NCBI GenBank assembly: GCA_021806165.1
Contig: JAJZXY010000005.1
Span: 1 to 64,000, forward strand
DNA length: 64,000 nucleotides
Source of the DNA: Thermoplasmata archaeon
Lineage (GTDB): Archaea; Thermoplasmatota; Thermoplasmata; Sysuiplasmatales; Sysuiplasmataceae
Direction: 5' to 3'
Shown: piece after piece, positions 1-64,000 of the stretch
How positions within the stretch are numbered: position 1 is the first letter of the stretch
Layout: each line of letters starts with the position of its first letter
Translations under genes and position numbers: made by a program
Notes under the pieces: model-generated
Seen by the model: only the letters and a program-made list of their open reading frames with translations
Databases searched by the model: none
Told to the model about the DNA's origin: nothing

Positions 1-149
1 AGACATCTGTCGGCTGTGAGCGAGTGCATATGACAGGGTGTATGCACTTTCTCACGAAAACGTTTTCGGTCAAAACCAACAGGTGCCTAATCAACAGCGG
101 TCATTTTCAATCGACTGACCAGTTACGTCAGGTCCGTGTTTCGGGCAAG

Positions 150-160
150 TATTTTATATC
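150..160 (+). promoter_or_regulatory. TATA-like box of the APC permease gene
   Basis: An A/T-rich stretch (TATTTTATATC) stands alone in GC-rich sequence. Transcription would start near 185, leaving a leader of roughly 45 to 60 bases. Bases 1-228 hold no convincing gene. Confidence 0.5.
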
Positions 161-228
161 GCCCGGTCCATCCCCGGACAGTTGTTTCGCGGGCGGGGTT
201 GAGGGGCTAGATCCACTGTCCGCGTGAT

Positions 229-1851
229 GTGAAGGGGGTAATCTGTCTGGCAACAGAATCGTCTGAGAAAGGAATTTTCATAAGAAAGTCTAGCGGTCTG
301 ACCAAGGAACTGGGTTCATTTGACTCATTCTCCATGGCCCTCATTTCACTCGGCCCTGGACCTGCATTTGCACTTTACTTTGCAGTCCTCTGGCTGCTTC
401 CGGGCACTAACCTGCTCTACGCGGTACTGCTCGGAGCAGCGATCGGTGTGCCAGTAACTGCAGCATACATCTACATGTCCACCAAGATGCCAAGGTCCGG
501 GGGGGAATACGTCTTTGCATCCAGGAATCTCGGCACATTCTGGGGAATGGTTTCCTCAGTTTCCAGGCTGGTAAACGCATCGGTATATGGAGGAGTGCTG
601 GCAGTATGGTTTGTCACGCTCAGCCTGGCTCCCGCGCTCTCTGCCACGGGCTTCATACTCAACAATAGTTCTCTCATCAATCTTGCCAACACTCTGAGCA
701 TGCAGAATAATGTCATCATCGTTGCGGAAGTGCTGGTGATCATCCTCGGCCTCCTGTACGTATTCGTGAAGCCGAAGACTGCATTCAGGATATTCGAGGC
801 GTTCCTGATACTGGAACTTCTTGGTCTGATCGTGACAATAGCGCTGCTCTTTGCTGCAGGCCCCGGCGGATTCCAGTCAGCGTTCAATTCACTCGCATCC
901 AAGAATGGATTTGGTGCAAACTACTATCAGACGGTGCTGAGTGCAGGGAGAGGCCAGGGCTTTACTGCCGGTTTCAGCTCCTACCAGACGCTGCTTTTCG
1001 TGCCCTTCATATTCGCCTTCTACTTCATGTTCATCACTGCACCAAGCTATATTGCAGGTGAATTCACAAGGTCCACACGGACGATAAGGACCGGGACCTG
1101 GATAGCGTACCTGCTTGCATTCCTCTTTGCAATACTCCTTGTCCTCTCCTTTGCTTACGCTGTCGGAATGAATTTCCTGAACGCATCTACAGGACTTGCA
1201 AGTGTTGGAGACTCCTCATGGAAATTCGCGGCGCTGTTCCCGGGACTCACCACCTACCCTCTTGTTGTTGCCCACGGTAATGTATTCCTGATAGCTCTCA
1301 TGGACCTAGGCTCAATAGCGTGGTACATCGCCTGGCTCATTCTGGGTCTGTATATATTTTCAAGATACACTCTGGCGATGTCCATCGACCGGCTTCTGCC
1401 TCTTGGGATGTCCAACGTCACGCGACGCTCGCACTCCCCTTACCCTGGTATTATTGCTGTAACCATAATCAGCATGGCGCTCATACCAGTCTACCAGATA
1501 TACGGCGGGGGATTCTTCGGACCTCTGACGTACCTTCTCTTCATCCTGCCAATGATTACAGTTGCACTGTCATCTGCTTCGGCAGTGGTTTTCGGCCTCC
1601 GCGAAAAGGACAGCAGGGGCGTTGTCATCGGGTTGATTGGTGCAGTAGTCACCGTCTTCTCAGCCATCGTCCTTTCATTCCTGCCGACAATCGGGCTCGT
1701 AGCCGGAACCACGCCCTCTGACATCTCCGATATTATCATAGCGGCAATTTTCGTTGGTTCACTGATATGGTATTTCACGCTGAAAACCTACTTCCAGAGG
1801 AAGCATGGTATGGATATGCGCACCATTTTCAAACCGCTGCCTCCGGACTGA
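229..1851 (+). CDS. APC-family amino acid permease
   Basis: An integral membrane amino acid or amine transporter of the APC superfamily. The 540-residue protein begins with the family's hydrophilic N-terminus (SGLTKELGSFDSFSMALI) running straight into helix 1 with the SLGPG turn, followed by about 12 hydrophobic segments and a short charged tail. Length is normal for the family. The start used here is GTG at 229. A CTG at 247 sits about 8 bases after a G-rich stretch (234-238) that could be a ribosome binding site, so the first six residues are uncertain. The gene is monocistronic with its own TATA-like box. Substrate cannot be read from sequence. Confidence 0.85.
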   Translation: MKGVICLATESSEKGIFIRKSSGLTKELGSFDSFSMALISLGPGPAFALYFAVLWLLPGTNLLYAVLLGAAIGVPVTAAYIYMSTKMPRSGGEYVFASRNLGTFWGMVSSVSRLVNASVYGGVLAVWFVTLSLAPALSATGFILNNSSLINLANTLSMQNNVIIVAEVLVIILGLLYVFVKPKTAFRIFEAFLILELLGLIVTIALLFAAGPGGFQSAFNSLASKNGFGANYYQTVLSAGRGQGFTAGFSSYQTLLFVPFIFAFYFMFITAPSYIAGEFTRSTRTIRTGTWIAYLLAFLFAILLVLSFAYAVGMNFLNASTGLASVGDSSWKFAALFPGLTTYPLVVAHGNVFLIALMDLGSIAWYIAWLILGLYIFSRYTLAMSIDRLLPLGMSNVTRRSHSPYPGIIAVTIISMALIPVYQIYGGGFFGPLTYLLFILPMITVALSSASAVVFGLREKDSRGVVIGLIGAVVTVFSAIVLSFLPTIGLVAGTTPSDISDIIIAAIFVGSLIWYFTLKTYFQRKHGMDMRTIFKPLPPD

Positions 1852-1915
1852 GAGGATGCAGACAACTGCGCCGGAAGCAGCGCAGTTTGCGAATCTCACA
1901 GGGCAGGTGCACAAA

Positions 1916-1967
1916 CATTTTAATTTGAACTCCGCGGTACTGCGGTCAGCGGCTGTGCGACCCGCTG
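1916..1967 (+). promoter_or_regulatory. Promoter and leader hairpin of the nucleotidyltransferase gene
   Basis: A TATA-like box (ATTTTAATTTG) lies at 1916-1927. An inverted repeat CAGCGG/CCGCTG with a 9-base loop (1947-1967) falls at or just after the predicted transcription start near 1952. The hairpin may be incidental. Confidence 0.4.
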
Positions 1968-1988
1968 GCCGTACGGCTGTCGAATATC

Positions 1989-2810
1989 ATGACTGTTGAA
2001 AAGGCAGTAAGGCTGTCAAACGAGGAGCTTTCGAACATCGCCACCGACCTCGTGAGCCGGGCTGCGTCTGAGAACATAACGCTGAAGGTGATCGGCGGAC
2101 TTGCCACCTATATCAGATGTTCCTCACGCTCCGATATACTCCAGCTTTATGGAAAGGTGGAAAGGCTTGGAAAGGACAAGCCCACGTTTGCGGATGTTGA
2201 TTTTATAGGCTTTTCCAGACAGGAGCGCGAGATACAGAAGTTTATGCAGGGAATGGGCTATGAACCGGACAGATATGTCAACGCTCTTTTCTCAGGCACA
2301 CGCAACGTTTTCTCAAACAGTCACGACAACTTCTATGTGGATGTCTTCTACGATACACTGAATTTCAGCCATGATGTTGTTCTTGTAGACAGGGAAAGGA
2401 ACAGACTCAGCAGCGGCGCGGTGACTATACTCCCCACAGACCTCATGCTGTCCAAGCTGCAGGTGCATGACATGACAAGGAAGGATCTGGTGGACATAGT
2501 GCTGCTGCTTCTGGGCCACGAGTTCGGAGAGGACAGTGCAGACAGCATCAGCGCCGGCTACATTTCATCCATACTCGCAGACGACTGGGGCTTCCATTAT
2601 GATGCAATCAGCAACCTCGAGAAGGCTAGAAGTGAATCGCTGTCAATGCTCTCATCCGGAGTGCTTTCCGGGAAGATGCAGAAGGATGTAAATGGGAAGA
2701 TAGACTACCTGCTCAGGAGCATAGAGTCCAGCCCGAAGACCAGGACGTGGGAGAAGAGGGCGAAGAAGGGCACAAAAAAGATCTGGTACAGGGAGGTGGA
2801 CGAACTCTGA
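1989..2810 (+). CDS. Nucleotidyltransferase-superfamily protein (AbiEii-like)
   Basis: A predicted nucleotidyltransferase of the Pol-beta fold. Visible hallmarks are a VIGGLATY helix start (Gly36-Gly37) and an acidic pair ADVDF (Asp69, Asp71) that would bind two metals. A third strand with D-V-F-Y-D follows at about residue 118. The 273-residue length and helical C-terminus resemble stand-alone archaeal nucleotidyltransferases related to AbiEii or MenT toxins. The ATG at 1989 follows a TATA-like box by about 65 bases. The stop is 13 bases before the next gene, a metallophosphoesterase, so the two are probably co-transcribed. The substrate is unknown; a toxin role is only one possibility. Confidence 0.7.
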   Translation: MTVEKAVRLSNEELSNIATDLVSRAASENITLKVIGGLATYIRCSSRSDILQLYGKVERLGKDKPTFADVDFIGFSRQEREIQKFMQGMGYEPDRYVNALFSGTRNVFSNSHDNFYVDVFYDTLNFSHDVVLVDRERNRLSSGAVTILPTDLMLSKLQVHDMTRKDLVDIVLLLLGHEFGEDSADSISAGYISSILADDWGFHYDAISNLEKARSESLSMLSSGVLSGKMQKDVNGKIDYLLRSIESSPKTRTWEKRAKKGTKKIWYREVDEL

Positions 2811-2823
2811 AAGGTGCACTGCT

Positions 2824-3774
2824 TTGAAGAAGGACATCACAATCTACTACGTGACCGACATCCACGGCTCCAATGTATGCTTCAGGAAATTCCTGAATGC
2901 CGGGAAGGTGTACAAGGCTGACATACTGGTGCTGGGTGAAGACATTGGAGGCAAGTCCATGGTCCCCATTTTCGAGACTAACGGCGGCTACTCCTATTTC
3001 AACGGGGACAGGACGATTGGCATTTCCGGCGGGGATGAGCTGGAAAAGCTCAAGCTCGAGATTTCCGACAGGGGGAGCTACCCTTACATCACCACTGATG
3101 AGGAATGGTCAGCCCTGAAATCCCGGCCAGAGCGAATGGAATTGATTTTCAACGGGCTGATGGTGGAGAGGCTGAACCAGTGGATGGATTTGATGAATGA
3201 GAGAGAGAAGGAGCGCCCAATCATAGCCAACATAGGCAATGATGATCCACAGGAACTGCTCAAGGCCATGAAGGCCCGCGAGGGCGGTAATTTCTATGTA
3301 CCCGAGGAAAGGGTTGTCGACATAGAGGGTTATGAGTTTGCCGGCCTGAGCTATGTCAATATGACTCCCTGGCACTGTCCTGGCGATCTCCCTGAGGAGG
3401 AGCTGGCGATAAAGGTTAATGCGATTATGGATGGAATAAGCGACTTCGGGAGCGCGATACTCAACTTCCACGCACCGCCATATGGAACCTCCCTCGACAT
3501 TGCTCCTAAGCTGGACGGGAATCTCAAGCCTGTGACCGTCTCGGGAAACATGCTCACTGAGCATGTAGGCTCAAAATCAATAAGGGATGCCATCGAAAAG
3601 CACCAGCCCCTAGCGGGTCTTCACGGACATGTGCATGAGTCCAAGGGTGCTGAAAGGCTTGGCAGCACATGGATATTCAACCCTGGCAGCGTCTATTATT
3701 CGGGCACGCTTCAGGGGCTTCTTCTTAAACTTTCAGGGAAGAAGATGAAATCATTCTTTTTCACGAGCGGCTGA
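2824..3774 (+). CDS. Calcineurin-like metallophosphoesterase
   Basis: A cytosolic metal-dependent phosphoesterase of 316 residues. The family motifs are in order: TDIHGSN at residues 11-17 (metal ligands Asp and His), GNDDP in the middle (standing for GNHD/GNCD), LNFHAPP, and HGHVHES near residue 264, then NPGS. The start is TTG at 2824, chosen because it places the first beta strand (ITIYYVTDIHG) correctly and no closer ATG exists. It follows the nucleotidyltransferase gene by 13 bases. The substrate could be a cyclic nucleotide, a phosphodiester or a phosphoprotein and cannot be told from sequence. Confidence 0.8.
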   Translation: MKKDITIYYVTDIHGSNVCFRKFLNAGKVYKADILVLGEDIGGKSMVPIFETNGGYSYFNGDRTIGISGGDELEKLKLEISDRGSYPYITTDEEWSALKSRPERMELIFNGLMVERLNQWMDLMNEREKERPIIANIGNDDPQELLKAMKAREGGNFYVPEERVVDIEGYEFAGLSYVNMTPWHCPGDLPEEELAIKVNAIMDGISDFGSAILNFHAPPYGTSLDIAPKLDGNLKPVTVSGNMLTEHVGSKSIRDAIEKHQPLAGLHGHVHESKGAERLGSTWIFNPGSVYYSGTLQGLLLKLSGKKMKSFFFTSG

Positions 3775-3807
3775 GAGCCGCTGCCGCAGTGTCTGGATGA
3801 TGGGAAA

Positions 3808-3817
3808 CTGTATATCG
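3808..3817 (+). promoter_or_regulatory. TATA-like box of ureohydrolase gene
   Basis: CTGTATATCG lies about 28 bases before the ATG at 3840, which implies a leaderless transcript. Confidence 0.5.
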
Positions 3818-3839
3818 CCTTAACACACTTATCCGCTCT

Positions 3840-4763
3840 ATGAGGCAGCTTGATGCATTGAAATCTCCAAGATTTACCCAGATTTCGACATTTGCAAGAC
3901 TCCCTGTGACCAGGGAGCTTGAAGACGTGAGGGCACTGTTCGTGGGCATTCCATTCGACGATGCCACGACCTACAGGACCGGTGCAAGGTTCGGCCCCTC
4001 GGCCATAAGGCAGGGCTCCAGACTCCTCCGTCCATTCAACCCCTTTGTCGGCACATTTCCTTTCGACTCGCTGAACGCCGCCGACTATGGCGACATAGAC
4101 ATAATTCCTGGCTATATCGAAGACACGATGGCCGTCATAGAGAGGGAGGTGTCGGACATAATTGCAGGCGGCAGGACGGTTCCTTATATTGGCGGTGGCG
4201 ATCACTCGATAACTCTCCCTGTTCTCAGGGCAATGCACAGGGAGCACGGGAAGGTTAATCTGATACATTTCGATTCACACTATGACTTCTGGGACTCCTA
4301 CTGGGGAAAGAAATACACGCATGGCACATGGCTAAAGAGGGCTGCTGAGGAGGAGCTGCTGAATGGCATAGTCCAGGTTGGTATACGCGGCTCACTTTTT
4401 TCAGATGACGACCTCAAGGTGCCTGGCAGGCTTGGGATCTCCAGTTTCAATATACGCGATGTGAAGTATGAGACAGAAAAGGTGATAAACCATATCAACT
4501 CCCTCAGGGGGAAGAGTTACATTTCATTCGACATAGATGTGGTAGACCCTGGGACCGCGCCCGGTACCGGCACACCGGAGATAGGAGGCCTCAACGGTTT
4601 CGAAACGCTGGAATTCATTCGGAAGCTGGACCTCGATCTTGCGGGTTTCGATGTGGTCGAGGTTTCCCCTCCCTATGATGTGAGCGAGCTCACCTCTATG
4701 ACCGCTGCAAATCTGATATACGAGGCGATGAGCGTACAGGCTGCAAGGCTATCCTCAAAGTGA
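3840..4763 (+). CDS. Ureohydrolase (arginase/agmatinase family), paralog 1
   Basis: A binuclear manganese enzyme that would release urea from agmatine or a related guanidino compound. The 307-residue protein has the three signature blocks: GGGDHS near residue 120, HFDSHYDFWD near 142 (usual form DAHxD; here Ser replaces Ala) and FDIDVVDPGTAPGTGTPE near 229. A substrate-site block VVEVSPPYD follows. A second, diverged ureohydrolase sits at 57777-58646 next to aIF5A, so this copy may use another substrate such as guanidinobutyrate or formiminoglutamate. Its TGA stop overlaps a GTG of the downstream aminotransferase frame, but that gene seems to have its own promoter. Confidence 0.85.
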   Translation: MRQLDALKSPRFTQISTFARLPVTRELEDVRALFVGIPFDDATTYRTGARFGPSAIRQGSRLLRPFNPFVGTFPFDSLNAADYGDIDIIPGYIEDTMAVIEREVSDIIAGGRTVPYIGGGDHSITLPVLRAMHREHGKVNLIHFDSHYDFWDSYWGKKYTHGTWLKRAAEEELLNGIVQVGIRGSLFSDDDLKVPGRLGISSFNIRDVKYETEKVINHINSLRGKSYISFDIDVVDPGTAPGTGTPEIGGLNGFETLEFIRKLDLDLAGFDVVEVSPPYDVSELTSMTAANLIYEAMSVQAARLSSK

Positions 4764-4790
4764 CATACCGCCTGCGTCTGCGCGGGAAAC

Positions 4791-4799
4791 AAATTTATC
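4791..4799 (+). promoter_or_regulatory. Probable promoter of the aminotransferase gene
   Basis: AAATTTATC is preceded by a purine-rich BRE-like GGGAAAC. Transcription would start near 4820. This argues that translation begins at TTG 4832, or at GTG 4862 or 4871, rather than at the overlapping GTG 4760. Confidence 0.45.
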
Positions 4800-4831
4800 G
4801 TCTCTGCCCATCCTGCCACTGGTGCTGGCAT

Positions 4832-5908
4832 TTGGCAGGCAAAAGACAGGCGACCCCGCCCGTGAGGCGCGTGGTTTCTGAACTGGAGGAACAGTCGTAT
4901 TTCTACCCGCGCGGGGAGGGAGAGCTCAAGTTCAATGACAACACGAGCCCGTACGGCCCTTCGCCGTCCGTGCGGAGTCTCATGGGACGGAGCGTAGTGG
5001 ACATCATAGGAGGCTTCGGTGAAAGCACATTCTATCCAGACCAGAGCGCTGCCGCACTCAGGAAGGATATCGCCGCCGCAGAGGGGGTGGATGCGGAGGG
5101 CATTGTGGTAGGCTGCGGAGCAGACGAGCTGCTTGACATTCTGTTCAGGGTATTCATCGAGGCGGGAGACACAGTGACCGCCCCGGCGCCTGCGTATTTC
5201 ATGTTCGAACACTTCGCCAGGCTCAGTTCGGCGACAGTGGCTAAACCCCCTATGGGGAGACCTCCGTCCCTGCCCCCGCCGGAGCCAGGTTCCACGGTGT
5301 ACATTATTTCAAATCCGAATAATCCCACGGGGGCAATATTCGCCGAAAAGGAGATGCTGGATATCGTCGACTCCTTCCCCGGCCTGGTGATTGTTGATGA
5401 AGCGTACGCGGAGTATTCGGGGAGGACACTGGCCCGGGAGACAGCAACCCGTCCAAACCTGGTGGTTGTGAGGACCTTCTCGAAAATACACGGATTGCCC
5501 AATTTCAGGATAGGGTACAGCATTTCCTCCGTGGAAATCGCTCTTGAGATGCGCAAGGTCAAGAACCCCTTCAATGTGACAACAGTGTCACAGAAGCTTG
5601 CATCCGTGGCCGTGAAGGACAGGGAATTCGTGGAGCATGTCAGGGCTGAGAATGAAGTGGAGAGGGGAAGGTTGAGGAGGTCGCTGGAATCCATGGGACT
5701 GGCGGTCTTCGACAGTTCTGCAAACTTCCTCCTTGTGGATGCAGGCTCCAGGCGCGATGCATTGGTTGCCGGTCTCGCCGGGAAAGGGGTTTATGTAAAG
5801 GAGGTTACGGAACCCTTCTACGAGAAATGCATCCGCATTACAGTCAGAAGCAGGGATGAGAACAGTGAAATGCTCTCAAGGCTTGGAGACGTGCTTGCTG
5901 CTCTCTGA
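4832..5908 (+). CDS. hisC: Histidinol-phosphate aminotransferase-like PLP enzyme
   Basis: A fold-type I, class II aminotransferase that in histidine synthesis converts imidazole acetol phosphate to histidinol phosphate. Visible motifs: FNDNTSPYGPSP near the N-terminus, SNPNNPTG, VDEAYAEYSG, RTFSKIHGLPNFRIGY with the PLP-binding lysine, and a C-terminal ITVRS arginine block. From GTG 4871 it would be about 345 residues, the usual HisC length. The frame stays open back to GTG 4760, but the TATA-like box at 4791 makes TTG 4832 or GTG 4862/4871 more likely. No other his genes are nearby, so a broader aromatic or threonine-phosphate substrate cannot be excluded. Confidence 0.75.
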   Translation: MAGKRQATPPVRRVVSELEEQSYFYPRGEGELKFNDNTSPYGPSPSVRSLMGRSVVDIIGGFGESTFYPDQSAAALRKDIAAAEGVDAEGIVVGCGADELLDILFRVFIEAGDTVTAPAPAYFMFEHFARLSSATVAKPPMGRPPSLPPPEPGSTVYIISNPNNPTGAIFAEKEMLDIVDSFPGLVIVDEAYAEYSGRTLARETATRPNLVVVRTFSKIHGLPNFRIGYSISSVEIALEMRKVKNPFNVTTVSQKLASVAVKDREFVEHVRAENEVERGRLRRSLESMGLAVFDSSANFLLVDAGSRRDALVAGLAGKGVYVKEVTEPFYEKCIRITVRSRDENSEMLSRLGDVLAAL

Positions 5909-5910
5909 AG

Positions 5911-6693
5911 TCAGAGTGATATGCGAAGCTTCCTGTCCTTCTCAAGATCATTGAATGCGCTGGGTCTTTTAGCACCTTGTACATCGGCAGGGTCGATGTC
6001 CGCTGAAAGGATGCCTTCCGCACCGCCGAGCCCGCTGAAGTTGCCGTAGGGGTCTGCTATGCCGCTGTGCCCCTCGAAGGCTGCCCCTCTTTCGTTTCCC
6101 ACCCTATTGGCTATGGCAGTGAACACCCCGCTTGAGAATGCCTGCGCGATTGCGAGGTGTACGAATGGCGGTGTGTTCCTGTCCCTGTATGTAGCCTCTT
6201 CCGCCCAGGCCATGGGACAGAGTATCACATCGGCCCCGTTCAGCGCCAAGAGTCTTCCGAGCTCCGGGAACTGGAGGTCATAGCATATCTCTATGCCGAA
6301 GCCTGTTCCCCTGTACCGGACAATCAGGCTCTCCTTCCCAGGCGTGAAAAGCTGTGTCTCCCTTGCCCATAGGTGGATTTTCCTGTATATTCTCACATCA
6401 CCCTCTGAAAGCGCGAAAGCCGAGTCGTAAAGTGTACCCCCATTAAGTTCGGCGAATCCTCCAACGATGAGCTTGCCATCTCTCCTGGAGATCGCGGCCA
6501 GCCTTTCAAGCCTCCCGATGCCGTCCGCGTGAGGCCTGATTTCATCAGCGCTCTCAAACATGTAACCGGATGAGAACAGCTCCGGAAAGACTATGACGTC
6601 TGAATCGGAACCGTCTGAAAACTCTTCCATCCTCCCCCAGTTTCTGTCGCAGTCCCCAAACGACGGATGCCACTGGACAACTGTCAACTTCAT
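5911..6693 (-). CDS. Carbon-nitrogen hydrolase (nitrilase/omega-amidase superfamily)
   Basis: A 260-residue amidohydrolase with the full nitrilase triad: Glu38 (VFPELFSSGY), Lys104 (IYRKIHLW) and Cys136 (IEICYDLQFPE). The C-terminus keeps the GxSxIxDPxG form (GHSGIADPYGNF). The start is ATG 6693 (MKLTVVQW), which opens directly on the first beta strand; the frame extends upstream but that part is not family-like. A TATA-like CACTTATAGG at about 6718-6726 fits a leaderless transcript. It converges on the aminotransferase gene with a 2-base gap. The likely substrate is a small amide or omega-amidate. Confidence 0.85.
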   Translation of the reverse strand: MKLTVVQWHPSFGDCDRNWGRMEEFSDGSDSDVIVFPELFSSGYMFESADEIRPHADGIGRLERLAAISRRDGKLIVGGFAELNGGTLYDSAFALSEGDVRIYRKIHLWARETQLFTPGKESLIVRYRGTGFGIEICYDLQFPELGRLLALNGADVILCPMAWAEEATYRDRNTPPFVHLAIAQAFSSGVFTAIANRVGNERGAAFEGHSGIADPYGNFSGLGGAEGILSADIDPADVQGAKRPSAFNDLEKDRKLRISL

Positions 6694-6753
6694 TTCAATA
6701 CACCAGAACGTCAAGTCCCTATAAGTGCATGTCCAAACAGGCATAAAGGTGCT

Positions 6754-7236
6754 TCAATGGCACTTCCGGCAGCTGTAAAAGGGGCAGTGTACCGATTCCG
6801 CTGTAATTTCATGACCCTGCACTCCACCCTGTCCACCTCCACTCCCTTCCAGGCTAAGATATTTTCTGCATGCCACCCACTGTTCGTTTACATCCATAAG
6901 TATGGACACCGCCGGTCGCAGCAGCAGCTGTGCACACTGAAAGGCATCGGCTTTCCTGATTCTCCTCTTCAGCTCCTGGTCGGTACGTGTGAGCATGTTT
7001 GTGGTGCGCAATCGCCTCAGGTACCTCCTTGGAAGGGCTACGTAGTTGAAGAGCGAGTCATGGAAGCGATCGGGCATGTCGTCCGACTTCTCCAGTCCCA
7101 GGGAGAGAAGCCTCTCCCTGAATGCAGTAACAGCTTCCGGACTGTTCATTGCAGCCTTCATCTCAAATGGCACCTCAGGCCAGTGTTTCTTTGTCATTGT
7201 CTTCAGAATGTCCCTTATGAAGTGCACCTGGCACAT
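6754..7236 (-). pseudogene. IS256-type transposase, C-terminal remnant
   Basis: About 160 residues match the C-terminal part of Mutator/IS256 transposases: a CQVHFIRDIL block at the start, then YLRRLRTTNMLTR and ELKRRIRKADAF followed by a short tail. The N-terminal half with the first two catalytic Asp residues is absent, so it cannot transpose. The last residues (CPFYSCRKCH) look like a new tail after truncation. No terminal inverted repeats were seen. It marks the left edge of the metal-resistance island and suggests past insertion. Confidence 0.75.
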
Positions 7237-7370
7237 CTCCCGTGAAAACCGTCGGAGTCCTGTTACTTATTCTTCCTGTTTATCTTCAATTGAGCCAATA
7301 CCGGCTTCCTCCTCCAATTTTCCTGCGTTGCATGCACATTCGTAAAAACGGGACTTGCGATCTTTCAATG

Positions 7371-7796
7371 TTACTTAGTGTTTTTCGCCAAGCGGTTTCG
7401 CGAGTTCTGTAGCAGCTGAAATGCCGCAGATTCCGGCACCCAAAACCAGGACTGTTGTCGTCTTCCACCGAAATTCACCACTTTGTCCACATCTTCATTA
7501 AGGGAAACGAGAGCGTCCATAGTAGGCACTGGACAGGCTTCGCTCACGTCCGCTCTACGAAGTCCGTGACATGTACCGCAGCTGGGTGCCTCCGCTCCGA
7601 GCTCTATGAATCTGTTGAGCACTTAATGGACTTCGAAACGGCTGTTGTCGACAGAATCTCTTGTTACGGCCGGTCCAGGCAGAAAGACCGAAACCCTTTG
7701 TCCCTTGGAAAGAGCAGCACTTGCAAACCGGAATGAGTTCCACATCGTCTCTGAATCCTTTGAATTGATTATCAAGCTTATTTCATTTTCAGTCAT
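7371..7796 (-). pseudogene. DsrE-family sulfur-relay protein with an in-frame stop
   Basis: From ATG 7796 (MTENEISLIINSKDSE) the frame encodes a DsrE/DsrF-like protein: the first strand LIINSKD, then RFASAALSKGQRVSVFLPG. It meets TAA at 7623-7625 after FEVH and resumes in the same frame with RFIELGAEAPSCGTCHGLR, CPVPTMDALV and DKVVNF. The CGTC pair would carry the persulfide. The protein reads correctly on both sides of the stop, so this is most simply one nonsense mutation. Pyrrolysine uses TAG, so recoding of TAA is unlikely. The end after about 7466 runs into another decayed gene. Confidence 0.7.
7378..7470 (-). pseudogene. N-terminal remnant of an FAD/NAD-linked oxidoreductase
   Basis: In a frame different from the DsrE remnant, this strand reads TTTVLVLGAGICGISAATEL and then stops after GEKH. 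This is the Rossmann nucleotide-binding loop (GxGxxG) of a flavoprotein such as sulfide:quinone oxidoreductase or a CoA-disulfide reductase. Only about 30 residues survive. Its position directly after a DsrE gene suggests the two once formed a sulfur-oxidation operon, now truncated. Confidence 0.55.
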
Positions 7797-8545
7797 CTCT
7801 TTGAGCTCTATCTGTGCGTTATTTACCGGACGACTCAAGTCTGTTCTACCAATTTTTTCAGCACACCTTCCAAGTACATCATGGTATAGTTGAACTGTGA
7901 CATCCATGCCGGTCATGATCACGGGCATCAGAGCTCCATGCCTTTCGTTCCGGCAACCACATATTCATCTGCTTTCATGGATTTTGCAGATTCAGCCTCA
8001 CGCAGATATGGTATTATCCGTTGCGATTTAAGGGCACAATATGTGGTAAGATATGCAAGTCCAGGATCAACGAATCCAACAGCATGACAGGGCATGTTAC
8101 CAATATGTCAGATTGCCATATCCATCACGAGTTCAGGCGAAATGCCGACGCCGTGGCGCTGCAACGTGAGCCCCGTGAAGAGTACCTGCATAACTGTCCC
8201 TCCAGCGCAGTGATGTGTGCTTGAAACCGCAAGACAGTGAGTCAATTGCCTCCCGTTTATGGTTATTCACCGATCAACGATGTCAGCTATGGTTGCAGTC
8301 GGGAGAGGAGACAGCTCGGTCAAAAACTGTAGGAACGCTCCTGAGAAGTCTCCGCGAATGAATGGAGGGCGTGAATCTTCAAGGCAGCAAGGAAACAACT
8401 GCCTTTCCTGGAATAATGCCGGATAACAGCGACATGATTGCTCTGAACATATATGGCATACTAACTGGGCCCCGAATTGGGTCAACAGCACTTGAACGAA
8501 TTGCATGCCTCTTTCAGGGAAGAGTGGTGGCCGCGAGATTGCGTA
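7797..8545. other. Gene-free stretch between sulfur remnants and copper ATPase
   Basis: About 750 bases without a recognisable protein. Only short frames of mixed composition occur on both strands, none with a family motif, signal peptide or consistent codon use. It is probably decayed coding DNA, in keeping with the broken genes to its left. Confidence 0.5.
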
Positions 8546-11035
8546 TCAGTGATTTCGGTTTTCCACCGCGCTGCTGATACGCCGCTCGATCGATCTGCCG
8601 CCCCCATCCTCATAAAGTACAGTAAGTTCCCTTCTGTCGATGCTCCCGCTCACTGAAATGACACCATCCAGATTGGAAACCATGTCCACCGCCTTTTCCA
8701 GCGACGAATCAGAATCCGCCCACGGTACATCAAGCGATACTGTATGGACAGATATCGTGCGTTCGGCCCGCTCTCTCGCGCGCACAAACAATGTTCCAAT
8801 GAATGAGTTTGCGAGTACTGCAGTGACGCTGAACGCCATCGCTACCATTGCCCATATCGGATCTACCAGGCCTGTGGCGGCTATTGGAATTCCCACACCG
8901 TTGAACGAAAATGCAATTGCCAGATTCTGCTTTGTCTTGTCGTAGCTCTTAAGCCCGATACTATATGCATCTGCAATTGCGCCGAGACTTCTGCCGGCAA
9001 TCACCAAATCAGCCGACTCTATAGCAATGTCTGTGCCACTGCCCAGTGCAACACCTATATCGGCCTGCATGAGTGACGGCGCGTCGTTGATCCCGTCACC
9101 TACCATCAGCACCCGGTGCCCCTGTGACTGGAGCTCACGGATCTTTTCCGCTTTGCCGTTTGGCAGCACGGATGCGAAGAACATGTCCACACCTGTTTTT
9201 CCGGCCACACGTGCTGCGGGACCGTAACTGTCGCCTGTAATCATCACGGTTCTGAGATGATATCTGTCTTTCAAAATAGCAATAGTACCGGCTGCATCGT
9301 CCTTAATTTTGTCCGAAAGGGTGATTAATCCTATGATGTCACCATCATACGACACGCCGACAACGGTTTCATCTCCCTTTGTGTGCCCCGAGGATCCATG
9401 CAGCAGCCCGGTTGACAGCCTGTTGCCGGATTCGATCAGAAAATCGATTGTTCCGACAGCCGCTCTCCTTTCCTTGACAGTTCCCGTCACTCCCTTCCCG
9501 GGTACGGCAGAGAAATTCTCGACTGCTGTTATCTCCGTGTGATACTCCGTCGCCTTCCTAACTATCGCTCTTGCGTATGGGTGCTCCGAATATCTCTCCA
9601 GCGCGCCCGCAATACCGAGAACTTCCTTCTCGCCATACCCTGAGCCGCAGAGTATCGAAGAAACATCGGGCCTTCCCTCTGTAAGGGTGCCAGTCTTGTC
9701 TAACACCACTGTGTCTATTTCGTGAAATACATGGAATGCATCCGCACTCCTGAAAAGTATACCTCTTTCCGCAGCCATTGTGCTTCCCCTTATCATCGCA
9801 AGCGGTGTTGACATTCCGAGCGCGCATGGATAACCCATAACGAGAACAGCCAGAGCCGCGAAGACGGCCCGGTAGAAGTCTGGAGCACCCGTGAATATCC
9901 ACTCGCCCAGACTCCAGATGATGAAACCCGAAACGGCAGCAATCAAAACACCAGGTACGAAGTAGCGAAGTACAGTATCAAGTAATTGCAGTATACATGG
10001 TTTCAGAGATCTTGCGTTTTCGATATATTCTGCAACCTGTTGCAGGAAGCTCTCCTCCCCGATCCTTGTCACACGCACCAGAATAGTTCCGTTACCGTTA
10101 AGAGTGCCACCAATGACCTCACTCCCGATGTACTTCTCTGATGGCACCGATTCTCCGTTAACCAGGCTTTCGTCAACGGTCGACTGTCCTTCGACGACCT
10201 TTCCATCTACAGGTATTGATTCGCCGGGTCTTATTCGCACAAGATCGCCGGCATTAACTTGTTCGACTGGAACAACTGTTTCAGTTCCGTCTCTATCGAC
10301 AAGGTGCGCAACATCAGGTTGCAGTGAAAGGAGCTTACGTATCGACTGTGTAGAGCGCGTTCTGACTCTGAGAGACGCATATCCACCCAGAATGTGGTAT
10401 GACGTTATGAAAACAGCAATTGCAAAAAACCCCACTGCAGGGAATCCCCTGTGGATAAAGAGTCCCAAAAGACCTCCGGCCAGACCCCCAAAGGCGGCAA
10501 ATTCCATGAGCACGTGCTGATTGAGTATTTTTCTTCTCAATGAGTATGCAGCGCTTTTAAGAATCGGTCTGCCGAACCAGAAGACGTTTACAATCGCAAA
10601 TGACAGGACAGAGTATGCTGCGACATACACTTTTATGACATGAAAATACTTCAGTCCCATGACCGCAATCGTTGAAAATGTCAATATTGCGCTGAGCATC
10701 AGTCTTCTCTGCTCTTTCCTGAGTTCCGTCTCCTCTTCTTCAAATGTTCTGACCTTGTCGGGATCTCTGACAGCATATCCGAGCTTCCGCAGCTCTTCTT
10801 CGATCTGCCAAGGCTGCACCTTCTCTGCGTCGTAGTGAATGAGCGCCTCTTCATGGCCAAGATTTACATTAACGCCCGTTATGCCGGGAATTGCTGACAG
10901 CCTTTTTGATATTGTATTCGAGCAGAAAGAGCAGTGAACACCTCCAATTTTCACCCTGTGTTTGAATGCCCTCAAACCACCCGCATCAGTTGCGGAGCCG
11001 CCAGCTGCACTGTGACTCAATTCCGGTGCCTCCAC
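8546..11035 (-). CDS. copA: Heavy-metal P1B-type ATPase (copper exporter-like)
   Basis: An 829-residue membrane pump of the copper-exporter class. Domains in order: N-terminal HMA domain with CSFC (Cys35, Cys38); first helices; actuator loop with NGES; transmembrane metal motif GYPCALG (Tyr402-Pro403-Cys404); phosphorylation site DKTGTLT (Asp446); GDGINDAP; last helices with NLAIAFSFNG. The metal motif is unusual: copper pumps normally have CPC, here the first Cys is Tyr. After the final helix about 75 residues resemble a second HMA-like fold lacking the CxxC pair. It lies 20 bases downstream of the CopZ-like gene on the same strand, so chaperone and pump form one operon opposite an HxlR regulator. 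Confidence 0.88.
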   Translation of the reverse strand: MEAPELSHSAAGGSATDAGGLRAFKHRVKIGGVHCSFCSNTISKRLSAIPGITGVNVNLGHEEALIHYDAEKVQPWQIEEELRKLGYAVRDPDKVRTFEEEETELRKEQRRLMLSAILTFSTIAVMGLKYFHVIKVYVAAYSVLSFAIVNVFWFGRPILKSAAYSLRRKILNQHVLMEFAAFGGLAGGLLGLFIHRGFPAVGFFAIAVFITSYHILGGYASLRVRTRSTQSIRKLLSLQPDVAHLVDRDGTETVVPVEQVNAGDLVRIRPGESIPVDGKVVEGQSTVDESLVNGESVPSEKYIGSEVIGGTLNGNGTILVRVTRIGEESFLQQVAEYIENARSLKPCILQLLDTVLRYFVPGVLIAAVSGFIIWSLGEWIFTGAPDFYRAVFAALAVLVMGYPCALGMSTPLAMIRGSTMAAERGILFRSADAFHVFHEIDTVVLDKTGTLTEGRPDVSSILCGSGYGEKEVLGIAGALERYSEHPYARAIVRKATEYHTEITAVENFSAVPGKGVTGTVKERRAAVGTIDFLIESGNRLSTGLLHGSSGHTKGDETVVGVSYDGDIIGLITLSDKIKDDAAGTIAILKDRYHLRTVMITGDSYGPAARVAGKTGVDMFFASVLPNGKAEKIRELQSQGHRVLMVGDGINDAPSLMQADIGVALGSGTDIAIESADLVIAGRSLGAIADAYSIGLKSYDKTKQNLAIAFSFNGVGIPIAATGLVDPIWAMVAMAFSVTAVLANSFIGTLFVRARERAERTISVHTVSLDVPWADSDSSLEKAVDMVSNLDGVISVSGSIDRRELTVLYEDGGGRSIERRISSAVENRNH

Positions 11036-11055
11036 ATCCTGTCTTCACCGGATCG

Positions 11056-11265
11056 TCATATGTCAAATCCCATTCCGATTATCATATTCCTGATCAGTTC
11101 TTCGTCCGTTTCATCAGGATCGAAAACAATCTTTACCTTACCGGTAGTCAGCTCGATCGCTGTTTTCTTAACGCCTGCGGACACGTTCAATTCCCTCGCA
11201 ATCGAGTCGGAGCAACTCTGGCAATGCATTCCCTTCACTTTCAAAACCAGTATCCTTCCCTGCAT
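11056..11265 (-). CDS. copZ: CopZ-like copper chaperone (HMA domain)
   Basis: A 69-residue cytosolic metallochaperone consisting of one ferredoxin-like HMA domain, with KGMHCQSC (Cys15, Cys18) in the first loop and the GMGFDI end typical of the family. It would hand Cu(I) to the ATPase encoded just downstream. The start is ATG 11265; the frame is open further upstream into the promoter, but that extension is A/T-rich and not family-like. A TATA-like TTTATATACT (about 11288-11297 on this strand) lies about 25 bases before it. Confidence 0.85.
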   Translation of the reverse strand: MQGRILVLKVKGMHCQSCSDSIARELNVSAGVKKTAIELTTGKVKIVFDPDETDEELIRNMIIGMGFDI

Positions 11266-11287
11266 TTCTGTTGCCTTCTGCGGCTTT

Positions 11288-11326
11288 AGTATATAAAATA
11301 AAGTATTAATAGTATTTACTTTATAG
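11288..11326. promoter_or_regulatory. Divergent copper promoter with inverted repeat
   Basis: The only strongly A/T-rich stretch in the area, between the CopZ-like gene (minus) and the HxlR regulator (plus). It contains the dyad TAAAGTA (11299-11305) and TACTTTA (11317-11323), separated by 11 bases, so the arms are about two helical turns apart. It overlaps both predicted TATA boxes. It is a candidate HxlR operator repressing both directions. Confidence 0.55.
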
Positions 11327-11339
11327 TGCTGTATCAAGT

Positions 11340-11705
11340 ATGGCAGGGGAAAGTAAGGGCAACGTGCTGTTTAACTGCCCGGTACAGGGCATAGCAGATG
11401 TGATTTCCAGGAAATGGTCCCTTCTGCTTGTTGCTGTCGTGGGCAGCAAAGATTCCATGCGTTATAAGGAAATCATGGACAGCCTGCAGGGGGTAAGCCC
11501 CAAGAGCCTTTCCGATTCACTGGGTTATCTTACAAAAGCAGGAATACTGGAACGAAGAGCATACAGCGAAATTCCTCCGAGAGTTGAATACAGTCTGACA
11601 GAAGAAGGGATAAGGCTCAGACGTGCGGTCCTTCCGATAATCGAATGGGCGATAGAGAATGCAAGCGAGAAAGATTGCATAATACTGAAATTCATGCAAA
11701 ACTGA
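11340..11705 (+). CDS. HxlR-family winged-helix regulator (copper module)
   Basis: A 121-residue DNA-binding protein with the HxlR layout: FNCPVQGIADVISRKWSLLL, recognition region SPKSLSDSLGYLTKAGILER, and wing YSLTEEG. The single Cys in the NCPVQG segment is the position used by redox- or metal-sensing members. The ATG at 11340 lies about 25 bases after a TATA-like box, so the transcript is probably leaderless. It is transcribed away from copZ-copA across a shared promoter with an inverted repeat, which suggests it controls both itself and the copper genes. Confidence 0.85.
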   Translation: MAGESKGNVLFNCPVQGIADVISRKWSLLLVAVVGSKDSMRYKEIMDSLQGVSPKSLSDSLGYLTKAGILERRAYSEIPPRVEYSLTEEGIRLRRAVLPIIEWAIENASEKDCIILKFMQN

Positions 11706-11805
11706 AGAATATCGCCGCAGTATCCGAGCGTACACATCGATATCATGCCCATGGATTAAGCCGCCGCATTCTTCACGACTTAAAGTGCCGTTTTGATGAT
11801 CCGGT

Positions 11806-11820
11806 TTGATTTTTAATAAT
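11806..11820 (+). promoter_or_regulatory. TATA-like box of the zinc-finger membrane gene
   Basis: GATTTTTAATAATTC lies about 50 bases before the TTG start at 11872. Confidence 0.4.
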
Positions 11821-11871
11821 TCAACAGAACCATATTCAAAAGGAACGCATCTGAGAAGGTCAGTGATGTAA

Positions 11872-12777
11872 TTGTCAGGGTCTGATACAAAAGTCAAAAA
11901 AAGCGAAGGTTTGGTGAGTTACAAGAGATACGTCGGTCTCTCGGTGTTTGCAGGTTTGATAGGCGCACTCGTGATGGGTCTTGTGATGACCGGGATTCTT
12001 GCGTCAATGGGGCTGCCTGCCCTGGCCATGATGATGGCACTTGGATTAACTATCGGGTTGCCTGTATCAGGCGGTATGTCAACCGTAATGGGAGGACTCG
12101 CCATACATCTCTTCGACGGTGCGCTTCTTGGACTGATAGGCGCAGGTGTTACATTGGGGTTGAAAAAGTGGTTTTTTGTGGACAGCGTCCGAAAGGGATT
12201 CCTTGTCGGGATTCTAGCCGGAGTTGTACTCTTTATCGTCTTCGGTCTCCCTGTCATGATGCTGAGTCTGGAAAAATCGATGGTGCTGGCTGTATCGTAT
12301 TACAAGGCAATCTCGTCAGGCATGTCTGTTGCGGCAGTTATGCCAATGGTCAAGCAGAAGCTTATGGGAATGCTGCCCTCTGTTCTCGGGGCGTTTTTCT
12401 TTGTACACCTGCTGCTCGGAATAACCTGGGGTGCCATACTTGGAGCAGGGGCCGGCATGTTTGTTTCAAGAGAGAGCAGCGGCAGGAGAGAACTTACCTG
12501 CCCTACTTGCGGAATGACATTTCCGACACAGCCCATGTTAATGCAACATGCAAATTCCGCACATCAGCAGAAACAGAACCAGCCAGCTGGTTTTAAATGC
12601 CCCGTCTGTGGCACGTCGTTCCCGACACAGGAGGCGCTGATGCAGCATGGACAGACTGCCCATGGAGCGAAGCAGGATACGCATGCACATGAGCATTTTA
12701 AGTGCAAGGCATGCGGCGCAGAGTTCGAAACGCAGGACGAACTCATGGTGCACGGAAAGAGCTCGCACTCCATGTGA
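11872..12777 (+). CDS. Membrane protein with three C-terminal C2H2 zinc fingers
   Basis: Not a family I recognise as a whole. Residues about 20-195 form four to six hydrophobic segments with many small and Met residues. A cytosolic tail then carries three fingers of the form C-x2-C-x12-H-x4-H: Cys210/213-His226/231, Cys243/246-His259/264 and Cys278/281-His294/299. Linkers are rich in Gln and His. The start is TTG 11872 with a weak purine stretch before it. The second and third fingers and the sequence just past the stop are duplicated exactly at 14489-14689. Placed between the copper regulator and a disulfide reductase, it may sense or carry metal at the membrane, which is inference. Confidence 0.7.
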   Translation: MSGSDTKVKKSEGLVSYKRYVGLSVFAGLIGALVMGLVMTGILASMGLPALAMMMALGLTIGLPVSGGMSTVMGGLAIHLFDGALLGLIGAGVTLGLKKWFFVDSVRKGFLVGILAGVVLFIVFGLPVMMLSLEKSMVLAVSYYKAISSGMSVAAVMPMVKQKLMGMLPSVLGAFFFVHLLLGITWGAILGAGAGMFVSRESSGRRELTCPTCGMTFPTQPMLMQHANSAHQQKQNQPAGFKCPVCGTSFPTQEALMQHGQTAHGAKQDTHAHEHFKCKACGAEFETQDELMVHGKSSHSM

Positions 12778-12798
12778 ATACATGGGGAAACCTTTTAC
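12598..12798 (+). repeat. 201-bp perfect direct repeat, copy 1
   Basis: Bases 12598-12798 are identical to 14489-14689 (offset 1891). The unit covers two C2H2 fingers, the stop codon and 22 bases beyond it. Sequence on both sides of the unit differs between copies. Confidence 0.95.
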
Positions 12799-12873
12799 CT
12801 TTCTGAGCAGTTCAATTATTTCATTCGGAATGTCACCGTACAGCGAGTATGAACCTTGGATGGTCTTGATTCA

Positions 12874-14331
12874 ATGAAACTACAGAATAAACGCAAAGCG
12901 AAGGAATACGATATAATCGCGGTCGGCACTGGTTCTGCGATGAATATAGTCACCGCCTACCTGGAAAATAATCCGGAGGCGCGTGTTGCAGTAATAGATA
13001 AGGACGAGCCGGGAGGGATATGCCTTACGCGCGGATGCATACCTTCGAAGCTTCTACTCTACCCTGCTGAAGTTGTTGCAACCATAGACAGCGCAAAGGC
13101 TTTTGGCATATCTGCGAATATTCAGAAGATAGACTTCGCCAGTGTTATGGGGAGAATGCGCGATATTATTGACAGCGAGATAGGGTCGATAAGAAAGGGA
13201 TTGACATCTTCGCCGAACGTCGATTATTACCATGAGGTGGCCGAATTTGTTGAACCCTATACCATGAAGGTCGGAGAGCATACAATAAGGGCCAGTACAA
13301 TTCTGCTCTGCACGGGCTCCGCGATTGCTATCCCGAATATAAAAGGGCTTGAGAGCATTAATTATCTGACTAGCGACTCCGTGCTGCTCCTCAAGAAGCT
13401 GCCCTCCTCGGTATGCATCGTGGGGGGCGGCTACATCGCGGCCGAATACGGTCATTTCTTTTCTTCGATGGGATCTGAGGTTACAGTCATAGGAAGAAAC
13501 AGGAGAATCCTCCCCGGGGAGGAACCTGAAGTATCCGAACTCGCCAGAAGAAACCTTTCTGGCAGGATGCGTGTGATGACTAACTGCGAAGTGACTGCCG
13601 TAGCGGTAGAGAATGGATTGAAAAGGATAGAATACACGAACAGATTGGATAAATCTACCGGGAATGTGTCGGCTGAAGAGATAATGATTGCTTCCGGCAG
13701 ACGATCTAATTCCCGTATTCTGCATCCCGAGCGTTCCGGCATTGAGACAACTCCTGAGGGGTGGATCCGTGTAAATGAATATCTTGAAACAACTCAGCCG
13801 GGCATATGGGCATTCGGTGATGCGAATGGAAAGCATCTGTTCAAGCATGTCGCAAATTACGAATCCATTATAGTCTATTACAACGCAATTCTCGGAAGGA
13901 AAATTTCTGCAGACTATCATGCTGTTCCGCATGCTGTTTTTACGATGCCTGAAGTCGCAGGCGTGGGCATGTCCGAAAGTGAGGCTGCGACTGTGCATGG
14001 AAAGGAAAACATACTGGTTGGTTTCAAAAAATATGAGGATACGGCAAAAGGCCAGGCAATGAACGTTCATGACTGCCTTGTCAAGATAATCATGCTTGCC
14101 AGTGACCGCTCCATACTCGGCGCACACATTATTGGACCCCAGGCATCCGTGCTGATTCAGGAAGTCGCCAACCTCATGTACACATCGCATGGAAACGCGG
14201 ATACTATCTCACAAGCCATGCACATCCATCCTTCTCTGACCGAAGTCGTGCAGCGTGCCGCGCAGTCCCACACGAGTGTTGATGAATATCACAGGCTGCT
14301 CAGCGCAACCTTTTCCCCGCCTCTGGTGTAA
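12874..14331 (+). CDS. FAD-dependent pyridine nucleotide-disulfide oxidoreductase
   Basis: A 485-residue flavoprotein of the lipoamide dehydrogenase/mercuric reductase/mycothione reductase group. Visible: N-terminal FAD loop VGTGSA, redox-active pair in GGICLTRGCIPSK (C-x4-C), NAD-binding IVGGGYIAAEYG, WAFGDAN, and the dimerisation end AMHIHPSLTEVVQRAA with the catalytic His. The FAD loop has Ser for the usual third Gly. It lacks the C-terminal Cys pair of true MerA, in contrast to the gene at 17935. ATG 12874 is preferred over TTG 12856 because GGATGGT lies about 10 bases before it. The gene sits exactly between the two 201-bp repeats. The substrate disulfide or metal is unknown. Confidence 0.82.
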   Translation: MKLQNKRKAKEYDIIAVGTGSAMNIVTAYLENNPEARVAVIDKDEPGGICLTRGCIPSKLLLYPAEVVATIDSAKAFGISANIQKIDFASVMGRMRDIIDSEIGSIRKGLTSSPNVDYYHEVAEFVEPYTMKVGEHTIRASTILLCTGSAIAIPNIKGLESINYLTSDSVLLLKKLPSSVCIVGGGYIAAEYGHFFSSMGSEVTVIGRNRRILPGEEPEVSELARRNLSGRMRVMTNCEVTAVAVENGLKRIEYTNRLDKSTGNVSAEEIMIASGRRSNSRILHPERSGIETTPEGWIRVNEYLETTQPGIWAFGDANGKHLFKHVANYESIIVYYNAILGRKISADYHAVPHAVFTMPEVAGVGMSESEAATVHGKENILVGFKKYEDTAKGQAMNVHDCLVKIIMLASDRSILGAHIIGPQASVLIQEVANLMYTSHGNADTISQAMHIHPSLTEVVQRAAQSHTSVDEYHRLLSATFSPPLV

Positions 14332-14387
14332 TTGTCATCCTTTCTCCCATCGGCTGAGTAAATCAGCAAAACATAACGAAACTTCAT

Positions 14388-14425
14388 CTTTAATTATTAA
14401 GGTCTGTCTTTAATATCTAAATATA
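14388..14425 (+). promoter_or_regulatory. A/T-rich promoter of the small zinc-finger gene
   Basis: Two TATA-like runs (TTTAATTATTAAGG and CTTTAATATCTAAATATAAC) precede the ATG at 14471. The sequence differs from that upstream of the larger zinc-finger gene, so the duplicated fingers have acquired their own promoter. Confidence 0.45.
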
Positions 14426-14470
14426 ACAGTAATAAACAGGCATACGACTCTGCTCCAGCAGTGATACTAC

Positions 14471-14668
14471 ATGACAGAAACAAATAGCTGCCCCGTCTGT
14501 GGCACGTCGTTCCCGACACAGGAGGCGCTGATGCAGCATGGACAGACTGCCCATGGAGCGAAGCAGGATACGCATGCACATGAGCATTTTAAGTGCAAGG
14601 CATGCGGCGCAGAGTTCGAAACGCAGGACGAACTCATGGTGCACGGAAAGAGCTCGCACTCCATGTGA
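14471..14668 (+). CDS. Stand-alone two-finger C2H2 protein (duplicate)
   Basis: A 65-residue soluble protein. Only the first six residues (MTETNS) are unique; the rest is identical to the last 59 residues of the membrane protein at 11872, with two C-x2-C-x12-H-x4-H fingers and the GKSSHSM end. It has its own A/T-rich promoter region and an ATG start. Perfect DNA identity with the larger gene points to a recent duplication or ongoing gene conversion. It could act as a soluble metal buffer or compete with the membrane protein's tail; neither is shown. Confidence 0.75.
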   Translation: MTETNSCPVCGTSFPTQEALMQHGQTAHGAKQDTHAHEHFKCKACGAEFETQDELMVHGKSSHSM

Positions 14669-14689
14669 ATACATGGGGAAACCTTTTAC
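14489..14689 (+). repeat. 201-bp perfect direct repeat, copy 2
   Basis: Identical to 12598-12798 in the same orientation. Together the copies flank the oxidoreductase gene with 1690 bases between them. Confidence 0.95.
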
Positions 14690-14757
14690 GTATTTTACCT
14701 GGTTCTCCGGATAATTTCAAGGTGGCTGTGTATCCCTGCATTAACAGAGGTGCAATA

Positions 14758-15249
14758 ATGGTTGTGTTTACTGAAGATTTCAGAATTAGAATGCTGAAGA
14801 AACTTGCTCTCCTGGAAGAGGCCGATCGTAGGAAGGGGAAGTCGAGCGTAAAGGTCACAGTTGTCAAACATGACAACCAGCTTTCGGAAGCTGTATCAAG
14901 GAACGGCCTGAAATGGACAGCAGATGAAGGCGGCCCGAGCCCATTGGATTATTTTGTTTCCAGTCTTGCAATGTGCCAGATGGTCCATTATTCGGAGCAT
15001 GCGGCGTCGGATGGCATCGACATCAAATCGCTGAAGATAGAGGTTACAGGAACGTTTTCTCTTGCTCATCCCAGATCCTTTGAAGAAATCGGTTACGTTG
15101 TTTATCTTGAGAGCGGCGGAGATGAACAGAAACTGGCAGAACTGGCAGGAACTGCAGAACATGATTGTTACGTGACCAATACCCTCAAGAAGGCCTGCAG
15201 AGTAAAAGGAAGAGTCATCATCAACGGGACAACCGAATTAGTGCTGTAA
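14758..15249 (+). CDS. OsmC-family protein
   Basis: A 163-residue cytosolic protein of the OsmC/Ohr fold, which reduces peroxides or handles thiol adducts through paired cysteines. The family core GGPSPLDYFVSSLAMCQM matches the usual GPSPxELLLxALxxC, and the second Cys lies in AEHDCYVTNTLKKAC. The usual GLK-like early block is present as NGLKWTADEG. ATG 14758 follows AGAGGTG at 14746-14752, a good ribosome binding site; the frame opens further upstream but only as an extension of the repeat's shadow. It lies among metal and redox genes and may protect thiols during metal stress. Confidence 0.82.
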   Translation: MVVFTEDFRIRMLKKLALLEEADRRKGKSSVKVTVVKHDNQLSEAVSRNGLKWTADEGGPSPLDYFVSSLAMCQMVHYSEHAASDGIDIKSLKIEVTGTFSLAHPRSFEEIGYVVYLESGGDEQKLAELAGTAEHDCYVTNTLKKACRVKGRVIINGTTELVL

Positions 15250-15254
15250 TTGTC

Positions 15255-15920
15255 CTATTGTATATTCAAATCGGATTCCGCACCAAGGTAACCTTCAATA
15301 ATCAGCTTACCCATTTCGGACAACTTGATCTGATTCCTGCCGTGTGGTCCGGATGTCATCTCGATCAGTCCTTCCTCTGCCAGTCCCCTGGATTCGGGAG
15401 TACCGTTGATGTGATATGATATCAGAGGGAGGCTAATACTCATCTTCTTTGAAAGGTCATCCATTGAGCTGCAGCAATCAGGTGCCTCACGCAGAAACGA
15501 CAATATCTTCCTCTTTCGTTCAGAAAGCAGGTTATAGTATGATAATTTCATTATAGGAAAAAACATTACCTTGCCGTCAACGATGTAGAATGCCTTGAGT
15601 CCGTTTATGAAAGATGCAGTCAGTGCTGCGCATGTAGCGACCTTTGTTCCGCAAGACAGATTTGCCAGTATACTGGTTGGATCCTCCCTTTGTTTAATCT
15701 TCGAAAATGCCTTGATCATTTCAGGCAAAAGGGGTTCGCCGATTGTTACTACAGGAACGTCGATATTGAATCTGACCAGTTCCTTTTTGATGTCCAGTGC
15801 AGATGAATGGTTCTTGTCGCTGGAGATTATGTAATATTTTTTGACAGGAAATTCCCTTACGGCATGATAGATGCCCTCATTGTCTTCGCCCACTGTCGCG
15901 ACAAGAACATATTTTTCCAA
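15255..15920 (-). CDS. CARF-domain winged-helix regulator (Csa3/DUF6293-like)
   Basis: A 221-residue two-domain protein. The N-terminal part has the Rossmann-like CARF pattern: strand-loop VATVGEDNEG at residue 8, then strand YYIISSDK and the conserved LANLSCGTKVATCAALTAS block near residue 90 that in CARF proteins contacts a nucleotide second messenger. The C-terminal part (from about 130) is a winged helix-turn-helix: KRKILSFLREA, SISLPLISYHIN, LIEMTSGPHGRNQIKLSEMG. This architecture matches Csa3-type or haloarchaeal HFX_2341-type regulators. No cas gene or CRISPR array is in the window. It is convergent with the OsmC gene, 5 bases apart. Confidence 0.72.
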   Translation of the reverse strand: MEKYVLVATVGEDNEGIYHAVREFPVKKYYIISSDKNHSSALDIKKELVRFNIDVPVVTIGEPLLPEMIKAFSKIKQREDPTSILANLSCGTKVATCAALTASFINGLKAFYIVDGKVMFFPIMKLSYYNLLSERKRKILSFLREAPDCCSSMDDLSKKMSISLPLISYHINGTPESRGLAEEGLIEMTSGPHGRNQIKLSEMGKLIIEGYLGAESDLNIQ

Positions 15921-16059
15921 ACCAGTCTACCTGAACATCTATCAATCAGTCCATTATATCTCTATTGCCCAAAGGAAACGCCGGTTGGGCTGGCCGGCTG
16001 TCATGTCATTGGATGTCCACATAACCACACTGTGTGTAAAGTTGTGCTTTTGATGGAGA

Positions 16060-16365
16060 TCAATTGGAAACGTTCAGATTCCCTGGCTGAACCACACCAC
16101 GCACAAACATCTGCAGGACTGCTACATTCATGCCCAACAGCATGCTCATTGGACCGTCCATCACTGAACCGGATCTGCCGGTGTTTTGACATTGAAACTG
16201 CCCGCCACCGCTTTCTGTGATGCCGAATCCGAACTGCGACATGTAGCCACTGGCATGATTAAGAAGTGTACCTCCTCCTGTTGCACTGTTTGAGGTTACA
16301 GAAATTAGACCTGTACCTATGGGATCGCTTGCTCGGTTGTCGCAACGCCCGTTGACTATTATCTC
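16060..16365 (-). pseudogene. Possible remnant of a secreted Gly/Ser-rich protein
   Basis: The frame is open for 102 codons from just after a TGA at 16366-16368 to TAG near 16060. It reads like the C-terminal end of an exported protein: SVTSNSATGGGTLLNHASG, FGFGITESGGGQFQC, then SMLLGMNVAVLQMFVRGVV. No good start or signal peptide is present; the only ATG is internal. I do not recognise the family. Confidence 0.25.
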
Positions 16366-16435
16366 TCATCAGATATCGTCTGGAAGGTCGGGATCTAGGT
16401 AAATGAAGGCGGCATAACCGGGGAGTCAAGTCCTG

Positions 16436-16882
16436 GTGGCATCCATTGCTGCAGGTCTCGGAACAGCCCTTGTGGATCTAAGCCAGCTGCTCTCAATCCC
16501 GATCCTGTATGATTTCGGCATCAATCTGCTGATACTGATTATCGGCGGCGTCGCTTTTGAGAGGACAGGCTCAGTCCTGTTTTCCTTTTCAGTCACATTC
16601 TTTGCGGAAAGCTTCTGGAACCTCTTCCGGCTGATTGGAGCTCTGGCAAGGTGCCACAATAGTGGTGTGACATTAAACGAAGGCGCGGGATATGTTGTTG
16701 CCGCCTCGCAATGCTACGCGGGACCTGCCTTGCAGTCTATCATTGCAGAAGCCGCCCGTTTCATCTTCTCCGGAAAACACAGCAGCACATTGAATGTAGC
16801 GGAAAGGTTGAACGCTGGCTGTCCGAATTTTCACAAAAGCTCTCATGAATGTCAATGCGTTCATGAAAACAACATGCATTGA
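16436..16882 (+). CDS. Possible small membrane protein or fragment
   Basis: A 148-codon frame starting with GTG. The first 75 residues look genuine: hydrophobic runs with acidic breaks (LVDLSQLLSIPILYDFGINL, LLILIIGGVAFERTG, SVTFFAESFWNLFRLIGAL). After about residue 78 the sequence becomes Cys- and His-rich and loses protein-like pattern, suggesting a frameshift. No family recognised and no clear promoter. Confidence 0.3.
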   Translation: MASIAAGLGTALVDLSQLLSIPILYDFGINLLILIIGGVAFERTGSVLFSFSVTFFAESFWNLFRLIGALARCHNSGVTLNEGAGYVVAASQCYAGPALQSIIAEAARFIFSGKHSSTLNVAERLNAGCPNFHKSSHECQCVHENNMH

Positions 16883-17045
16883 CAGCAGGTGCGGGAGCAT
16901 GAATATCGCGCTGCGGAAATTCAGATGTGCCGAATACAGCCATGAATAGCAGGTTAAAATTGCGCTGGACATCAGGCATAACCTGCTTTACACGCTTCAA
17001 TTCAGAGAGAAGTGCAACTGAAAGACAGCCGGAAAATTCAGCAGC

Positions 17046-17423
17046 CTATTTCAGTGCAGCGCTGGATGATTTTTCTATCCAGTCAAATAGGGGAATCAAC
17101 TGTGCTCTGAGCTCGAGTCCTTTGTCCGTCAGTGAATATTCAACACCGACAGGACGGGAATTGATTATCCGCCTCTCGACAAGACCCGCAGACTCAAGCT
17201 CCTTGAAGCGCTGTGAGATCAGGTTGGATCTGGCAGCTCCCACGCTCCGGAGCACTTCGTTGAAATGCATGCTTCTCTCGTTGCCCAGGAGTCCTATGAT
17301 GAGAAGAGTGTATCTCTTTCCGATCAGCCTCAGCACCGATTCAGACGGAAGAATGCATATTTCCCTCGAATCGTGCATTATCATGCAGGCCTTCTCTTTT
17401 GCCTTTACCATATGGGATGTCAT
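17046..17423 (-). CDS. HxlR-family winged-helix regulator (mercury module)
   Basis: A second HxlR protein, about 125 residues from ATG 17423 (GTG 17435 is an alternative). Core: VLRLIGKRYTLLIIGLL, AARSNLISQRFKELESAGLV, and wing GVEYSLTDKGLELR. Cys residues occur near the N-terminus (KACMIM, EICILP), again the sensing region of metal- or redox-responsive members. It diverges from the MerP-like/MerA operon, with an A/T-rich dyad at 17437-17456 directly before it. Distinct in sequence from the regulator at 11340. It probably represses itself and the mer genes. Confidence 0.82.
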   Translation of the reverse strand: MTSHMVKAKEKACMIMHDSREICILPSESVLRLIGKRYTLLIIGLLGNERSMHFNEVLRSVGAARSNLISQRFKELESAGLVERRIINSRPVGVEYSLTDKGLELRAQLIPLFDWIEKSSSAALK

Positions 17424-17436
17424 ATTGGACCACACT

Positions 17437-17456
17437 TATATTAAGCTTTTAATATA
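17437..17456. promoter_or_regulatory. Inverted repeat at the HxlR promoter
   Basis: TATATTAA and TTAATATA flank GCTT, an exact 8-4-8 dyad that overlaps the predicted TATA box about 25 bases before the regulator start. Candidate autoregulatory operator. Confidence 0.5.
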
Positions 17457-17468
17457 CTTTAAAAGATT

Positions 17469-17593
17469 GGACTAAGTCCGGATAACCGCACTGCCTTTGC
17501 CGGTCTGAATGCCCTACAGGCAGGTGCATCCACAAAGGCCGCGACAGCAATGGGGGCGTGTCTCGTTATTCTTGCCATGTTAGGACCAAGTCC
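17469..17593. promoter_or_regulatory. Two GGACyAAGTCC boxes in the mer intergenic region
   Basis: GGACTAAGTCC at 17469-17479 is a perfect 5-1-5 palindrome. GGACCAAGTCC at 17583-17593 differs by one central base. Between them a short frame encodes an Ala-rich hydrophobic stretch (17500-17610) that may be a gene remnant. The boxes could be operators for the divergent mer genes. Confidence 0.35.
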
Positions 17594-17649
17594 AGAAAAT
17601 TTAGTCTGCTCCTGAAAGTAAAAGCATACTCAGAAAATGACGCTTTCCC

Positions 17650-17659
17650 GTTTATTTAG
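17650..17659 (+). promoter_or_regulatory. TATA-like box of the MerP-like gene
   Basis: GTTTATTTAG lies about 27 bases before the ATG at 17683, implying a leaderless mer transcript. Confidence 0.5.
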
Positions 17660-17682
17660 CTATTGATGATTCAAACTCAATC

Positions 17683-17925
17683 ATGGATGAAAACCATCAT
17701 GAATCTGTCATGCTGCATGTTGCGGGCATGACATGCCAGGACTGCGTTATGCACGTGAAAAAGGCAATACTGGGCCTGGACGGGGTGTCCGATACAAAGG
17801 TCGACCTGAAAACAGGTGACACGAGCGTTGTCTACGAACCGGACAGGGTGAAACCTGAGGATATACTTGCTCTCAGGATATTCAGGCCCCCCTCCCACTA
17901 CAGCGCATCGATCAAAGAGCGGTGA
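17683..17925 (+). CDS. MerP-like HMA metal-binding protein
   Basis: An 80-residue HMA-domain protein with AGMTCQDC (Cys18, Cys21) and the strand pattern VDLKTGDTSVVYEPD. No signal peptide, so unlike bacterial MerP it is cytosolic and probably delivers Hg(II) or another soft metal to the reductase. The last 14 residues (FRPPSHYSASIKER) do not match the usual AIxxAGYSA ending and look partly frameshifted, though the metal loop and main fold are intact. The stop is 9 bases before the merA ATG, so the genes are co-transcribed. Confidence 0.8.
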   Translation: MDENHHESVMLHVAGMTCQDCVMHVKKAILGLDGVSDTKVDLKTGDTSVVYEPDRVKPEDILALRIFRPPSHYSASIKER

Positions 17926-17934
17926 TTGAATACA

Positions 17935-19377
17935 ATGACCCAAAAATTCGATGATATAATAATCGGACGGGGGGCCGCCGCGTTCTCGGCTGCCATTAAA
18001 CTCTCCGAGATATCCGGCGGTGAGGACAGCATAGCAATGATTGGCAGCGGTCCGATGGGCGGGACCTGCGTCAATGTCGGGTGCGTGCCTTCCAAGTATC
18101 TTCTTGAGGCTTCACACAGCCTGTATTACCCTGCCCATCCCTCGTTCACAGGCATAGGCAGGACACATCCAAAGCTTGACTTCGGCCGTATGATGTCAGG
18201 GCTGAGAGAGCTGGTAGCGGGTCAGAGACGCGACAAGTACGAAACAGTAATAGACGGCTATCCGAACGTTTCTGTATTCGAGGGAAAGGCGAGATTCGTG
18301 TCTTCAGGCGAAGTGGAAATAATTTCCCAGGCGGAGGGCAATGACGGGCACAACGGAGCAACGTACGCAGCGGACAGGATACTTGTGGCAACTGGATCAA
18401 GACCTACGGCGCCTCCGATAGAGGGGCTGGATGGAGTAGACTACATTACAAGCGATACAGTGTGGAATCTTAATGAAAGACCGGACAGGCTCACGGTTAT
18501 AGGCGGCGGTGCGATAGGTCTCGAACTCGGTCAGGCTTTCAGCCACTTTGGAACAGAGGTTTCTGTCGTGGAATCCATGCCAAGGATAATGTCCCAGGCG
18601 GATGGCGAGATTTCTGAACTGTTGCAGAAAAGACTCGAGAGCGAGGGGATGAAATTCTACATCAAAGCAAGGATCAACAGGGTCAGGAAGAAGGGGGATG
18701 AACAGATCACGGAGGTCATTACGGCAGCGGGCAGGAGTGAGGTGCTCAGCGATGTGCTGCTTGTTGCAACAGGCAGAGCTCCGAACACTGAACTTCTCAA
18801 TCTGGAAGCTGCAAAAGTTGCAACCGACAGGCGCGGTTTCATAAGGACCGACAGCTCAATGCGGACCACAAACGCCTCCATATACGCCGCGGGCGACTGT
18901 ATTTCGAAGAAACTGATGCTTGAGACACTTGCCGGGCGAGAAGGAGTGGTGGCCGCAAGCAACATGCTCGGTCACAAGATGCAGATAGACTATGCGTCGG
19001 TACCATGGGCCGTGTTCACCAATCCGCAGATAGCTGCTGTCGGACTCACCGAGGCGGAGGTCACGAGAACCCATGGCTCATGTTCTGTTAGCTCGCTGAC
19101 TCTTGATCGCGTTCCGAAAGCAGGAATATTGAATGATACGGAGGGACTGGTAAAACTGGTGGCAAATCCCTCTGATAACAAGATCGTAGGAGCGCAGCTG
19201 CTAGCACCACTTGCAACAGAATACATAATGGAGGCGGCTACGGCAGTCAAACTGGGTCTGACGTACGAAGATATAATCAACACAACGCACGTGTTCCCTA
19301 CGCTTGCGGAGAGCATCAAGATTGCATCTCAGGCCTTCGTGAGAGATGTGGAAACAATGAGCTGCTGCGTGGAGTGA
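17935..19377 (+). CDS. merA: Mercuric reductase
   Basis: A 480-residue flavoenzyme that reduces Hg(II) to volatile Hg(0) with NADPH. Signature features: FAD loop IIGRGAAAFSA, redox pair GGTCVNVGCVPSK (Cys45, Cys50), second nucleotide loop VIGGGAIGLELG, VFTNPQIAAVGLTEAE, HVFPTLAESIK, and the C-terminal vicinal pair SCCVE (Cys477, Cys478) that binds Hg(II) in MerA but is absent from lipoamide dehydrogenases. No N-terminal HMA domain is fused; the separate gene upstream supplies one. ATG 17935 is preferred over TTG 17926 because GGTG at 17920 gives a suitable spacing. Confidence 0.92.
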   Translation: MTQKFDDIIIGRGAAAFSAAIKLSEISGGEDSIAMIGSGPMGGTCVNVGCVPSKYLLEASHSLYYPAHPSFTGIGRTHPKLDFGRMMSGLRELVAGQRRDKYETVIDGYPNVSVFEGKARFVSSGEVEIISQAEGNDGHNGATYAADRILVATGSRPTAPPIEGLDGVDYITSDTVWNLNERPDRLTVIGGGAIGLELGQAFSHFGTEVSVVESMPRIMSQADGEISELLQKRLESEGMKFYIKARINRVRKKGDEQITEVITAAGRSEVLSDVLLVATGRAPNTELLNLEAAKVATDRRGFIRTDSSMRTTNASIYAAGDCISKKLMLETLAGREGVVAASNMLGHKMQIDYASVPWAVFTNPQIAAVGLTEAEVTRTHGSCSVSSLTLDRVPKAGILNDTEGLVKLVANPSDNKIVGAQLLAPLATEYIMEAATAVKLGLTYEDIINTTHVFPTLAESIKIASQAFVRDVETMSCCVE

Positions 19378-19465
19378 AATGTGACAAAAATCAGGCCCTG
19401 GATTTAACGGCATCAAACAGGAAGCAGGGGAATGAAATGGCGGACAGACAGTATGGCGGCTCTTC

Positions 19466-19663
19466 ATGAAAGCAGGGTACCTGACGATTACCGCCGCAAT
19501 ACTCGCATTTCTTGCCCTGCTCTTTGTTGCGGCGCGTAATTACGCCGCCGGACTCGGCGCTGCCCTCGGTACAGTTGCCATTGTGATCGCACTGTTCGGT
19601 TGCTGTGCGATTCCACTGCTTCTTTCCCTCTTCGTGAATGAGAACAGGAAGGGTGAAAAATGA
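19466..19663 (+). CDS. Small two-helix membrane protein with Cys-Cys pair
   Basis: A 65-residue protein with two hydrophobic helices (about 5-23 and 33-55) and a charged tail NENRKGEK. A vicinal pair, Cys46-Cys47, lies inside helix 2 (ALFGCCAIPLLL). Bacterial mercury importers MerT, MerF and MerC carry a Cys-Cys pair in a membrane helix, though normally in the first. It starts 88 bases after merA on the same strand and follows it in the likely operon. I infer a mercuric ion transporter analogue; no family can be named from sequence. Confidence 0.6.
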   Translation: MKAGYLTITAAILAFLALLFVAARNYAAGLGAALGTVAIVIALFGCCAIPLLLSLFVNENRKGEK

Positions 19664-19976
19664 CATGATGCAGACTGAACCTGCCTGAAACAGGATTTGG
19701 AACTGATATTCACTTCATTGCTGTGGGGATTATATGAAACTGGAGTTTCCCCGTTGAAAGGATACGATGACACGCAACCAGGGAGGACCGATGGCGCAGG
19801 AAACATCGTGAAAATGGAGTAGTCAGTTCACATCATTCATGCTGAAGCATATCCTCAAATCTGGGAAGCCACTGGTATCTTCACTCTACGGCCTGTCCGG
19901 GCACCCCATATGCCGGACTACTTCAGTCGTAAAAAGTGATAAATAACGCATTCCGATATTCATCTGAAGGGATAGG
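19664..19976. other. Intergenic stretch before sepF
   Basis: 313 bases without a gene. Only very short frames occur. The right end carries the sepF promoter; nothing else was recognised. Confidence 0.5.
19938..19947 (+). promoter_or_regulatory. TATA-like box of sepF
   Basis: GATAAATAAC lies about 30 bases before the ATG at 19977, giving a leader of only a few bases. Confidence 0.5.
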
Positions 19977-20351
19977 ATGGCCATTCTAAAGAAAAAGGAA
20001 TTCGGAAGAGGCGACTCATCGCCAGTGGAAACGAGTGAGTTCATTGACCTCACTCAGATGAACTTCGACTCAGACTCGTCGATAGGCGCAAAGACACTTG
20101 TCAAGGTCGCGGAAATATACAGGTACGAGGATCTTGGCAAGCTGACCGCGCATGTGTTCAACGGTCACGTTCTGATACTGGATTACACCGCACTGTCCGG
20201 GGACCAGCTCTCCATGAAGCGCATCTCGAACGAGCTTAAGCTGGTGGCAAGGGACGTCGGAGGAGATGTTGCCGGTCTGGGGAAGAATTACTTCCTGGTC
20301 ACTCCCGGCGGCATGAAGGTAGACAGGAACAAGATTAAGGGCGGTTTCTGA
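19977..20351 (+). CDS. sepF: Archaeal SepF-like cell division protein
   Basis: A 124-residue protein of the SepF/DUF552 fold, which in FtsZ-containing archaea anchors the division ring to the membrane. Pattern seen: short N-terminus starting MAILKKK, Asp/Ser-rich linker (FDSDSSIG), then VKVAEIYRYEDLGKL, a strand HVLILDYTAL, an amphipathic helix KRISNELKLVARDVGGDV and the end KNYFLVTPGGMKVDRNK. The N-terminal KKK stretch is a weak version of the membrane-targeting segment. It converges with the KaiC-like gene, 1 base apart. Confidence 0.8.
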   Translation: MAILKKKEFGRGDSSPVETSEFIDLTQMNFDSDSSIGAKTLVKVAEIYRYEDLGKLTAHVFNGHVLILDYTALSGDQLSMKRISNELKLVARDVGGDVAGLGKNYFLVTPGGMKVDRNKIKGGF

Positions 20352-20352
20352 A

Positions 20353-21075
20353 CTATTCGCTTATTGGCGGTGTTGCTGAGAACACCCCGTCCTTGAATAT
20401 CAGTGTAAGGTAGCCGTGCTCCACCTTTGAATGGCGCATCTTGAGGCATCTTATCCTCAGCTGGTAGTCGGCCTCACCCACCTGGTGGAATCGCAATGCG
20501 ATTGTGCCGTCTGCCAGGAAGTCCTCGCCGTATGCTGATATCTCCTCGTTGCCCGGTTTCAGCTCTGATATGATGAATGCAGTTATGCCCAGTTTCCTGA
20601 TGAATCCGAAGAAATGGAACAGTTCCTGCCTCGGGTTCTGCACCCTGGCAAGGGAGAATATCGCGTTCAGTGAGTCTATTACAAGCAGATCTACGCCGTG
20701 AGCATCATATCTCTTCTTCACATATTCTTCAAGTATCTTGAACCAGTCCCTGCCGCTGTCCGCCTCCGTGTGCTCGAGCCTGAGGCTCGCTATGTCGGAG
20801 ATCGTCAGCTTCCCCTCGTCGACAGGCCAGAAGCCGAGGTTCTTCATCGACTCCATCAGACTCTGCTTTGTCTCCTCCAGCGATATGTAAAGGCACTTCT
20901 TGTCAGCCTTCCTTGCATTGTTCCAGAGAAGATTCATCGATATTGACGATTTCATCGTCCCCGGAGAGCCGAAGAGCAGGACTATGTGCCCCTTCCTGAC
21001 GCCGCCATTAATCCTGTCGTCAAACCCCTCTATGTATGTCCTAACCCTCTCAGCCTGGAGCATCTTCGTTTCCAC
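20353..21075 (-). CDS. KaiC-like RecA-superfamily ATPase
   Basis: A 240-residue single-domain ATPase. Walker A is GSPGTMKSS (residues 36-44), with FDDRINGGVRKG before it as in KaiC-domain proteins; the Walker B strand is VDLLVIDSLNAIF; a sensor block follows at FIISELKPGNEE. Such archaeal proteins act in signal transduction or regulate motility (FlaH/ArlH is a relative), but no archaellum genes are nearby. The start is GTG 21075 or ATG 21063. A TATA-like GTTTAAATTGG (21101-21111, this strand) supports the region. It ends against sepF. Confidence 0.78.
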   Translation of the reverse strand: METKMLQAERVRTYIEGFDDRINGGVRKGHIVLLFGSPGTMKSSISMNLLWNNARKADKKCLYISLEETKQSLMESMKNLGFWPVDEGKLTISDIASLRLEHTEADSGRDWFKILEEYVKKRYDAHGVDLLVIDSLNAIFSLARVQNPRQELFHFFGFIRKLGITAFIISELKPGNEEISAYGEDFLADGTIALRFHQVGEADYQLRIRCLKMRHSKVEHGYLTLIFKDGVFSATPPISE

Positions 21076-21190
21076 AGTATCGTGGCAAACTTGTGGTAAG
21101 CCAATTTAAACGTGATGCTACAATTTTCGTTTAGCCGAATCATGCCTTCACCACAACTGCTGAAATACTCGGTATGCACATTCAAGGTCG

Positions 21191-22462
21191 ATGGGCTCAG
21201 GCGGGAAGGTAATACACGATTCCGTGCACGGGAGCATTCTGCTGTCCCCCAGCTACGAGCGTATTTTGAATTCGCCGGAGATGCAGCGCATGGGCCAGAT
21301 ACACCAGCTTGGCCTTGCAAACCTTGTCTTCCCGGGCGCCAACCACACAAGGCTTGAGCACATGCTTGGAACATTCCATCTCGCCTCCCGCTTCAGCGAA
21401 ACCCTTGGCATCACCGGGAGGGACAGGGATCTGCTGCTGGCCTCGGCGCTTGTCCATGACGCGGGTCACCCGCCATTCTCCCACACCTTTGAGGAAGTGC
21501 TGAGGAAGAGGCTCAGGGTCGACCACATGGAACTGACAGCCCGCATCATAAGGGGGGAGGCCGACACCGTTCCCGAGGAGGAGCAGTCCGTTGTGAGGAG
21601 GGTGCCAAGGATCGTGGAATGCATCGAGCGGATGGAGCTAGACCCGAGGGAGGTGGCGCTCGCCGTCATGAAGGAGCGCGGTGCCAGGGGAATTCCGCCC
21701 TATGTCACAGCGCTTATACACGGCCCGGTGGACGCCGACCAGATGGACTACCTCATGCGCGACTCATACTTCACAGGCGTAGCCCCCGGAAGGATTGACT
21801 CCGACAGGATCATCAGGACATCATGCATTGTGGGGAAGCGAATGGTGGTGAGGCGGAGCGGCATACCCGCCGTGGAGGGGCTCATCGTGTCGAGGGCGCT
21901 TATGAACAGCGCAGTGTATTTCCACAGGACGGTGCGGATTGCCGAGATGATGCTCACGAAGGCGGTGTCGATGCTGGACAGGGAGATGTTCGAGGAGATT
22001 TACAAGGATACCGACGCCTCCCTTTCGGAGAGGCTGATCAGGCACGGCGGCTTTCCGAGGGAGATGGCGCTGCGCCTGAAGTACAGGAGGCTATACAAGT
22101 CCGCACTGCTGATCAGCATGGACGAAATGGGGAGGGAGGAGAGAGAAGCAGTTGCCACTATAGTCCGCGGGGGGCGCATTTCCGATCTGGAGGACGAGAT
22201 TGCTGCGCGTGCCGGGGCGGGGCCGGGCTCTGTCATAATAGATGCCGCGATGCCCGAATATCTCTCAGGTGCGGGCGTAAAGGGGAAGACAGAGGTGCCT
22301 ATAATGGATGACGGTGGCGTCGTGCGCCCACTTACGCGGTTGAGTTCCATAGCAAGGGCCGTGCAGACGCATTCAAGGCAGGAGTGGGGTTTGATGGTCA
22401 TATGTGACAGAAGGCTGGCAGGAAGGGTGGGGGAGGCGGCGCGGCGCATCATATTCGGGTAG
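21191..22462 (+). CDS. HD-domain phosphohydrolase (COG1078-like)
   Basis: A 423-residue metal-dependent hydrolase related to dGTPases and SAMHD1. The N-terminus has the family opening VIHDSVHGSILLSPSYERIL, then the HD ligands in order: HTRLEHMLGTFHL, ALVHDAGHPPFSHTFE, and later HGPVDADQMDYLMRDSYFTG, which contains the distal Asp. Length is normal. The probable activity is hydrolysis of dNTPs or another nucleotide. The start is ATG 21191. The intergenic space of 115 bases upstream is shared with the divergent KaiC-like gene. Confidence 0.85.
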   Translation: MGSGGKVIHDSVHGSILLSPSYERILNSPEMQRMGQIHQLGLANLVFPGANHTRLEHMLGTFHLASRFSETLGITGRDRDLLLASALVHDAGHPPFSHTFEEVLRKRLRVDHMELTARIIRGEADTVPEEEQSVVRRVPRIVECIERMELDPREVALAVMKERGARGIPPYVTALIHGPVDADQMDYLMRDSYFTGVAPGRIDSDRIIRTSCIVGKRMVVRRSGIPAVEGLIVSRALMNSAVYFHRTVRIAEMMLTKAVSMLDREMFEEIYKDTDASLSERLIRHGGFPREMALRLKYRRLYKSALLISMDEMGREEREAVATIVRGGRISDLEDEIAARAGAGPGSVIIDAAMPEYLSGAGVKGKTEVPIMDDGGVVRPLTRLSSIARAVQTHSRQEWGLMVICDRRLAGRVGEAARRIIFG

Positions 22463-22466
22463 GCAG

Positions 22467-22477
22467 GTAATATTTAT
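22467..22477 (+). promoter_or_regulatory. TATA-like box of the broken surface-protein gene
   Basis: GTAATATTTAT lies about 40 bases before the GTG at 22515 that opens the membrane anchor. Confidence 0.4.
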
Positions 22478-22514
22478 CCACCAGTCACTTTTCAGGCACA
22501 GGACGCGGGGGATA

Positions 22515-23262
22515 GTGGTTCTGGGCATAGCTGCCGGCATCGTGGCCATGGTCATGATTGTCTCAGTCTCAATATGGTTCAGCCAAATCAGATACAGGGA
22601 GTTTCAGCGCTCAACCTACTACGACGGCGCATAGAGACTCCAGCCGGACAGCTGCTACAACCCCTCCAGCCTCCCCTCCCCCATATCCTGTGAAAATGTC
22701 CCTTGATGTCAACCAGTCTCAGGTTGTGAACGGCACAGCTTCCTGCTCGCTTTTACCGTTCAACGATATTGTGCAGTTCAACGACAGCTCGCGCTCGTTT
22801 GAGCTCGGCATATTCGTGAAGCAGTTCTCCAACTACAATCTTTCTTCGGCACCGGCCGGCTAACACATCAGTCCTGTCATCGTAATTGCACTGCTGAAGG
22901 CGGACTGCAGCCGCGGTGTCTTCCCAGCATTCGGGCCATTGAGCCTCTCCGTATATGGCGGCAGAAGCTCGTCAAACCTCACTGACACCTTCTCACCGTT
23001 TCTTGTCAAGCTCTGGAGCAGCGGCAGCTCTGTCAGCGCCACCTCGAGGACGGAGGTCACCCCCGCGCTCGTGACGGTGTACAATGTAAACCCGTCCATA
23101 AACTCCTCGAGAATGCTTGTGAGCAGGTACCTGCCCGGCGCCTACTGCACACAGCTGCGCCTTGGCATGTATCGGATGGCGCAGGCAGGAACAACATACG
23201 AGGGCGGCCTGGAGCTGACCGAACCGTGGCTCACACTCCTGCCCAGAAACCGCTCCCGCCGC
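22515..23262 (+). pseudogene. Membrane-anchored surface protein, frameshifted and interrupted
   Basis: Frame 1 from GTG 22515 encodes an N-terminal transmembrane helix (GIAAGIVAMVMIVSVSIW) and stops at 22632. The protein continues one frame over, from about 22620, with a Pro-rich linker (TPPASPPPYPV) and an extracellular Ser/Asn/Thr-rich domain. That frame meets TAA at 22861-22863, then stays open in frame with LSLSVYGGRSSSNLTDTF and later segments, running into the 3' end of rtcB on the other strand. A frameshift plus a nonsense codon indicate a dead gene. Family not recognised; residues outside the anchor are typical of archaeal surface or pilin-like proteins. Confidence 0.6.
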
Positions 23263-24717
23263 TCAGCCCTTCATGACGCCGGCGGGTACAACCCTTGCAA
23301 CCATACTGGACAGCCCCGCCTCATGCGTTATGCGCACCACGTCGTCTATGTTCTTGTACGCTCCCGGCGCCTCCTCCAGTATGCCCTCCTTTGTTGCCGA
23401 CTTGAGGTAGACGCCGCTGTCTGCGAGCTTCTGCCTGACCTCGCTGACATTGTACTTGCGCATTGCCGCGCTCCTTGACAGCACCCTGCCGGCACCGTGG
23501 CATGTGGACCCGAAACTCTCCCTGACGGAGCCCGGGGCACCGACAAGAAGGTAGCTTGCAGTCCCCATGTCTCCCGGTATGATGACAGGCTGCCCGGCGC
23601 CCGCATATTTCCCCGGGACGAGGGGGTGGCCGGGAGGGAGCGCCCTGGTTGCCCCCTTCCTGTGAATGTACGCCCTTCTCCTCCTCCCGTCTATCTCGTA
23701 CTCCTCCACCTTGGCTATGTTGTGTGCAACATCGTAAACCATGTGCATCCCCATCTCCTCGGGAGGGCGCTTCATTACCGCCCTGAACGATTCCCTGATT
23801 GCATGCAGTATGAGCTGCCTGTTGGCCCAGCCGAAATTGGCAGCCGCGGCCATTGCGGCGAAATAGTCCTCACCCTCCCTTGAATGGATGGGGGCGCATG
23901 CAAGCTGCCTGTCAGGCAGGTCGAATCCGTAGCCTCCCATCTTTGCCTCCATCTCCTTCAGGTAGTCAGTTGCCACCTGGTGCCCCAGACCCCTGGAGCC
24001 GCAGTGGACCGTCACCACAATCTGGTCGGGGGAGTCAATGCCGAACTTTTTTGCAGTCGCATCGTCGAATATCCTCTCCACCCTGTCAATCTCAAGAAAA
24101 TGGTTCCCCGCACCAAGCGTCCCTATCTGCTTCCTCCCGCGCTGCTTGGCCTTCACGCTGACCCTGGAAGCATCGGCCTGCCTGTATGTGCCATTCTCCT
24201 CAGTGACATCCAGATCCTCCTGCCAGCCGTAACCGCTGTCTATTGCCCACTTTGCCCCCTCCTCGAGCACCCTGTCAATCTCACCGCCCTTTGCATTGAC
24301 ACTGCCCTCGGAGCCGACGCCGCACGGGACCCTCCTGAAAAGCTCCTCCACCAGATCCTTCACCTTCCCCTCGATATCCCTGTAGGTCAGGTTTGTCCGG
24401 ACCATCCTCACCCCGCAGTTGATGTCGAAACCAAGCCCTCCCGGGGAGATGACCCCGTCCTCGTCCGATTCAGCAATCACTCCACCGATGGGGAAGCCGT
24501 ATCCCCAGTGGATGTCCGGCATCGCAAGCGCCTTGCCCAGAATGCCTGGCATGAAGGCTATGTTTGCAGCCTGCTCAAGCGCATTGTCCTGCCTGATTGT
24601 CTGCAGCATCTTCTCGTCGGCGTAAATGACTGAGGAGGTCCTCATGCCAGGCTTGTAGCTCACCGGTATCTCCCATCTGTAATCATCTATCCTGTTGAGC
24701 GGTCCGTCCCAGGTCAT
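23263..24717 (-). CDS. rtcB: RNA-splicing ligase RtcB
   Basis: A 484-residue GTP- and manganese-dependent ligase that joins tRNA exon halves (2',3'-cyclic phosphate to 5'-OH). Signature blocks in order: ALAMPDIHWGYGFPIGG, PGGLGFDINCGVRM with the metal Cys, GTLGAGNHFLE, VHCGSRGLGHQVA, VYDVAHNIAK, and STCHGAGRVLSRSAA with the guanylylated His. The C-terminal end SSMVARVVPAGVMKG is intact. No intein is present. The start is ATG 24717 (MTWDGPLNRI). Confidence 0.96.
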   Translation of the reverse strand: MTWDGPLNRIDDYRWEIPVSYKPGMRTSSVIYADEKMLQTIRQDNALEQAANIAFMPGILGKALAMPDIHWGYGFPIGGVIAESDEDGVISPGGLGFDINCGVRMVRTNLTYRDIEGKVKDLVEELFRRVPCGVGSEGSVNAKGGEIDRVLEEGAKWAIDSGYGWQEDLDVTEENGTYRQADASRVSVKAKQRGRKQIGTLGAGNHFLEIDRVERIFDDATAKKFGIDSPDQIVVTVHCGSRGLGHQVATDYLKEMEAKMGGYGFDLPDRQLACAPIHSREGEDYFAAMAAAANFGWANRQLILHAIRESFRAVMKRPPEEMGMHMVYDVAHNIAKVEEYEIDGRRRRAYIHRKGATRALPPGHPLVPGKYAGAGQPVIIPGDMGTASYLLVGAPGSVRESFGSTCHGAGRVLSRSAAMRKYNVSEVRQKLADSGVYLKSATKEGILEEAPGAYKNIDDVVRITHEAGLSSMVARVVPAGVMKG

Positions 24718-24786
24718 GCTATACCACGATCCATGTTCGCCGTGTGGCTTAAATAACTTTGTCTGGCACGCGCCTGGAATGTGCGT

Positions 24787-25422
24787 TCAGCCGATGTTCT
24801 TCGGTATGATGCAGAAACCGCCCTGCCTCCTGCTCAGCTGCATCAGCCTGGCGCCCTTCTCAAGCGAAAGCTTCCCCGGTGCCGGTGTCCACATGTAGTT
24901 GTCCACTGCGAGAATACCCCTCTCCATGTGGTCCCACGCATTCCTGAGCTCGAACATGACATGCTTCTCCTCGTGCGTGCTGTCATGGTAGAAGAGCTGT
25001 ATTGTGCCGAGTTCGTCAAGCAGCGGGACGAGAAGGTCTGCAGAATTGCCTGTGTGCAGCCTCCACTTTCCCCTGAGCCTTTCCGGGACCAGGAAGCCCA
25101 CCGGGTACTCCTCCTTCTCATTCCCGTACTTCACCCCCAGGTCTATGGAATGCAGGACCCCCTTCCCCAGGGCGGCCAGTATGGTCGTTGTGGATGAGCC
25201 AGCTCCCACGCCTGTCTCCACCGCCACCTCCGGCCTGAGAAGCTTTACAAGTGCAAACATCAGCCTGCGCTTCTCCGGGCCGAGGGCCCAGAGGTTTCTG
25301 TCCCCCAGCTTCCGGCTGATGTATGACTCAATCTTCTCCCCCTGCCTGATGTAATCCGCAACCTTGCCGTCGTCCTCGCCGAACAGTTTCGCAATGCGCC
25401 CGGCCGGGGTGGAGGATGTCAT
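24787..25422 (-). CDS. Class I SAM-dependent methyltransferase-like protein
   Basis: A 211-residue Rossmann-fold protein of the Methyltransf_24 type. The SAM loop is VAVETGVGAGSSTTTIL (motif I), the acidic end of strand 2 is HSIDLG, and IQLFYHDSTHEEKHVMFEL is the DxxH-like motif common to this group. N-terminal helices (residues 1-60) cap the fold. The substrate is unknown. It is upstream of rtcB on the same strand with a gap of 69 bases; functional linkage is not evident. Confidence 0.7.
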   Translation of the reverse strand: MTSSTPAGRIAKLFGEDDGKVADYIRQGEKIESYISRKLGDRNLWALGPEKRRLMFALVKLLRPEVAVETGVGAGSSTTTILAALGKGVLHSIDLGVKYGNEKEEYPVGFLVPERLRGKWRLHTGNSADLLVPLLDELGTIQLFYHDSTHEEKHVMFELRNAWDHMERGILAVDNYMWTPAPGKLSLEKGARLMQLSRRQGGFCIIPKNIG

Positions 25423-25460
25423 TCACAGTCACCATTACCGGGCTGGTGGCAGGCCATGGT

Positions 25461-26306
25461 TCAGTCACGCTTCCTAGCCAGGAGGAATGCCAGCAGAATG
25501 GGGACGGCCATCCATATTATACCTATTGCCCCGACGCTTAGCTCCGTTATGCCATACGATGCGGGATTGACCCTGATATTGGTGCCCGCTATCGATGTGA
25601 GTGTTACCAGGTGGGTAACATAGATTGCCACGTTCTTCCCGTAGCCTGACGGGCTTGCGAAATTGAAGTTTATCTGGCCCTGCAGTGTGGACAGGGAGCT
25701 TATGCTGCCATGGAACACCTCCACGAGCACGATTGTTGAAACTGTGCTCCAGAGGAGGGAGAAGACTATGAACAGTGCTATGGCCAGGCCCAGGAGCGAG
25801 GACTGCGACTTGACAAGGTGCGCAAAGAGGTAGATGAGCCCAATGAAGGAAGCACCCTCGACGAAGTAAATCCAGATCAGGGCTGCAATCATGTTCGCCG
25901 GCATACCTTTGCGGAAGTAGCTCATCTGCCCGGCGTCTACCAGCATGACTGAGATTACGACAGCTATCAGTATCGCTATGATGCTTGCAATGAACCTGGT
26001 GACGAGGAGCTCGCTTTTTGTCACGGGCCTTGTTACGACTGATTCGAGCACGCCGCTCGTCCTGTCCTTGCCGTATGTGAAATAACCCATGAAGATTGCA
26101 AGTATCGGGATCAGGAAACCGAAGAGGCTGTCCACCCCGTTGAAAAGTCCCTCATCGGTAATGCTTCTCTGGCTGACGGGAACGCTGGCGGGCCCGGATG
26201 CAAGCAGGTATGCTATAAGGGCTGCAACCAGTATTATGATGCCCATCATGATAAGGACGAACTTGCTCCTGAAAGTGCGCTGCAGTTCATAGAAGATGCT
26301 GTTCAT
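25461..26306 (-). CDS. ABC-2 type transporter permease
   Basis: A 281-residue membrane subunit with six hydrophobic segments: MNSIFYELQRTFRSKF leads into helix 1; SGVLESVVTRPVTKSEL is the cytosolic coupling segment common in ABC-2 exporters; helices near IAVVISVMLV, IWYFVEGASFIGLIYLF-like regions and the terminal IWMAVPILLAFLL follow. ATG 26306 is chosen because it lies 1 base after the ATPase stop; the open frame upstream overlaps that gene. It forms a two-gene exporter. Substrate unknown. Confidence 0.82.
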   Translation of the reverse strand: MNSIFYELQRTFRSKFVLIMMGIIILVAALIAYLLASGPASVPVSQRSITDEGLFNGVDSLFGFLIPILAIFMGYFTYGKDRTSGVLESVVTRPVTKSELLVTRFIASIIAILIAVVISVMLVDAGQMSYFRKGMPANMIAALIWIYFVEGASFIGLIYLFAHLVKSQSSLLGLAIALFIVFSLLWSTVSTIVLVEVFHGSISSLSTLQGQINFNFASPSGYGKNVAIYVTHLVTLTSIAGTNIRVNPASYGITELSVGAIGIIWMAVPILLAFLLARKRD

Positions 26307-26307
26307 T

Positions 26308-27033
26308 TCAGCCACCAACCACCTTGAAGAAGTATTCCTCAAGGTTGCCATTCTCCCTGACCGCCTTCTCTATTAGGGGCCTGTCCATGATCTGCATCAG
26401 CTTGCCCTTGTGTATGATGGCAATCCTGTCTGCAACTGTTTCCAGCTCATTCAGTATGTGTGATGAAAGGAGCACCGCCTTCCCCTTTCCCCTCAGCTCC
26501 ACCATGAGCTTTCTCATGAACCTGATGCCCTCGGGGTCGAGGCCGTTGAGTGTTTCGTCAAAGAAGTAGTTCTGCGGATCGTTGAGCATTGCGGCGGCGA
26601 GGGAGAAGCGCTTCTTCATACCCTGGGAGTAGTTGCGCAGCTTCTCGTTCATGCTCTCCTCAAGGCTCACAGCCTCAAGCAGCTCCCTGCCCCTCCTGGT
26701 GGCATCGGCGGCCTTCATCCCGTAGAAACCGCCGTAGTAGCGCATGAGCGTGAGAGGCCTGGCATTGGGCTCGAAATTCGGGAATTCAGGGACCCAGCCT
26801 GAGAGGCGCGAAGCATTCACCTTGTCCCTGACAATGTCATTGCCGTCAATCAGTACAGTTCCGGACGTGGGGTATATGATTCCGGTGGCAATCCTAATGG
26901 TAGTGGTTTTGCCTGCGCCGTTGAGGCCGGCAAAACCCATGATCTCGCCATTGTTGACAGTGAAGCTCATCGCATTGACGGCAGGCCTGCTGTTGCGTGA
27001 ATAGATCTTTGTCAGATCCCTTATCTCTATCAC
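26308..27033 (-). CDS. ABC transporter ATP-binding protein
   Basis: A 241-residue ATPase: Walker A GLNGAGKTTT, Q-loop region WVPEFPNFEPNA, signature NYSQGMKKRFSLA (SQG form), Walker B YFFDETLNGLDPEG, and switch SSHILNEL with the His. This is the DRA/CcmA type that pairs with ABC-2 permeases, encoded directly downstream. A TATA-like run lies at about 27055-27070. The Asp-Glu of Walker B (DE) is intact, so the enzyme should be active. Confidence 0.9.
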   Translation of the reverse strand: MIEIRDLTKIYSRNSRPAVNAMSFTVNNGEIMGFAGLNGAGKTTTIRIATGIIYPTSGTVLIDGNDIVRDKVNASRLSGWVPEFPNFEPNARPLTLMRYYGGFYGMKAADATRRGRELLEAVSLEESMNEKLRNYSQGMKKRFSLAAAMLNDPQNYFFDETLNGLDPEGIRFMRKLMVELRGKGKAVLLSSHILNELETVADRIAIIHKGKLMQIMDRPLIEKAVRENGNLEEYFFKVVGG

Positions 27034-27145
27034 GGCATCAGGCTACGCAGACCTAGTATTAAAAGGATACATTATTGTGCTATGCCCCATGGCTCAACTC
27101 CCTCCTCCCGCCGCACGTCGAAGCGACATAAAGTGGCACGTCATT

Positions 27146-28939
27146 TCACACTATCTGCATCCTCTCGGTGTACCTCGACGGATCCTTTACACCATCATAG
27201 TCAATTCCGTCTTTCCACTTCGCATACGCCCAGGTCTCATACGCAGCCTTCTGTCCGGCCGTAGCCTTCGCCTTCTGCCTGATGAACATCTTCGAGGGAC
27301 TGCTGCCTGCCTTTACGCTGATGTTCCTGATTGCACCCTCCCTGGCAACAAGGACCTCGGCAGTCATCCCGGGTTTTAACTCGGCTATCCTCGCCTTCAG
27401 CTCCTCCCCTGCGGCCCTGATGCCGTTGACAGCTATTATTTCATCACCTGGGAAGAGGCCGGCCTCCGACGCCGCTCCCCCCTCCATCACCGAGGCTATG
27501 ACAGACTTGTTGCGCTGCGACATGAGCATGTGGAAGCAGCCAGCCTCCTCGCCCTTCTCCCTCTCCAGCGTGAGTCCGGCCAGTGCGAAGTACTTCCCGA
27601 AAGGAAGGTCCCCCCTGCCTGAAACGCACCTGGAGTAGAAGTCGCTTATGTCTGTTCCGCTGACGCTTCTGCATGCCTCCCTGAAATCCTCCTCTGTGAA
27701 ACCCCTGCCCTTGCTGTATGTGCTCCTGTAGAGCAGGCGCATCACGTCGTCGAGCCTCTTCTTCCCGCCGGTGCGTGAGATGATGAGGAGGTCCAGGAGC
27801 ATACCTATGAGCGTGCCCTTGTTGTAGTATGAAATGCCTGAATTGATCGTGTTTTCATTCCGCCTGTAGAACTTGATCCATGTATCGAAGCTGGATTCCT
27901 CCGCACTCTGGTGATTCCTTCCGGGCGTGTTGAGGTAGACCTCCATCTCCCTGCAGAGCGCCCTCATGAACTCGGGCGGTGTGCTAATCCTGGCTTTCCT
28001 GATTGCTGTGAGTTCAAAGTAGGATGTGAATCCCTCCGAAACCCAGAGCAGCCTGGTGTAGTTCTCCTTCGAATAGTCGAAGGGCCCGAGCGCTGTAGGT
28101 CTGAGCCGTTTGACATTCCACAGGTGGAAGAATTCGTGTGAAAACAGCTCGAGGACGGAGAGGTAGTTCTCCCTTGACGAGAAGAGGAAGGGGTCGGAAA
28201 TGCAGTGGGTGGAGTTCAGGTGCTCAAGGCCCCCTCCCCCCTTCGGTATCATCTGGTAGATGAAGACGTAGCGTGAATAGGGGACATCCTTCATTATGGA
28301 TATCTCGGAGTAGACTATCTTCCTGAGATCCCCGAGGAACTTTTCCCTCTCGATATTGCCCCTCCCGTAGAGTGCAACCTCGTGCTCCTTCCCCGAAACC
28401 TCGAACCTGTGTATCTCATGGTTGCCCACCTCTATGGGTGAGTCAATAAGTATGTCATAGTTGTCTGCCCTGAACTTCATCTTTCCAGCCTCAGGCAGTC
28501 CGGTGGAAATGTTTTTCCAGCCGTCCCTCGGAACTATTTCCACCTCTGCAGGAACTCCCTCCCTGCCCCTGATGTAGAGGAATGCGCCGGCGCCGTTGAT
28601 TGTCATCCTCTCGCTGTCGACAAAGCACTCGTGAACGTTTGCGGAGTGTGCAAACACCCTGTACTTCACGGTGACCTCCCCTCCGTCACCCTTCACCACC
28701 CACGTGCTCTTGTCCCTCTTCCTGATGGCCTTCCGCTTCCCGCCCCTGCCGGATGCGGATATGTCAACTACGTTGCCTGCATAGTCAACCACCGAGTATG
28801 CGCCTGGAGTCCAGACGGGCATGCACAGTTCAACATCCCCGGAGCCCGTCCTGAAACTCATTTCAACATTGAAACAGTTCTGCGCCGCGTCCTCCGCGTC
28901 CACCCTGTAGCGAATCAAATCGTCATCTGTCATGGCCAT
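27146..28939 (-). CDS. M61-family aminopeptidase with PDZ domain
   Basis: A 597-residue metallopeptidase of the glycyl aminopeptidase type. N-terminal beta domain (PVWTPGAYSVVDYAGN, typical M61), then the zinc site SHEFFHLWNVKRLRP (HExxH) and third ligand WVSEGFTSYFE. A PDZ domain occupies about residues 480-560 (LFPGDEIIAVNGIRAAGEEL). No signal peptide is seen, so it acts in the cytosol. The start is ATG 28939 or 28933; residues further upstream are not family-like. It ends the minus-strand run purD, translin-like, M61. Confidence 0.88.
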   Translation of the reverse strand: MAMTDDDLIRYRVDAEDAAQNCFNVEMSFRTGSGDVELCMPVWTPGAYSVVDYAGNVVDISASGRGGKRKAIRKRDKSTWVVKGDGGEVTVKYRVFAHSANVHECFVDSERMTINGAGAFLYIRGREGVPAEVEIVPRDGWKNISTGLPEAGKMKFRADNYDILIDSPIEVGNHEIHRFEVSGKEHEVALYGRGNIEREKFLGDLRKIVYSEISIMKDVPYSRYVFIYQMIPKGGGGLEHLNSTHCISDPFLFSSRENYLSVLELFSHEFFHLWNVKRLRPTALGPFDYSKENYTRLLWVSEGFTSYFELTAIRKARISTPPEFMRALCREMEVYLNTPGRNHQSAEESSFDTWIKFYRRNENTINSGISYYNKGTLIGMLLDLLIISRTGGKKRLDDVMRLLYRSTYSKGRGFTEEDFREACRSVSGTDISDFYSRCVSGRGDLPFGKYFALAGLTLEREKGEEAGCFHMLMSQRNKSVIASVMEGGAASEAGLFPGDEIIAVNGIRAAGEELKARIAELKPGMTAEVLVAREGAIRNISVKAGSSPSKMFIRQKAKATAGQKAAYETWAYAKWKDGIDYDGVKDPSRYTERMQIV

Positions 28940-28974
28940 CCTGCCTTTCTGACAGGATAGCAGCACATACTTCT

Positions 28975-29583
28975 TTATCTCTTTGTTGCGCGCGACGCCA
29001 CCGTAACGGCGAGCTCCCCCCTGGTCCTGTCGAGAAGGGAGCGCGCGACATCCTGCTTCCTCTTTATTTCCACCACCTTTCCAGGGAAGTGCAGCCTCGA
29101 CAGCGCCCTGTAGAGCTTCTCCATTTCATCCACCCAGGATGATGCACTGCGGACATCCCCCTCAATCATGCAGTCAAGGGCGCTGCGCCTCAGCTCCCCT
29201 ATCAGGTCAGCGAGCCCCAGAGCGTAGGTGGACGAATTCACCTTCAGCTGCGAGTGGGAGGGCATATCCCCTCCCGCGATGGCCGCCCTCAGGAGCATCG
29301 CCTCCACGTACTCCTGCATCGCTCCCTCCACGAAGCCGCTGTAGTAGACCTCGTGGTGGCCGTGCAGTATTGTATTGACCTCGGTCACCCTCGACCTGAG
29401 CTCCCTGAATCCCTCCACGATGCTCCTGTCGCTACTTTTCTGGTGCAACGCATATATGAGATCGGAGGAGAGCCTGACGATCTGCCTGCATGTCTTCATT
29501 GCGACCTCCCTTACGGCGTCCTTCTCCTCGAGGTCGTTTTCCACATCCTCCATCACACTGTCAAGATTGTCAAAGACGGACAT
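28975..29583 (-). CDS. Translin/TRAX-family protein
   Basis: A 202-residue all-helical protein. Diagnostic are RQIVRLSSDLIYALHQ, the TRAX-type acidic helix GFVEGAMQEYVEAMLLRAA and YALGLADLIGELRRSALD. Eukaryotic translin/TRAX form the C3PO RNase; archaeal members are also nucleases of RNA. The Glu residues in VEGAMQEYVEA correspond to the proposed catalytic acidic positions of TRAX. The start is ATG 29583 (MSVFDNLDSV). It is 20 bases after purD and 35 before the M61 gene. Confidence 0.78.
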   Translation of the reverse strand: MSVFDNLDSVMEDVENDLEEKDAVREVAMKTCRQIVRLSSDLIYALHQKSSDRSIVEGFRELRSRVTEVNTILHGHHEVYYSGFVEGAMQEYVEAMLLRAAIAGGDMPSHSQLKVNSSTYALGLADLIGELRRSALDCMIEGDVRSASSWVDEMEKLYRALSRLHFPGKVVEIKRKQDVARSLLDRTRGELAVTVASRATKR

Positions 29584-29603
29584 AACTCTCCACCTGCCGT
29601 TTC

Positions 29604-30923
29604 TCACACTCTGTGGAGCGCCTCACCCGCGCTCCTCTTCCTCTGCATCTCCTCCCTCGTTCCAATATCCTTCCTTGTATAAACAAGTCCACCAATATGC
29701 TGACCCGCCCGCTCTATTCTGGCGGCTGCATCCCACGGCTCATCACCCTTGGCCAGGAGTGCGAATGACCTGCTCGTTGTCGTGGTCAGCTTTCCCCCCT
29801 TCTCATTCACCGAGCCGTAGTAGAGCTTCACACCCTCGGCTGCTATCTTTTCCTCATCCACTGTGATGGGTGAACCCTTCACCGGTCTGTCACCGTAGCC
29901 GTGCGGCACGTAATACCGGCATACAGTTGCGGTGTGCTCGAACGAAAGGCTGCCTGAAAGGCTGCCGTCTGCGGCCGAGCAGAGCACATCTGTCAGCCCT
30001 CCCCGGGCCACCGCTATGACATTCATCGATTCAGGATCGGCAAACCTTGCATTGTACTCGATAAGCTTCACGCCGCCGTCAGTGAGCATAAACCCTCCGT
30101 ACAGCAGGCCCCTGAATTCCCTCCCTTCGGAACGCATCGCCGCAAGCGTCCTCTGCATGATGCAGAGTGCCTCATTCCTGTCCTCAGCATTGACGAAGGG
30201 AAGGAGCCCGTTCGAGATGGAGTAGGAACCCATGCCGCCCGTATTCGGACCGGTATCCCCCTCGTGCGCCCTCTTGTGGTCCTGTGCCAGCGGAAACGGG
30301 AGGAGCCTCTTCCCGTCGCTCACGGCCTGAAGGCTGAATTCCTCACCCCTGAGCCTTTCCTCAATGACAACCCCTGCGCCGCCTATTCCCCTGTTGAATA
30401 TCTCGCCGACGTATTCACACGCCTCAGCGTTGTCCCTCAGCTGCTCCCCCACAACCTTGACGCCCTTGCCGCCTGTAAGCCCGCTCGGTTTCACCACCAC
30501 ATCATGGCCGCATGATCGTATGTACCGGACGGCATCAGACTCACTGTCAAAGGAGGCGAATTCGGGGTTGCCCGGAATGCCGTGCCTGGAAAGGAGTCCC
30601 CTTGCAAACGACTTTGACGACTCGATCTCTGCGGCGTCCCTGCCGGGCCCGAAACATGGTATGCCGGCTGACGCCAGCTCATCGGCGATTCCGGCCTGGA
30701 GCGGATTCTCGGGCCCCACCACAACAAAATCGGCACCCTTCTCCCTGGCGAAACCGGCAATCCTGCCTGCAGCAGTCTCATCACACTGAAGCACAGCATC
30801 AGACAGCCTGGAAATTCCAGGATTCCTGTTCTTCATTGCGCTGAGTATGGCATTGCCTTCCGAGGAGAGCCTCTCCGCGATTATATGCTCCCTGCAACCG
30901 CCACCGACAACGAGTATCTTCAT
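29604..30923 (-). CDS. purD: Phosphoribosylamine-glycine ligase
   Basis: A 439-residue ATP-grasp enzyme of step two in purine synthesis. Seen: MKILVVGGGCREHIIAERL, VVVGPENPLQAGIADEL, CFGPGRDAAEIESSKSFAR, VVKPSGLTGGKGVKVV (ATP-grasp loop), NTGGMGSYS, LIEYNARFADPE, and the C-terminal YVPHGYGDRPVKGSP. ATG 30923 opens on the first beta strand; the frame upstream is not family-like and would run into the divergent exporter. No other pur genes are in the window. Confidence 0.93.
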   Translation of the reverse strand: MKILVVGGGCREHIIAERLSSEGNAILSAMKNRNPGISRLSDAVLQCDETAAGRIAGFAREKGADFVVVGPENPLQAGIADELASAGIPCFGPGRDAAEIESSKSFARGLLSRHGIPGNPEFASFDSESDAVRYIRSCGHDVVVKPSGLTGGKGVKVVGEQLRDNAEACEYVGEIFNRGIGGAGVVIEERLRGEEFSLQAVSDGKRLLPFPLAQDHKRAHEGDTGPNTGGMGSYSISNGLLPFVNAEDRNEALCIMQRTLAAMRSEGREFRGLLYGGFMLTDGGVKLIEYNARFADPESMNVIAVARGGLTDVLCSAADGSLSGSLSFEHTATVCRYYVPHGYGDRPVKGSPITVDEEKIAAEGVKLYYGSVNEKGGKLTTTTSRSFALLAKGDEPWDAAARIERAGQHIGGLVYTRKDIGTREEMQRKRSAGEALHRV

Positions 30924-31008
30924 GCTCACCGTGCTTGCATCTGCTGCATCCGTATAAAGATGTCCGGGGTAGCGGGATGTGCTCCCGGCCTCATGCATGT
31001 ATCCAGAC

Positions 31009-31020
31009 AAATGTTTATGA
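31009..31020 (+). promoter_or_regulatory. TATA-like box of the EamA exporter gene
   Basis: AAATGTTTATGA lies about 25 bases before the ATG at 31045, suggesting a nearly leaderless transcript. Confidence 0.45.
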
Positions 31021-31044
31021 ACAGAGGACTGAAATCCGGAGGGT

Positions 31045-31908
31045 ATGGACGGCGCCAGGCTGAGGGCTGTCGCCATGACGCTTGTTGCCGCAGCCCTCTG
31101 GGGGACATCATTCCCGATCATCAAGGTTGGCCTCAGGGGTATCAGTCCCGCCGTCTTCCTTTTCTTCAGATTTCTAATCGCAACCTCACTGCTGCTTGCC
31201 ATAGCATGGGCTTCGGGCATCAGCAGGCGCGTATTCCTGGACAGGCGTCTGATGCTGCTGGGCTTCATCTTCTCCCTTTCATTCTTCTTCCAGTACCTGG
31301 GGCAGACAAGCACGGCTGCAGGGGAGGCCGCCGTCCTGCTCAATACCACACCGATCATAGTTCCGCTCATGTCCTACTCCGCCATACAGGAGCGCCTTGG
31401 GCGGGAGCGCTATGCCGCTGCCGCCGTCGGTATGGGCGGCATTGTGCTCATGTCCGGCATACTCGACTCCTCCGGCGGAGGCTCCGGCGCGATCGGGGTG
31501 TCAATGATGCTCCTGTCTGCAATTGCAACCTCGGCCTACATAATAGTGACAAAGAGGCTCTCCTCGGACATCAGGCCGATGGAATTCTATCCTCCTGTAT
31601 TCCTCTACGGCACCCTCTTCATGTTCGCATACATGCTTCTCTTCGGAAGCAACTACGGTGCGGCGTGGGGCAGCACGGCAGCCATCGCATCAGTGCTCTA
31701 CCTGTCCGTCGCCTGCTCCATACTTCCGTTCTTCCTCTGGTACTGGGGTCTGCAGCATCTCTCCGCCACCGCCTCCTCCGTTGTCACCCTGTTCGAACCT
31801 GTGGTCGCGATAGTGGTTTCAGTGGCATTCATAGGGGAGGTATTCGGCATAGTCCAGCTCGCAGGCACAGCCTTGATATTCGTGGCAATACTGGTTATAA
31901 GCAGGTAG
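31045..31908 (+). CDS. EamA/DMT-family permease
   Basis: A 287-residue transporter with ten hydrophobic segments in two EamA repeats. The first repeat opens LVAAALWGTSFPIIKVGL and contains the NTTPIIVPLMSY turn; the second opens with SAIATSAYIIVTKRL and ends with the FEPVVAIVVSVAFIGEVF motif characteristic of drug/metabolite exporters. Substrate unknown. It converges with the YgjP-like gene, 2 bases apart. Confidence 0.85.
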   Translation: MDGARLRAVAMTLVAAALWGTSFPIIKVGLRGISPAVFLFFRFLIATSLLLAIAWASGISRRVFLDRRLMLLGFIFSLSFFFQYLGQTSTAAGEAAVLLNTTPIIVPLMSYSAIQERLGRERYAAAAVGMGGIVLMSGILDSSGGGSGAIGVSMMLLSAIATSAYIIVTKRLSSDIRPMEFYPPVFLYGTLFMFAYMLLFGSNYGAAWGSTAAIASVLYLSVACSILPFFLWYWGLQHLSATASSVVTLFEPVVAIVVSVAFIGEVFGIVQLAGTALIFVAILVISR

Positions 31909-31910
31909 CC

Positions 31911-32609
31911 TCAGAACTGGTGGTACCTGGCAGCTTCCCTTAGCGCCTTCCTCGCCCCTTCGTACCCATCCAGGTATCTGCCGACAAGACGCCAGAAGCT
32001 CCCGGAGTGGTTGCTGTGCTTCAGGTGGCAAAGTTCGTGCACCACGACGTAGTCGATGATGCTGCGGTCAAAGGCTGCAAGCTTCAGGTTGAAACTCAGG
32101 ACACCCCCTGGCGAGCAGCTTCCCCACCTGCTCCTGTATTCCCTGACACGGTACGAGGCTGCGTGCAGCCCGGTCAGAAGCTCATAGGAAGGGAGGGCGC
32201 TCGAAAGGTAGTCTTCCAGCTCTCTTCTGTAGAAGTCGAAGAGCACCTCCCTCTCCATTCCGGCATCCACCCGTCCGAAGTGTATGCTGCTGCCGTCCAC
32301 AGCGCCAGTGCCGGAGCCGTCCAGAATAGCGGTGTAAGGTGTGCCGAAGAGCGGTATTTCAGCCCCGTCGCGCAATTCCACCTTCACCGAGGGGCGGGCA
32401 GCAAGCTTTTCAAGATTTCTGCTCAGCCATGCTCTGTTATCGCTGACGAACCTGTCCACGCGCGATTCAGGCATCGAGGGAGGGCATCGCACAACGATGC
32501 TTCCGTCGGGGTAGACTGCCATTCTTATCCTCCTTGACCTGCCGCTCCTGACCACCGTGTATTCCATGCCTCCGACGCTCTTCACAACGCCTTCAATTGC
32601 CCCCGACAT
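31911..32609 (-). CDS. YgjP-like zinc metalloprotease (SprT/M48-like fold)
   Basis: A 232-residue protein with a C-terminal zinc site VVHELCHLKHSNHSGSFW (HExxH plus a second His cluster) and the upstream YRSRWGSCSPGG block typical of the YgjP/DUF45 family. The N-terminal 110 residues are beta-rich (RRIRMAVYPDGSIVVRCP) as in that family. Bacterial relatives are described as UTP-pyrophosphatase-linked or proteolytic; the role here is unknown. Confidence 0.82.
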   Translation of the reverse strand: MSGAIEGVVKSVGGMEYTVVRSGRSRRIRMAVYPDGSIVVRCPPSMPESRVDRFVSDNRAWLSRNLEKLAARPSVKVELRDGAEIPLFGTPYTAILDGSGTGAVDGSSIHFGRVDAGMEREVLFDFYRRELEDYLSSALPSYELLTGLHAASYRVREYRSRWGSCSPGGVLSFNLKLAAFDRSIIDYVVVHELCHLKHSNHSGSFWRLVGRYLDGYEGARKALREAARYHQF

Positions 32610-32725
32610 CAGGCAGCACCGGACGCGACAGTGCAGCCTGGTTTATGAATAATGCGGGCGGGGGCCCGCGCCATCCGGCATGATGCCTCGTTCTGCGGAG
32701 CTCAACCGGCGGATGCGGAGCCAAT

Positions 32726-32739
32726 CATTATTACATATC
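32726..32739 (+). promoter_or_regulatory. TATA-like box of a small membrane gene
   Basis: CATTATTACATATC, about 35 bases before the ATG at 32773. Confidence 0.35.
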
Positions 32740-32772
32740 AGCGCCGATGCATGGATGGCAGCTCCAGCGGGA

Positions 32773-33003
32773 ATGAGGCTGGTCATGGACCGCAGTAAGA
32801 CGGCCAAGATTGCAACAGGTCCAGGAATATACTTCCTGTTCCCGGCACTAATCTGTCCGGCTGCCGTGCTGGCTGGATTCGACATGCCTCTACGGGCCAT
32901 CCTGTCAATCTATTTCCTGCTGCTTGCCTTCGGAGTGGCGGGAGGAATGGTCCAGGGCCGGTTCCTGCTTTCATCGCACAGGCAGCCCCCCGAGGCATCC
33001 TGA
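32773..33003 (+). CDS. Small two-helix membrane protein
   Basis: A 76-residue protein, not recognised. Two hydrophobic helices (IYFLFPALICPAAVLAGF and ILSIYFLLLAFGVAGGMV) are followed by a short Arg/His/Pro tail. ATG 32773 is favoured by the TATA-like box; an in-frame ATG at 32755 is possible. It ends 55 bases before gatD on the same strand, but gatD has its own promoter box. Confidence 0.5.
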   Translation: MRLVMDRSKTAKIATGPGIYFLFPALICPAAVLAGFDMPLRAILSIYFLLLAFGVAGGMVQGRFLLSSHRQPPEAS

Positions 33004-33024
33004 AGGCCGGGACCCGTGCACTGA

Positions 33025-33036
33025 AAAATGTTTTAA
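33025..33036 (+). promoter_or_regulatory. TATA-like box of the gatD-gatE operon
   Basis: AAATGTTTTAAC lies about 25 to 30 bases before the gatD ATG at 33059, consistent with leaderless translation of gatD. Confidence 0.5.
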
Positions 33037-33058
33037 CACGGTTGCAGTTGCGACTATC

Positions 33059-34372
33059 ATGGCCTCTCCCCAGGATACTGACAGGCGCCTGGAGGCCCTC
33101 GGAATATCACCGGGGGACGAGGTGAAGGTGGAGACCGAGGGCAGAACCTTCGGTGGAATTCTCCTGCCGCACCATGACTTCAGCGAGCCCGGGATTGTTA
33201 CGATCAAGCTGCCTTCGGGCTATAACATAGGGGTGAAACTCCATGCCTCCTCCAGGGTGGCGCTTGTGCGCAAGTCCCCCCACGGCATGAAGGGAGGGCA
33301 GGGGACCCGGCATAAGGCACGAAGGGGAGCCGGCAGCCTTGAGAAGGTTGCATTTGCGGGGACGGGCGGAACTATTGCCAGCTTCGTGGACTACAGGACA
33401 GGCGGCGTCTTTCCGGCGATGGATGCAGCAGGCATAGTCTCCCTCGTGCCCGAAATATCAGACATTTGCAGGCTGGAGGGGAAGACGCTCTTTTCAGTCT
33501 TCAGCGAGAACATCGGGAGCGAGGAGTGGTCGGTGCTTGCTGGAGAAGTTGCGGACAGGCTGAATGAAGGATACAGCGGCGTCCTCATCTCTCATGGGAC
33601 GGATACAATGTCATATACGGCGGCAGCTCTCTCGTTCATGCTTTCAAACCTGACAGGGACAGTGGTGCTCGTGGGAGCGCAGCGCTCTCCGGACAGGCCC
33701 TCATTCGACGGTTATGTCAACCTGATTTCCGCCGCACGCGTGGCGTCTCAGAGCGATATAGGGGAGGTGACGGTCGTGATGCATGCATCATCCTCGGACA
33801 GGGGTTGCCACGTCCACCGTGGAACCAAGGTCAGGAAGATGCACTCGAGCAGAAGGGATGCATTCAGGAGCATCAACTCCGACCCCATAGCATTCGTCGA
33901 TGATGAGATACACTACCTGTCGGAGTACAGGAGGCGATCCTCGGGGAAGGTGTCGGTTGACACCCGTATGGAGGATGATGTCGCCCTGATACAGTTCTAC
34001 CCTGACATGAAGCACGAGGATTTCCTTGCATGGACGAGGGGCAAGAAGGGTGTGGTTCTGGCCGGGACCGGCCTCGGGCATGCCAGCACAGGCATAGTGG
34101 ATGCGGTCAGGAGGAGGGTCGACGGCGGAGTGCCGGTGGTGGTGACGACCCAGTGCCTCAACGGCTCCGTTGACATGAACGTCTATGCGACAGGTAGGGA
34201 TTTGATAAGGGGCGGCGCCATCAGCGGCGGCGACATGCTGCCAGAGACCGCCTACGTAAAGCTGAGGCATGTGCTCGCCCACAGCAGCGGCATGGAGGAG
34301 GTGCGCCGGGCCATGCAGAAGAATCTTGCAGGTGAGCTCAATGACAGGAGGAGGGGCGGGGATGGTTTCTGA
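33059..34372 (+). CDS. gatD: Glutamyl-tRNA(Gln) amidotransferase subunit D
   Basis: A 437-residue L-asparaginase-like subunit that releases ammonia from glutamine or asparagine for the GatE kinase/transferase. Residues 1-80 form the archaeal AnsA-like N-terminal beta domain (GDEVKVETEGRTFGGILLP). The amidase core follows: AGTGGTIASFVDYRTGG (first catalytic Thr), LISHGTDTMSYTAAAL (second Thr and Asp) and later a Lys block. ATG 33059 opens MASPQDTDRR; the frame extends upstream without family resemblance. It overlaps gatE by 11 bases. Confidence 0.95.
   Translation: MASPQDTDRRLEALGISPGDEVKVETEGRTFGGILLPHHDFSEPGIVTIKLPSGYNIGVKLHASSRVALVRKSPHGMKGGQGTRHKARRGAGSLEKVAFAGTGGTIASFVDYRTGGVFPAMDAAGIVSLVPEISDICRLEGKTLFSVFSENIGSEEWSVLAGEVADRLNEGYSGVLISHGTDTMSYTAAALSFMLSNLTGTVVLVGAQRSPDRPSFDGYVNLISAARVASQSDIGEVTVVMHASSSDRGCHVHRGTKVRKMHSSRRDAFRSINSDPIAFVDDEIHYLSEYRRRSSGKVSVDTRMEDDVALIQFYPDMKHEDFLAWTRGKKGVVLAGTGLGHASTGIVDAVRRRVDGGVPVVVTTQCLNGSVDMNVYATGRDLIRGGAISGGDMLPETAYVKLRHVLAHSSGMEEVRRAMQKNLAGELNDRRRGGDGF
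34346..34356 (+). promoter_or_regulatory. Strong ribosome binding site of gatE
   Basis: GGAGGAGGGGC lies inside the end of gatD, about 6 bases before the gatE ATG at 34362. It supports translational coupling of the two subunits. Confidence 0.6.
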
Positions 34373-36227
34373 AGGCACAGCACTGATCAAGGCGGGGCTG
34401 GAAATTCACCAGCAGCTGGAGACAGCCAAGCTGTTCTGCTCATGCCCGACAGACCTGAGTGAGGATTTTTCAGGCAGCGTCATCCGCAGGCTGCGCGTCT
34501 CGAGATCTGAGATGGGCGAGGTGGACGAGGCAGCCAGGCTCCAGACAGCGAAGAACGAGTCCTTCGAATACCAGATAACTCCCAACAGCTGCCTGGTCGA
34601 GCTGGATGAGGAGCCTCCGCATGAGCCCAACATGGACGCGGTGCGCACGGGCCTGGAGATGGCGCTGCTCCTCCACTCCTCCCCGATGGATGAGATTCAT
34701 TTCATGAGGAAGATAGTCGTGGACGGCTCCAACACGGCAGGCTTCCAGAGGACCGCACTCATCTCCCTTGGCGGCTACGTGGAGGTGGAGGGGAGGCGCA
34801 TCGGCATACAGAGCATCTGCTGCGAGGAGGACGCATGCAGGAAGATCGAACGCAGGGGGGACACGGTCGTTTACAGGCTGGACAGGCTCGGTGTCCCGCT
34901 GCTCGAGATAGCCACCGACCCGGACATTGACTCCCCTGAACTGCTCAAGGCCGCCGCCAGGAAGATTGGCATGCTCCTCAGGGCTACCGGGAGGGTGAAG
35001 AGGGGGATTGGTACGATTAGGGAGGATCTCAACATATCCATCCCGGGAGGTGCAAGGGTGGAGATCAAGGGAGTACAGGAGCTGGACATGCTCCCGGAGA
35101 TTGCAAGGAATGAGGCTGAAAGGCAGAAGAGGCTGGTCGAGGCGGCCGCAAGGCTGTCAGCCTCCCCGCACTCGGCCGGCGGAGGTTGGAAGGATATCAC
35201 ACCGCTCTTCTCATCAACGCATTCGCCTGTTATTGCGAAGGCTGTCAGGGGGGGCAGCATCATTGGCGGGACTGTTCTGAAGGGATACTCGGGCCTGCTA
35301 GCTCATGGGGGGAGGAGTGTCATAGGCACGGAGATTGCTCAGCGCCTGCGGGCGGTCGGCATACACGGCATACTCCACTCCGATGAACTGCCGGGATACG
35401 GCATAGGCGAGGAGGAGAAGAGGGCGATTGCAGTTGCTCTGGGGGCGGGGAAGGGAGATGCATTCGTCCTCTGTGCCGCGCCTGAGGGAAGGATGGAAAT
35501 GGCCATGCAGATCATATCCTCCAGGGCCGAAGAGGCTGTGAAGGGAGTGCCGGAGGAGACACGCGATGCCAGGGAGGACGGAGGGACTGCTTACAGCCGC
35601 CCCCTTCCTGGCAGGGCCAGGATGTATCCCGAGACCGACGTCGTCCCCATCAGGGTGGACAGCAGGCTGCTTGAGGAGATAGGAAGGAATCTGCCCGAAC
35701 CGTTCGAACTCCAGGCGTCAAGGATCGTCGAAGGCTTCGGCATACACAGCCAGCAGGCGGTCCAGATCGCGGAGGAGGGGTATGGTCAGCTCTTCCTTGA
35801 GACGGCAGGCAGGCACGGCAATGCGGCTGTTCTTGCCAGGCTGCTGCTCAACAACCTGCCGGAGGCCGAGAGGGCTTCAGGCAGGTCATTCCAGGGGCTT
35901 GATTTCATAGACGGCGTCATGGAGAAGCTTGCAGCAGGTGCATTCGCGAAGGAGGCTGTTCCGTCGCTCCTGGCATGCATGATCGAAGGGAAGGGTCTGG
36001 ACGAGTGCATTGCCTCCCTCGGCATCGCGGGTGTCGACAGGGACTCTGCGGCAGCGGTCATTTCAAGGATTGTCTCGGAGCACATGGACATCGTCGCCGA
36101 AAGGAGGGAGGGTTCAGTCAGCCCGCTGATGGGGCTTGCCATGAAGGAGCTCCGCGGGAAGCTGGACGGCAGGGAGATAAGCCAGATGCTCACCGCCGAG
36201 GTGAAGAGGCGCCTCGCCTCCCCCTGA
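34362..36227 (+). CDS. gatE: Glutamyl-tRNA(Gln) amidotransferase subunit E
   Basis: A 621-residue GatB-family subunit specific to archaea. It activates Glu-tRNA(Gln) with ATP and transfers ammonia from GatD. Seen: ALIKAGLEIHQQLETAKLFCSC at the start, SFEYQITPNSCLVELDEEPP, RTALISLGGYVEVEG, VYRLDRLGVPLLEIATDPD, IREDLNISIPGGARVEIKG. The middle (about 290-430) is the AspRS-like insertion unique to GatE, and the C-terminal YqeY-like helical tail follows. ATG 34362 is chosen over the longer frame because of the family start and the strong ribosome binding site. Confidence 0.95.
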   Translation: MVSEGTALIKAGLEIHQQLETAKLFCSCPTDLSEDFSGSVIRRLRVSRSEMGEVDEAARLQTAKNESFEYQITPNSCLVELDEEPPHEPNMDAVRTGLEMALLLHSSPMDEIHFMRKIVVDGSNTAGFQRTALISLGGYVEVEGRRIGIQSICCEEDACRKIERRGDTVVYRLDRLGVPLLEIATDPDIDSPELLKAAARKIGMLLRATGRVKRGIGTIREDLNISIPGGARVEIKGVQELDMLPEIARNEAERQKRLVEAAARLSASPHSAGGGWKDITPLFSSTHSPVIAKAVRGGSIIGGTVLKGYSGLLAHGGRSVIGTEIAQRLRAVGIHGILHSDELPGYGIGEEEKRAIAVALGAGKGDAFVLCAAPEGRMEMAMQIISSRAEEAVKGVPEETRDAREDGGTAYSRPLPGRARMYPETDVVPIRVDSRLLEEIGRNLPEPFELQASRIVEGFGIHSQQAVQIAEEGYGQLFLETAGRHGNAAVLARLLLNNLPEAERASGRSFQGLDFIDGVMEKLAAGAFAKEAVPSLLACMIEGKGLDECIASLGIAGVDRDSAAAVISRIVSEHMDIVAERREGSVSPLMGLAMKELRGKLDGREISQMLTAEVKRRLASP

Positions 36228-36804
36228 GCCTGCACCTGTAGAGCGTCAGTCTTTCAAAATCCAGGCTCAGCCCGGCGCACTCCTCGAAGGACCATGCGGA
36301 AGCCTTCTCCTTCAGCATCGCCGTATCGCCCAGCGAGCTTGCCACAAGCAGCACCGCACCATCCTGCTCAAGCAGCCTTTCGGCGCTCTCCAGCAGCCTC
36401 AGCGATATCTCCACTCCCGAGGGGCCACCTGTCAGCTGCCTGTCCGGATGGTCCCCGTCGGGCAGGTACGGCGGGTTGAATGCAATGAGGCTGAACCTGC
36501 AGCGGAATGCATCCAGCAGGTTGCAGCGGACGTGTGCAATGTCGGCACCGTTCGCATCCGCATTGGCCCTCGCATCCTCAAGCGCGGCGGGGTCGGTGTC
36601 TGCGGCAACGACATCATACCCCTTCAGTGCTGCGGCTATGCCGATTATGCCGCTCCCTGTCCCCACGTCCGCAAAGAGCCCTCCACCCCTCCCGATGGAT
36701 TTGAGGAGGAGGATGGAATCCTCCGCCGGGAAGTAGGAGTTGCTCCATTCTGTGATGATGACGCCCTCAATTTCCAGTTCCGCTCTCCCCCCGCTCTGCC
36801 GCAT
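36190..36804 (-). CDS. HemK-like (MTQ2/PrmC-type) methyltransferase
   Basis: A 204-residue SAM methyltransferase that by family methylates the GGQ glutamine of the release factor aRF1. Motif I is ADVGTGSGIIGIAAAL, the acidic strand is VVAADTDP, and the catalytic LIAFNPPYLPDGD carries the NPPY motif. The short, one-domain form is typical of archaea and eukaryotic Mtq2. Its 3' end overlaps gatE by 38 bases on the opposite strand, and its 5' end overlaps the START-like gene by 38 bases. Confidence 0.85.
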   Translation of the reverse strand: MRQSGGRAELEIEGVIITEWSNSYFPAEDSILLLKSIGRGGGLFADVGTGSGIIGIAAALKGYDVVAADTDPAALEDARANADANGADIAHVRCNLLDAFRCRFSLIAFNPPYLPDGDHPDRQLTGGPSGVEISLRLLESAERLLEQDGAVLLVASSLGDTAMLKEKASAWSFEECAGLSLDFERLTLYRCRLRGRRGASSPRR

Positions 36805-37219
36805 ACTCGCGGAGGTGTCCTTCCAGATCCTCCCTGAACTCCCTCACAATCCTCCCCCTGACGAAAGGGAGGGAGAAAAGGAGCCTGAATATCCCCTGCG
36901 GCCTGAGATCGACCTCCACCGATGCCTCGGCCATGTCCTCCCCGCTGAAGGTGTATCTCCCCTTCGCCTTCCAGACGCGGCTGTCGGAGGTGAATTCTAT
37001 CCTGTCCGGGGGGAGGAGGTGCACATCGGTCCTGTCCACGAACCTGATCGGCCTGGTGAATGTGTCCTCGAGCCTGATGCGCTCCCCCTCCCTGGATACC
37101 ACCCTCCTCGTCACTTTCGAGAAGCTCCTGTCATCTATCACCCCGTCGGTGTAGTCAGACCACCAGGCAAAGAGTGAACGCCCCGTCCCGGGCACTCTTC
37201 CCGCAGCCGTTATGATCAT
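36767..37219 (-). CDS. START/SRPBCC-fold protein
   Basis: A 150-residue protein with the ligand-binding SRPBCC fold: N-terminal strand, FAWWSDYTDGV helix segment, long beta sheet (GERIRLEDTF, DRIEFTSDSRVWKAKGRYTF) and C-terminal helix VREFREDLEGHLREYAAERG. No catalytic residues are recognisable; such proteins bind hydrophobic ligands. It lies in a minus-strand run with zinc and HAD genes, with short overlaps that suggest co-transcription. Confidence 0.65.
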   Translation of the reverse strand: MIITAAGRVPGTGRSLFAWWSDYTDGVIDDRSFSKVTRRVVSREGERIRLEDTFTRPIRFVDRTDVHLLPPDRIEFTSDSRVWKAKGRYTFSGEDMAEASVEVDLRPQGIFRLLFSLPFVRGRIVREFREDLEGHLREYAAERGESGTGN

Positions 37220-37229
37220 AGCCCTGCGC

Positions 37230-37859
37230 TCAACCCTGGTTCCAGGCTTCCCTGCTCCTCCTGTCGAAATTCTCCCTCATCATTCTGGCATAGACGCGCA
37301 CAATGTCCTTCGCCTCCGCTCCACCCCTCTCCAGGAGCCGCTCGTTTGTCTTGATCTTGGTGATGACGGCATCCCCCCTGTCCGTGCCTATGATGTCGCC
37401 GATGGAGAACTCCTCCTCCGGCTCAGCCTCCACCCTGACGGAGAGCGTCTTCGCCCCGAGGTTGACTGAAACCCTCACAATGCTCTTTGTCATAGACTTG
37501 GCCCATATCGTCCTTATCTCCGAGCCCCTGGCGCTGTCCCTCCTGCCCACGTCCGTGTCGACGGCCGTCACAACCCCCCTCTCGTCTCCCAGGTAGATGT
37601 CCTCCCCCTTCTGGATGACCTCGTCGGCGAAGACCCTGGTCCTTCCCTTCCTGGATACGCCCTCATCACTCAGGACATAGCTGGTTTCGACCAGCCTCTC
37701 CTCCTCCATTATTATCTTTTTCACATGCCCGCATTCGCTGCACCTGACGGTGTATTCCAGCCCCTCCCTGCCGACGCCCTTCTGTATGTGCACGATTGCA
37801 TGCTCCGTGGCCTCTCCGCATATGCTGCAGTCAATTTCCATGTCTTCGTTTGAACTCAT
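37230..37859 (-). CDS. HVO_0476-family zinc protein
   Basis: A 209-residue archaeal protein. The N-terminus has two CxxC pairs (DCSICGE and RCSECGH) forming a zinc ribbon; the rest is beta-rich with repeated short strands (VVTAVDTDVGRR, EFSIGDIIGTDRGDAVIT). This matches the euryarchaeal HVO_0476 family, whose role is not known but is probably linked to information processing. ATG 37859 overlaps the stop of the HAD gene (ATGA), which supports this start. Confidence 0.72.
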   Translation of the reverse strand: MSSNEDMEIDCSICGEATEHAIVHIQKGVGREGLEYTVRCSECGHVKKIIMEEERLVETSYVLSDEGVSRKGRTRVFADEVIQKGEDIYLGDERGVVTAVDTDVGRRDSARGSEIRTIWAKSMTKSIVRVSVNLGAKTLSVRVEAEPEEEFSIGDIIGTDRGDAVITKIKTNERLLERGGAEAKDIVRVYARMMRENFDRRSREAWNQG

Positions 37860-38521
37860 TTCCTGTCCCACTCCTTCAGGCAGTCGAGTATGCCCGTGAG
37901 GTCCCTTCCCCTCACCGTGTAGTCCGCCTCCTCCTCTACCTCCCTCTGGGCTGGATTGAATGCTATGCCCATGTGCGTATTCCTGAACAGTGGAATGTCT
38001 GTGGCTGTGTCACCGACCGAGGCACATTCATCCATCCGCACGCCCAGCATGGACATCACCTCCCTTGCGCTCTCCCCCTTGTCCCTTATCCTGACCCGGA
38101 GTATCCCCTCCCCTGTAAGCCGTCCGCCCGCATCGCAGGCAAGGCCGTTTGCAAGTGCAAGGTCTATGCCCGTCTCCGCCCTCACCCTGTCTGCAAGTAT
38201 GTCTATGCCGCCGCTTATGATCGCCGTCCTGACGCCTTCCCTCTTCAGCTCCCTGACTGTTTCCTTCGCCCCCGCCATCAGAGGCACACGGTCAAGTATG
38301 CTCCTCAGATCGTCTATGGAAACATCGCTCTTCCTGCTCTTCCACAGGCCGACGTCGCTGCGTATGAATTCCATCTCGTCTATATCCCCCCTCGAAAAGC
38401 GCCTGAAGTTCTCTTCGTTGCTGACCCTGAAATGGTCATGCACCGAAACCCACGAACTGACAGTGTCTGCGAGGACGCCGTCCATGTCAAAGAGGACGAG
38501 CCTCGGTCCCTGAACAGTCAT
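37856..38521 (-). CDS. HAD-superfamily phosphatase (SerB-like)
   Basis: A 221-residue hydrolase. Motif I LFDMDGVLAD with nucleophile and acid Asp residues, motif II TAIISGGID, a Lys in the DKGESAREV helix, and motif IV SVGDTATDIPLF. Between them is an alpha-helical C1 cap like phosphoserine phosphatase. It is translationally coupled to the zinc gene downstream. The substrate is likely a small phosphomonoester such as phosphoserine. Confidence 0.82.
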   Translation of the reverse strand: MTVQGPRLVLFDMDGVLADTVSSWVSVHDHFRVSNEENFRRFSRGDIDEMEFIRSDVGLWKSRKSDVSIDDLRSILDRVPLMAGAKETVRELKREGVRTAIISGGIDILADRVRAETGIDLALANGLACDAGGRLTGEGILRVRIRDKGESAREVMSMLGVRMDECASVGDTATDIPLFRNTHMGIAFNPAQREVEEEADYTVRGRDLTGILDCLKEWDRK

Positions 38522-38536
38522 CTCACTTCCACCCCT

Positions 38537-39598
38537 TCAGCGGTTCATCCGCTTCTCGATCTCACTCTCATCCTGCTTGACGCGCCTCTCCTCCTTCCAG
38601 TTGTAGCTCTTGTTGAGCAAAACCATCGTCCCGCTGACCGCAACTAGTATTATGATGAGCGCAACGATGACAAGAGAATGGTCCAGGTCCAGATTTCCTA
38701 TGAAGCCCGGTATGGTGAAGGGCGTGCTCCTTGTAAGCGAAGGCAGTGTGAAATTGAGGTATGAAGTTTTTGCCGGCGTTACAAGGACGGAGCTCTGGCC
38801 CGGGGAGTAGCCGCCCCCCTGGACGCTGACTGTGTAGGTGCCCTGCGTAAGGTTGGTGAAATAGTAGACTCCCTGTGCATTCGTCTTTGTGTGCAGGACA
38901 GTCCCCGGCCCCTGCAGCGTCACGTTGGCATCAGACAGCGGGGAGTTCCTCCCGTTCTGGGACACTGAGTTCACCACGCCTGTGAGTATGCCAAGCGTCG
39001 GCTGGAGCGTGAGGTTGAACCACTCCACGCCTCCCGACACAACCGTGACATTGATGCCGGCGCTCAGGTATCCGGACCTCGCGGCGGAGAGGTTGTATGT
39101 GCCGCTGGGGACGTCGGCAAAGGAGTATGCGCCCAGCGGGGCGGTGGAGAGCGTCTGGAAGGAGGTCAGCTGGTTGGCCAGCCTCACGGTGGCGTTTATC
39201 ACAGGAATGCGCCCGGTTGTGACGAAGCCCGAAATGTTCCCCTTGAGCTGTGTCATGGTGAAGCGCACCGTGATGTTGCCTGACAGGGTATCCACCCTGT
39301 ACGTGGCATTGGCAAGGTAGCCCTGGGTGGATGCTGTCACGCTGTAATTCCCCGGGGAGAGCGGATCGGAGGTGTATGAGCCGTTGATGCCGGTGTAGCC
39401 GTAGTAGGTGATGGTGGTGTAATTGGTGGTGTTGCTTATCTCGATTTTGACATTCATCATCCCGGTGCCGCTGTCATCAACCACGTAAGCTGTTATTGTG
39501 TGGTTCTGCGGCGCTGCGGCTGAGGCGGCCCCTGCGATTGCCGACAGGGGCAGAATAATGAGCATAAGCGCTGCGGCGCACGCCAGAAACCTATTCAT
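38537..39598 (-). CDS. Surface protein with carboxypeptidase-regulatory-like repeats
   Basis: A 353-residue exported protein. Signal peptide FLACAAALMLIILPLSAIAG; three or more transthyretin-like beta repeats each with the pattern G-x-Y-x-F or GxYxxxxLxPGxYxVT (SYTSDPLSPGNYSVTAS, AYSFADVPSGTYNLSAA, VYYFTNLTQGTYTVSVQ); C-terminal membrane anchor LVIVALIIILVAVSGTMVLL and a charged cytosolic tail. Such domains are structural or bind peptides at the cell surface. ATG 39598 is preferred; ATG 39610 is possible. Confidence 0.82.
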   Translation of the reverse strand: MNRFLACAAALMLIILPLSAIAGAASAAAPQNHTITAYVVDDSGTGMMNVKIEISNTTNYTTITYYGYTGINGSYTSDPLSPGNYSVTASTQGYLANATYRVDTLSGNITVRFTMTQLKGNISGFVTTGRIPVINATVRLANQLTSFQTLSTAPLGAYSFADVPSGTYNLSAARSGYLSAGINVTVVSGGVEWFNLTLQPTLGILTGVVNSVSQNGRNSPLSDANVTLQGPGTVLHTKTNAQGVYYFTNLTQGTYTVSVQGGGYSPGQSSVLVTPAKTSYLNFTLPSLTRSTPFTIPGFIGNLDLDHSLVIVALIIILVAVSGTMVLLNKSYNWKEERRVKQDESEIEKRMNR

Positions 39599-39707
39599 GG
39601 CCCTACTCACTATCCCGGAGGCGCTATATTAATGATGGTCGACCCGTGCATTGCGACGGCCACCATCTGCCAACAGTTATTAACGGCTAGGTTTTCTGGA
39701 AACAGAG

Positions 39708-40058
39708 GTGAATTGCGTGATTAAGGGTATAGGTGATGCGGCAGTGATGGTAACAGACGGCAAAAAGTCCGCTGAATGGTACGGCGAAAAACTGGGCTTC
39801 AAGGTATTTTCATCAGAGGGACACTGGATAACAGTCGGACCCGAGAATGCCACGACCGTGCTGCACCTTTGCGAGGGAAAGCTCGAGCCCGGGAACACAG
39901 GCATAGGGCTGCTGGTCGACGATGTGCAGAAGACATTCGATGAGCTGAGCGCTAAAGGTGTGGAGTTCACAAAGAAGCCCGCCGACGAGGGCTGGGGCAT
40001 CTACGCGATGTTCAAGGACCCCGACGGCAACGAGTTCTGGCTTACGCCTCAGGCATGA
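39708..40058 (+). CDS. VOC-superfamily (glyoxalase-like) protein
   Basis: A 116-residue protein with the paired beta-alpha-beta-beta-beta repeats of the vicinal oxygen chelate fold. It has KKSAEWYGEKLGFKV in repeat one and the FKDPDGNEFWLTP end in repeat two, a hallmark of this family. Metal ligands would be a His/Glu set (EGHW, LHLCEG, NEFW). The start is GTG 39708 or 39717. A TATA-like AGTTATTAACG lies near 39675-39685. Substrate unknown. Confidence 0.78.
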   Translation: MNCVIKGIGDAAVMVTDGKKSAEWYGEKLGFKVFSSEGHWITVGPENATTVLHLCEGKLEPGNTGIGLLVDDVQKTFDELSAKGVEFTKKPADEGWGIYAMFKDPDGNEFWLTPQA

Positions 40059-40095
40059 TTTCTGCAGTCTGCAGCAAACCGGTTACACAAACCAT

Positions 40096-40653
40096 TTAAT
40101 CCCCGTCCTCCCCCTTCGGAAGGATCTTTTCAGCAATAAAATCCCTGAACTGCCTGCCGTCGCGAGTCCTCGCCCTGACTGTAAACCTCAGCTTTACTCC
40201 GTCGATGGAGAAGCTGATGTAAGGCACGTAGTTGTATGTCGGAAGCGAGGCCGATGCTCCGGGCATGTATCCGAGGGCGCCCTCGTTTATTGTTGTCAGT
40301 CCTGCAAGGTCAGGGTCTTCTATCTCCATGTAGGTGAATGTCTTCGTCTCCCCTCCCTTCCTCCTCTCTATCCTGTCGTCATAGAATGTTATTGTCCCCC
40401 TGCGGACTGCCACCAGCGCTACCGGTACGAGAAAAATCGAAAAGATTCCCCAGAGGACTGCTGCCGGCTGTATGAATGTGATGAAGAATCCGCCTCCAGT
40501 CCTGTACCTGGAAGTCAGAAGGACCAGGCCGGCGACCAGGACTCCCACTGCGGCGTAGAACAGGACTATGCCCCCCATCAGCTTCAGTGTGAAACCTGTC
40601 CTGTAGACTGGTGTGTTTAACGCCGCTGTGCCCGAATCTGCCGAACTGCCCAT
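40096..40653 (-). CDS. Membrane protein with PH-like C-terminal domain
   Basis: A 185-residue protein not assigned to a named family. Two transmembrane helices (IVLFYAAVGVLVAGLVLL and VLWGIFSIFLVPVALVAV) are followed by a cytosolic beta-rich domain (ITFYDDRIERRKGG, FTYMEIEDPDLAGL, LRFTVRARTRDGRQFRDFIA) similar to bacterial PH-like domains. It lies just downstream of alaS on the same strand. Confidence 0.6.
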   Translation of the reverse strand: MGSSADSGTAALNTPVYRTGFTLKLMGGIVLFYAAVGVLVAGLVLLTSRYRTGGGFFITFIQPAAVLWGIFSIFLVPVALVAVRRGTITFYDDRIERRKGGETKTFTYMEIEDPDLAGLTTINEGALGYMPGASASLPTYNYVPYISFSIDGVKLRFTVRARTRDGRQFRDFIAEKILPKGEDGD

Positions 40654-40713
40654 ACTGCTCTTCGCTCCTGCGGCCCCCGGGCGCTTCCCGTCCGGTTCAG
40701 GCGCCCTCCGCCG

Positions 40714-43383
40714 TCATGCCTTCAGCTCATTCTCGATAAAAGACCTTATTCCCTTCTCGTCCACCCTGCCCAGAACTCCCTGGGCGAATGAGTCACGCCC
40801 TCCACCCGTACCGCCGAACTCAGCATTGAGCTTCCTGAGCAGATCGCCGCAGTCTGCCTTTGCCGAGCCGCTCCTCCCGACCATTACCTGCTTCCCCTCC
40901 GTGGAGAAGAGGACTGCAACCACGTCGCCCGACACCTTTGCAGTGAGCGCTCGCATCATCGTGCGCATTGTTTCTGCGCTTCCGTCTATACCCTTGACAA
41001 TCACTGCCGTGCCGGCGCCGCCTCTCCCTCCAAGCAGTTCGCGCGCCCTGGCATCCAGCTCCTCCAGCTCCTTCTCCTGCAGCTTCCTGCGCAGCCGCCT
41101 CACCTCTGCCGCAGTTCCCCTGACGGCGTCAGCAATGTGCCCGGCGTCGGAGCTCACAGCCTCCCTGATGTCTGCAATCGCGGCCGCCTGCCTCTGGAAG
41201 AGTCGCATTGCGGGCATGCCCGCCACAAACTCAATCCTCACAACGCCATCCTGTATCCTCTGTGTCTGGAGTATCTTGACAGTCCCTATTTCGCCTGTTC
41301 GCTCGCAGTGCGTGCCTGCGCACGCCTCCACATCCCATCCGTCGATTGTCACGACCCTGATGTCCTTGCCTGGCACCACCCCTCCCTGGTAGAGTCTGAA
41401 GCCGTATCTCCCCTCGGCCGTAATCCTGTCCATGACCTCGACGCTTATCTTCCTGTCCTCGAACACCACCGCATTGACCCTCTCCTCCATGTCTGCAATC
41501 TCCGCCGGTGTAAGCTGGGCATAGTGGGTGATGTCGAGCCTGGACACCTCGCTCTGCTTGTGGGCTCCGGCCTGCCAGACGTGGTTTCCGAGCGACTTCC
41601 TGGCGGCGGCTATCATGACATGCGTTGCGGTGTGGTGCCTCATCAGGTTGAGCCTGCGCTCGCGGTCCACCGAGCATGAAACTATCTCCCCCTCCCTGAA
41701 TCCCCTCCCCTCGAACTCGTGGACTATTATGTTGCCGCTGAGTTGCACATTGGTGACCCTCCTGCCCTCTATGTAGCCTGTGTCGGGGTCCTGTCCCCCT
41801 CCCTCTGGGTAGAAATATGTCTCGTCAAGCACAACAGTCCCCGCAGAGCAGTGGAGGACCTTGGCCTTGAATTCAGTCCTGTACTGGTCCTTGTAGTATG
41901 CCCTCACCGTGCCCTTCACCGATGATGGTATGTCGAAATGCGCCTCCTCGACCCCATTCTGGGCACCCGAGTGCCTTTCCGCAATCCTCGCATAGAAGTC
42001 ATCCGGTATCTCCACCCTGTGTTTCGCGAATTCAGCCACCTGCTCGGGGCTGAGGCCCTGCGACTCATACAGCTCCATGAGCTGCTCGACGCTCATGCCC
42101 TCATCCCTGCCCAGCGACGATTCCATCCTTGCAACCAGGGAGCGGCCGCGGGAGAGCGTATCGCTGTACTTGTCCTGCTCCACGTCCACTAGCCTGACTA
42201 TGTCATCCCTCTCCTCCGCAAGCTCGGGGAAATCCCTGTTCCAGTACCTTATCTGCCTGTCAACGATCTCGGACAGCCTCATCTTTGCGCCAAGGTTCTC
42301 CAGTGACCTGATGCCCCTCCTTATCAGAAGCCTGGAGAAATAGCCTGCCTTTATGTTGGAAGGCATCACACCGTCGTGCAGCATGAATGAAAGCGCCCTG
42401 GTATGGTCAAGGAGCACGTAGAGATTCTCGAGCGGGAGGAGCCTCCTGAGCAGCTCCTCAATAGACAGACCCATGTTCTTCGACACAGTCTCCCTGATCT
42501 CCCTTATCGCCCCCGGCGTCTTCGCATCCATCAGCCCCGCGACCCTGCTGTATTCGGAGAGCACCTTCTCATCAGTCTCTATGCCAAGCTCCTCCTTGAG
42601 CCCTGCAAGCAGGTCCATAAACACCGCTTCGTATGCAGAGGGCGAGCCCTGTGAAACCCATGTCAGCCTCTCCAGTCCGTACCCCGTGTCCACAACCTTC
42701 ATGGGCATGGGTTCGAGCCTGCCGTTCTCATCCCTGTACTGCATGAAGACAAGTGTCGCCACCTCGCTCCCCTTCACATCTACGGAGAGGCAGGGGCCGG
42801 CATTGCCTCCGCCGGCCCACTCCTCCTCCTTGTATGATATGAGCTCCTCGTCCACGCCCAGGCTCTTCACCAGATAGTCCTGGCAGAGCTCGACAGTCCT
42901 GTCCTTGAAGTAGACAAACCGCCCAGCTGTGTTGAATGCTGTGTGCGTCATCATCTCAAACATGGTGAAGTGCCTGCCGGTCTTGCCCACGTTGTCGACA
43001 TCGTTGAACCTGACGCATGGCTGCGACATAGTCAGCGGGTTTGCCGGCGGCTTTACGGAACCGTTTATCACCCAGGGCTGGAAATCATATATCGAGGCCT
43101 GGACGAAGAAGACGTCATTCCTCCACCTGGCTGCAATGGGGTACCTCCTTGTCCTGGTGTGCCCATGCCTTTCCATGAAAGACATGAAGTCCTCCCTCAT
43201 GTCGTTGATGCCCAGCCTCTTCTTCATCGGGCTGTCGCCAAGGAAGGTGTAGTCCACGCAAGGCGGCTCCCCGCAGTATTCACTGCTTCCAAGCGTCCAG
43301 AAAGGGGTGCCGCAGCTCCTGCAGAGCCTGCGGGTGAACGACTTTTCCCTGAAGTACCCTATATCGAACTCCTTTGCGTCCAT
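40714..43383 (-). CDS. alaS: Alanyl-tRNA synthetase
   Basis: An 889-residue archaeal-type class II synthetase. The N-terminus has the archaeal Cys motif CRSCGTPFWTLG with a second pair YCGEPPC. Aminoacylation core: RYPIAARWRNDVFFVQAS, HFTMFEMMTHTAFN. The editing domain shows RHHTATHVM (HxxxH) and ACAGTHCERTGEIG. The C-terminal DHHA1 domain ends with GGTGGGRDSFAQGV. A TATA-like GAATAATATG lies at about 43416-43425. Length is normal for archaea. Confidence 0.96.
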   Translation of the reverse strand: MDAKEFDIGYFREKSFTRRLCRSCGTPFWTLGSSEYCGEPPCVDYTFLGDSPMKKRLGINDMREDFMSFMERHGHTRTRRYPIAARWRNDVFFVQASIYDFQPWVINGSVKPPANPLTMSQPCVRFNDVDNVGKTGRHFTMFEMMTHTAFNTAGRFVYFKDRTVELCQDYLVKSLGVDEELISYKEEEWAGGGNAGPCLSVDVKGSEVATLVFMQYRDENGRLEPMPMKVVDTGYGLERLTWVSQGSPSAYEAVFMDLLAGLKEELGIETDEKVLSEYSRVAGLMDAKTPGAIREIRETVSKNMGLSIEELLRRLLPLENLYVLLDHTRALSFMLHDGVMPSNIKAGYFSRLLIRRGIRSLENLGAKMRLSEIVDRQIRYWNRDFPELAEERDDIVRLVDVEQDKYSDTLSRGRSLVARMESSLGRDEGMSVEQLMELYESQGLSPEQVAEFAKHRVEIPDDFYARIAERHSGAQNGVEEAHFDIPSSVKGTVRAYYKDQYRTEFKAKVLHCSAGTVVLDETYFYPEGGGQDPDTGYIEGRRVTNVQLSGNIIVHEFEGRGFREGEIVSCSVDRERRLNLMRHHTATHVMIAAARKSLGNHVWQAGAHKQSEVSRLDITHYAQLTPAEIADMEERVNAVVFEDRKISVEVMDRITAEGRYGFRLYQGGVVPGKDIRVVTIDGWDVEACAGTHCERTGEIGTVKILQTQRIQDGVVRIEFVAGMPAMRLFQRQAAAIADIREAVSSDAGHIADAVRGTAAEVRRLRRKLQEKELEELDARARELLGGRGGAGTAVIVKGIDGSAETMRTMMRALTAKVSGDVVAVLFSTEGKQVMVGRSGSAKADCGDLLRKLNAEFGGTGGGRDSFAQGVLGRVDEKGIRSFIENELKA

Positions 43384-43419
43384 CTGATTCAGCTGATGTT
43401 GATTGAAGCAATGCTCATA

Positions 43420-45084
43420 TTATTCTTTCCTGTTGCGCATCCTCACAACTTCCTGCTCCCTGGCGCCTTCTCCCTCCCTCTTCCTGCGCCTTGACCGCCT
43501 GACCGCCACAGCCGCAGCAATAACAGCAGCAAGGACGATTACCACCAGGACCGCCGTGTTGAGCGGGTCGAGCGTGAATGCGTCGGTGAACTGCTGCACG
43601 CCGCTCTTCTTCACCACCTCGCTGAATGAGTATGTCTTGAAGAACAGGGAGCTGCTGTCATTGTGCAGCCATGTGACCAGGAGCTGTGCGGGGTATGTGC
43701 CCACCGCCGCGGATGAGGATGTGTCGACAAGGAATGTCACCACGAGTGACTGTCCGGGGTCAAGCTGCGCAAATGTCACGTTGTCAGCGGTCAGTGCTGC
43801 AAACGGGTTGGATGTGGGTATGTGGATTGATATTATGCTCGGGGAAAGCAGGTGAATGTTGAGGTCGTAGAGCGTCGTGTTGCCCGTGTTCTCAAGATTG
43901 AAGGTCATGAGCTGGCTGCTGCTCCCGGGGTTGAATGTGGGGATTGCCGATGAGATGGCCACCGACCCCTCCGGCCTGATGTATAGCGGGAGTGTGTATG
44001 TCCCCGGGCCTATGGTGAACGTCACAGGGGCAGGTCCCGTGGAGTTGAGTGCGTTGAGCACGAATGTGAAGTTGAGCTGCGCGCCAGGCGGGAATGCAGG
44101 CAGAGCGTACGGGGAGGTGAGTACTGAGAATGAGCCTGAGGCGGCCGCCACCGTGACATTGCCCGCATACGAATTCCCGGAGTTTGCGGCAAAGACCGTC
44201 AGAGTGACAAACTTCTCATTCTGGTATATCACAGGCGGGTTTGTGAAGAAGTTTACAAGGGAGAGGGAGGCATACCCGGTCACAGGCGCGTAGAACGGCA
44301 CTGTGTGGTTCGCACCGTTGTATGACAAAGTCAGGTTCTGCTCAACGAACCCTTCGGGCGTGCTGCCGGCGATGCTCACAAGGAAGGTGAGCTGCACAAA
44401 TCCGTACGGAGACATGGCAGACACATACGTTGTCTGCTGCGCTCCGTACAGGTAGCCTGAAGGCTGGTAAGATGCTGTAATGCCGGCCGCTGCCGAATTG
44501 CCTGTGTTTTCAATGTCAACCGTCAGCGGCACATACTTCATTCCAGGCGTGCCCGGAATGGGCGACGACGGGCTTCCGAAGCTGGAGCCTGCGGCGACAA
44601 GGCTGACGCTTCCAAGCAGCGGAAGCGTGAACGTGGCACTCCCCTGCACCGCAGGGCCTGACTGTCCCGTGATGCTGTATGAGAGAGATTCAGTGTAATA
44701 GCCTGTCGCGGCCGCGGACGAGATGTTGACAAGCTGCACTATGGTGTATTCGGCTCCCTGCACTATCGGCGCGAACGTGTAGTTGGTGACCGGGTACTGG
44801 CCCGGGACAACCGTGTAGCTGAATGGTGAGGTGAGGTTGACAGACACGTTCATCACCTGACCGGCGCTGCCGTTTGTCAGCATCACGAAGCTGACAAGAA
44901 GTGGGACGCCGCTTGTTCCAGGCACCCCCTGCAGAGTCGAGTTGGCAGAATACCATTCGGCTCCTGTTACCTTCACCAGACCGTTCTGAGTCGCCGCCCG
45001 CGCGGATGGAGCCGCAAGGCCGAAGCCTGCAAGCAGCACCGCAAGGACGAGCGCTATTGCAAACACCCTGTACCTTTCTTTCAT
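43420..45084 (-). CDS. COG1361-type secreted S-layer-like protein
   Basis: A 554-residue exported protein. Signal peptide FAIALVLAVLLAGFGLAAPS, then several CARDB/NPCBM-like immunoglobulin folds rich in Asn, Thr and Gly (NTGNSAAAGITASY, ANSGNSYAGNVTVAA, NTGNTTLYDLNIHL), and a C-terminal anchor AVLVVIVLAAVIAAAVAV followed by RRSRRRKR. In archaea such COG1361 genes sit next to MFS or MMPL exporters. Its start overlaps the stop of the MFS gene (ATGA), so it is coupled to the PadR-MFS operon and probably acts with the exporter outside the membrane. Confidence 0.82.
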   Translation of the reverse strand: MKERYRVFAIALVLAVLLAGFGLAAPSARAATQNGLVKVTGAEWYSANSTLQGVPGTSGVPLLVSFVMLTNGSAGQVMNVSVNLTSPFSYTVVPGQYPVTNYTFAPIVQGAEYTIVQLVNISSAAATGYYTESLSYSITGQSGPAVQGSATFTLPLLGSVSLVAAGSSFGSPSSPIPGTPGMKYVPLTVDIENTGNSAAAGITASYQPSGYLYGAQQTTYVSAMSPYGFVQLTFLVSIAGSTPEGFVEQNLTLSYNGANHTVPFYAPVTGYASLSLVNFFTNPPVIYQNEKFVTLTVFAANSGNSYAGNVTVAAASGSFSVLTSPYALPAFPPGAQLNFTFVLNALNSTGPAPVTFTIGPGTYTLPLYIRPEGSVAISSAIPTFNPGSSSQLMTFNLENTGNTTLYDLNIHLLSPSIISIHIPTSNPFAALTADNVTFAQLDPGQSLVVTFLVDTSSSAAVGTYPAQLLVTWLHNDSSSLFFKTYSFSEVVKKSGVQQFTDAFTLDPLNTAVLVVIVLAAVIAAAVAVRRSRRRKREGEGAREQEVVRMRNRKE

Positions 45085-46571
45085 CCTTCACCCTTCCTGA
45101 TTATGATATTTTTCATGAGCAGTGTGAGAATGAGGGAAATGCCTAGGAACAGCATCCCGACGAGGTAAATCATGTCGAAGGCCTGCCCCGACGGGAACTG
45201 GACGAAGACTGGAATGAATGGCAGGACCCCGTACCTGACGGGAACGGCGCCTACCGCAGCATTCATGACGTATGCTGTTTCGAAGACCCCTCCGATTGCC
45301 GGTGCAAGGCTTGTCCCCACGTTTCTGAATACAACATTCATCCCCGTGGCCTCCCCGGACTTGTCCTGAGGCGTTGAAAGGAGCAGTATATTTATGACGC
45401 CGACAAAAATGAATGACATTCCAAGGCCGAGTATGGCCGCATCCTCCGCCACTGAGAGCTCGCTCCCCCTGTTGAAGTAGAGGCCCATGTAGGCAAGGAA
45501 GAGTATCGCTGTCCCAATGATGATGGCCACCTTCGGCCCCCTGTCGGTGGTCACCTTAGCACCTATGGGCGCGAAGGCCATGCTAAGGAGGGAGGCGGGA
45601 AGGAGGACGATGCCCGACTGTATTATTGAGACGCCGAAGCCTGCAGGCTGCGGATCCTGAAGAAGCGGCGGGATGGAGTAGAAGAGGAAATAGAGGCCTG
45701 CCATGCTGAAGAGGCCTGTGAAGTTTGCAAGGAAGACGTTCCTGACGCCGAGTAGCTGCATGTTGATGAAGGGCTCCCTCGATCTCTTCTCCGAATAGAC
45801 GAATGCAACCAGCATCACCGCAGAAAGGCTGAACGACAGCAGCGTGAGCGCGGAGAACCATCCCCAGCTCTGCCCTTCGGACAGTCCCAGGATCAGCGCC
45901 ACCAGCCCCCCTCCAAGCAGCACTATGCTCGGCAGGTCTATCCCCTGCTCCTTCCTGACAGATTCGTCATGCAGAACGGCATAAGCCAGTGCAACCAGCC
46001 CTATTGCCACGGGGATGGCCGAATGGTAAGACCACTCCCACCCGAAATTCTGTGTAATCCATGCGCCTATGACAAGGCCCACTGCAGCCCCTCCCGCAAA
46101 CGTTGCCGATACAATCCCCTGGGCCAGGGCAAGCTCTTCCTTTGGCAGCTGGTCATTGAGGAGAGCGAAGGCTACAGGAAACATGCCCATGCCCATTCCC
46201 TGGATTGCCCTTATGGCAATGAGTTCCTGCAGCGTCCGGGCGAAACCGCCTAGCGAAATGGCGACGGCGTAGCCCGATGCAAGGACAAGGAATATCCTTT
46301 TCTTCCCGTAAATGTCCGCCAGCCTTCCGAATATGGCCGCAGATATGGTGCCCGAAATGACATACGCTGTTATGACCCAGGAGAGCTGGTCATAGTTGGT
46401 GTTGAAGAAGTTGACAAGGATGGGCAGGGCAGGTGTGATCATGGTTTCGACGTATGTCACAAGCATTCCCATGAATGCCATCACACCAATCGTGATGCCC
46501 GCCTTCTCATGCCTCCCGGTAACCGCCGCATGCGCCACTGCAGTGCCCCCGGCTGCCGTCGCAGTGCTCAC
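45081..46571 (-). CDS. MFS multidrug exporter (DHA2/EmrB type, 14 TM)
   Basis: A 496-residue transporter with about 14 hydrophobic helices. The motif A loop is IFGRLADIYGKKRIFL; motif C region AIRAIQGMGMGMFPVAFALL is close to the DHA2 form. The last loop has TPQDKSGEATGMNVVFRNVG, frequent in EmrB-type exporters. The start overlaps the PadR stop and the stop overlaps the COG1361 start, so all three are translationally coupled. Its control by PadR suggests inducible export of a toxic compound. Confidence 0.88.
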   Translation of the reverse strand: MSTATAAGGTAVAHAAVTGRHEKAGITIGVMAFMGMLVTYVETMITPALPILVNFFNTNYDQLSWVITAYVISGTISAAIFGRLADIYGKKRIFLVLASGYAVAISLGGFARTLQELIAIRAIQGMGMGMFPVAFALLNDQLPKEELALAQGIVSATFAGGAAVGLVIGAWITQNFGWEWSYHSAIPVAIGLVALAYAVLHDESVRKEQGIDLPSIVLLGGGLVALILGLSEGQSWGWFSALTLLSFSLSAVMLVAFVYSEKRSREPFINMQLLGVRNVFLANFTGLFSMAGLYFLFYSIPPLLQDPQPAGFGVSIIQSGIVLLPASLLSMAFAPIGAKVTTDRGPKVAIIIGTAILFLAYMGLYFNRGSELSVAEDAAILGLGMSFIFVGVINILLLSTPQDKSGEATGMNVVFRNVGTSLAPAIGGVFETAYVMNAAVGAVPVRYGVLPFIPVFVQFPSGQAFDMIYLVGMLFLGISLILTLLMKNIIIRKGEG

Positions 46572-47044
46572 GAGTAGTCCTCCAGCAGCCTCATGAGTGC
46601 CTCCGTGAGCTCCCTTGCCCTGCCCTCCTCCCCGTTCTTCTCAAGCCTGAATGCGGCCGCAAGGAAGCGCAGTATGCCCTCGCCGGAGCGGTCCAGCACG
46701 CTCTCCAGAACGCTCATGTCTTCGACGCTCTTCAGCAGGCCGAGCTGCACGGCGTTGCCCGAGACTATCATGGACAGGGCATTCTCCTTCAGCCTCTCCC
46801 TTATCTTCCTGACGGAGGCAACATACCTCCTCCCCTTCGCTGTGAGGGAGTATATCTTTCTCCTCCCCTCCTGCCTGTGGCTGACATAGCCAAGGTCTGT
46901 GAGCTTCAGCAGGATGGGTATCAGCGCGCCGTTCGAAACCTTTCTTCCTGAGCTGCCTAGGAGCTTGGAAAGGTCGTAGACAGTCAGCCCCCTTCCAAGC
47001 GAGAGAAGGAAGAGTATGTTGATTGAATGGTTGCTCGAGGGCAT
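46568..47044 (-). CDS. PadR-family transcriptional regulator
   Basis: A 158-residue regulator. Winged helix: NILFLLSLGRGLTVYDLSKLL, SNGALIPILLKLTDLGYV, wing RRKIYSLTAKGRRYV; then a helical dimerisation part that may bind ligand. It is the first gene of the PadR-MFS-COG1361 operon, directly after a perfect 20-bp palindrome (47079-47098). This arrangement points to autoregulation and effector-induced export. Confidence 0.85.
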   Translation of the reverse strand: MPSSNHSINILFLLSLGRGLTVYDLSKLLGSSGRKVSNGALIPILLKLTDLGYVSHRQEGRRKIYSLTAKGRRYVASVRKIRERLKENALSMIVSGNAVQLGLLKSVEDMSVLESVLDRSGEGILRFLAAAFRLEKNGEEGRARELTEALMRLLEDYS

Positions 47045-47068
47045 GCCTGGAGCGCCAACGGCCGCGAC

Positions 47069-47098
47069 TTATTTAAAGATATGTCGAAATCGACATAT
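47069..47098 (-). promoter_or_regulatory. PadR operon promoter with a 20-bp palindrome
   Basis: The palindrome ATATGTCGA-AA-TCGACATAT occupies 47079-47098 with exact 9-base arms. On the minus strand it abuts the TATA-like box TTTAAATA (about 47070-47077) and covers the BRE position. The start codon at 47044 is about 26 bases on, so a bound dimer would block TFB/TBP. Palindromes with ATGT/ACAT arms are typical of PadR operators. Confidence 0.75.
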
Positions 47099-47116
47099 TC
47101 ACCCGACCGGTAGCTT

Positions 47117-48589
47117 TCAGGGGTAGTACGACTTCATCACCCTGTCCATGTCGAAGCCGGGCGTCTTCATCGCATTGAGCGCGACCTCGTTGAACTTCTC
47201 CCTCCTGGATGACCAGAGCGAGATTGCTTTCTTCAGCCTTGATGAGAATTCCCTGTAGTCCTTCCTGCTTATTTCCAGCCCCTCCATTGAGTCGAACTGC
47301 ACGAGGTCCCTGAGGTCCTTCCCGAAAAGCCAGCCGTTTACCCCATCCTTGACGAACTCCACGACCGAGCCGTCCCTTGATGTCACCGGCGGCGTGCCGT
47401 TGACCATCCCCTTCATGAACGATGTCCCCGACGACTCCCATCCGCTGAACGGAGTGAATACCATCAGGTCTGCGCCCTTTACAATCTTCCGCGAGAGCTC
47501 GAGATCGTAGTTGGGTGTGTAGAACACATTCTCGTTCTCCCCTGCAAGCGCATTGAATTCCTCCATGACCTCCCTGTTTACCAGGTCCTGCGGGTGTGCC
47601 TTCCCGGCCAGTATGAAGATGAGCTCGTCGTTCCTGTTCTCCCTTATGAAGCGAGTGATGAATTCAGGGCGCTTGTACGTCACAATCCTCCTGTTCCATG
47701 CAAGGACCATGCCGTCGCGCTTGATGCCCGCATGTCGCAGCAGCTCCGCCCTGTACCTGTCCTTGTAGGCGCCGAATTTCTCCTGTGTCATCTTCTCCCT
47801 CTCGGGAGCGGCCCAGCGCTGCAACTCAATACCATTAGTAATGTATCCTATCTTGCTGCTGAAGTGGGGCATCACCTTCTCGGTTACAGCCCTGTGCTTC
47901 CTTGAAACGCAGAAGACTTTGTCTGCCGAGGCAAGACCGAGGTCGGTGAGGTAGACCCTGTCATAAAGGAAGTTGTAGCCGTACTGCCTCCTGAAATTGG
48001 CCGCGGGGAATGAAGGGTGACCCCAGGGGCCGGGGGTATGGATTACCAGCCTGAGCTTCGCCTTTCCCAGCTTCCTCCTGTTGGGGCTCACGGCGATGAG
48101 TGTGGTGTACGCCTCCTCCATATCGATGGTGTCAACCTCACCCGCGTATCTGGAAATGTAGTCTATTGCGCCTTCAGCCAGCAGCACGTACCTGTTGAAC
48201 GAGAGGTCCGTGTCTGTGTGCTCGTAGAGATGCTCGTTAATCCTCCTCGCCCACGGGGGGGAGACGGCATCTATGAAGACTGCCCTTGCGCTTCCCTTCG
48301 TGAATACCCTGTAAACAACCTCTGCCTTCCTGCCGCCGATGACAACGCTCCCCTTCTTCTCCTTCAGCGACTTCCTGAAGCTCGCCGGGTAAGGGCAGTC
48401 TGCCGGGAAGGCCATGCCATCCCTGAACTGGTAGTCGACATATCCCTTCCTGTAGAAGAGGGTGATAACAGTATAGTCCATGCCGAGCCTGGCTGCCGCG
48501 TAGAATTTATCCCCTTCCAGAACGCCCAGCCCGCCTGCGAAGGATGACCCTTCGTCCAGAGAAAGCTCGGGTGTAATGCTTACTTTCAT
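47117..48589 (-). CDS. Alpha-glucan phosphorylase-like glycosyltransferase (GT35-like)
   Basis: A 490-residue two-domain GT-B enzyme. The N-terminus has GGLGVLEGDKFYAAARLG, as in alpha-glucan phosphorylases; the middle has IHTPGPWGHPSFP and YITNGIELQRW; the C-terminal half has MVLAWNRRIVTYKRPE and the WESSGTSFMKGMVNGTPP block, where phosphorylases bind PLP and phosphate. It is shorter than classical phosphorylases. The family includes glycogen synthases that share GGLG, so the direction of reaction is uncertain. A TATA-like GTTTAATATC (about 48613-48622, this strand) precedes it; a divergent MFS gene shares the region. Confidence 0.72.
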   Translation of the reverse strand: MKVSITPELSLDEGSSFAGGLGVLEGDKFYAAARLGMDYTVITLFYRKGYVDYQFRDGMAFPADCPYPASFRKSLKEKKGSVVIGGRKAEVVYRVFTKGSARAVFIDAVSPPWARRINEHLYEHTDTDLSFNRYVLLAEGAIDYISRYAGEVDTIDMEEAYTTLIAVSPNRRKLGKAKLRLVIHTPGPWGHPSFPAANFRRQYGYNFLYDRVYLTDLGLASADKVFCVSRKHRAVTEKVMPHFSSKIGYITNGIELQRWAAPEREKMTQEKFGAYKDRYRAELLRHAGIKRDGMVLAWNRRIVTYKRPEFITRFIRENRNDELIFILAGKAHPQDLVNREVMEEFNALAGENENVFYTPNYDLELSRKIVKGADLMVFTPFSGWESSGTSFMKGMVNGTPPVTSRDGSVVEFVKDGVNGWLFGKDLRDLVQFDSMEGLEISRKDYREFSSRLKKAISLWSSRREKFNEVALNAMKTPGFDMDRVMKSYYP

Positions 48590-48647
48590 GCAACGGAATC
48601 ACCGGGCGGCCGATATTAAACTGTCGTACGGACCCCGTCCTGGGCAA

Positions 48648-48694
48648 GTTATTAAACACAAACATGTATTGAAAGCGGACCCGGGAGGGTGCGG
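48648..48694 (+). promoter_or_regulatory. Promoter and ribosome binding site of the second MFS gene
   Basis: TATA-like AGTTATTAAAC at 48648-48658. A strong purine stretch GGGAGGGTGCGGG (48682-48694) lies about 8 bases before the ATG at 48702. This gene has a leader of about 20 bases. Confidence 0.5.
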
Positions 48695-48701
48695 GTAAAG
48701 C

Positions 48702-49916
48702 ATGCCGGCAGACAACAGGGTTCAGTCTTGGAAGCTGTTTGCAGCCAAGTCGATCAGGGGATTCGGGATTGGGCTGATAGTGGTATCCTTTCCCACATAC
48801 CTGAGCTTCCTCGGCATCAGCCCGCTTGAGATTGGAGCACTGTTCAGCGTCGTCATGATTGGCACAACCTTCCTTCTCTTCCTCATATCCTACAGGGTGA
48901 GGAACCTGGGAAGGAGGGCTTCCCTCTTCCTTTTCACCGCAGTGGTCTCCATTGCGGCGGCCGGAGTGGCGGCAGGCGATTCATTCCTCCTCCTGCTCCC
49001 ATTTGCCTTCTTTGCAAACTTCAGCCTTGGGGGGAGTGACACCAGCGTCTTCCTCCCCATAGAGCAGTCTCTCCTACCTGGCTATGTCGCAGGTGAGCAG
49101 AGGAACAGGGTCTTTGCCATCTACAACACATCAGGTTACCTTGCAGTCGCCCTCGGCGTTCTTTCATCCTCCCTCTTCTACACCTCATTCGGCGGCGGGC
49201 TTCCAGGTTTCAGGGGTATACTGCTGATTTACATAGCATGCCTGCTCGTCAACGCTGCCATCTACTCCACAATCCCGGGCATAGGCAGGAAGAGGGAGGC
49301 TGCCAATCTGCTGGACTTCAGCTCCCTGAGCAGGCGCAGCAGGTCCATAGTCAGGGAACTCTCACTGCTCTTTGCTGTGGATGCGTTCGCCGGCGGCCTT
49401 GTCCTCCAGAGCGTGATGGCATACTGGTTCCACCTGCGCTTCAATGCATCGCTCGACTCTCTCTCCGATGTCTTTGCTGCCGTCAACCTGATAATCGCCA
49501 TATCGATAATGCTGACACCCGTGATTGCAAGGAGGATCGGCGTAGTCCGCACAATGGTTTTCACCCACCTGCCGTCCAACATACTGCTCCTCCTGATAGC
49601 ATTCGCACCGACCTACGCTGTTGCCGTCCTGGTGCTGCTCATGAGACAGTCCATATCACAGATGGATGTGCCGACCAGGCAGTCGTATGTCATGGCAGTC
49701 ACCTCTCCGGAGGAGAGGCCGCAGGCTGCCGCCATAACCGGGATGGGCAGGAGCATCGCCACCTCCTCCAGCCCCTGGCTCTCAGGCGCAATGTTGCAGT
49801 ATGCAGCGCTCGGCCTGCCTTTCATATTCGGCGGTGTGATGAAGTCGGTGTACGACCTGGTCCTGCTCTGGCGCTTCGACAAGGTGAAGCCTCCGGAGGA
49901 ATCAGGGGCCGATTAA
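48702..49916 (+). CDS. Major facilitator superfamily transporter
   Basis: A 404-residue transporter with about 12 helices. N-terminal SIRGFGIGLIVVSFPTYLSFLG, loop YRVRNLGRRASLFLF (reduced motif A), central charged loop IGRKREAANLLDFSSLSRRS, second half with SISQMDVPTRQSYVMAV. The last helices and a Lys/Glu-rich tail end at 49916. The sequence differs from the DHA2 exporter above. Substrate unknown. Its end overlaps the DUF763 stop by 4 bases. Confidence 0.85.
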   Translation: MPADNRVQSWKLFAAKSIRGFGIGLIVVSFPTYLSFLGISPLEIGALFSVVMIGTTFLLFLISYRVRNLGRRASLFLFTAVVSIAAAGVAAGDSFLLLLPFAFFANFSLGGSDTSVFLPIEQSLLPGYVAGEQRNRVFAIYNTSGYLAVALGVLSSSLFYTSFGGGLPGFRGILLIYIACLLVNAAIYSTIPGIGRKREAANLLDFSSLSRRSRSIVRELSLLFAVDAFAGGLVLQSVMAYWFHLRFNASLDSLSDVFAAVNLIIAISIMLTPVIARRIGVVRTMVFTHLPSNILLLLIAFAPTYAVAVLVLLMRQSISQMDVPTRQSYVMAVTSPEERPQAAAITGMGRSIATSSSPWLSGAMLQYAALGLPFIFGGVMKSVYDLVLLWRFDKVKPPEESGAD

Positions 49917-51058
49917 GCGGACACCGCATCCTGCGCGCTCCTGAAGAATGCGGAGAGGCTGCCCAGAGCCCTCTTTCTCGCAACGTCCCCGACCTTCGAG
50001 GACTCTACCGCCTGTCGTATTATCTCCGCAGTCTTTTCCATCCTGCGCGTGTCGACGGGGTAGGGTATGCCGTCCTTGCCCCCCACCGCGAATGAGTAGC
50101 GGACAGGGTCACTCCAGCTAGGTTCGTCGCCATAGACCAGGTTGGAAGCCATTGCAAGCGCCAGGAGCGTCTTGCAGCCAACCCCCCTGACCATCAGCAG
50201 CTCCTCGAAGTTCGAGGGCTGCATGTCCAGTATCCTCTCTATATTGTTCCTCAGAAGAGCCCAGTTTGCCGACCAGTCGAGCCTGAGCCGCTTCACAGGC
50301 TCACCCGTGTAATCGTCGAGAAGGGACTGGTGCTCATCCGCGCCGGAAAGCATGCCGTTGTACCACTCACTTCTCCTGCTGCCCGCAATCTCCACCATGT
50401 CATCCCTCGTCTGCCTGCTTGAGGCCGAGGTGAAGTCTATGACCCTCACCGCCCTCTCGCCCAGTATTGCAGTGTGAGGCTCCTCCACCATGCTTCTGGA
50501 CTCGGAAGAGCGCCAGTGATACCTCCTGGCATAACCGTTTCCCTCATTCATCCCCTGCTGTATCACCGCCCATCCGCCTGTTTCGTCCAGTAGCATGGTG
50601 TGGTGGTAGATGCTGTATCCGTCCTGCAGCGCCACGCCGTCTACCTTTGCTGCAAGCCTGCTTATTCCTGCCAGCCTGGAGGCGTTGGAGGAAAGGTAGC
50701 CGGAGCCGGATTTGGACAGCTGCCCCTCGATGTCCCTTGAAGCCTTTCCCTTCCCGCCGACTATGTGAACTGGAAGCCCCCTGGCCTCCATCCCTTCCCT
50801 CAGTGCCGCGAGCGTTACCGTTGTGGTGCCGCTGGAATGCCAGTCGAAGCCGAGTATGCATGAGAGGGCCTGGAACCAGAAGGGGTCCGCAATGCGTTCA
50901 ATCGCCGCTGCCGGACCAATCTCGTCAACAAGCAGCTCTGAAATGGATGCACCCAGCTCACGCATCCTGCTGAACAGCCAGGGCGGAGCCCTGCCCGAAT
51001 GCAGGGGAAGATCGGCGGTGCCTGACAGCCTTGCGCTCACATCAGCGCTGAAATTCAT
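49913..51058 (-). CDS. DUF763 family protein
   Basis: A 381-residue protein conserved mainly in archaea. Recognisable blocks are GTADLPLHSGRAPPWLFSRM at the start, FWFQALSCILGFDWHSSGTTT, GGKGKASRDIEGQL, YHHTMLLDETGGWAVIQQGMN, and an HhH-like segment LLMVRGVGCKTLLALAMASN near residue 290, which suggests DNA binding. The function of the family is unknown. The start is ATG 51058. Confidence 0.82.
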   Translation of the reverse strand: MNFSADVSARLSGTADLPLHSGRAPPWLFSRMRELGASISELLVDEIGPAAAIERIADPFWFQALSCILGFDWHSSGTTTVTLAALREGMEARGLPVHIVGGKGKASRDIEGQLSKSGSGYLSSNASRLAGISRLAAKVDGVALQDGYSIYHHTMLLDETGGWAVIQQGMNEGNGYARRYHWRSSESRSMVEEPHTAILGERAVRVIDFTSASSRQTRDDMVEIAGSRRSEWYNGMLSGADEHQSLLDDYTGEPVKRLRLDWSANWALLRNNIERILDMQPSNFEELLMVRGVGCKTLLALAMASNLVYGDEPSWSDPVRYSFAVGGKDGIPYPVDTRRMEKTAEIIRQAVESSKVGDVARKRALGSLSAFFRSAQDAVSA

Positions 51059-51160
51059 GGCGCATATAACTCTATCAGCGGGGTCTGCGTCAGCGCAACC
51101 GCTTGTATGGCAATGTTTGTCATGCGCAGGTACGTTATTTTAATAGACGAAGGGTACGTT

Positions 51161-51173
51161 ACCGTTAAATACC
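51161..51173 (+). promoter_or_regulatory. Promoter of the coiled-coil gene pair
   Basis: TATA-like ACCGTTAAATACC lies about 35 bases before ATG 51205, with a strong GGGGGAGGACAGG ribosome binding site between them (51188-51200). Confidence 0.45.
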
Positions 51174-51204
51174 CAAAGCGAGAAACAGGGGGAGGACAGG
51201 TATC

Positions 51205-51408
51205 ATGAACACGGACAGCGTGCTCGAAACGCTCAAGGAGCTCCGCAGATGGGAGCAGACGACCACATCCATCGAGTCGAAGATAAGGGAGGTCCAGGGC
51301 CTGAGGGGCAGGCTGCAGCACAGACTCCGCTCGCTCGAGCTTACGCTGAGCGCGATGGAGGAGGATCTGTTCCAAGGCAGCGATGACTCTGCCGGAGGGG
51401 GGGCCTGA
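51205..51408 (+). CDS. Small coiled-coil protein A
   Basis: A 67-residue protein with no recognised family. Nearly the whole length is helical with heptad spacing of Leu and charged residues (SVLETLKELRRWEQTTTSIE, GRLQHRLRSLELTLSAMEED), ending in an acidic Gly-rich tail. Strong ribosome binding site. It ends 4 bases before the start of a second coiled-coil gene, so the two proteins may pair. Confidence 0.6.
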   Translation: MNTDSVLETLKELRRWEQTTTSIESKIREVQGLRGRLQHRLRSLELTLSAMEEDLFQGSDDSAGGGA

Positions 51409-51412
51409 AAGG

Positions 51413-51631
51413 ATGGCCGGTGTTGTCACACCCTCGGTAAGGAGGAAGAGGCTGCTCTCCGAGATAGAGGAGGTCAGGTCACAGCTCCAGCTGCTCGAGG
51501 TCAGCGAGTCCGAACTGCGGACATCCCTTTCGGATGCGAGGAAGCAGCTGTCATATTACAGGAATCTTGTTTCATCGATGAAAAAGGCAGTTTCGCCCAC
51601 CAAACTCAAAAAGCTAATAAGGTTTCTCTGA
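51413..51631 (+). CDS. Small coiled-coil protein B
   Basis: A 72-residue protein from ATG 51413, with a G-rich ribosome binding site inside the end of gene A. An earlier ATG at 51383 would add ten residues. Helical heptads run through LLSEIEEVRSQLQLLEVSES and ELRTSLSDARKQLSYYRNLV, ending with a basic tail (KLKKLIRFL). Not recognised; prefoldin-like or scaffold pairing with protein A is possible. mtnA follows after 23 bases. Confidence 0.6.
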   Translation: MAGVVTPSVRRKRLLSEIEEVRSQLQLLEVSESELRTSLSDARKQLSYYRNLVSSMKKAVSPTKLKKLIRFL

Positions 51632-51654
51632 TTTTTGCGTCTGGCGGTAGTCAG

Positions 51655-52665
51655 ATGCGGGTGGTTGCAGGAGGCAGGCAGACTGACATGGTTGCAGTCT
51701 GGTATGAGGGCGGCAGGGTTCGGTTCATTGACCAGAGGAAGCTGCCGGGGAAGCTCGAGATTTTCGAGGCATCTGGTTACGAGGATGTTGCCACCGCGAT
51801 AAGGGAGATGGTTGTGAGGGGTGCGCCTGCAATAGGATGCGCCGCAGCATACGGCATGGCACTTGCGATGAAGCAGGGCGCCGACACTTCAAGGGCCGCA
51901 GCCGCTCTCAGGGCGACCAGGCCAACGGCGCATGACCTCTTCTATGCCGTTGACTGGATGCTAGGCAGGGGAGAGCAGCTGGAGCCGGTCGAGGCCGCCG
52001 AGCGCTACACCGGAGAGATTGTCGGGAAGTGCAGGAAGATTGGCGAGAACGGAGCCTCCCTGCTGAAGGACGGCGACTCCATTCTCACACACTGCAATGC
52101 AGGCGCACTTGCCACCGTTGACATCGGGACTGCACTGGCGCCGATAAGGATTGCGAGGGATCAGGGGAAGCAGCTGTTCGTCTATGTGGATGAGACAAGG
52201 CCGTGGCTGCAGGGGAGCAGGCTGACAGCCTGGGAGCTTACAAACGAGTCAATACCACATGCAATAATCGCCGACAATGCAGCAGGCCACTTCCTCAAGG
52301 ATGATGTGGACTGCGTGATTGTCGGTGCTGACAGGATCGCCGCCAACGGCGACTTCGCCAACAAGATAGGCACGTACGAGAAGGCGGTGGTCGCAAGGGA
52401 GAACGGCGTGCCTTTCCATGTCGCCGCTCCCATCTCGACATTCGATTTCACCATTCCCTCCGGGTCCGGCATCAGGATTGAGGAGAGGAGGGAGGAGGAG
52501 GTGACATCCTTTATGGATGTCAGGGTTGCGGGCAGCTCAGAGAGGGCGCGGAACCCCGTGTTCGACGTCACACCCGCGCGCTATGTCACATCCATCATAA
52601 CGGAAGCGGGCGTCCACCAGCCCTCGGCCATCTCAGCCCTCAAGGGGCTATCAGGCGGGGAGTGA
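51655..52665 (+). CDS. mtnA: S-methyl-5-thioribose-1-phosphate isomerase
   Basis: A 336-residue aldose-ketose isomerase of methionine salvage, related to aIF2B. Family blocks: EMVVRGAPAIGCAAAYG, ILTHCNAGALATVDIGTAL with the catalytic Cys, DETRPWLQGSRLTAWEL, IVGADRIAANGDFANKIGTY with the catalytic Asp, and FHVAAPISTFD. The CNAGALA and GADRIAANGD pair favours MtnA over ribose-1,5-bisphosphate isomerase. comB follows 1 base after the stop. Confidence 0.92.
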   Translation: MRVVAGGRQTDMVAVWYEGGRVRFIDQRKLPGKLEIFEASGYEDVATAIREMVVRGAPAIGCAAAYGMALAMKQGADTSRAAAALRATRPTAHDLFYAVDWMLGRGEQLEPVEAAERYTGEIVGKCRKIGENGASLLKDGDSILTHCNAGALATVDIGTALAPIRIARDQGKQLFVYVDETRPWLQGSRLTAWELTNESIPHAIIADNAAGHFLKDDVDCVIVGADRIAANGDFANKIGTYEKAVVARENGVPFHVAAPISTFDFTIPSGSGIRIEERREEEVTSFMDVRVAGSSERARNPVFDVTPARYVTSIITEAGVHQPSAISALKGLSGGE

Positions 52666-52666
52666 A

Positions 52667-53440
52667 ATGACGCTCACGATAGACCTGAAATGGTATTCAG
52701 GCAGCGCCATTGTATCAAGGATGAGCGAGTACCTCGCCATCGTTGACATCTTCAGGGCAACAAGCATGATACCCACGCTGCTGGAGCGCGGTGCCGGGCG
52801 CATATTGCCCGTCGCCCTCGTGGAGGAGGCGCTTCAGCTGAAGGAGAGGCATCCAGACTACCTCCTCGCGGGGGAGGACAGGGGCAGGATGCCACAGGGA
52901 TTCTCATTCGGCAACTCCCCTTCGACCGTCTACACATCACTTCCTCCCGGCGGCCTCGCCGGTAGAACGATAGTGCACAGGAGCTCTGCCGGTACGCAGG
53001 CCATATCCAGGGCAGTGAAGGTGAAGAAGGAGCAGAATGCGCGCTACACAATATTCACTTCATCGCTGCTCAATGCCGCGGCTGTCGGCAGGCGCATAGC
53101 CGGACTCAACGGTGGAAGGGACGAGCGCCTGACGATACTGTGCAGCGGCTACCTCGACAAGATTTATGCCCTTGAGGATGAGATCGGCGCCGGTGCCCTC
53201 ATTGAGGGGATTGTTGCCGCAGGCAGCGAGGTCAAGCTCAGTGAGGTTGCGTCGGCAGCATACCTGGCCTGCCGCGGTGCCGGGGAGGAGATGGCATCAA
53301 TGCTCCGTCCAACCAAGTCCGCCGTGAAAATAATAGAGGTCGGGGATGAACCAGACATAGAGTTCTGCTGCAGGAGGAACATGTTCGACATTGTCCCGGT
53401 GGTAAGGGACGGCGCAGTGGTCAGGGACGGGCAGGAGTGA
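52667..53440 (+). CDS. comB: 2-phosphosulfolactate phosphatase (ComB-like)
   Basis: A 257-residue magnesium-dependent phosphatase. In methanogens ComB dephosphorylates 2-phosphosulfolactate in coenzyme M synthesis. Matching blocks: AIVDIFRATSMIPTLLERGA, LLAGEDRGRMPQGFSFGNSP (usual GExxGxxxxGFDxGNSP) and IVHRSSAGTQAISRA (usual TTNGTRA-like). No other coenzyme M genes are in the window and the gene is fused by a 1-base gap to mtnA. I infer that it may act in thiosugar or methionine salvage, or on an unrelated phosphate ester. Confidence 0.82.
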   Translation: MTLTIDLKWYSGSAIVSRMSEYLAIVDIFRATSMIPTLLERGAGRILPVALVEEALQLKERHPDYLLAGEDRGRMPQGFSFGNSPSTVYTSLPPGGLAGRTIVHRSSAGTQAISRAVKVKKEQNARYTIFTSSLLNAAAVGRRIAGLNGGRDERLTILCSGYLDKIYALEDEIGAGALIEGIVAAGSEVKLSEVASAAYLACRGAGEEMASMLRPTKSAVKIIEVGDEPDIEFCCRRNMFDIVPVVRDGAVVRDGQE

Positions 53441-53446
53441 GGATGC

Positions 53447-54769
53447 TCATCTGCCTCCTGCCGCTCTGAGGAACCGGGCGGTGTGGTCAACAGCCTGGTA
53501 GAAGCGGCCGATGTCCACGCTCTCGTCAGGCGCATGCACCCTTGAGAGGTTGTCACCCACGCCTATCGCGCTCACACCTTCGGGTATTCCCACCGTCCTG
53601 GTGAAAATCCCCATGGGCTGCGTCCCCGCGCCGTTTATCATCACCACAGGTTCGCACCCGTAGCTTTCCGATGCAGACTCTATCATGGCTTTAGCCACCC
53701 AGCTCCCTGCAGAAGTCCTGACTGGATATTCCATCCCGAACTGGCTGATGCTGCCACCGAAGCCCACGCTCCTCAGGCGCTGCTCCAGCAGCCCGAACAG
53801 CCTGGCGGGGTCCTGGTCCGGGACGAGCCTGAAGTCCAGTTTTGCCATCGCTTTCCTCGGGGTAACTGTCTTCGACCCCTTTCCTGTGTAACCGGAGAGC
53901 AGGCCGTCAATGTTGCATGTGGGCTCTGCCAGCAGCGCATATGAAAGCTCCTCCCTCTTCATGCTCCTCAGTTCCCTGACAGCGCAGGAGTTCAGCATCT
54001 CCTCCGGGTCTAGGGGATAGGCCTCGACCAGGCGCCTCTCCTCTCCGGTCAGGGGCCTGACACCGTCGTAGAAGCCGTCCACAAGCACCCGCCTGCCGTC
54101 GTATATGGTATTCAGCGCATGGACAAGGTTCCATGGCGCCCCGTTGGTGACAGCCGCCAGGGATGAGTGGAGGTCGCTCCTTCCAGTCTCCTCCTCCAGC
54201 TCCACGTACAGCAGCCCCTTGACACCAAGCGTCACCGTCGGCCTTCCCCCGGCGTCAACCTGGCTCCCCTCCATGACAACGGCATCGGCCGCAAGCTTCT
54301 GCCTGTTTTCAGACGCGAATGACTCCAGGTTCGGGCTCCCAATCTCCTCCTCCCCCTCGAACAGGAACTTCAGATTGACTTCAAGTTCATCCCTCTCCAG
54401 CACCTCCCCGATGCCGAAGAGCCTGGCGACTAGCGTTCCCTTGTTGTCAGCCGAACCCCTGCCGTACACCCTCCCGTCCCTGACCGCTGCCGAGAACGGG
54501 TCCCCGCTCCATTCGCCAGCAGGATCTACAGGCTGCACATCATAATGGTTGTAGATGAGCACAGTCTTCCCTGAACCGTTGCTGACCTCACCGAAGACCA
54601 CCGGGTTGCCGCCGCTGCGCATCATCTCCCCCCTCAGTCCCACCGAGTTCATGAGGTCCACCAGGTAGGATGCAGCCTCGTCCACACCCTCCCTCGAGGC
54701 TGATATTGAGGGTATGCGCACAAATTCCCTGTACTTCTCGAGCATGCTGTTCCTGCTTTCATCAATCAT
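53447..54769 (-). CDS. M20-family metallopeptidase (dipeptidase-like)
   Basis: A 440-residue zinc peptidase. Metal sites in order: TVLIYNHYDVQPVDPAGEW (H, D), YGRGSADNKGTLVAR (Asp), LFEGEEEIGSPNL (catalytic Glu-Glu), and a late His block DNLSRVHAPDESVDIG. The dimerisation domain lies in between. Many family members are carnosinase- or succinyl-diaminopimelate-type enzymes. ATG 54769 opens MIDESRNSML. The 285 bases to nop5 contain no clear gene. Confidence 0.88.
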   Translation of the reverse strand: MIDESRNSMLEKYREFVRIPSISASREGVDEAASYLVDLMNSVGLRGEMMRSGGNPVVFGEVSNGSGKTVLIYNHYDVQPVDPAGEWSGDPFSAAVRDGRVYGRGSADNKGTLVARLFGIGEVLERDELEVNLKFLFEGEEEIGSPNLESFASENRQKLAADAVVMEGSQVDAGGRPTVTLGVKGLLYVELEEETGRSDLHSSLAAVTNGAPWNLVHALNTIYDGRRVLVDGFYDGVRPLTGEERRLVEAYPLDPEEMLNSCAVRELRSMKREELSYALLAEPTCNIDGLLSGYTGKGSKTVTPRKAMAKLDFRLVPDQDPARLFGLLEQRLRSVGFGGSISQFGMEYPVRTSAGSWVAKAMIESASESYGCEPVVMINGAGTQPMGIFTRTVGIPEGVSAIGVGDNLSRVHAPDESVDIGRFYQAVDHTARFLRAAGGR

Positions 54770-55017
54770 GGTCACAGCTCCATTACCTCCTGCAACCTGA
54801 ATGGATCCTCCCGTTATGATGTTTGCATGCCGGCCGGGGAGCGTCAGCTGCGGCGGACTGTGCTGCAGCACCGCCAGGAAGGCCAAGGGATAGCACACGC
54901 AGCAGAAGCGTCTGTGAGCGTACATGAAGCGGGTGTGAGGGCGGGGGCATCCCTGTCCATGTCACCCCTGCTGGCTTTGTTCCTTTGTCAATCTGTCTGC
55001 AAGGGGCCAAAAGCAGT

Positions 55018-55027
55018 CAATAAACGC
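55018..55027 (+). promoter_or_regulatory. TATA-like box of nop5
   Basis: CAATAAACGC, about 30 bases before the GTG at 55055, which suggests a leaderless transcript. Confidence 0.4.
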
Positions 55028-55054
55028 ATATCCTAGCTCTACATCATCCATCCC

Positions 55055-56122
55055 GTGCTGATCGCGACAAAATGGTTCGGTGTCTTCCTGATTGACGGGG
55101 ACAAGGTGGTCAAGACGCACCTCTTCCCGAAGGACCCTTCAGGGATTGCCACGCGTCTCCACGCCATCCAGAAGGGGCATATTCTGGACGAGGAGAGGGC
55201 GGCAGCCCAGGGAAGAAGGGTAAATGTGCTTGAGAGCAGGCTCGAACCTCTTGGGAGGATGGTCGTGGCCGACGCCTCGTTTGTGAACGCTGCCACATAC
55301 GGTTTCAGGGAGACTCTGCTCAAGGAGGCACTCCTCCTTCTGGCAGAAATGAAGACGGAGGAGGAAACGGGTGCAGACAGGCATCTGATGGAGGCCATTG
55401 CCTCCTACGACGCGGCTCAGGAGCAGATAAACCAGCTTGACCTGAAGCTTCATTCATGGTACGGCCTGCACTACCCTGAGCTCGGCGATGCACTGAAGGG
55501 CATCGACTACTCAAAGGCCGTGAGCTCGTACGGTGACAGGGAATCGGTGCAGGAGGGGATGGATTTGAGCGGAGCCTCGATAGGGGTGGATTTCATCGAA
55601 GGGGAGAAGGAGATGCTCATGTCACTCGCCTCCGGCATCATCTACCTCACCGACCTCTCCGAAAAGACCGGTGAGTACATAGACAGGCGTTCGCAGGAGG
55701 TGCTGCCCAACCTCTCCGCCCTCCTGGGTCCTAAACTGGCCTGCAGGCTTGTCAGGGAGGCGGGAGGGCTTGAGAGGCTCTCCTCATTCCCTGCAGGCAC
55801 CGTGCAGCTGATTGGCGCCGAGAAGGCACTTTTCAGGCATCTGAGGAAGGGGCGCAGGCCGCCGAAGCACGGACTGATATTCCAGCACCCCCTCGTCCAC
55901 AGCATGCCCCGGGACAGGCGCGGGCGGATGTCCCGCTTCATAGGCGGGAAGGCTGCCATAGCCGCCCGCCTTGACATGTACCGCGGCAGAGACATGGGTG
56001 AGGAGCTGAAGCGCGAGGCGGAGAAGAGGGCCGGGGAGCTGAGGAGCGCCCCGGCAGCGAAGAAGAGGCACCAGTCCACCGACACCGGTGCTTCCGGCGG
56101 CAGGGGCCGTGGCCGTGAATAG
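55055..56122 (+). CDS. nop5: Archaeal Nop5 (Nop56/58) of the C/D-box RNP
   Basis: A 355-residue scaffold of box C/D small RNPs that guides 2'-O-methylation together with L7Ae and fibrillarin. The N-terminal domain binds fibrillarin; a long coiled coil lies around residues 90-210; the Nop domain follows with PNLSALLGPKLACRLVREAG and LSSFPAGTVQLIGAEKALFRHL, then the RNA-binding GLIFQHPLVH. The tail is basic (AAKKRHQ). The start is GTG 55055. No fibrillarin gene (flpA) is adjacent, unlike many archaea. Confidence 0.9.
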   Translation: MLIATKWFGVFLIDGDKVVKTHLFPKDPSGIATRLHAIQKGHILDEERAAAQGRRVNVLESRLEPLGRMVVADASFVNAATYGFRETLLKEALLLLAEMKTEEETGADRHLMEAIASYDAAQEQINQLDLKLHSWYGLHYPELGDALKGIDYSKAVSSYGDRESVQEGMDLSGASIGVDFIEGEKEMLMSLASGIIYLTDLSEKTGEYIDRRSQEVLPNLSALLGPKLACRLVREAGGLERLSSFPAGTVQLIGAEKALFRHLRKGRRPPKHGLIFQHPLVHSMPRDRRGRMSRFIGGKAAIAARLDMYRGRDMGEELKREAEKRAGELRSAPAAKKRHQSTDTGASGGRGRGRE

Positions 56123-56125
56123 CAG

Positions 56126-56578
56126 CTACCCGATTCTCTGGAAAACAACCCTGTACCTGTAATGCCATGCCAATCCCAGTATCACTCCCAGGTTGGCAAA
56201 CAGCAGCACATATGCCATTAGCAGCAGCCGTGCGACGGGTCCGGGCCCGTAGAAGCTGCCGTCGAACCATATAATGCCCAGCAGGGTCACCAGGGCGGCT
56301 GCAATTGGCAGCGAAAGTATCAGCTGGAGCGTCCGGCCCGCATCCGAATATACTGGATGGCCGGGCTGCGGCATCCATCTCAAGTCAAAATCGGATCTCC
56401 GGCCGCAGACTGGACACCTGAAGCGCCAGTACCGGCCAACCCTGGTGGCAGACAGGGAGGGGTACCTGCCGTGAAAAAAGTTGAAGGCCGAGCCGCATGC
56501 CATGCACCTGGTCAGATTCATTGTCCAGTTCCTGCGCCAGAAGTCTGGCTGCGCCAAGCCGTATTCCACCGGACTCAT
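56126..56578 (-). CDS. Zinc-ribbon membrane protein
   Basis: A 150-residue protein. The N-terminal part has TRCMACGSAFNFF and FRCPVCGRRSDF, two CxxC pairs of a zinc ribbon. Two membrane helices follow (LSLPIAAALVTLLGIIWF and LLLMAYVLLFANLGVILGL). ATG 56578 (MSPVEYGLAQ) is placed about 25 bases after a TATA-like ATAAATAGG (near 56605), and this argues against the longer frame. Family not named. Confidence 0.6.
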   Translation of the reverse strand: MSPVEYGLAQPDFWRRNWTMNLTRCMACGSAFNFFHGRYPSLSATRVGRYWRFRCPVCGRRSDFDLRWMPQPGHPVYSDAGRTLQLILSLPIAAALVTLLGIIWFDGSFYGPGPVARLLLMAYVLLFANLGVILGLAWHYRYRVVFQRIG

Positions 56579-56652
56579 TTCCTGTCTGCGGTAGACTCTG
56601 TTCCTATTTATCCCTGACGTGAGCTGGCAGGTACGGCTGGACGATGCATGCA

Positions 56653-57246
56653 TCAGAATGCAATCATTGCCATGACGAATATGAGTGCAATCTGGAATAT
56701 GGCCTGCACCCCGCCGAGCTTCATGTTCAGGGTTGTGAGCCTGACCACCTTCCTGAAGTCCGGCTCCTCCTTGATGATCTCGAGAAAGCTTCTCACCTCG
56801 TTGGGGAGGAATATTCCAAGTCCCTGTATGAACAGTATTACAATTATGATTCCCGAGGCTATGAACACTGGATGGCTCAGGTTAAAGATGCCCATGCGCG
56901 TGGCCAGGAAATAGCCGGCGGTTGTAGCGGTTGCGGATATTGAGGGCATGATGAACAGCATGCTCGGCGTCAGCCTCTTTGCTATTTCCGCCTTGGCTGA
57001 CGGTTCCACATACCTCATCACCGTCGAGAAGATGACGCCCATGAAGATGTCGAAACCGGTCCAGGTTGCCCCGGTTATGACGTGGACATAGTCAAGATAT
57101 ACGAGCTGGTGGAGCTGCAGAACAACAGCAAGGGCCACAATCGGGATGAGTGAAAGTATGAACCCGCGGACCATCAGCTTCCTTGTGTAGGGTGGCCAGA
57201 CCCTTTTAGACGCTACCGCATGTCCCTTCGCGTATGCATCCGCCAT
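56653..57246 (-). CDS. Multi-pass membrane protein, family uncertain
   Basis: A 197-residue protein with about five helices. Distinctive is VYLDYVHVITGATWTGFDIF near residue 70 (His, Trp), then SMLFIMPSISATATTAGY. The layout recalls DUF2269/CopD-like membrane proteins, but key histidines are too few to say. The start is ATG 57246. It ends 75 bases after the zinc-ribbon gene start on the same strand. Confidence 0.5.
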   Translation of the reverse strand: MADAYAKGHAVASKRVWPPYTRKLMVRGFILSLIPIVALAVVLQLHQLVYLDYVHVITGATWTGFDIFMGVIFSTVMRYVEPSAKAEIAKRLTPSMLFIMPSISATATTAGYFLATRMGIFNLSHPVFIASGIIIVILFIQGLGIFLPNEVRSFLEIIKEEPDFRKVVRLTTLNMKLGGVQAIFQIALIFVMAMIAF

Positions 57247-57356
57247 TGGAACACGAATCCCGCATCCCCTTCATATATTGTGCAGCCTGCACGACTGCAG
57301 CGTAAGGCCGCCTTCTCGCCATTTCAGGGCTCCACCAGCCCCCCGGGTCGCGAAAT

Positions 57357-57366
57357 GTATATAACT
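57357..57366 (+). promoter_or_regulatory. TATA-like box of the aIF5A operon
   Basis: TGTATATAAC, about 30 bases before the ATG at 57394; leader of roughly 8 bases. Confidence 0.55.
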
Positions 57367-57393
57367 GCGCTTAAGATGCAAAGCCGATAAGCT

Positions 57394-57780
57394 ATGGCAT
57401 GGACACAGGCCGAAGTCAGGGAGCTGAAAGAGGGCAGGTACTTACTCATTGACAATCAGCCCTGCAAGATACTGAGCATTTCAACATCAAAACCAGGGAA
57501 GCACGGTGAAGCAAAGGCAAGGATCGATGCCGTAGGCGTCTTCGACGGCTCGAAGAGGAGCATCGTCCATCCTGTGAAGCATCGGGTACAGGTCCCTCAG
57601 ATGGACAAGAGGAAGGCGCAAATCCTCTCCATTCAGGGTGAGGAGGTCCAGCTGATGGACCTTGAGACGTTCGAGACATTCCACCTCAAGATCAGTGATG
57701 AGCAGAAGGAGTCGCTTGCCACAGGGAGCGAAATACTTTACATCTCCTCTATGGGAATGAGGAAGATATTCGAACTGTGA
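57394..57780 (+). CDS. eif5A: Translation initiation/elongation factor aIF5A
   Basis: A 128-residue protein that helps ribosomes at difficult peptide bonds. The hypusine loop is STSKPGKHGEAKARI, the modified Lys lying between Gly and His. The C-terminal OB-like domain follows (AQILSIQGEEVQLMDLETFE). Length and start are standard. The stop overlaps the ureohydrolase GTG start (GTGA), so the agmatinase gene is translationally coupled. Confidence 0.95.
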   Translation: MAWTQAEVRELKEGRYLLIDNQPCKILSISTSKPGKHGEAKARIDAVGVFDGSKRSIVHPVKHRVQVPQMDKRKAQILSIQGEEVQLMDLETFETFHLKISDEQKESLATGSEILYISSMGMRKIFEL

Positions 57781-58646
57781 CGCTCACAATGTCACCGCAT
57801 CCACTCAAATTTGCAGACACCATGGACGAGTACGGTCCGTCCAGGGTCGTGATTCTGGGAGTGCCGTACGACAGGACAACCTCCTACAGGCCAGGGACCA
57901 GGTTCGGACCCAACGCCATCAGGGAGGCGAGCTGGAATTTCGAAAGCTACCTCTTCGACCATGGGGTTGACCTCAGGGACATCGATGTATTCGATATGGG
58001 CGACATGGAGGAATTCGGGCCAGTCGATGAAATGTACGACGAAGTGCATTCAACAGCGGGCTCTGCAATCAGGGATCGCAAGTTCCTCCTTACATTCGGC
58101 GGTGAACATTCAATTTCTCCTCCCATCGTAACCAACTATCCTAGTGACATAGGTGTTGTTGTGGTGGACGCTCACCTGGACTTCAGAAACGAGTATCTGG
58201 GCTGGAAGAACAGCCACGCCTGCGCCAGCAGGAGATTTGCAGACCATGTTGGAATTGGCAGCATAATGCAGATTGGCATAAGGTCGGTTGGAAGGGAAGA
58301 TCTTGAAGATGCAGAGGGACTGGATTTCATTGATGCCTATTTTGTTTCGGAAAAAGGCATCGACGCATCAATAAGACGAATTGAGGAAAAGTTGGGGAAG
58401 AAGAAGATTTACCTGAGCATAGACATAGATGGCATCGACCCAGCCTATGCACCGGGCACAGGGACACCTGAACCGTTCGGCCTTTCGCCTTTTCAGGTTC
58501 GAAAACTTATAGTCAAACTCTCGTCAAGACTGGTGGGGGCCGACATTGTCGAAGTGTCCCCTCAGTATGACAACGGAAACACCGCTGCTCTGGCCGCCAG
58601 ACTGGCCAGGGAGATCATAGCCACAAGGCATCCGTCTTACAGATGA
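57777..58646 (+). CDS. speB: Agmatinase (ureohydrolase), coupled to aIF5A
   Basis: A 289-residue manganese enzyme; agmatine to putrescine and urea, or a related route to the deoxyhypusine butylamine group. Signature blocks: FGGEHSISPPIV, VVDAHLDFRNEYLG (DAHxD form), LSIDIDGIDPAYAPGTGTPEP, then VEVSPQYDNGNTAALAAR. The N-terminal GVPYDRTTSYRPGTRFGP is typical agmatinase. The start is GTG 57777 or ATG 57789. Distinct from the paralog at 3840-4763. Directly coupled with aIF5A, it probably feeds hypusine synthesis. Confidence 0.9.
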   Translation: MTLTMSPHPLKFADTMDEYGPSRVVILGVPYDRTTSYRPGTRFGPNAIREASWNFESYLFDHGVDLRDIDVFDMGDMEEFGPVDEMYDEVHSTAGSAIRDRKFLLTFGGEHSISPPIVTNYPSDIGVVVVDAHLDFRNEYLGWKNSHACASRRFADHVGIGSIMQIGIRSVGREDLEDAEGLDFIDAYFVSEKGIDASIRRIEEKLGKKKIYLSIDIDGIDPAYAPGTGTPEPFGLSPFQVRKLIVKLSSRLVGADIVEVSPQYDNGNTAALAARLAREIIATRHPSYR

Positions 58647-58661
58647 AACAGTTCCCGGACC

Positions 58662-58668
58662 TTTTTTT
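58662..58668 (+). terminator. Poly-T terminator after the aIF5A-speB operon
   Basis: Seven Ts (CTTTTTTTC) follow a GC-rich stretch 16 bases after the stop. T-runs alone end transcription in archaea. Confidence 0.55.
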
Positions 58669-58719
58669 CTTGAATTTACGGGCGGTTCAGTTAAGAAGCA
58701 AGCCAGCCTATCTGGACTT

Positions 58720-59706
58720 ATGAGTCCGCTGGAGGAGCTTGCCGCAAGTCTCATCGCAGTCTTCGCCGCTTCACTCCTTTTCATCAATGCAATCGAGTAC
58801 ATCGCCGGAAGGATGAAGTGGACAAGCTCTTTCACAGGATCAATCGTGACACCCCTCTTCACTTCGATTCCTGAGCTCATCATTTTCCTTATTGCTGTCT
58901 TCTCCTATTCCCGCGAAAAGGGATACGAGATCGGGATTGGGGCAATAATAGGGGAGCCATTCATCACTTCGACGCTTTCCTACTTCCTGGTGCTCTTGTC
59001 CGTCGTAGCTGCACGCCTCGCAGGTAGGCCGCTCTCGAAGGGGTTTGCAGTCAGCAGTGACATGAGGCTCCCGTATATCATGATAGCAGTCCTGTTTCCA
59101 TGGATAATCATACCCGGGATATTCCATTCGATGTTCCTGCAATACATAATGGGGGCGGTGTATCTTCTCTCGTACCTCCTTTACATATGGCTCGTCCGCA
59201 ATAGAGAAGCAGCTTCGCTTGTGGAGGCCGGCGAGGAGGCATATTTTGTCAGACTGTTAGGATCGCCCTTCTATGCCCTCCTGCAGATGCTTTTGGCCAT
59301 ACTGGTATTGTACTTTGGCTCAACTTTGCTTGTTGAGTCAATTTCCCGGATTTCGTCTCCACAGCCGGGTTCCGCGCTTTCCCTGTCCATACTGCTAATA
59401 CCGATGGCCACAGCCATACCCGAGACAATTGCGAGCATGATATGGGCCTTCACCGGAAAGAACGATCTTGCAATCGGCGCGCTTGTTGGTGAAAATGTAC
59501 TCTACGCCACCTTCTACCCCGGATTCTCACTCTTGATAATTCCCTGGAATCTGAACCTCACGGCAGCAGTCGGTGTTATCGGGACAGTGATTGCATCGGC
59601 ATTGTACTTCTCATTCGTCAGGAAGGGAAGGATACCCGCCTATGTCATGTCTTTCGGGCTTGCATTCTTTATCATCTACATCTGCAGCCTCGCCTTCATC
59701 GCGTGA
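58720..59706 (+). CDS. Sodium/calcium exchanger family (CaCA) antiporter
   Basis: A 328-residue protein with about ten helices in two inverted repeats. Ion-binding repeats are VTPLFTSIPELIIFLI in the first half and LIPMATAIPETIASMI with IGALVGENVLYATFYP in the second; the Glu of each PE is expected to bind cation. The first-repeat companion block is IGIGAIIGEPFITSTL. It exports a divalent cation in exchange for Na+ or H+. The start is ATG 58720. Confidence 0.82.
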   Translation: MSPLEELAASLIAVFAASLLFINAIEYIAGRMKWTSSFTGSIVTPLFTSIPELIIFLIAVFSYSREKGYEIGIGAIIGEPFITSTLSYFLVLLSVVAARLAGRPLSKGFAVSSDMRLPYIMIAVLFPWIIIPGIFHSMFLQYIMGAVYLLSYLLYIWLVRNREAASLVEAGEEAYFVRLLGSPFYALLQMLLAILVLYFGSTLLVESISRISSPQPGSALSLSILLIPMATAIPETIASMIWAFTGKNDLAIGALVGENVLYATFYPGFSLLIIPWNLNLTAAVGVIGTVIASALYFSFVRKGRIPAYVMSFGLAFFIIYICSLAFIA

Positions 59707-59796
59707 AATGCATGCACCGGGGAGCAGACAGGAGCAAACGAGGAAAAATAAAATCGGAAAGAGGTTTTCTCAACAACTGTCAGGCTGTCTTCTTCA

Positions 59797-60417
59797 TCAA
59801 TCGGACACGACGCCTGCGGCGCTGATGTCAACTGTCAGTTTTGCCGTTCCAGAATGTGTTCCCGGCGGGAGAGGCGTTGCAGACAGTCCGATGAGTATGT
59901 AGAACACTGTGGCATGCGCGTTTGGCGCGACATAGATACCGGGGCTGGTGACGCTTGACATGCTGCTGTATACGACAAATCCGCCGGTAGTGGCCATATC
60001 TGACATAAACACCGGGAGAGTGTTGGCTGTGGATACTCCCACAGAGTTCGTCCACAGAGTCGCATCAGGTGAGGCATAGAATCCTACCCCTGTGTTGTTC
60101 AGCACCACTTCAACGCCTACATATTCACCCTGCACCAGGTTCTTGACATTCACAGTCAGGACCGTATTGCCGTTGGCTGATGTCGAATCACCTGTAACCC
60201 AGAGCGGAGAAGGCATGTGGCCGTTAATATTTGTCGGATAAACACTCGACATCGGTCCGCTCGTCTGGTTCCAATACACCGAAGCAGTGTATGACAACTG
60301 GGCCTCAGTCTGCCCGATGTTTGTGACATTTGTCCCGCTGTATGCGGAAAAAGCAAATACTCCCGTCATTCCTATCAGTATGGGGACCATTGCGAGAGCA
60401 ATCATTTTCTTATTCAT
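59797..60417 (-). CDS. TasA/AbpA-like secreted fibre protein
   Basis: A 206-residue exported protein. It begins MNKKMIALAMVPILIGMTGV, a SipW-type signal sequence, followed by FSAYSGTNVTNIGQTEAQLS, then beta-rich repeats with Asn/Thr/Gly (NVKNLVQGEYVGVEVVLN, GTAKLTVDISAAGVVS). No membrane anchor at the end. The layout fits TasA of bacilli and the archaeal bundling pilin AbpA. A near-perfect Shine-Dalgarno (GGAGGTGA, 5 to 6 bases before the ATG) suggests high expression. The S26B peptidase starts 125 bases away on the other strand. Confidence 0.55.
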   Translation of the reverse strand: MNKKMIALAMVPILIGMTGVFAFSAYSGTNVTNIGQTEAQLSYTASVYWNQTSGPMSSVYPTNINGHMPSPLWVTGDSTSANGNTVLTVNVKNLVQGEYVGVEVVLNNTGVGFYASPDATLWTNSVGVSTANTLPVFMSDMATTGGFVVYSSMSSVTSPGIYVAPNAHATVFYILIGLSATPLPPGTHSGTAKLTVDISAAGVVSD

Positions 60418-60514
60418 GTATTCACCTCCTTCCCCTTGCTGTGTATTGGAATGCGGAACGTTAATAAAGAATGGTAAGAATTGGTGGTTCCTACTGATTT
60501 AAATATAAAAAGGA

Positions 60515-60530
60515 AGAAACTCCGGTTTCT
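60515..60530 (+). promoter_or_regulatory. Hairpin in the signal peptidase leader
   Basis: AGAAAC and GTTTCT flank TCCG, directly after a TATA-like run TTTAAATATAAAA (60499-60511). It is a possible operator or leader hairpin before the TTG at 60543. Confidence 0.4.
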
Positions 60531-60542
60531 GCCTTTCGGGGG

Positions 60543-61772
60543 TTGAAAATCCTGGACCGTCTCAGGCTGTCGGTTGATGCAGTGATCGCTCTGTCATGGG
60601 CATGTTCCTATTACATTTCCCTGCTCTTCCCTGCTGATTTCGCCGGTCTGAGTCATATACTGCTGCTTGTTATCTATCTTGGCATCCTCTTCGCCCTCAC
60701 GAGAGAAAGATTTCTTCATTTGAGATTCGACATGCATGTTGTTCGCTCCTCAGTTCTGGGCTTGGTGTTTGTTCTGCTTCTCTTTGAGCCTGTTTTTGTG
60801 TCAGCGTTTCATTTTTCGGCTCTGCCGCCCCTGATTTTCCTTGAGCAGCTGCTCTTCATGTTCCTTTACGGGATTTTCCTTCAGGTTTTCCTTTTCAATT
60901 TCAACGCTGAACGGGCCGTCAAAAGGGGGGATAAGACTGCTATCAACCTTCCGTTCGTCCTTTTTCTCTCCACAATTTTCCAGCTCAACAGTATTTTATT
61001 CATCGTCAGGGGCTCGCCCATCACTGTCCTGAATTTCACTCTTAACGCAATAGCAGGCATAGTTCTGTTCTATCTTCTCTTCATAATGTATGTCAAGTTC
61101 AGGTTCAATAATCTCCCCGGAATTGTCTTCTATGTATTCTACTCCGTCCCAGTGCTGGTCAGCGTTTCCTACAGCTCCTCCCCCATTCTGTCCTCTGCCT
61201 GGATATTCGTTGATTTCTCCGTTGTGCTCATAATGCTTGAGCTGCTCGTCAGGGACAATGTCTATTCCATCAAGCTAACAAAGCCCGGCAATCCGTTAAG
61301 GGAGAAACGGAACAAATCGAGTGTCATAATCACACTGGGCGTCGTAGCTGCAATGCTGGCAGGCATCTTCGTGGTAGCGCCCCTTGTGATGGGCACGGCG
61401 CATCCCTTCCTCACAGATCCCACGGGAAGCATGTACCCTGTCATCAAGCCCAATTCCCTCCTGATAGTCAGGGGGACGGGCGTACATAGCATACAGGTTG
61501 GCCAGATACTCGTATTCACCGCCCCCTGGGACCACAATCTGACTGTTGCTCATCAGGTCATCAAGATACTGAACCATAACGGGACGGTCTATTTCCAGAC
61601 AAAGGGCATAGCGAATTCCGTCCAGGATCCTCTTCCTGTGCCTGCCTACGACGTCCGCGGCGTCGTCGTCACAAGCGTACCGTATCTTGGCTATCTCTTT
61701 ATCTACTCATACGCGTTCCTGTCCGCAATCCTGATTGCTGTGGCGATAATCGGTACAGTGAAATTCAAATGA
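60543..61772 (+). CDS. Signal peptidase I, S26B type, with N-terminal membrane domain
   Basis: A 409-residue membrane peptidase. The C-terminal third is the catalytic domain: DPTGSMYPVIKPNSLLIVRG with Ser296, and LTVAHQVIKI with His337 in place of the bacterial Lys, the archaeal/ER pattern; the final acidic block is NSVQDPLPVPAYDVRG. The N-terminal 265 residues form seven to eight membrane helices and are an unusual extension, as in SipW-cognate peptidases of archaea. The start is TTG 60543. Its stop overlaps the next gene (ATGA). Confidence 0.85.
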   Translation: MKILDRLRLSVDAVIALSWACSYYISLLFPADFAGLSHILLLVIYLGILFALTRERFLHLRFDMHVVRSSVLGLVFVLLLFEPVFVSAFHFSALPPLIFLEQLLFMFLYGIFLQVFLFNFNAERAVKRGDKTAINLPFVLFLSTIFQLNSILFIVRGSPITVLNFTLNAIAGIVLFYLLFIMYVKFRFNNLPGIVFYVFYSVPVLVSVSYSSSPILSSAWIFVDFSVVLIMLELLVRDNVYSIKLTKPGNPLREKRNKSSVIITLGVVAAMLAGIFVVAPLVMGTAHPFLTDPTGSMYPVIKPNSLLIVRGTGVHSIQVGQILVFTAPWDHNLTVAHQVIKILNHNGTVYFQTKGIANSVQDPLPVPAYDVRGVVVTSVPYLGYLFIYSYAFLSAILIAVAIIGTVKFK

Positions 61773-62308
61773 TCCCAATCTATGTGCCGCAAATAATAGC
61801 GCTGGCTTATATAGGGACAGACCTGATCGCGGTAGTTTCGTTCCTCAGGCTGAGAAGCAGGCTTTCCGGAATCAACCTGAACCTGGTACTGTTAATGAAA
61901 TTCAGGGAGCTTGCAGAATTCTACAGCAGGGGGGACACTTCAGAGTTTATGGCCAGGCTGGTCGCCACTCCTTCTCAATCCATTGCTTCAGATGCTTTTA
62001 CAGGAAGTTACGGTCTGCTGAACAGAGAGATTGAGAATCTGCAAAGGCAGTTTGGCCTGCCTTACAAACTCAGGGAGAGGCCGAGGGAGATGAGGAATGC
62101 GATACTGGAGCTCTCCGTATTTGCCATCCTTCTCACCTTTTCCACCTCATTCGCAGCTGTATCAAATGCTGTTCTCACAGGGCTTTTGTTTGCAATTCTG
62201 CTCAACACAGTATTCTACTATCCTTTTATTTCACTGTATTATGATTCGGTTGACGATCTGAAAGAGGTCTCCGGAATCCAGTCTAAAGTGAATACGAAGG
62301 ATGCGTAG
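61769..62308 (+). CDS. Membrane protein coupled to the signal peptidase
   Basis: A 179-residue protein with no recognised family. It has an N-terminal helix (YVPQIIALAYIGTDLIAVV), a long helical cytosolic or extracytosolic part (LLNREIENLQRQFGLPYK) and two C-terminal helices (ILELSVFAILLTFSTSFAAV and LLFAILLNTVFYYPFI). The ATG overlaps the peptidase stop by 4 bases, so the proteins are made together and may form a complex. Confidence 0.65.
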   Translation: MIPIYVPQIIALAYIGTDLIAVVSFLRLRSRLSGINLNLVLLMKFRELAEFYSRGDTSEFMARLVATPSQSIASDAFTGSYGLLNREIENLQRQFGLPYKLRERPREMRNAILELSVFAILLTFSTSFAAVSNAVLTGLLFAILLNTVFYYPFISLYYDSVDDLKEVSGIQSKVNTKDA

Positions 62309-62377
62309 ATCCAGTCCCCCTCAATATGCTCCGCGCTGAAAATGCACTCAGAACACAGCATGTGCAATGAAGCGGTG

Positions 62378-63436
62378 TCAGCTGTCTTTCAGTGGTCTGT
62401 ACCTTTTGCGCCGTCCCGCTTCCTGCCGAACGCTGTAGTAGTATATGCCGGAGCCGTACTCTGCGAAAAGCGTGCACTTTCCATCCGCACTGTACATGAA
62501 GATCGGCTGGCCAGAAAGATCGCTCAGCTTGGTCAGCTCCGCGAGCGATCCTACCGCCATCCCTGCCCTTGTTGACAGCGGGTCGGCGTCCACGGCGATA
62601 ATGTTGTCCCCGTTTTTTCTTATGAATGTCTCAATATCCGTTAGCTTCCTGCCCTGCAGGCCGGCGAGGAGGGCGCCTGTTATTGCGGCCGCAGCCGCCA
62701 GTGATATGTATGATAACGTCTGAAGCGATGACCTGTCATTGGGAAGCGGAATTATTCTCTCAACTGTTGAGGTTGCATTGTTCCATGCATTCGGGTCGTG
62801 CGTCACCTGCATGTACTGCCATGATTCGTTCCTGTTCGGAGAGAAGAACTGGAGAGGATAATTCACAGTCAGCTCGAGAGATGTATGGTTCAGCGCCAGG
62901 CTGTTGCCTATGAATTCACTTTCTGATGCATTGAAAACGATTGTGGGGTCCCCTGAGGAGATATTCAGCTGTCTGTTTATCTCCTGTATGTGTGCCAGAG
63001 TTCCGTTGAGGTCGAACGGGACCTCAACCCAGCGGGTGTACTGTGTCCCGTTGAATGCAAAGGTGTAGCTGTAATATCTGAAGTCAGTGGTCCACTGCGG
63101 CGACGTGCCGGACAGGACTTCCATTGTGACCGTGACATAGACCGTCACCCCCACTGGGAAATTGGATGAAAAGACGTACTCTGACATTATAGTCTCATTG
63201 TTTGTAATGTTGCTGAATATAGAGCCCGGGTCGGAAACTTCAGACGTATTGTACAGCATGTTTGGTTTCATTGAAGTGTTGACCATTGACCTGAGCCCCG
63301 AAGTGTATGAGAAAGAGACGCTGCTGACCGCTTCGGTCTTCTGGGATGCAGCCAGCGTCATGGTGAAACCGGCTATGACAACCTCCACTGCAAGCGCCAA
63401 AGAAAGCAGCAGTTTGCCATGCTTACTCCATTTCAA
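62378..63436 (-). CDS. DUF5305-like membrane-anchored protein
   Basis: A 352-residue protein matching in layout the archaeal DUF5305 family, which as I recall occurs next to SipW-type peptidases and secreted subunits. N-terminal helix LLLSLALAVEVVIAGFTMTL, a large extracellular beta-rich domain rich in Asn and Ser (SFSYTSGLRSMVNTSMKPNM, WTTDFRYYSYTFAFNGTQYT), a second helix SYISLAAAAAITGALLAGLQ and a cytosolic tail of about 95 residues (KNGDNIIAVDADPLSTRAGM). The start is TTG 63436, 9 bases after the regulator stop. Confidence 0.72.
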   Translation of the reverse strand: MKWSKHGKLLLSLALAVEVVIAGFTMTLAASQKTEAVSSVSFSYTSGLRSMVNTSMKPNMLYNTSEVSDPGSIFSNITNNETIMSEYVFSSNFPVGVTVYVTVTMEVLSGTSPQWTTDFRYYSYTFAFNGTQYTRWVEVPFDLNGTLAHIQEINRQLNISSGDPTIVFNASESEFIGNSLALNHTSLELTVNYPLQFFSPNRNESWQYMQVTHDPNAWNNATSTVERIIPLPNDRSSLQTLSYISLAAAAAITGALLAGLQGRKLTDIETFIRKNGDNIIAVDADPLSTRAGMAVGSLAELTKLSDLSGQPIFMYSADGKCTLFAEYGSGIYYYSVRQEAGRRKRYRPLKDS

Positions 63437-63445
63437 GTAATACCC

Positions 63446-63712
63446 CTAGTACGTTTTTTTTCCTGTGAGATAAGAAAGGGCAGTCAGCTGCGAAAGAACC
63501 TTGTGCCCCTTGTCTGTTGCCCTGTAGGTTATTTTTCCTTCCAGCTGGGCCTGCACGATGAGTTCCTGCTGAATCATCCTGTTGATTATGCGGATAGTAG
63601 ATTCGAAGTTAAGGTTGCACCTTGTCTTGATTCTCGTCCTGGTGGCTTCGTCACTTGCTATGAGGCTGAGGACGTCGTGTATTATGGCAGTTTCATCTCT
63701 CCTTCTCTTCAT
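63446..63712 (-). CDS. Winged-helix regulator of the secretion cluster
   Basis: An 88-residue archaeal winged helix-turn-helix protein (HTH_45-like): AIIHDVLSLIASDEATRTRI, ESTIRIINRMIQQELIV, wing LEGKITYRATDKGHKVL, and a C-terminal helix. It is the first gene of the minus-strand pair with the DUF5305 gene and probably regulates the surrounding cluster. ATG 63712. Confidence 0.72.
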   Translation of the reverse strand: MKRRRDETAIIHDVLSLIASDEATRTRIKTRCNLNFESTIRIINRMIQQELIVQAQLEGKITYRATDKGHKVLSQLTALSYLTGKKTY

Positions 63713-63822
63713 TGTTTACCTGTTCCTCGTTTATGCCAGCGATCCTGTCACCACGCTAACTTCCAGCATTATCAATTTTGATAATTGGTGAAGGGAGATG
63801 ACGCAAATAAACCTTATGGCCG

Positions 63823-63836
63823 GTGAGTAAATTTAT
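63823..63836 (+). promoter_or_regulatory. TATA-like box before a gene at the window edge
   Basis: GAGTAAATTTATTC, an isolated A/T-rich stretch after the divergent regulator. Transcription would start near 63862. Confidence 0.35.
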
Positions 63837-63944
63837 TCATGACACAGAGTGTCTGTCTTTGCAAACGATATTCTGCTGTATCTCTCCCGGTGACTCGTCC
63901 GAGGTGAAATGAAATGTTATCGGTTTAGGGAAATGGGGCAACAT

Positions 63945-64000
63945 AATGGCAGGAACAGCCGGTCTGCCTGTTGTCATGGACAGCGGACCGGTCAGAATGC
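63945..64000 (+). CDS. Start of a gene cut by the window end
   Basis: An ATG at 63945 opens 18 codons (MAGTAGLPVVMDSGPVRM) to the edge. The upstream purine-rich GGGAAATGGGG could bind the ribosome. Too short to assign. Confidence 0.35.

Follow-up and report, generated by a model that had tools for sequence, protein, structure and literature searches.

Organization of the locus

We analysed a gene cluster near the end of a 64,000-nucleotide stretch of DNA from a wall-less archaeon of the Thermoplasmata; this whole stretch is referred to below as the window. All five open reading frames listed in an earlier sequence-only reading were present at the sizes it gave (206, 409, 179, 352 and 88 amino acids), together with the ATGA coupling and the strong ribosome binding site that it had described (Table 1).

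Table 1. Features of the cluster in the window (arrow, predicted cleavage site; TM, transmembrane segment; RBS, ribosome binding site)
Feature	Position	Strand	Remarks
Secreted TasA-like protein 1, 206 aa	59797..60417	-	Leader ...GVFAFS↓AYSGT with a single predicted TM/leader helix; remainder predicted to be beta-rich
Divergent intergenic region	60418..60542	.	RBS AAGGAGGTG of the secreted gene; TATA-like boxes TTTAAATATA and TTTATTAAC
SipW-like ER-type signal peptidase, 409 aa, TTG start	60543..61772	+	Polytopic membrane domain of ~250 aa, then S26 domain with Ser296/His337
179-aa membrane protein, ~3 predicted TM segments	61769..62308	+	ATGA overlap with the peptidase gene
DUF5305-like protein, 352 aa, TTG start	62378..63436	-	Relatives above the Pfam cut-off, window protein below
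Winged-helix regulator (HTH_45, Sso10a-like), 88 aa	63446..63712	-	HTH_45 above cut-off
Stretch up to the second secreted paralogue	63713..64000	+	Paralogue start at ~64078, past the window end

The ribosome binding site of the secreted gene, AAGGAGGTGAATACATG, is near-perfect (AAGGAGGTG) and, like most of the divergent intergenic region, was retained in a relative with a cassette peptidase 73% identical to that of the window. In a two-sequence comparison with relative G003, positions 60418..60542 were largely conserved; promoter elements within this region were assigned by eye.

The cluster had been taken to end at 63712, which proved to be incorrect. The window border cuts off a second secreted paralogue (contig C33:~64078-64890; 270 amino acids from a CTG start), which is preceded by a short intergenic region. 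The contig thus carries, in order, a cation exchanger gene, the cassette (secreted protein 1, peptidase, 179-residue protein, DUF5305-like protein, winged-helix protein, secreted protein 2) and a phosphoglucosamine mutase gene.

Relationship of the secreted proteins to TasA and AbpX

When used as a single query, the 206-residue protein gave no match in PDB, Pfam or NCBIfam, so its kinship with TasA and AbpX became visible only through family profiles. Using a profile of 31 relatives (alignment A6), we found that the best four of 177,635 PDB sequences were two AbpX entries (E values of 1.2e-4 and 3.6e-4), TasA (5of1, 1.7e-3) and the TasA fibre (8aur, 2e-3). Alignment by hhalign with two TasA-like proteins encoded beside SipW in Sporosarcina gave a probability of 92.5% (E 4.8e-7), compared with 0.5% for a control with an unrelated cassette protein. 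Furthermore, 11 of the 31 members matched Pfam M73 (camelysin), which we take to be the CalY/TasA family, and any other family was matched by two members at most. The profile match to TasA and AbpX was mostly limited to one stretch of 30-70 residues, corresponding to the 'N-L-x-PG-[ED]-W-...-N-x-G-S' region. The protein had been proposed to be of the TasA/AbpA type. The TasA half of this assignment held, but the archaeal match was AbpX; no entry named AbpA appeared up to E 10 in the PDB profile search, as judged by entry name. AlphaFold placed a leader helix and seven strands in the 206-residue protein, in a low-confidence model (pLDDT of 34.9 with three alignment rows and 39.1 with two).

A second signal peptidase with a conserved membrane domain

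The 409-residue peptidase matched TIGR02228 (archaeal signal peptidase I) at 69.7 bits against a cut-off of 51.85. The SipW model ranked second, with the score for the SipW equivalog NF046067 below threshold (45.9 versus 190). Ser296 and His337 were invariant in all relatives covering these positions, identifying the ER-type Ser/His pair rather than Ser/Lys, as had been read from the sequence. The polytopic N-terminal domain of ~250 residues is missing from Sporosarcina SipW. When this domain was used as the sole query, it found several cassette peptidases of families f17 and f31 (down to 2e-11, with others weaker). Because the domain alone recognises these enzymes, it is a conserved hallmark of this peptidase family and no accident of the window, which is a new point.

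TIGR02228 gave one match in the genome, and we therefore considered whether the cassette enzyme could be the sole signal peptidase. This was ruled out by a second, differently built housekeeping enzyme of ~300 residues in the same genome (C30:104926-105732, E 2.5e-67). The ~300-residue enzyme was also present in G001 and G004, both of which have no cassette. These results support the earlier proposal that the cassette peptidase is dedicated, being additional to the housekeeping enzyme and travelling with the fibre genes.

The leaders of the secreted proteins suggest what such an enzyme would be needed for. In an alignment of 10 secreted proteins (A1), A22 and S24 were invariant, consistent with their being the -3 and -1 residues of a cut at AFS↓AYSG with an aromatic residue at P2'; the scissile bond therefore probably lies there. 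The leader motif was A[FY]S↓[AQSG][FYW] in families f1 and f17 and FA↓AF in f9, and the aromatic P2' pattern was found by motif in 41 of 47 secreted-protein matches, the remainder being mostly start-codon or frame artefacts. The TasA leader is cut at TWA↓AF, and an aromatic P2' occurs in none of 143 verified LepB substrates; TasA is poorly cleaved by LepB, to which the aromatic P2' and neighbouring residues contribute, while SipW does cut TasA (PMC10269814). By analogy, the archaeal housekeeping signal peptidase may share the difficulty of LepB with an aromatic P2'.

Conservation, gain and loss across Thermoplasmata

We performed profile searches over 400 Thermoplasmata genomes and then mapped selected neighbourhoods. 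Relatives of the secreted protein were found in 43 genomes, with a maximum of five paralogues in one genome. Relatives of the peptidase were found in 57 (S26-only matches counted in), those of the DUF5305-like protein in 34 and those of the 179-residue protein in 15. A candidate 179-residue protein in G092 was dismissed as a chance match of the profile. The peptidase was present in 39 of the 43 genomes with a secreted protein, which are related and not independent, and was undetected in the other four (G152, G177, G291 and G373).

All five gene types occurred together in the mapped neighbourhoods of f1 and f17, and a locus in f31 held four of the five up to the contig end. In f9, a high-GC family, only the secreted protein, peptidase and DUF5305 genes were found, and the 179-residue protein was undetected in its fibre clusters. 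The five-gene set, whose conservation the sequence-only reading had anticipated, is thus shared by three families of the class, counting the truncated f31 locus, and reduced to three genes in a fourth. Because f9 has the core alone and f1 and f17 have all five types, the cassette consists of a three-gene core (secreted protein, SipW-like peptidase and DUF5305 protein) and a two-gene accessory (179-residue and winged-helix proteins). Gene order is shuffled between clusters, and in f17 the gene overlapping that of the peptidase is often the DUF5305 gene and not the 179-residue gene. The recurrence of the set in many genomes is far beyond chance.

In a genome of the same genus, G001 (neighbour protein 74% identical), the exchanger gene is directly followed by that for phosphoglucosamine mutase, with a gap of ~165 bp. 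This junction is likewise empty in G004, G006 (contig C18) and G002, whereas G000 and G003 carry a block of ~5 kb there; G007 has the block just past the mutase gene and G006 has copies at other sites. As the junction is empty in some relatives and holds the full block in others, the block has been gained or lost whole.

Related archaea have retained, lost or rearranged the set as a whole. The viral sequence collection contained no relatives of the cassette peptidase.

The DUF5305 protein

The 352-residue protein had been called DUF5305-like, and this identity is borne out by its relatives, two of which exceeded the cut-off of PF17231 (36.1 and 48.7 bits), but not by the window protein itself, which scored 14 bits against a cut-off of 29. 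Its predicted architecture comprises an N-terminal anchor, an outer domain of ~210 residues, a second transmembrane segment at ~240-262 and a conserved cytoplasmic tail of ~90 residues. In many clusters the DUF5305 gene adjoins or overlaps the peptidase gene; in the others, both still belong to one cluster. No model for TapA matched any window protein, and the DUF5305 protein would stand in that place. Since it is the sole constant partner besides the subunit and the peptidase, we propose it as the membrane anchor or nucleator of the fibre. No mention of DUF5305 was found in the literature searched, a collection of 5.39 million papers.

The 179-residue protein and the winged-helix regulator

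The regulator matched HTH_45 at 55.9 bits (cut-off 25.5), in agreement with its description as a small winged-helix protein. Its family profile matched Sso10a structures (E 2.6e-10), while its score for the Sso10a chromatin protein model NF053610 was below threshold (48.8 versus 60). In most f17 relatives, the regulator has an additional N-terminal domain of ~130 residues that carries no Pfam name. The 179-residue protein had no meaningful relative in Pfam or PDB and represents an undescribed family.

A winged-helix gene was found within 1.3 kb of the 179-residue gene in all 28 loci; the two were directly adjacent in 22 and overlapped by 4 bp in seven. Moreover, six loci (L058-L061, L063 and L064), retrieved by the 179-residue profile alone, contained the pair without any fibre genes. 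This linkage, together with the six loci lacking fibre genes, suggests a membrane sensor/regulator pair. Most simply, the 179-residue protein would be the membrane-bound partner of the winged-helix protein, either controlling this regulator or being controlled by way of it. More tentatively, the two genes might constitute a hitherto undescribed archaeal sensor/regulator module, deployed in more than one genomic context, which at this locus would control a TasA-type matrix that provides part of the exterior layer of S-layer-less Thermoplasmatales or of a biofilm fibre.

For this part of the cassette, it is also conceivable, if somewhat doubtful, that the 179-residue protein belongs to the fibre or peptidase complex as an assembly or anchoring component, its link with the winged-helix gene being secondary. 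In the family of the window, its gene is ATGA-coupled to the peptidase gene and not to the regulator gene, which favours such a role. Adjacency or overlap with the regulator gene in most loci argues for the membrane partner instead, as do the loci with the pair but no fibre genes and the f9 clusters, in which fibre genes occur with no detected 179-residue protein.

Proposed mechanism and alternatives

Taken together, we consider it likely that the locus is a self-contained cassette for making surface fibres of the TasA/ABP type, with its own peptidase and a membrane-protein/regulator pair. The fold of the secreted proteins, their assembly into fibres and the function of the cassette are what we infer from these relationships. 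The two secreted beta-rich proteins would be exported by Sec and cut by the cassette peptidase just before an aromatic-rich N-terminus, which would be a poor substrate for an ordinary signal peptidase. The freed N-terminal segment may then exchange strands with the next subunit, and the mature proteins would thereby polymerise extracellularly. With its two transmembrane segments, large outer domain and conserved tail on the inner side, the DUF5305 protein would nucleate or anchor the fibre, occupying the position of TapA in Bacillus. The winged-helix protein would switch the divergent promoters, and the 179-residue protein, as its partner, may link the state of the fibre or membrane to transcription.

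It seems unlikely that the secreted proteins instead form a coat, in which case they would make up the disordered exterior layer found in Thermoplasmatales in place of an S-layer, with the DUF5305 protein as its tether. Thermoplasmatales live near pH 1, have no S-layer or S-layer genes and are bounded by a layer of protein, ~20 nm thick, whose composition is unknown (PMC12448462). The presence of up to five secreted paralogues is compatible with a mixed coat, and two secreted members weakly matched a haloarchaeal S-layer glycoprotein model. However, the closest solved relatives, TasA and AbpX, are fibre formers, and the absence of the cassette from the related genomes G001 and G004 indicates that it is not essential. 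It is more improbable still that these proteins are an unrelated family (a camelysin-type protease or other beta-sandwich) that is processed by the archaeal signal peptidase and does not polymerise: the closest Pfam family is named for the metalloprotease camelysin, but TasA and AbpX rank above all other solved proteins in the profile search, and the secreted paralogues, their own peptidase and the leader chemistry match the TasA layout. A type IV pilus was ruled out, as the cassette has no class III leader, ATPase or platform protein.

Comparison with known systems

The fibre cassette resembles the TasA-SipW-TapA operon of Bacillus subtilis in having a secreted beta-rich subunit with the gene of a cognate ER-type signal peptidase nearby, an aromatic P2' in the leader and a family profile that matches TasA structures. 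Unlike that operon, it has a DUF5305 protein and no recognised TapA-like gene, its peptidase bears the additional ~250-residue membrane domain, it includes the 179-residue and winged-helix proteins, and in the window its secreted and peptidase genes are divergently oriented. Among the archaeal bundling pili (ABP/AbpX) of Pyrobaculum and Pyrodictium, AbpX is the best solved match to the cassette profile, whereas AbpA was unmatched and the cassette host belongs to Thermoplasmata. Donor-strand fibres do occur in archaea (PMC11952670). Sulfolobus threads (Saci_0406) are similar in being Sec-exported, signal peptidase I-processed donor-strand filaments (PMC9715654); however, they gave no profile match to the cassette protein, and the portion of the thread report considered here names no dedicated peptidase among the thread-gene neighbours. 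The CdiP type IV pili of Cuniculiplasma are likewise surface filaments of S-layer-less Thermoplasmatales (PMC12448462), but have a class III leader, an ATPase and a platform, and so rely on a different assembly chemistry. Thus, while TasA and ABP fibre systems are of a known kind, the conserved membrane domain of the peptidase and the tie between the 179-residue and winged-helix proteins are new.

Published filaments of Thermoplasmatales are type IV pili and archaella, with TasA unmentioned (PMC12448462). Our analysis brings to light a regulator paired with a membrane protein that has no Pfam family or solved structure, gives DUF5305 a testable role, and suggests, through the leader chemistry, why a second signal peptidase is kept. 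For protein structures outside the cells of Thermoplasmatales, the cassette is a concrete and conserved candidate, and it ties them to the bacterial biofilm fibre TasA.

Cassette variants in related genomes

The second secreted paralogue, which lies beyond the window end, appears to start with CTG or another rare start codon, preceded by an AGGGGG box. In its G003 relative, a TTG further upstream is a possible start.

Among the relatives, the cassette is flanked in two loci by very large proteins resembling sedolisin-type S53 proteases. In genome G006, where the cassette occurs in two near-identical partial copies, a transposase-like gene lies at the border of a copy. An insert interrupts the DUF5305 gene of L133, and this gene is intact in the near-identical locus L130. 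In a Picrophilus-like genome, two overlapping frames share the SipW-like gene between them, the result of either a frameshift or a sequencing error.

The window's genome also encodes a member of a conserved Thermoplasmata signal peptidase family of ~300 aa, which profile TIGR02228 detects barely or not at all. This enzyme is probably the housekeeping one.

Features with coordinates
Locus	Positions	Genome:contig	Feature
L027	7078-7890		Second secreted paralogue
L029	3149-7192		Flanking protein, 1347 aa
L030	12709-16839		Flanking protein, 1376 aa
L031	8724-9957	G029:C1	Two-frame SipW-like gene
L032	3238-4378	G006:C61	Transposase-like gene
L133	6629-8236	G209:C1	~1.6-kb insert
L089	104926-105732 (contig)	G000:C30	~300-aa signal peptidase
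L058	1172-5770	G383:C35	Pair adjoining putative operon: two ATPases (467, 484 aa), split platform (275, 306 aa)

Stand-alone pairs

Conserved genes that resemble those for a DUF211 protein and a VIT1-like membrane protein lie near the stand-alone pair of 179-aa protein and winged-helix genes in most of loci L058-L061, L063 and L064. At L058, the pair, without fibre genes, adjoins what by sequence would be a type IV pilus-like operon, whose predicted layout of two ATPases and a split platform is that reported for CdiP, the type IV pili of Cuniculiplasma (PMC12448462).
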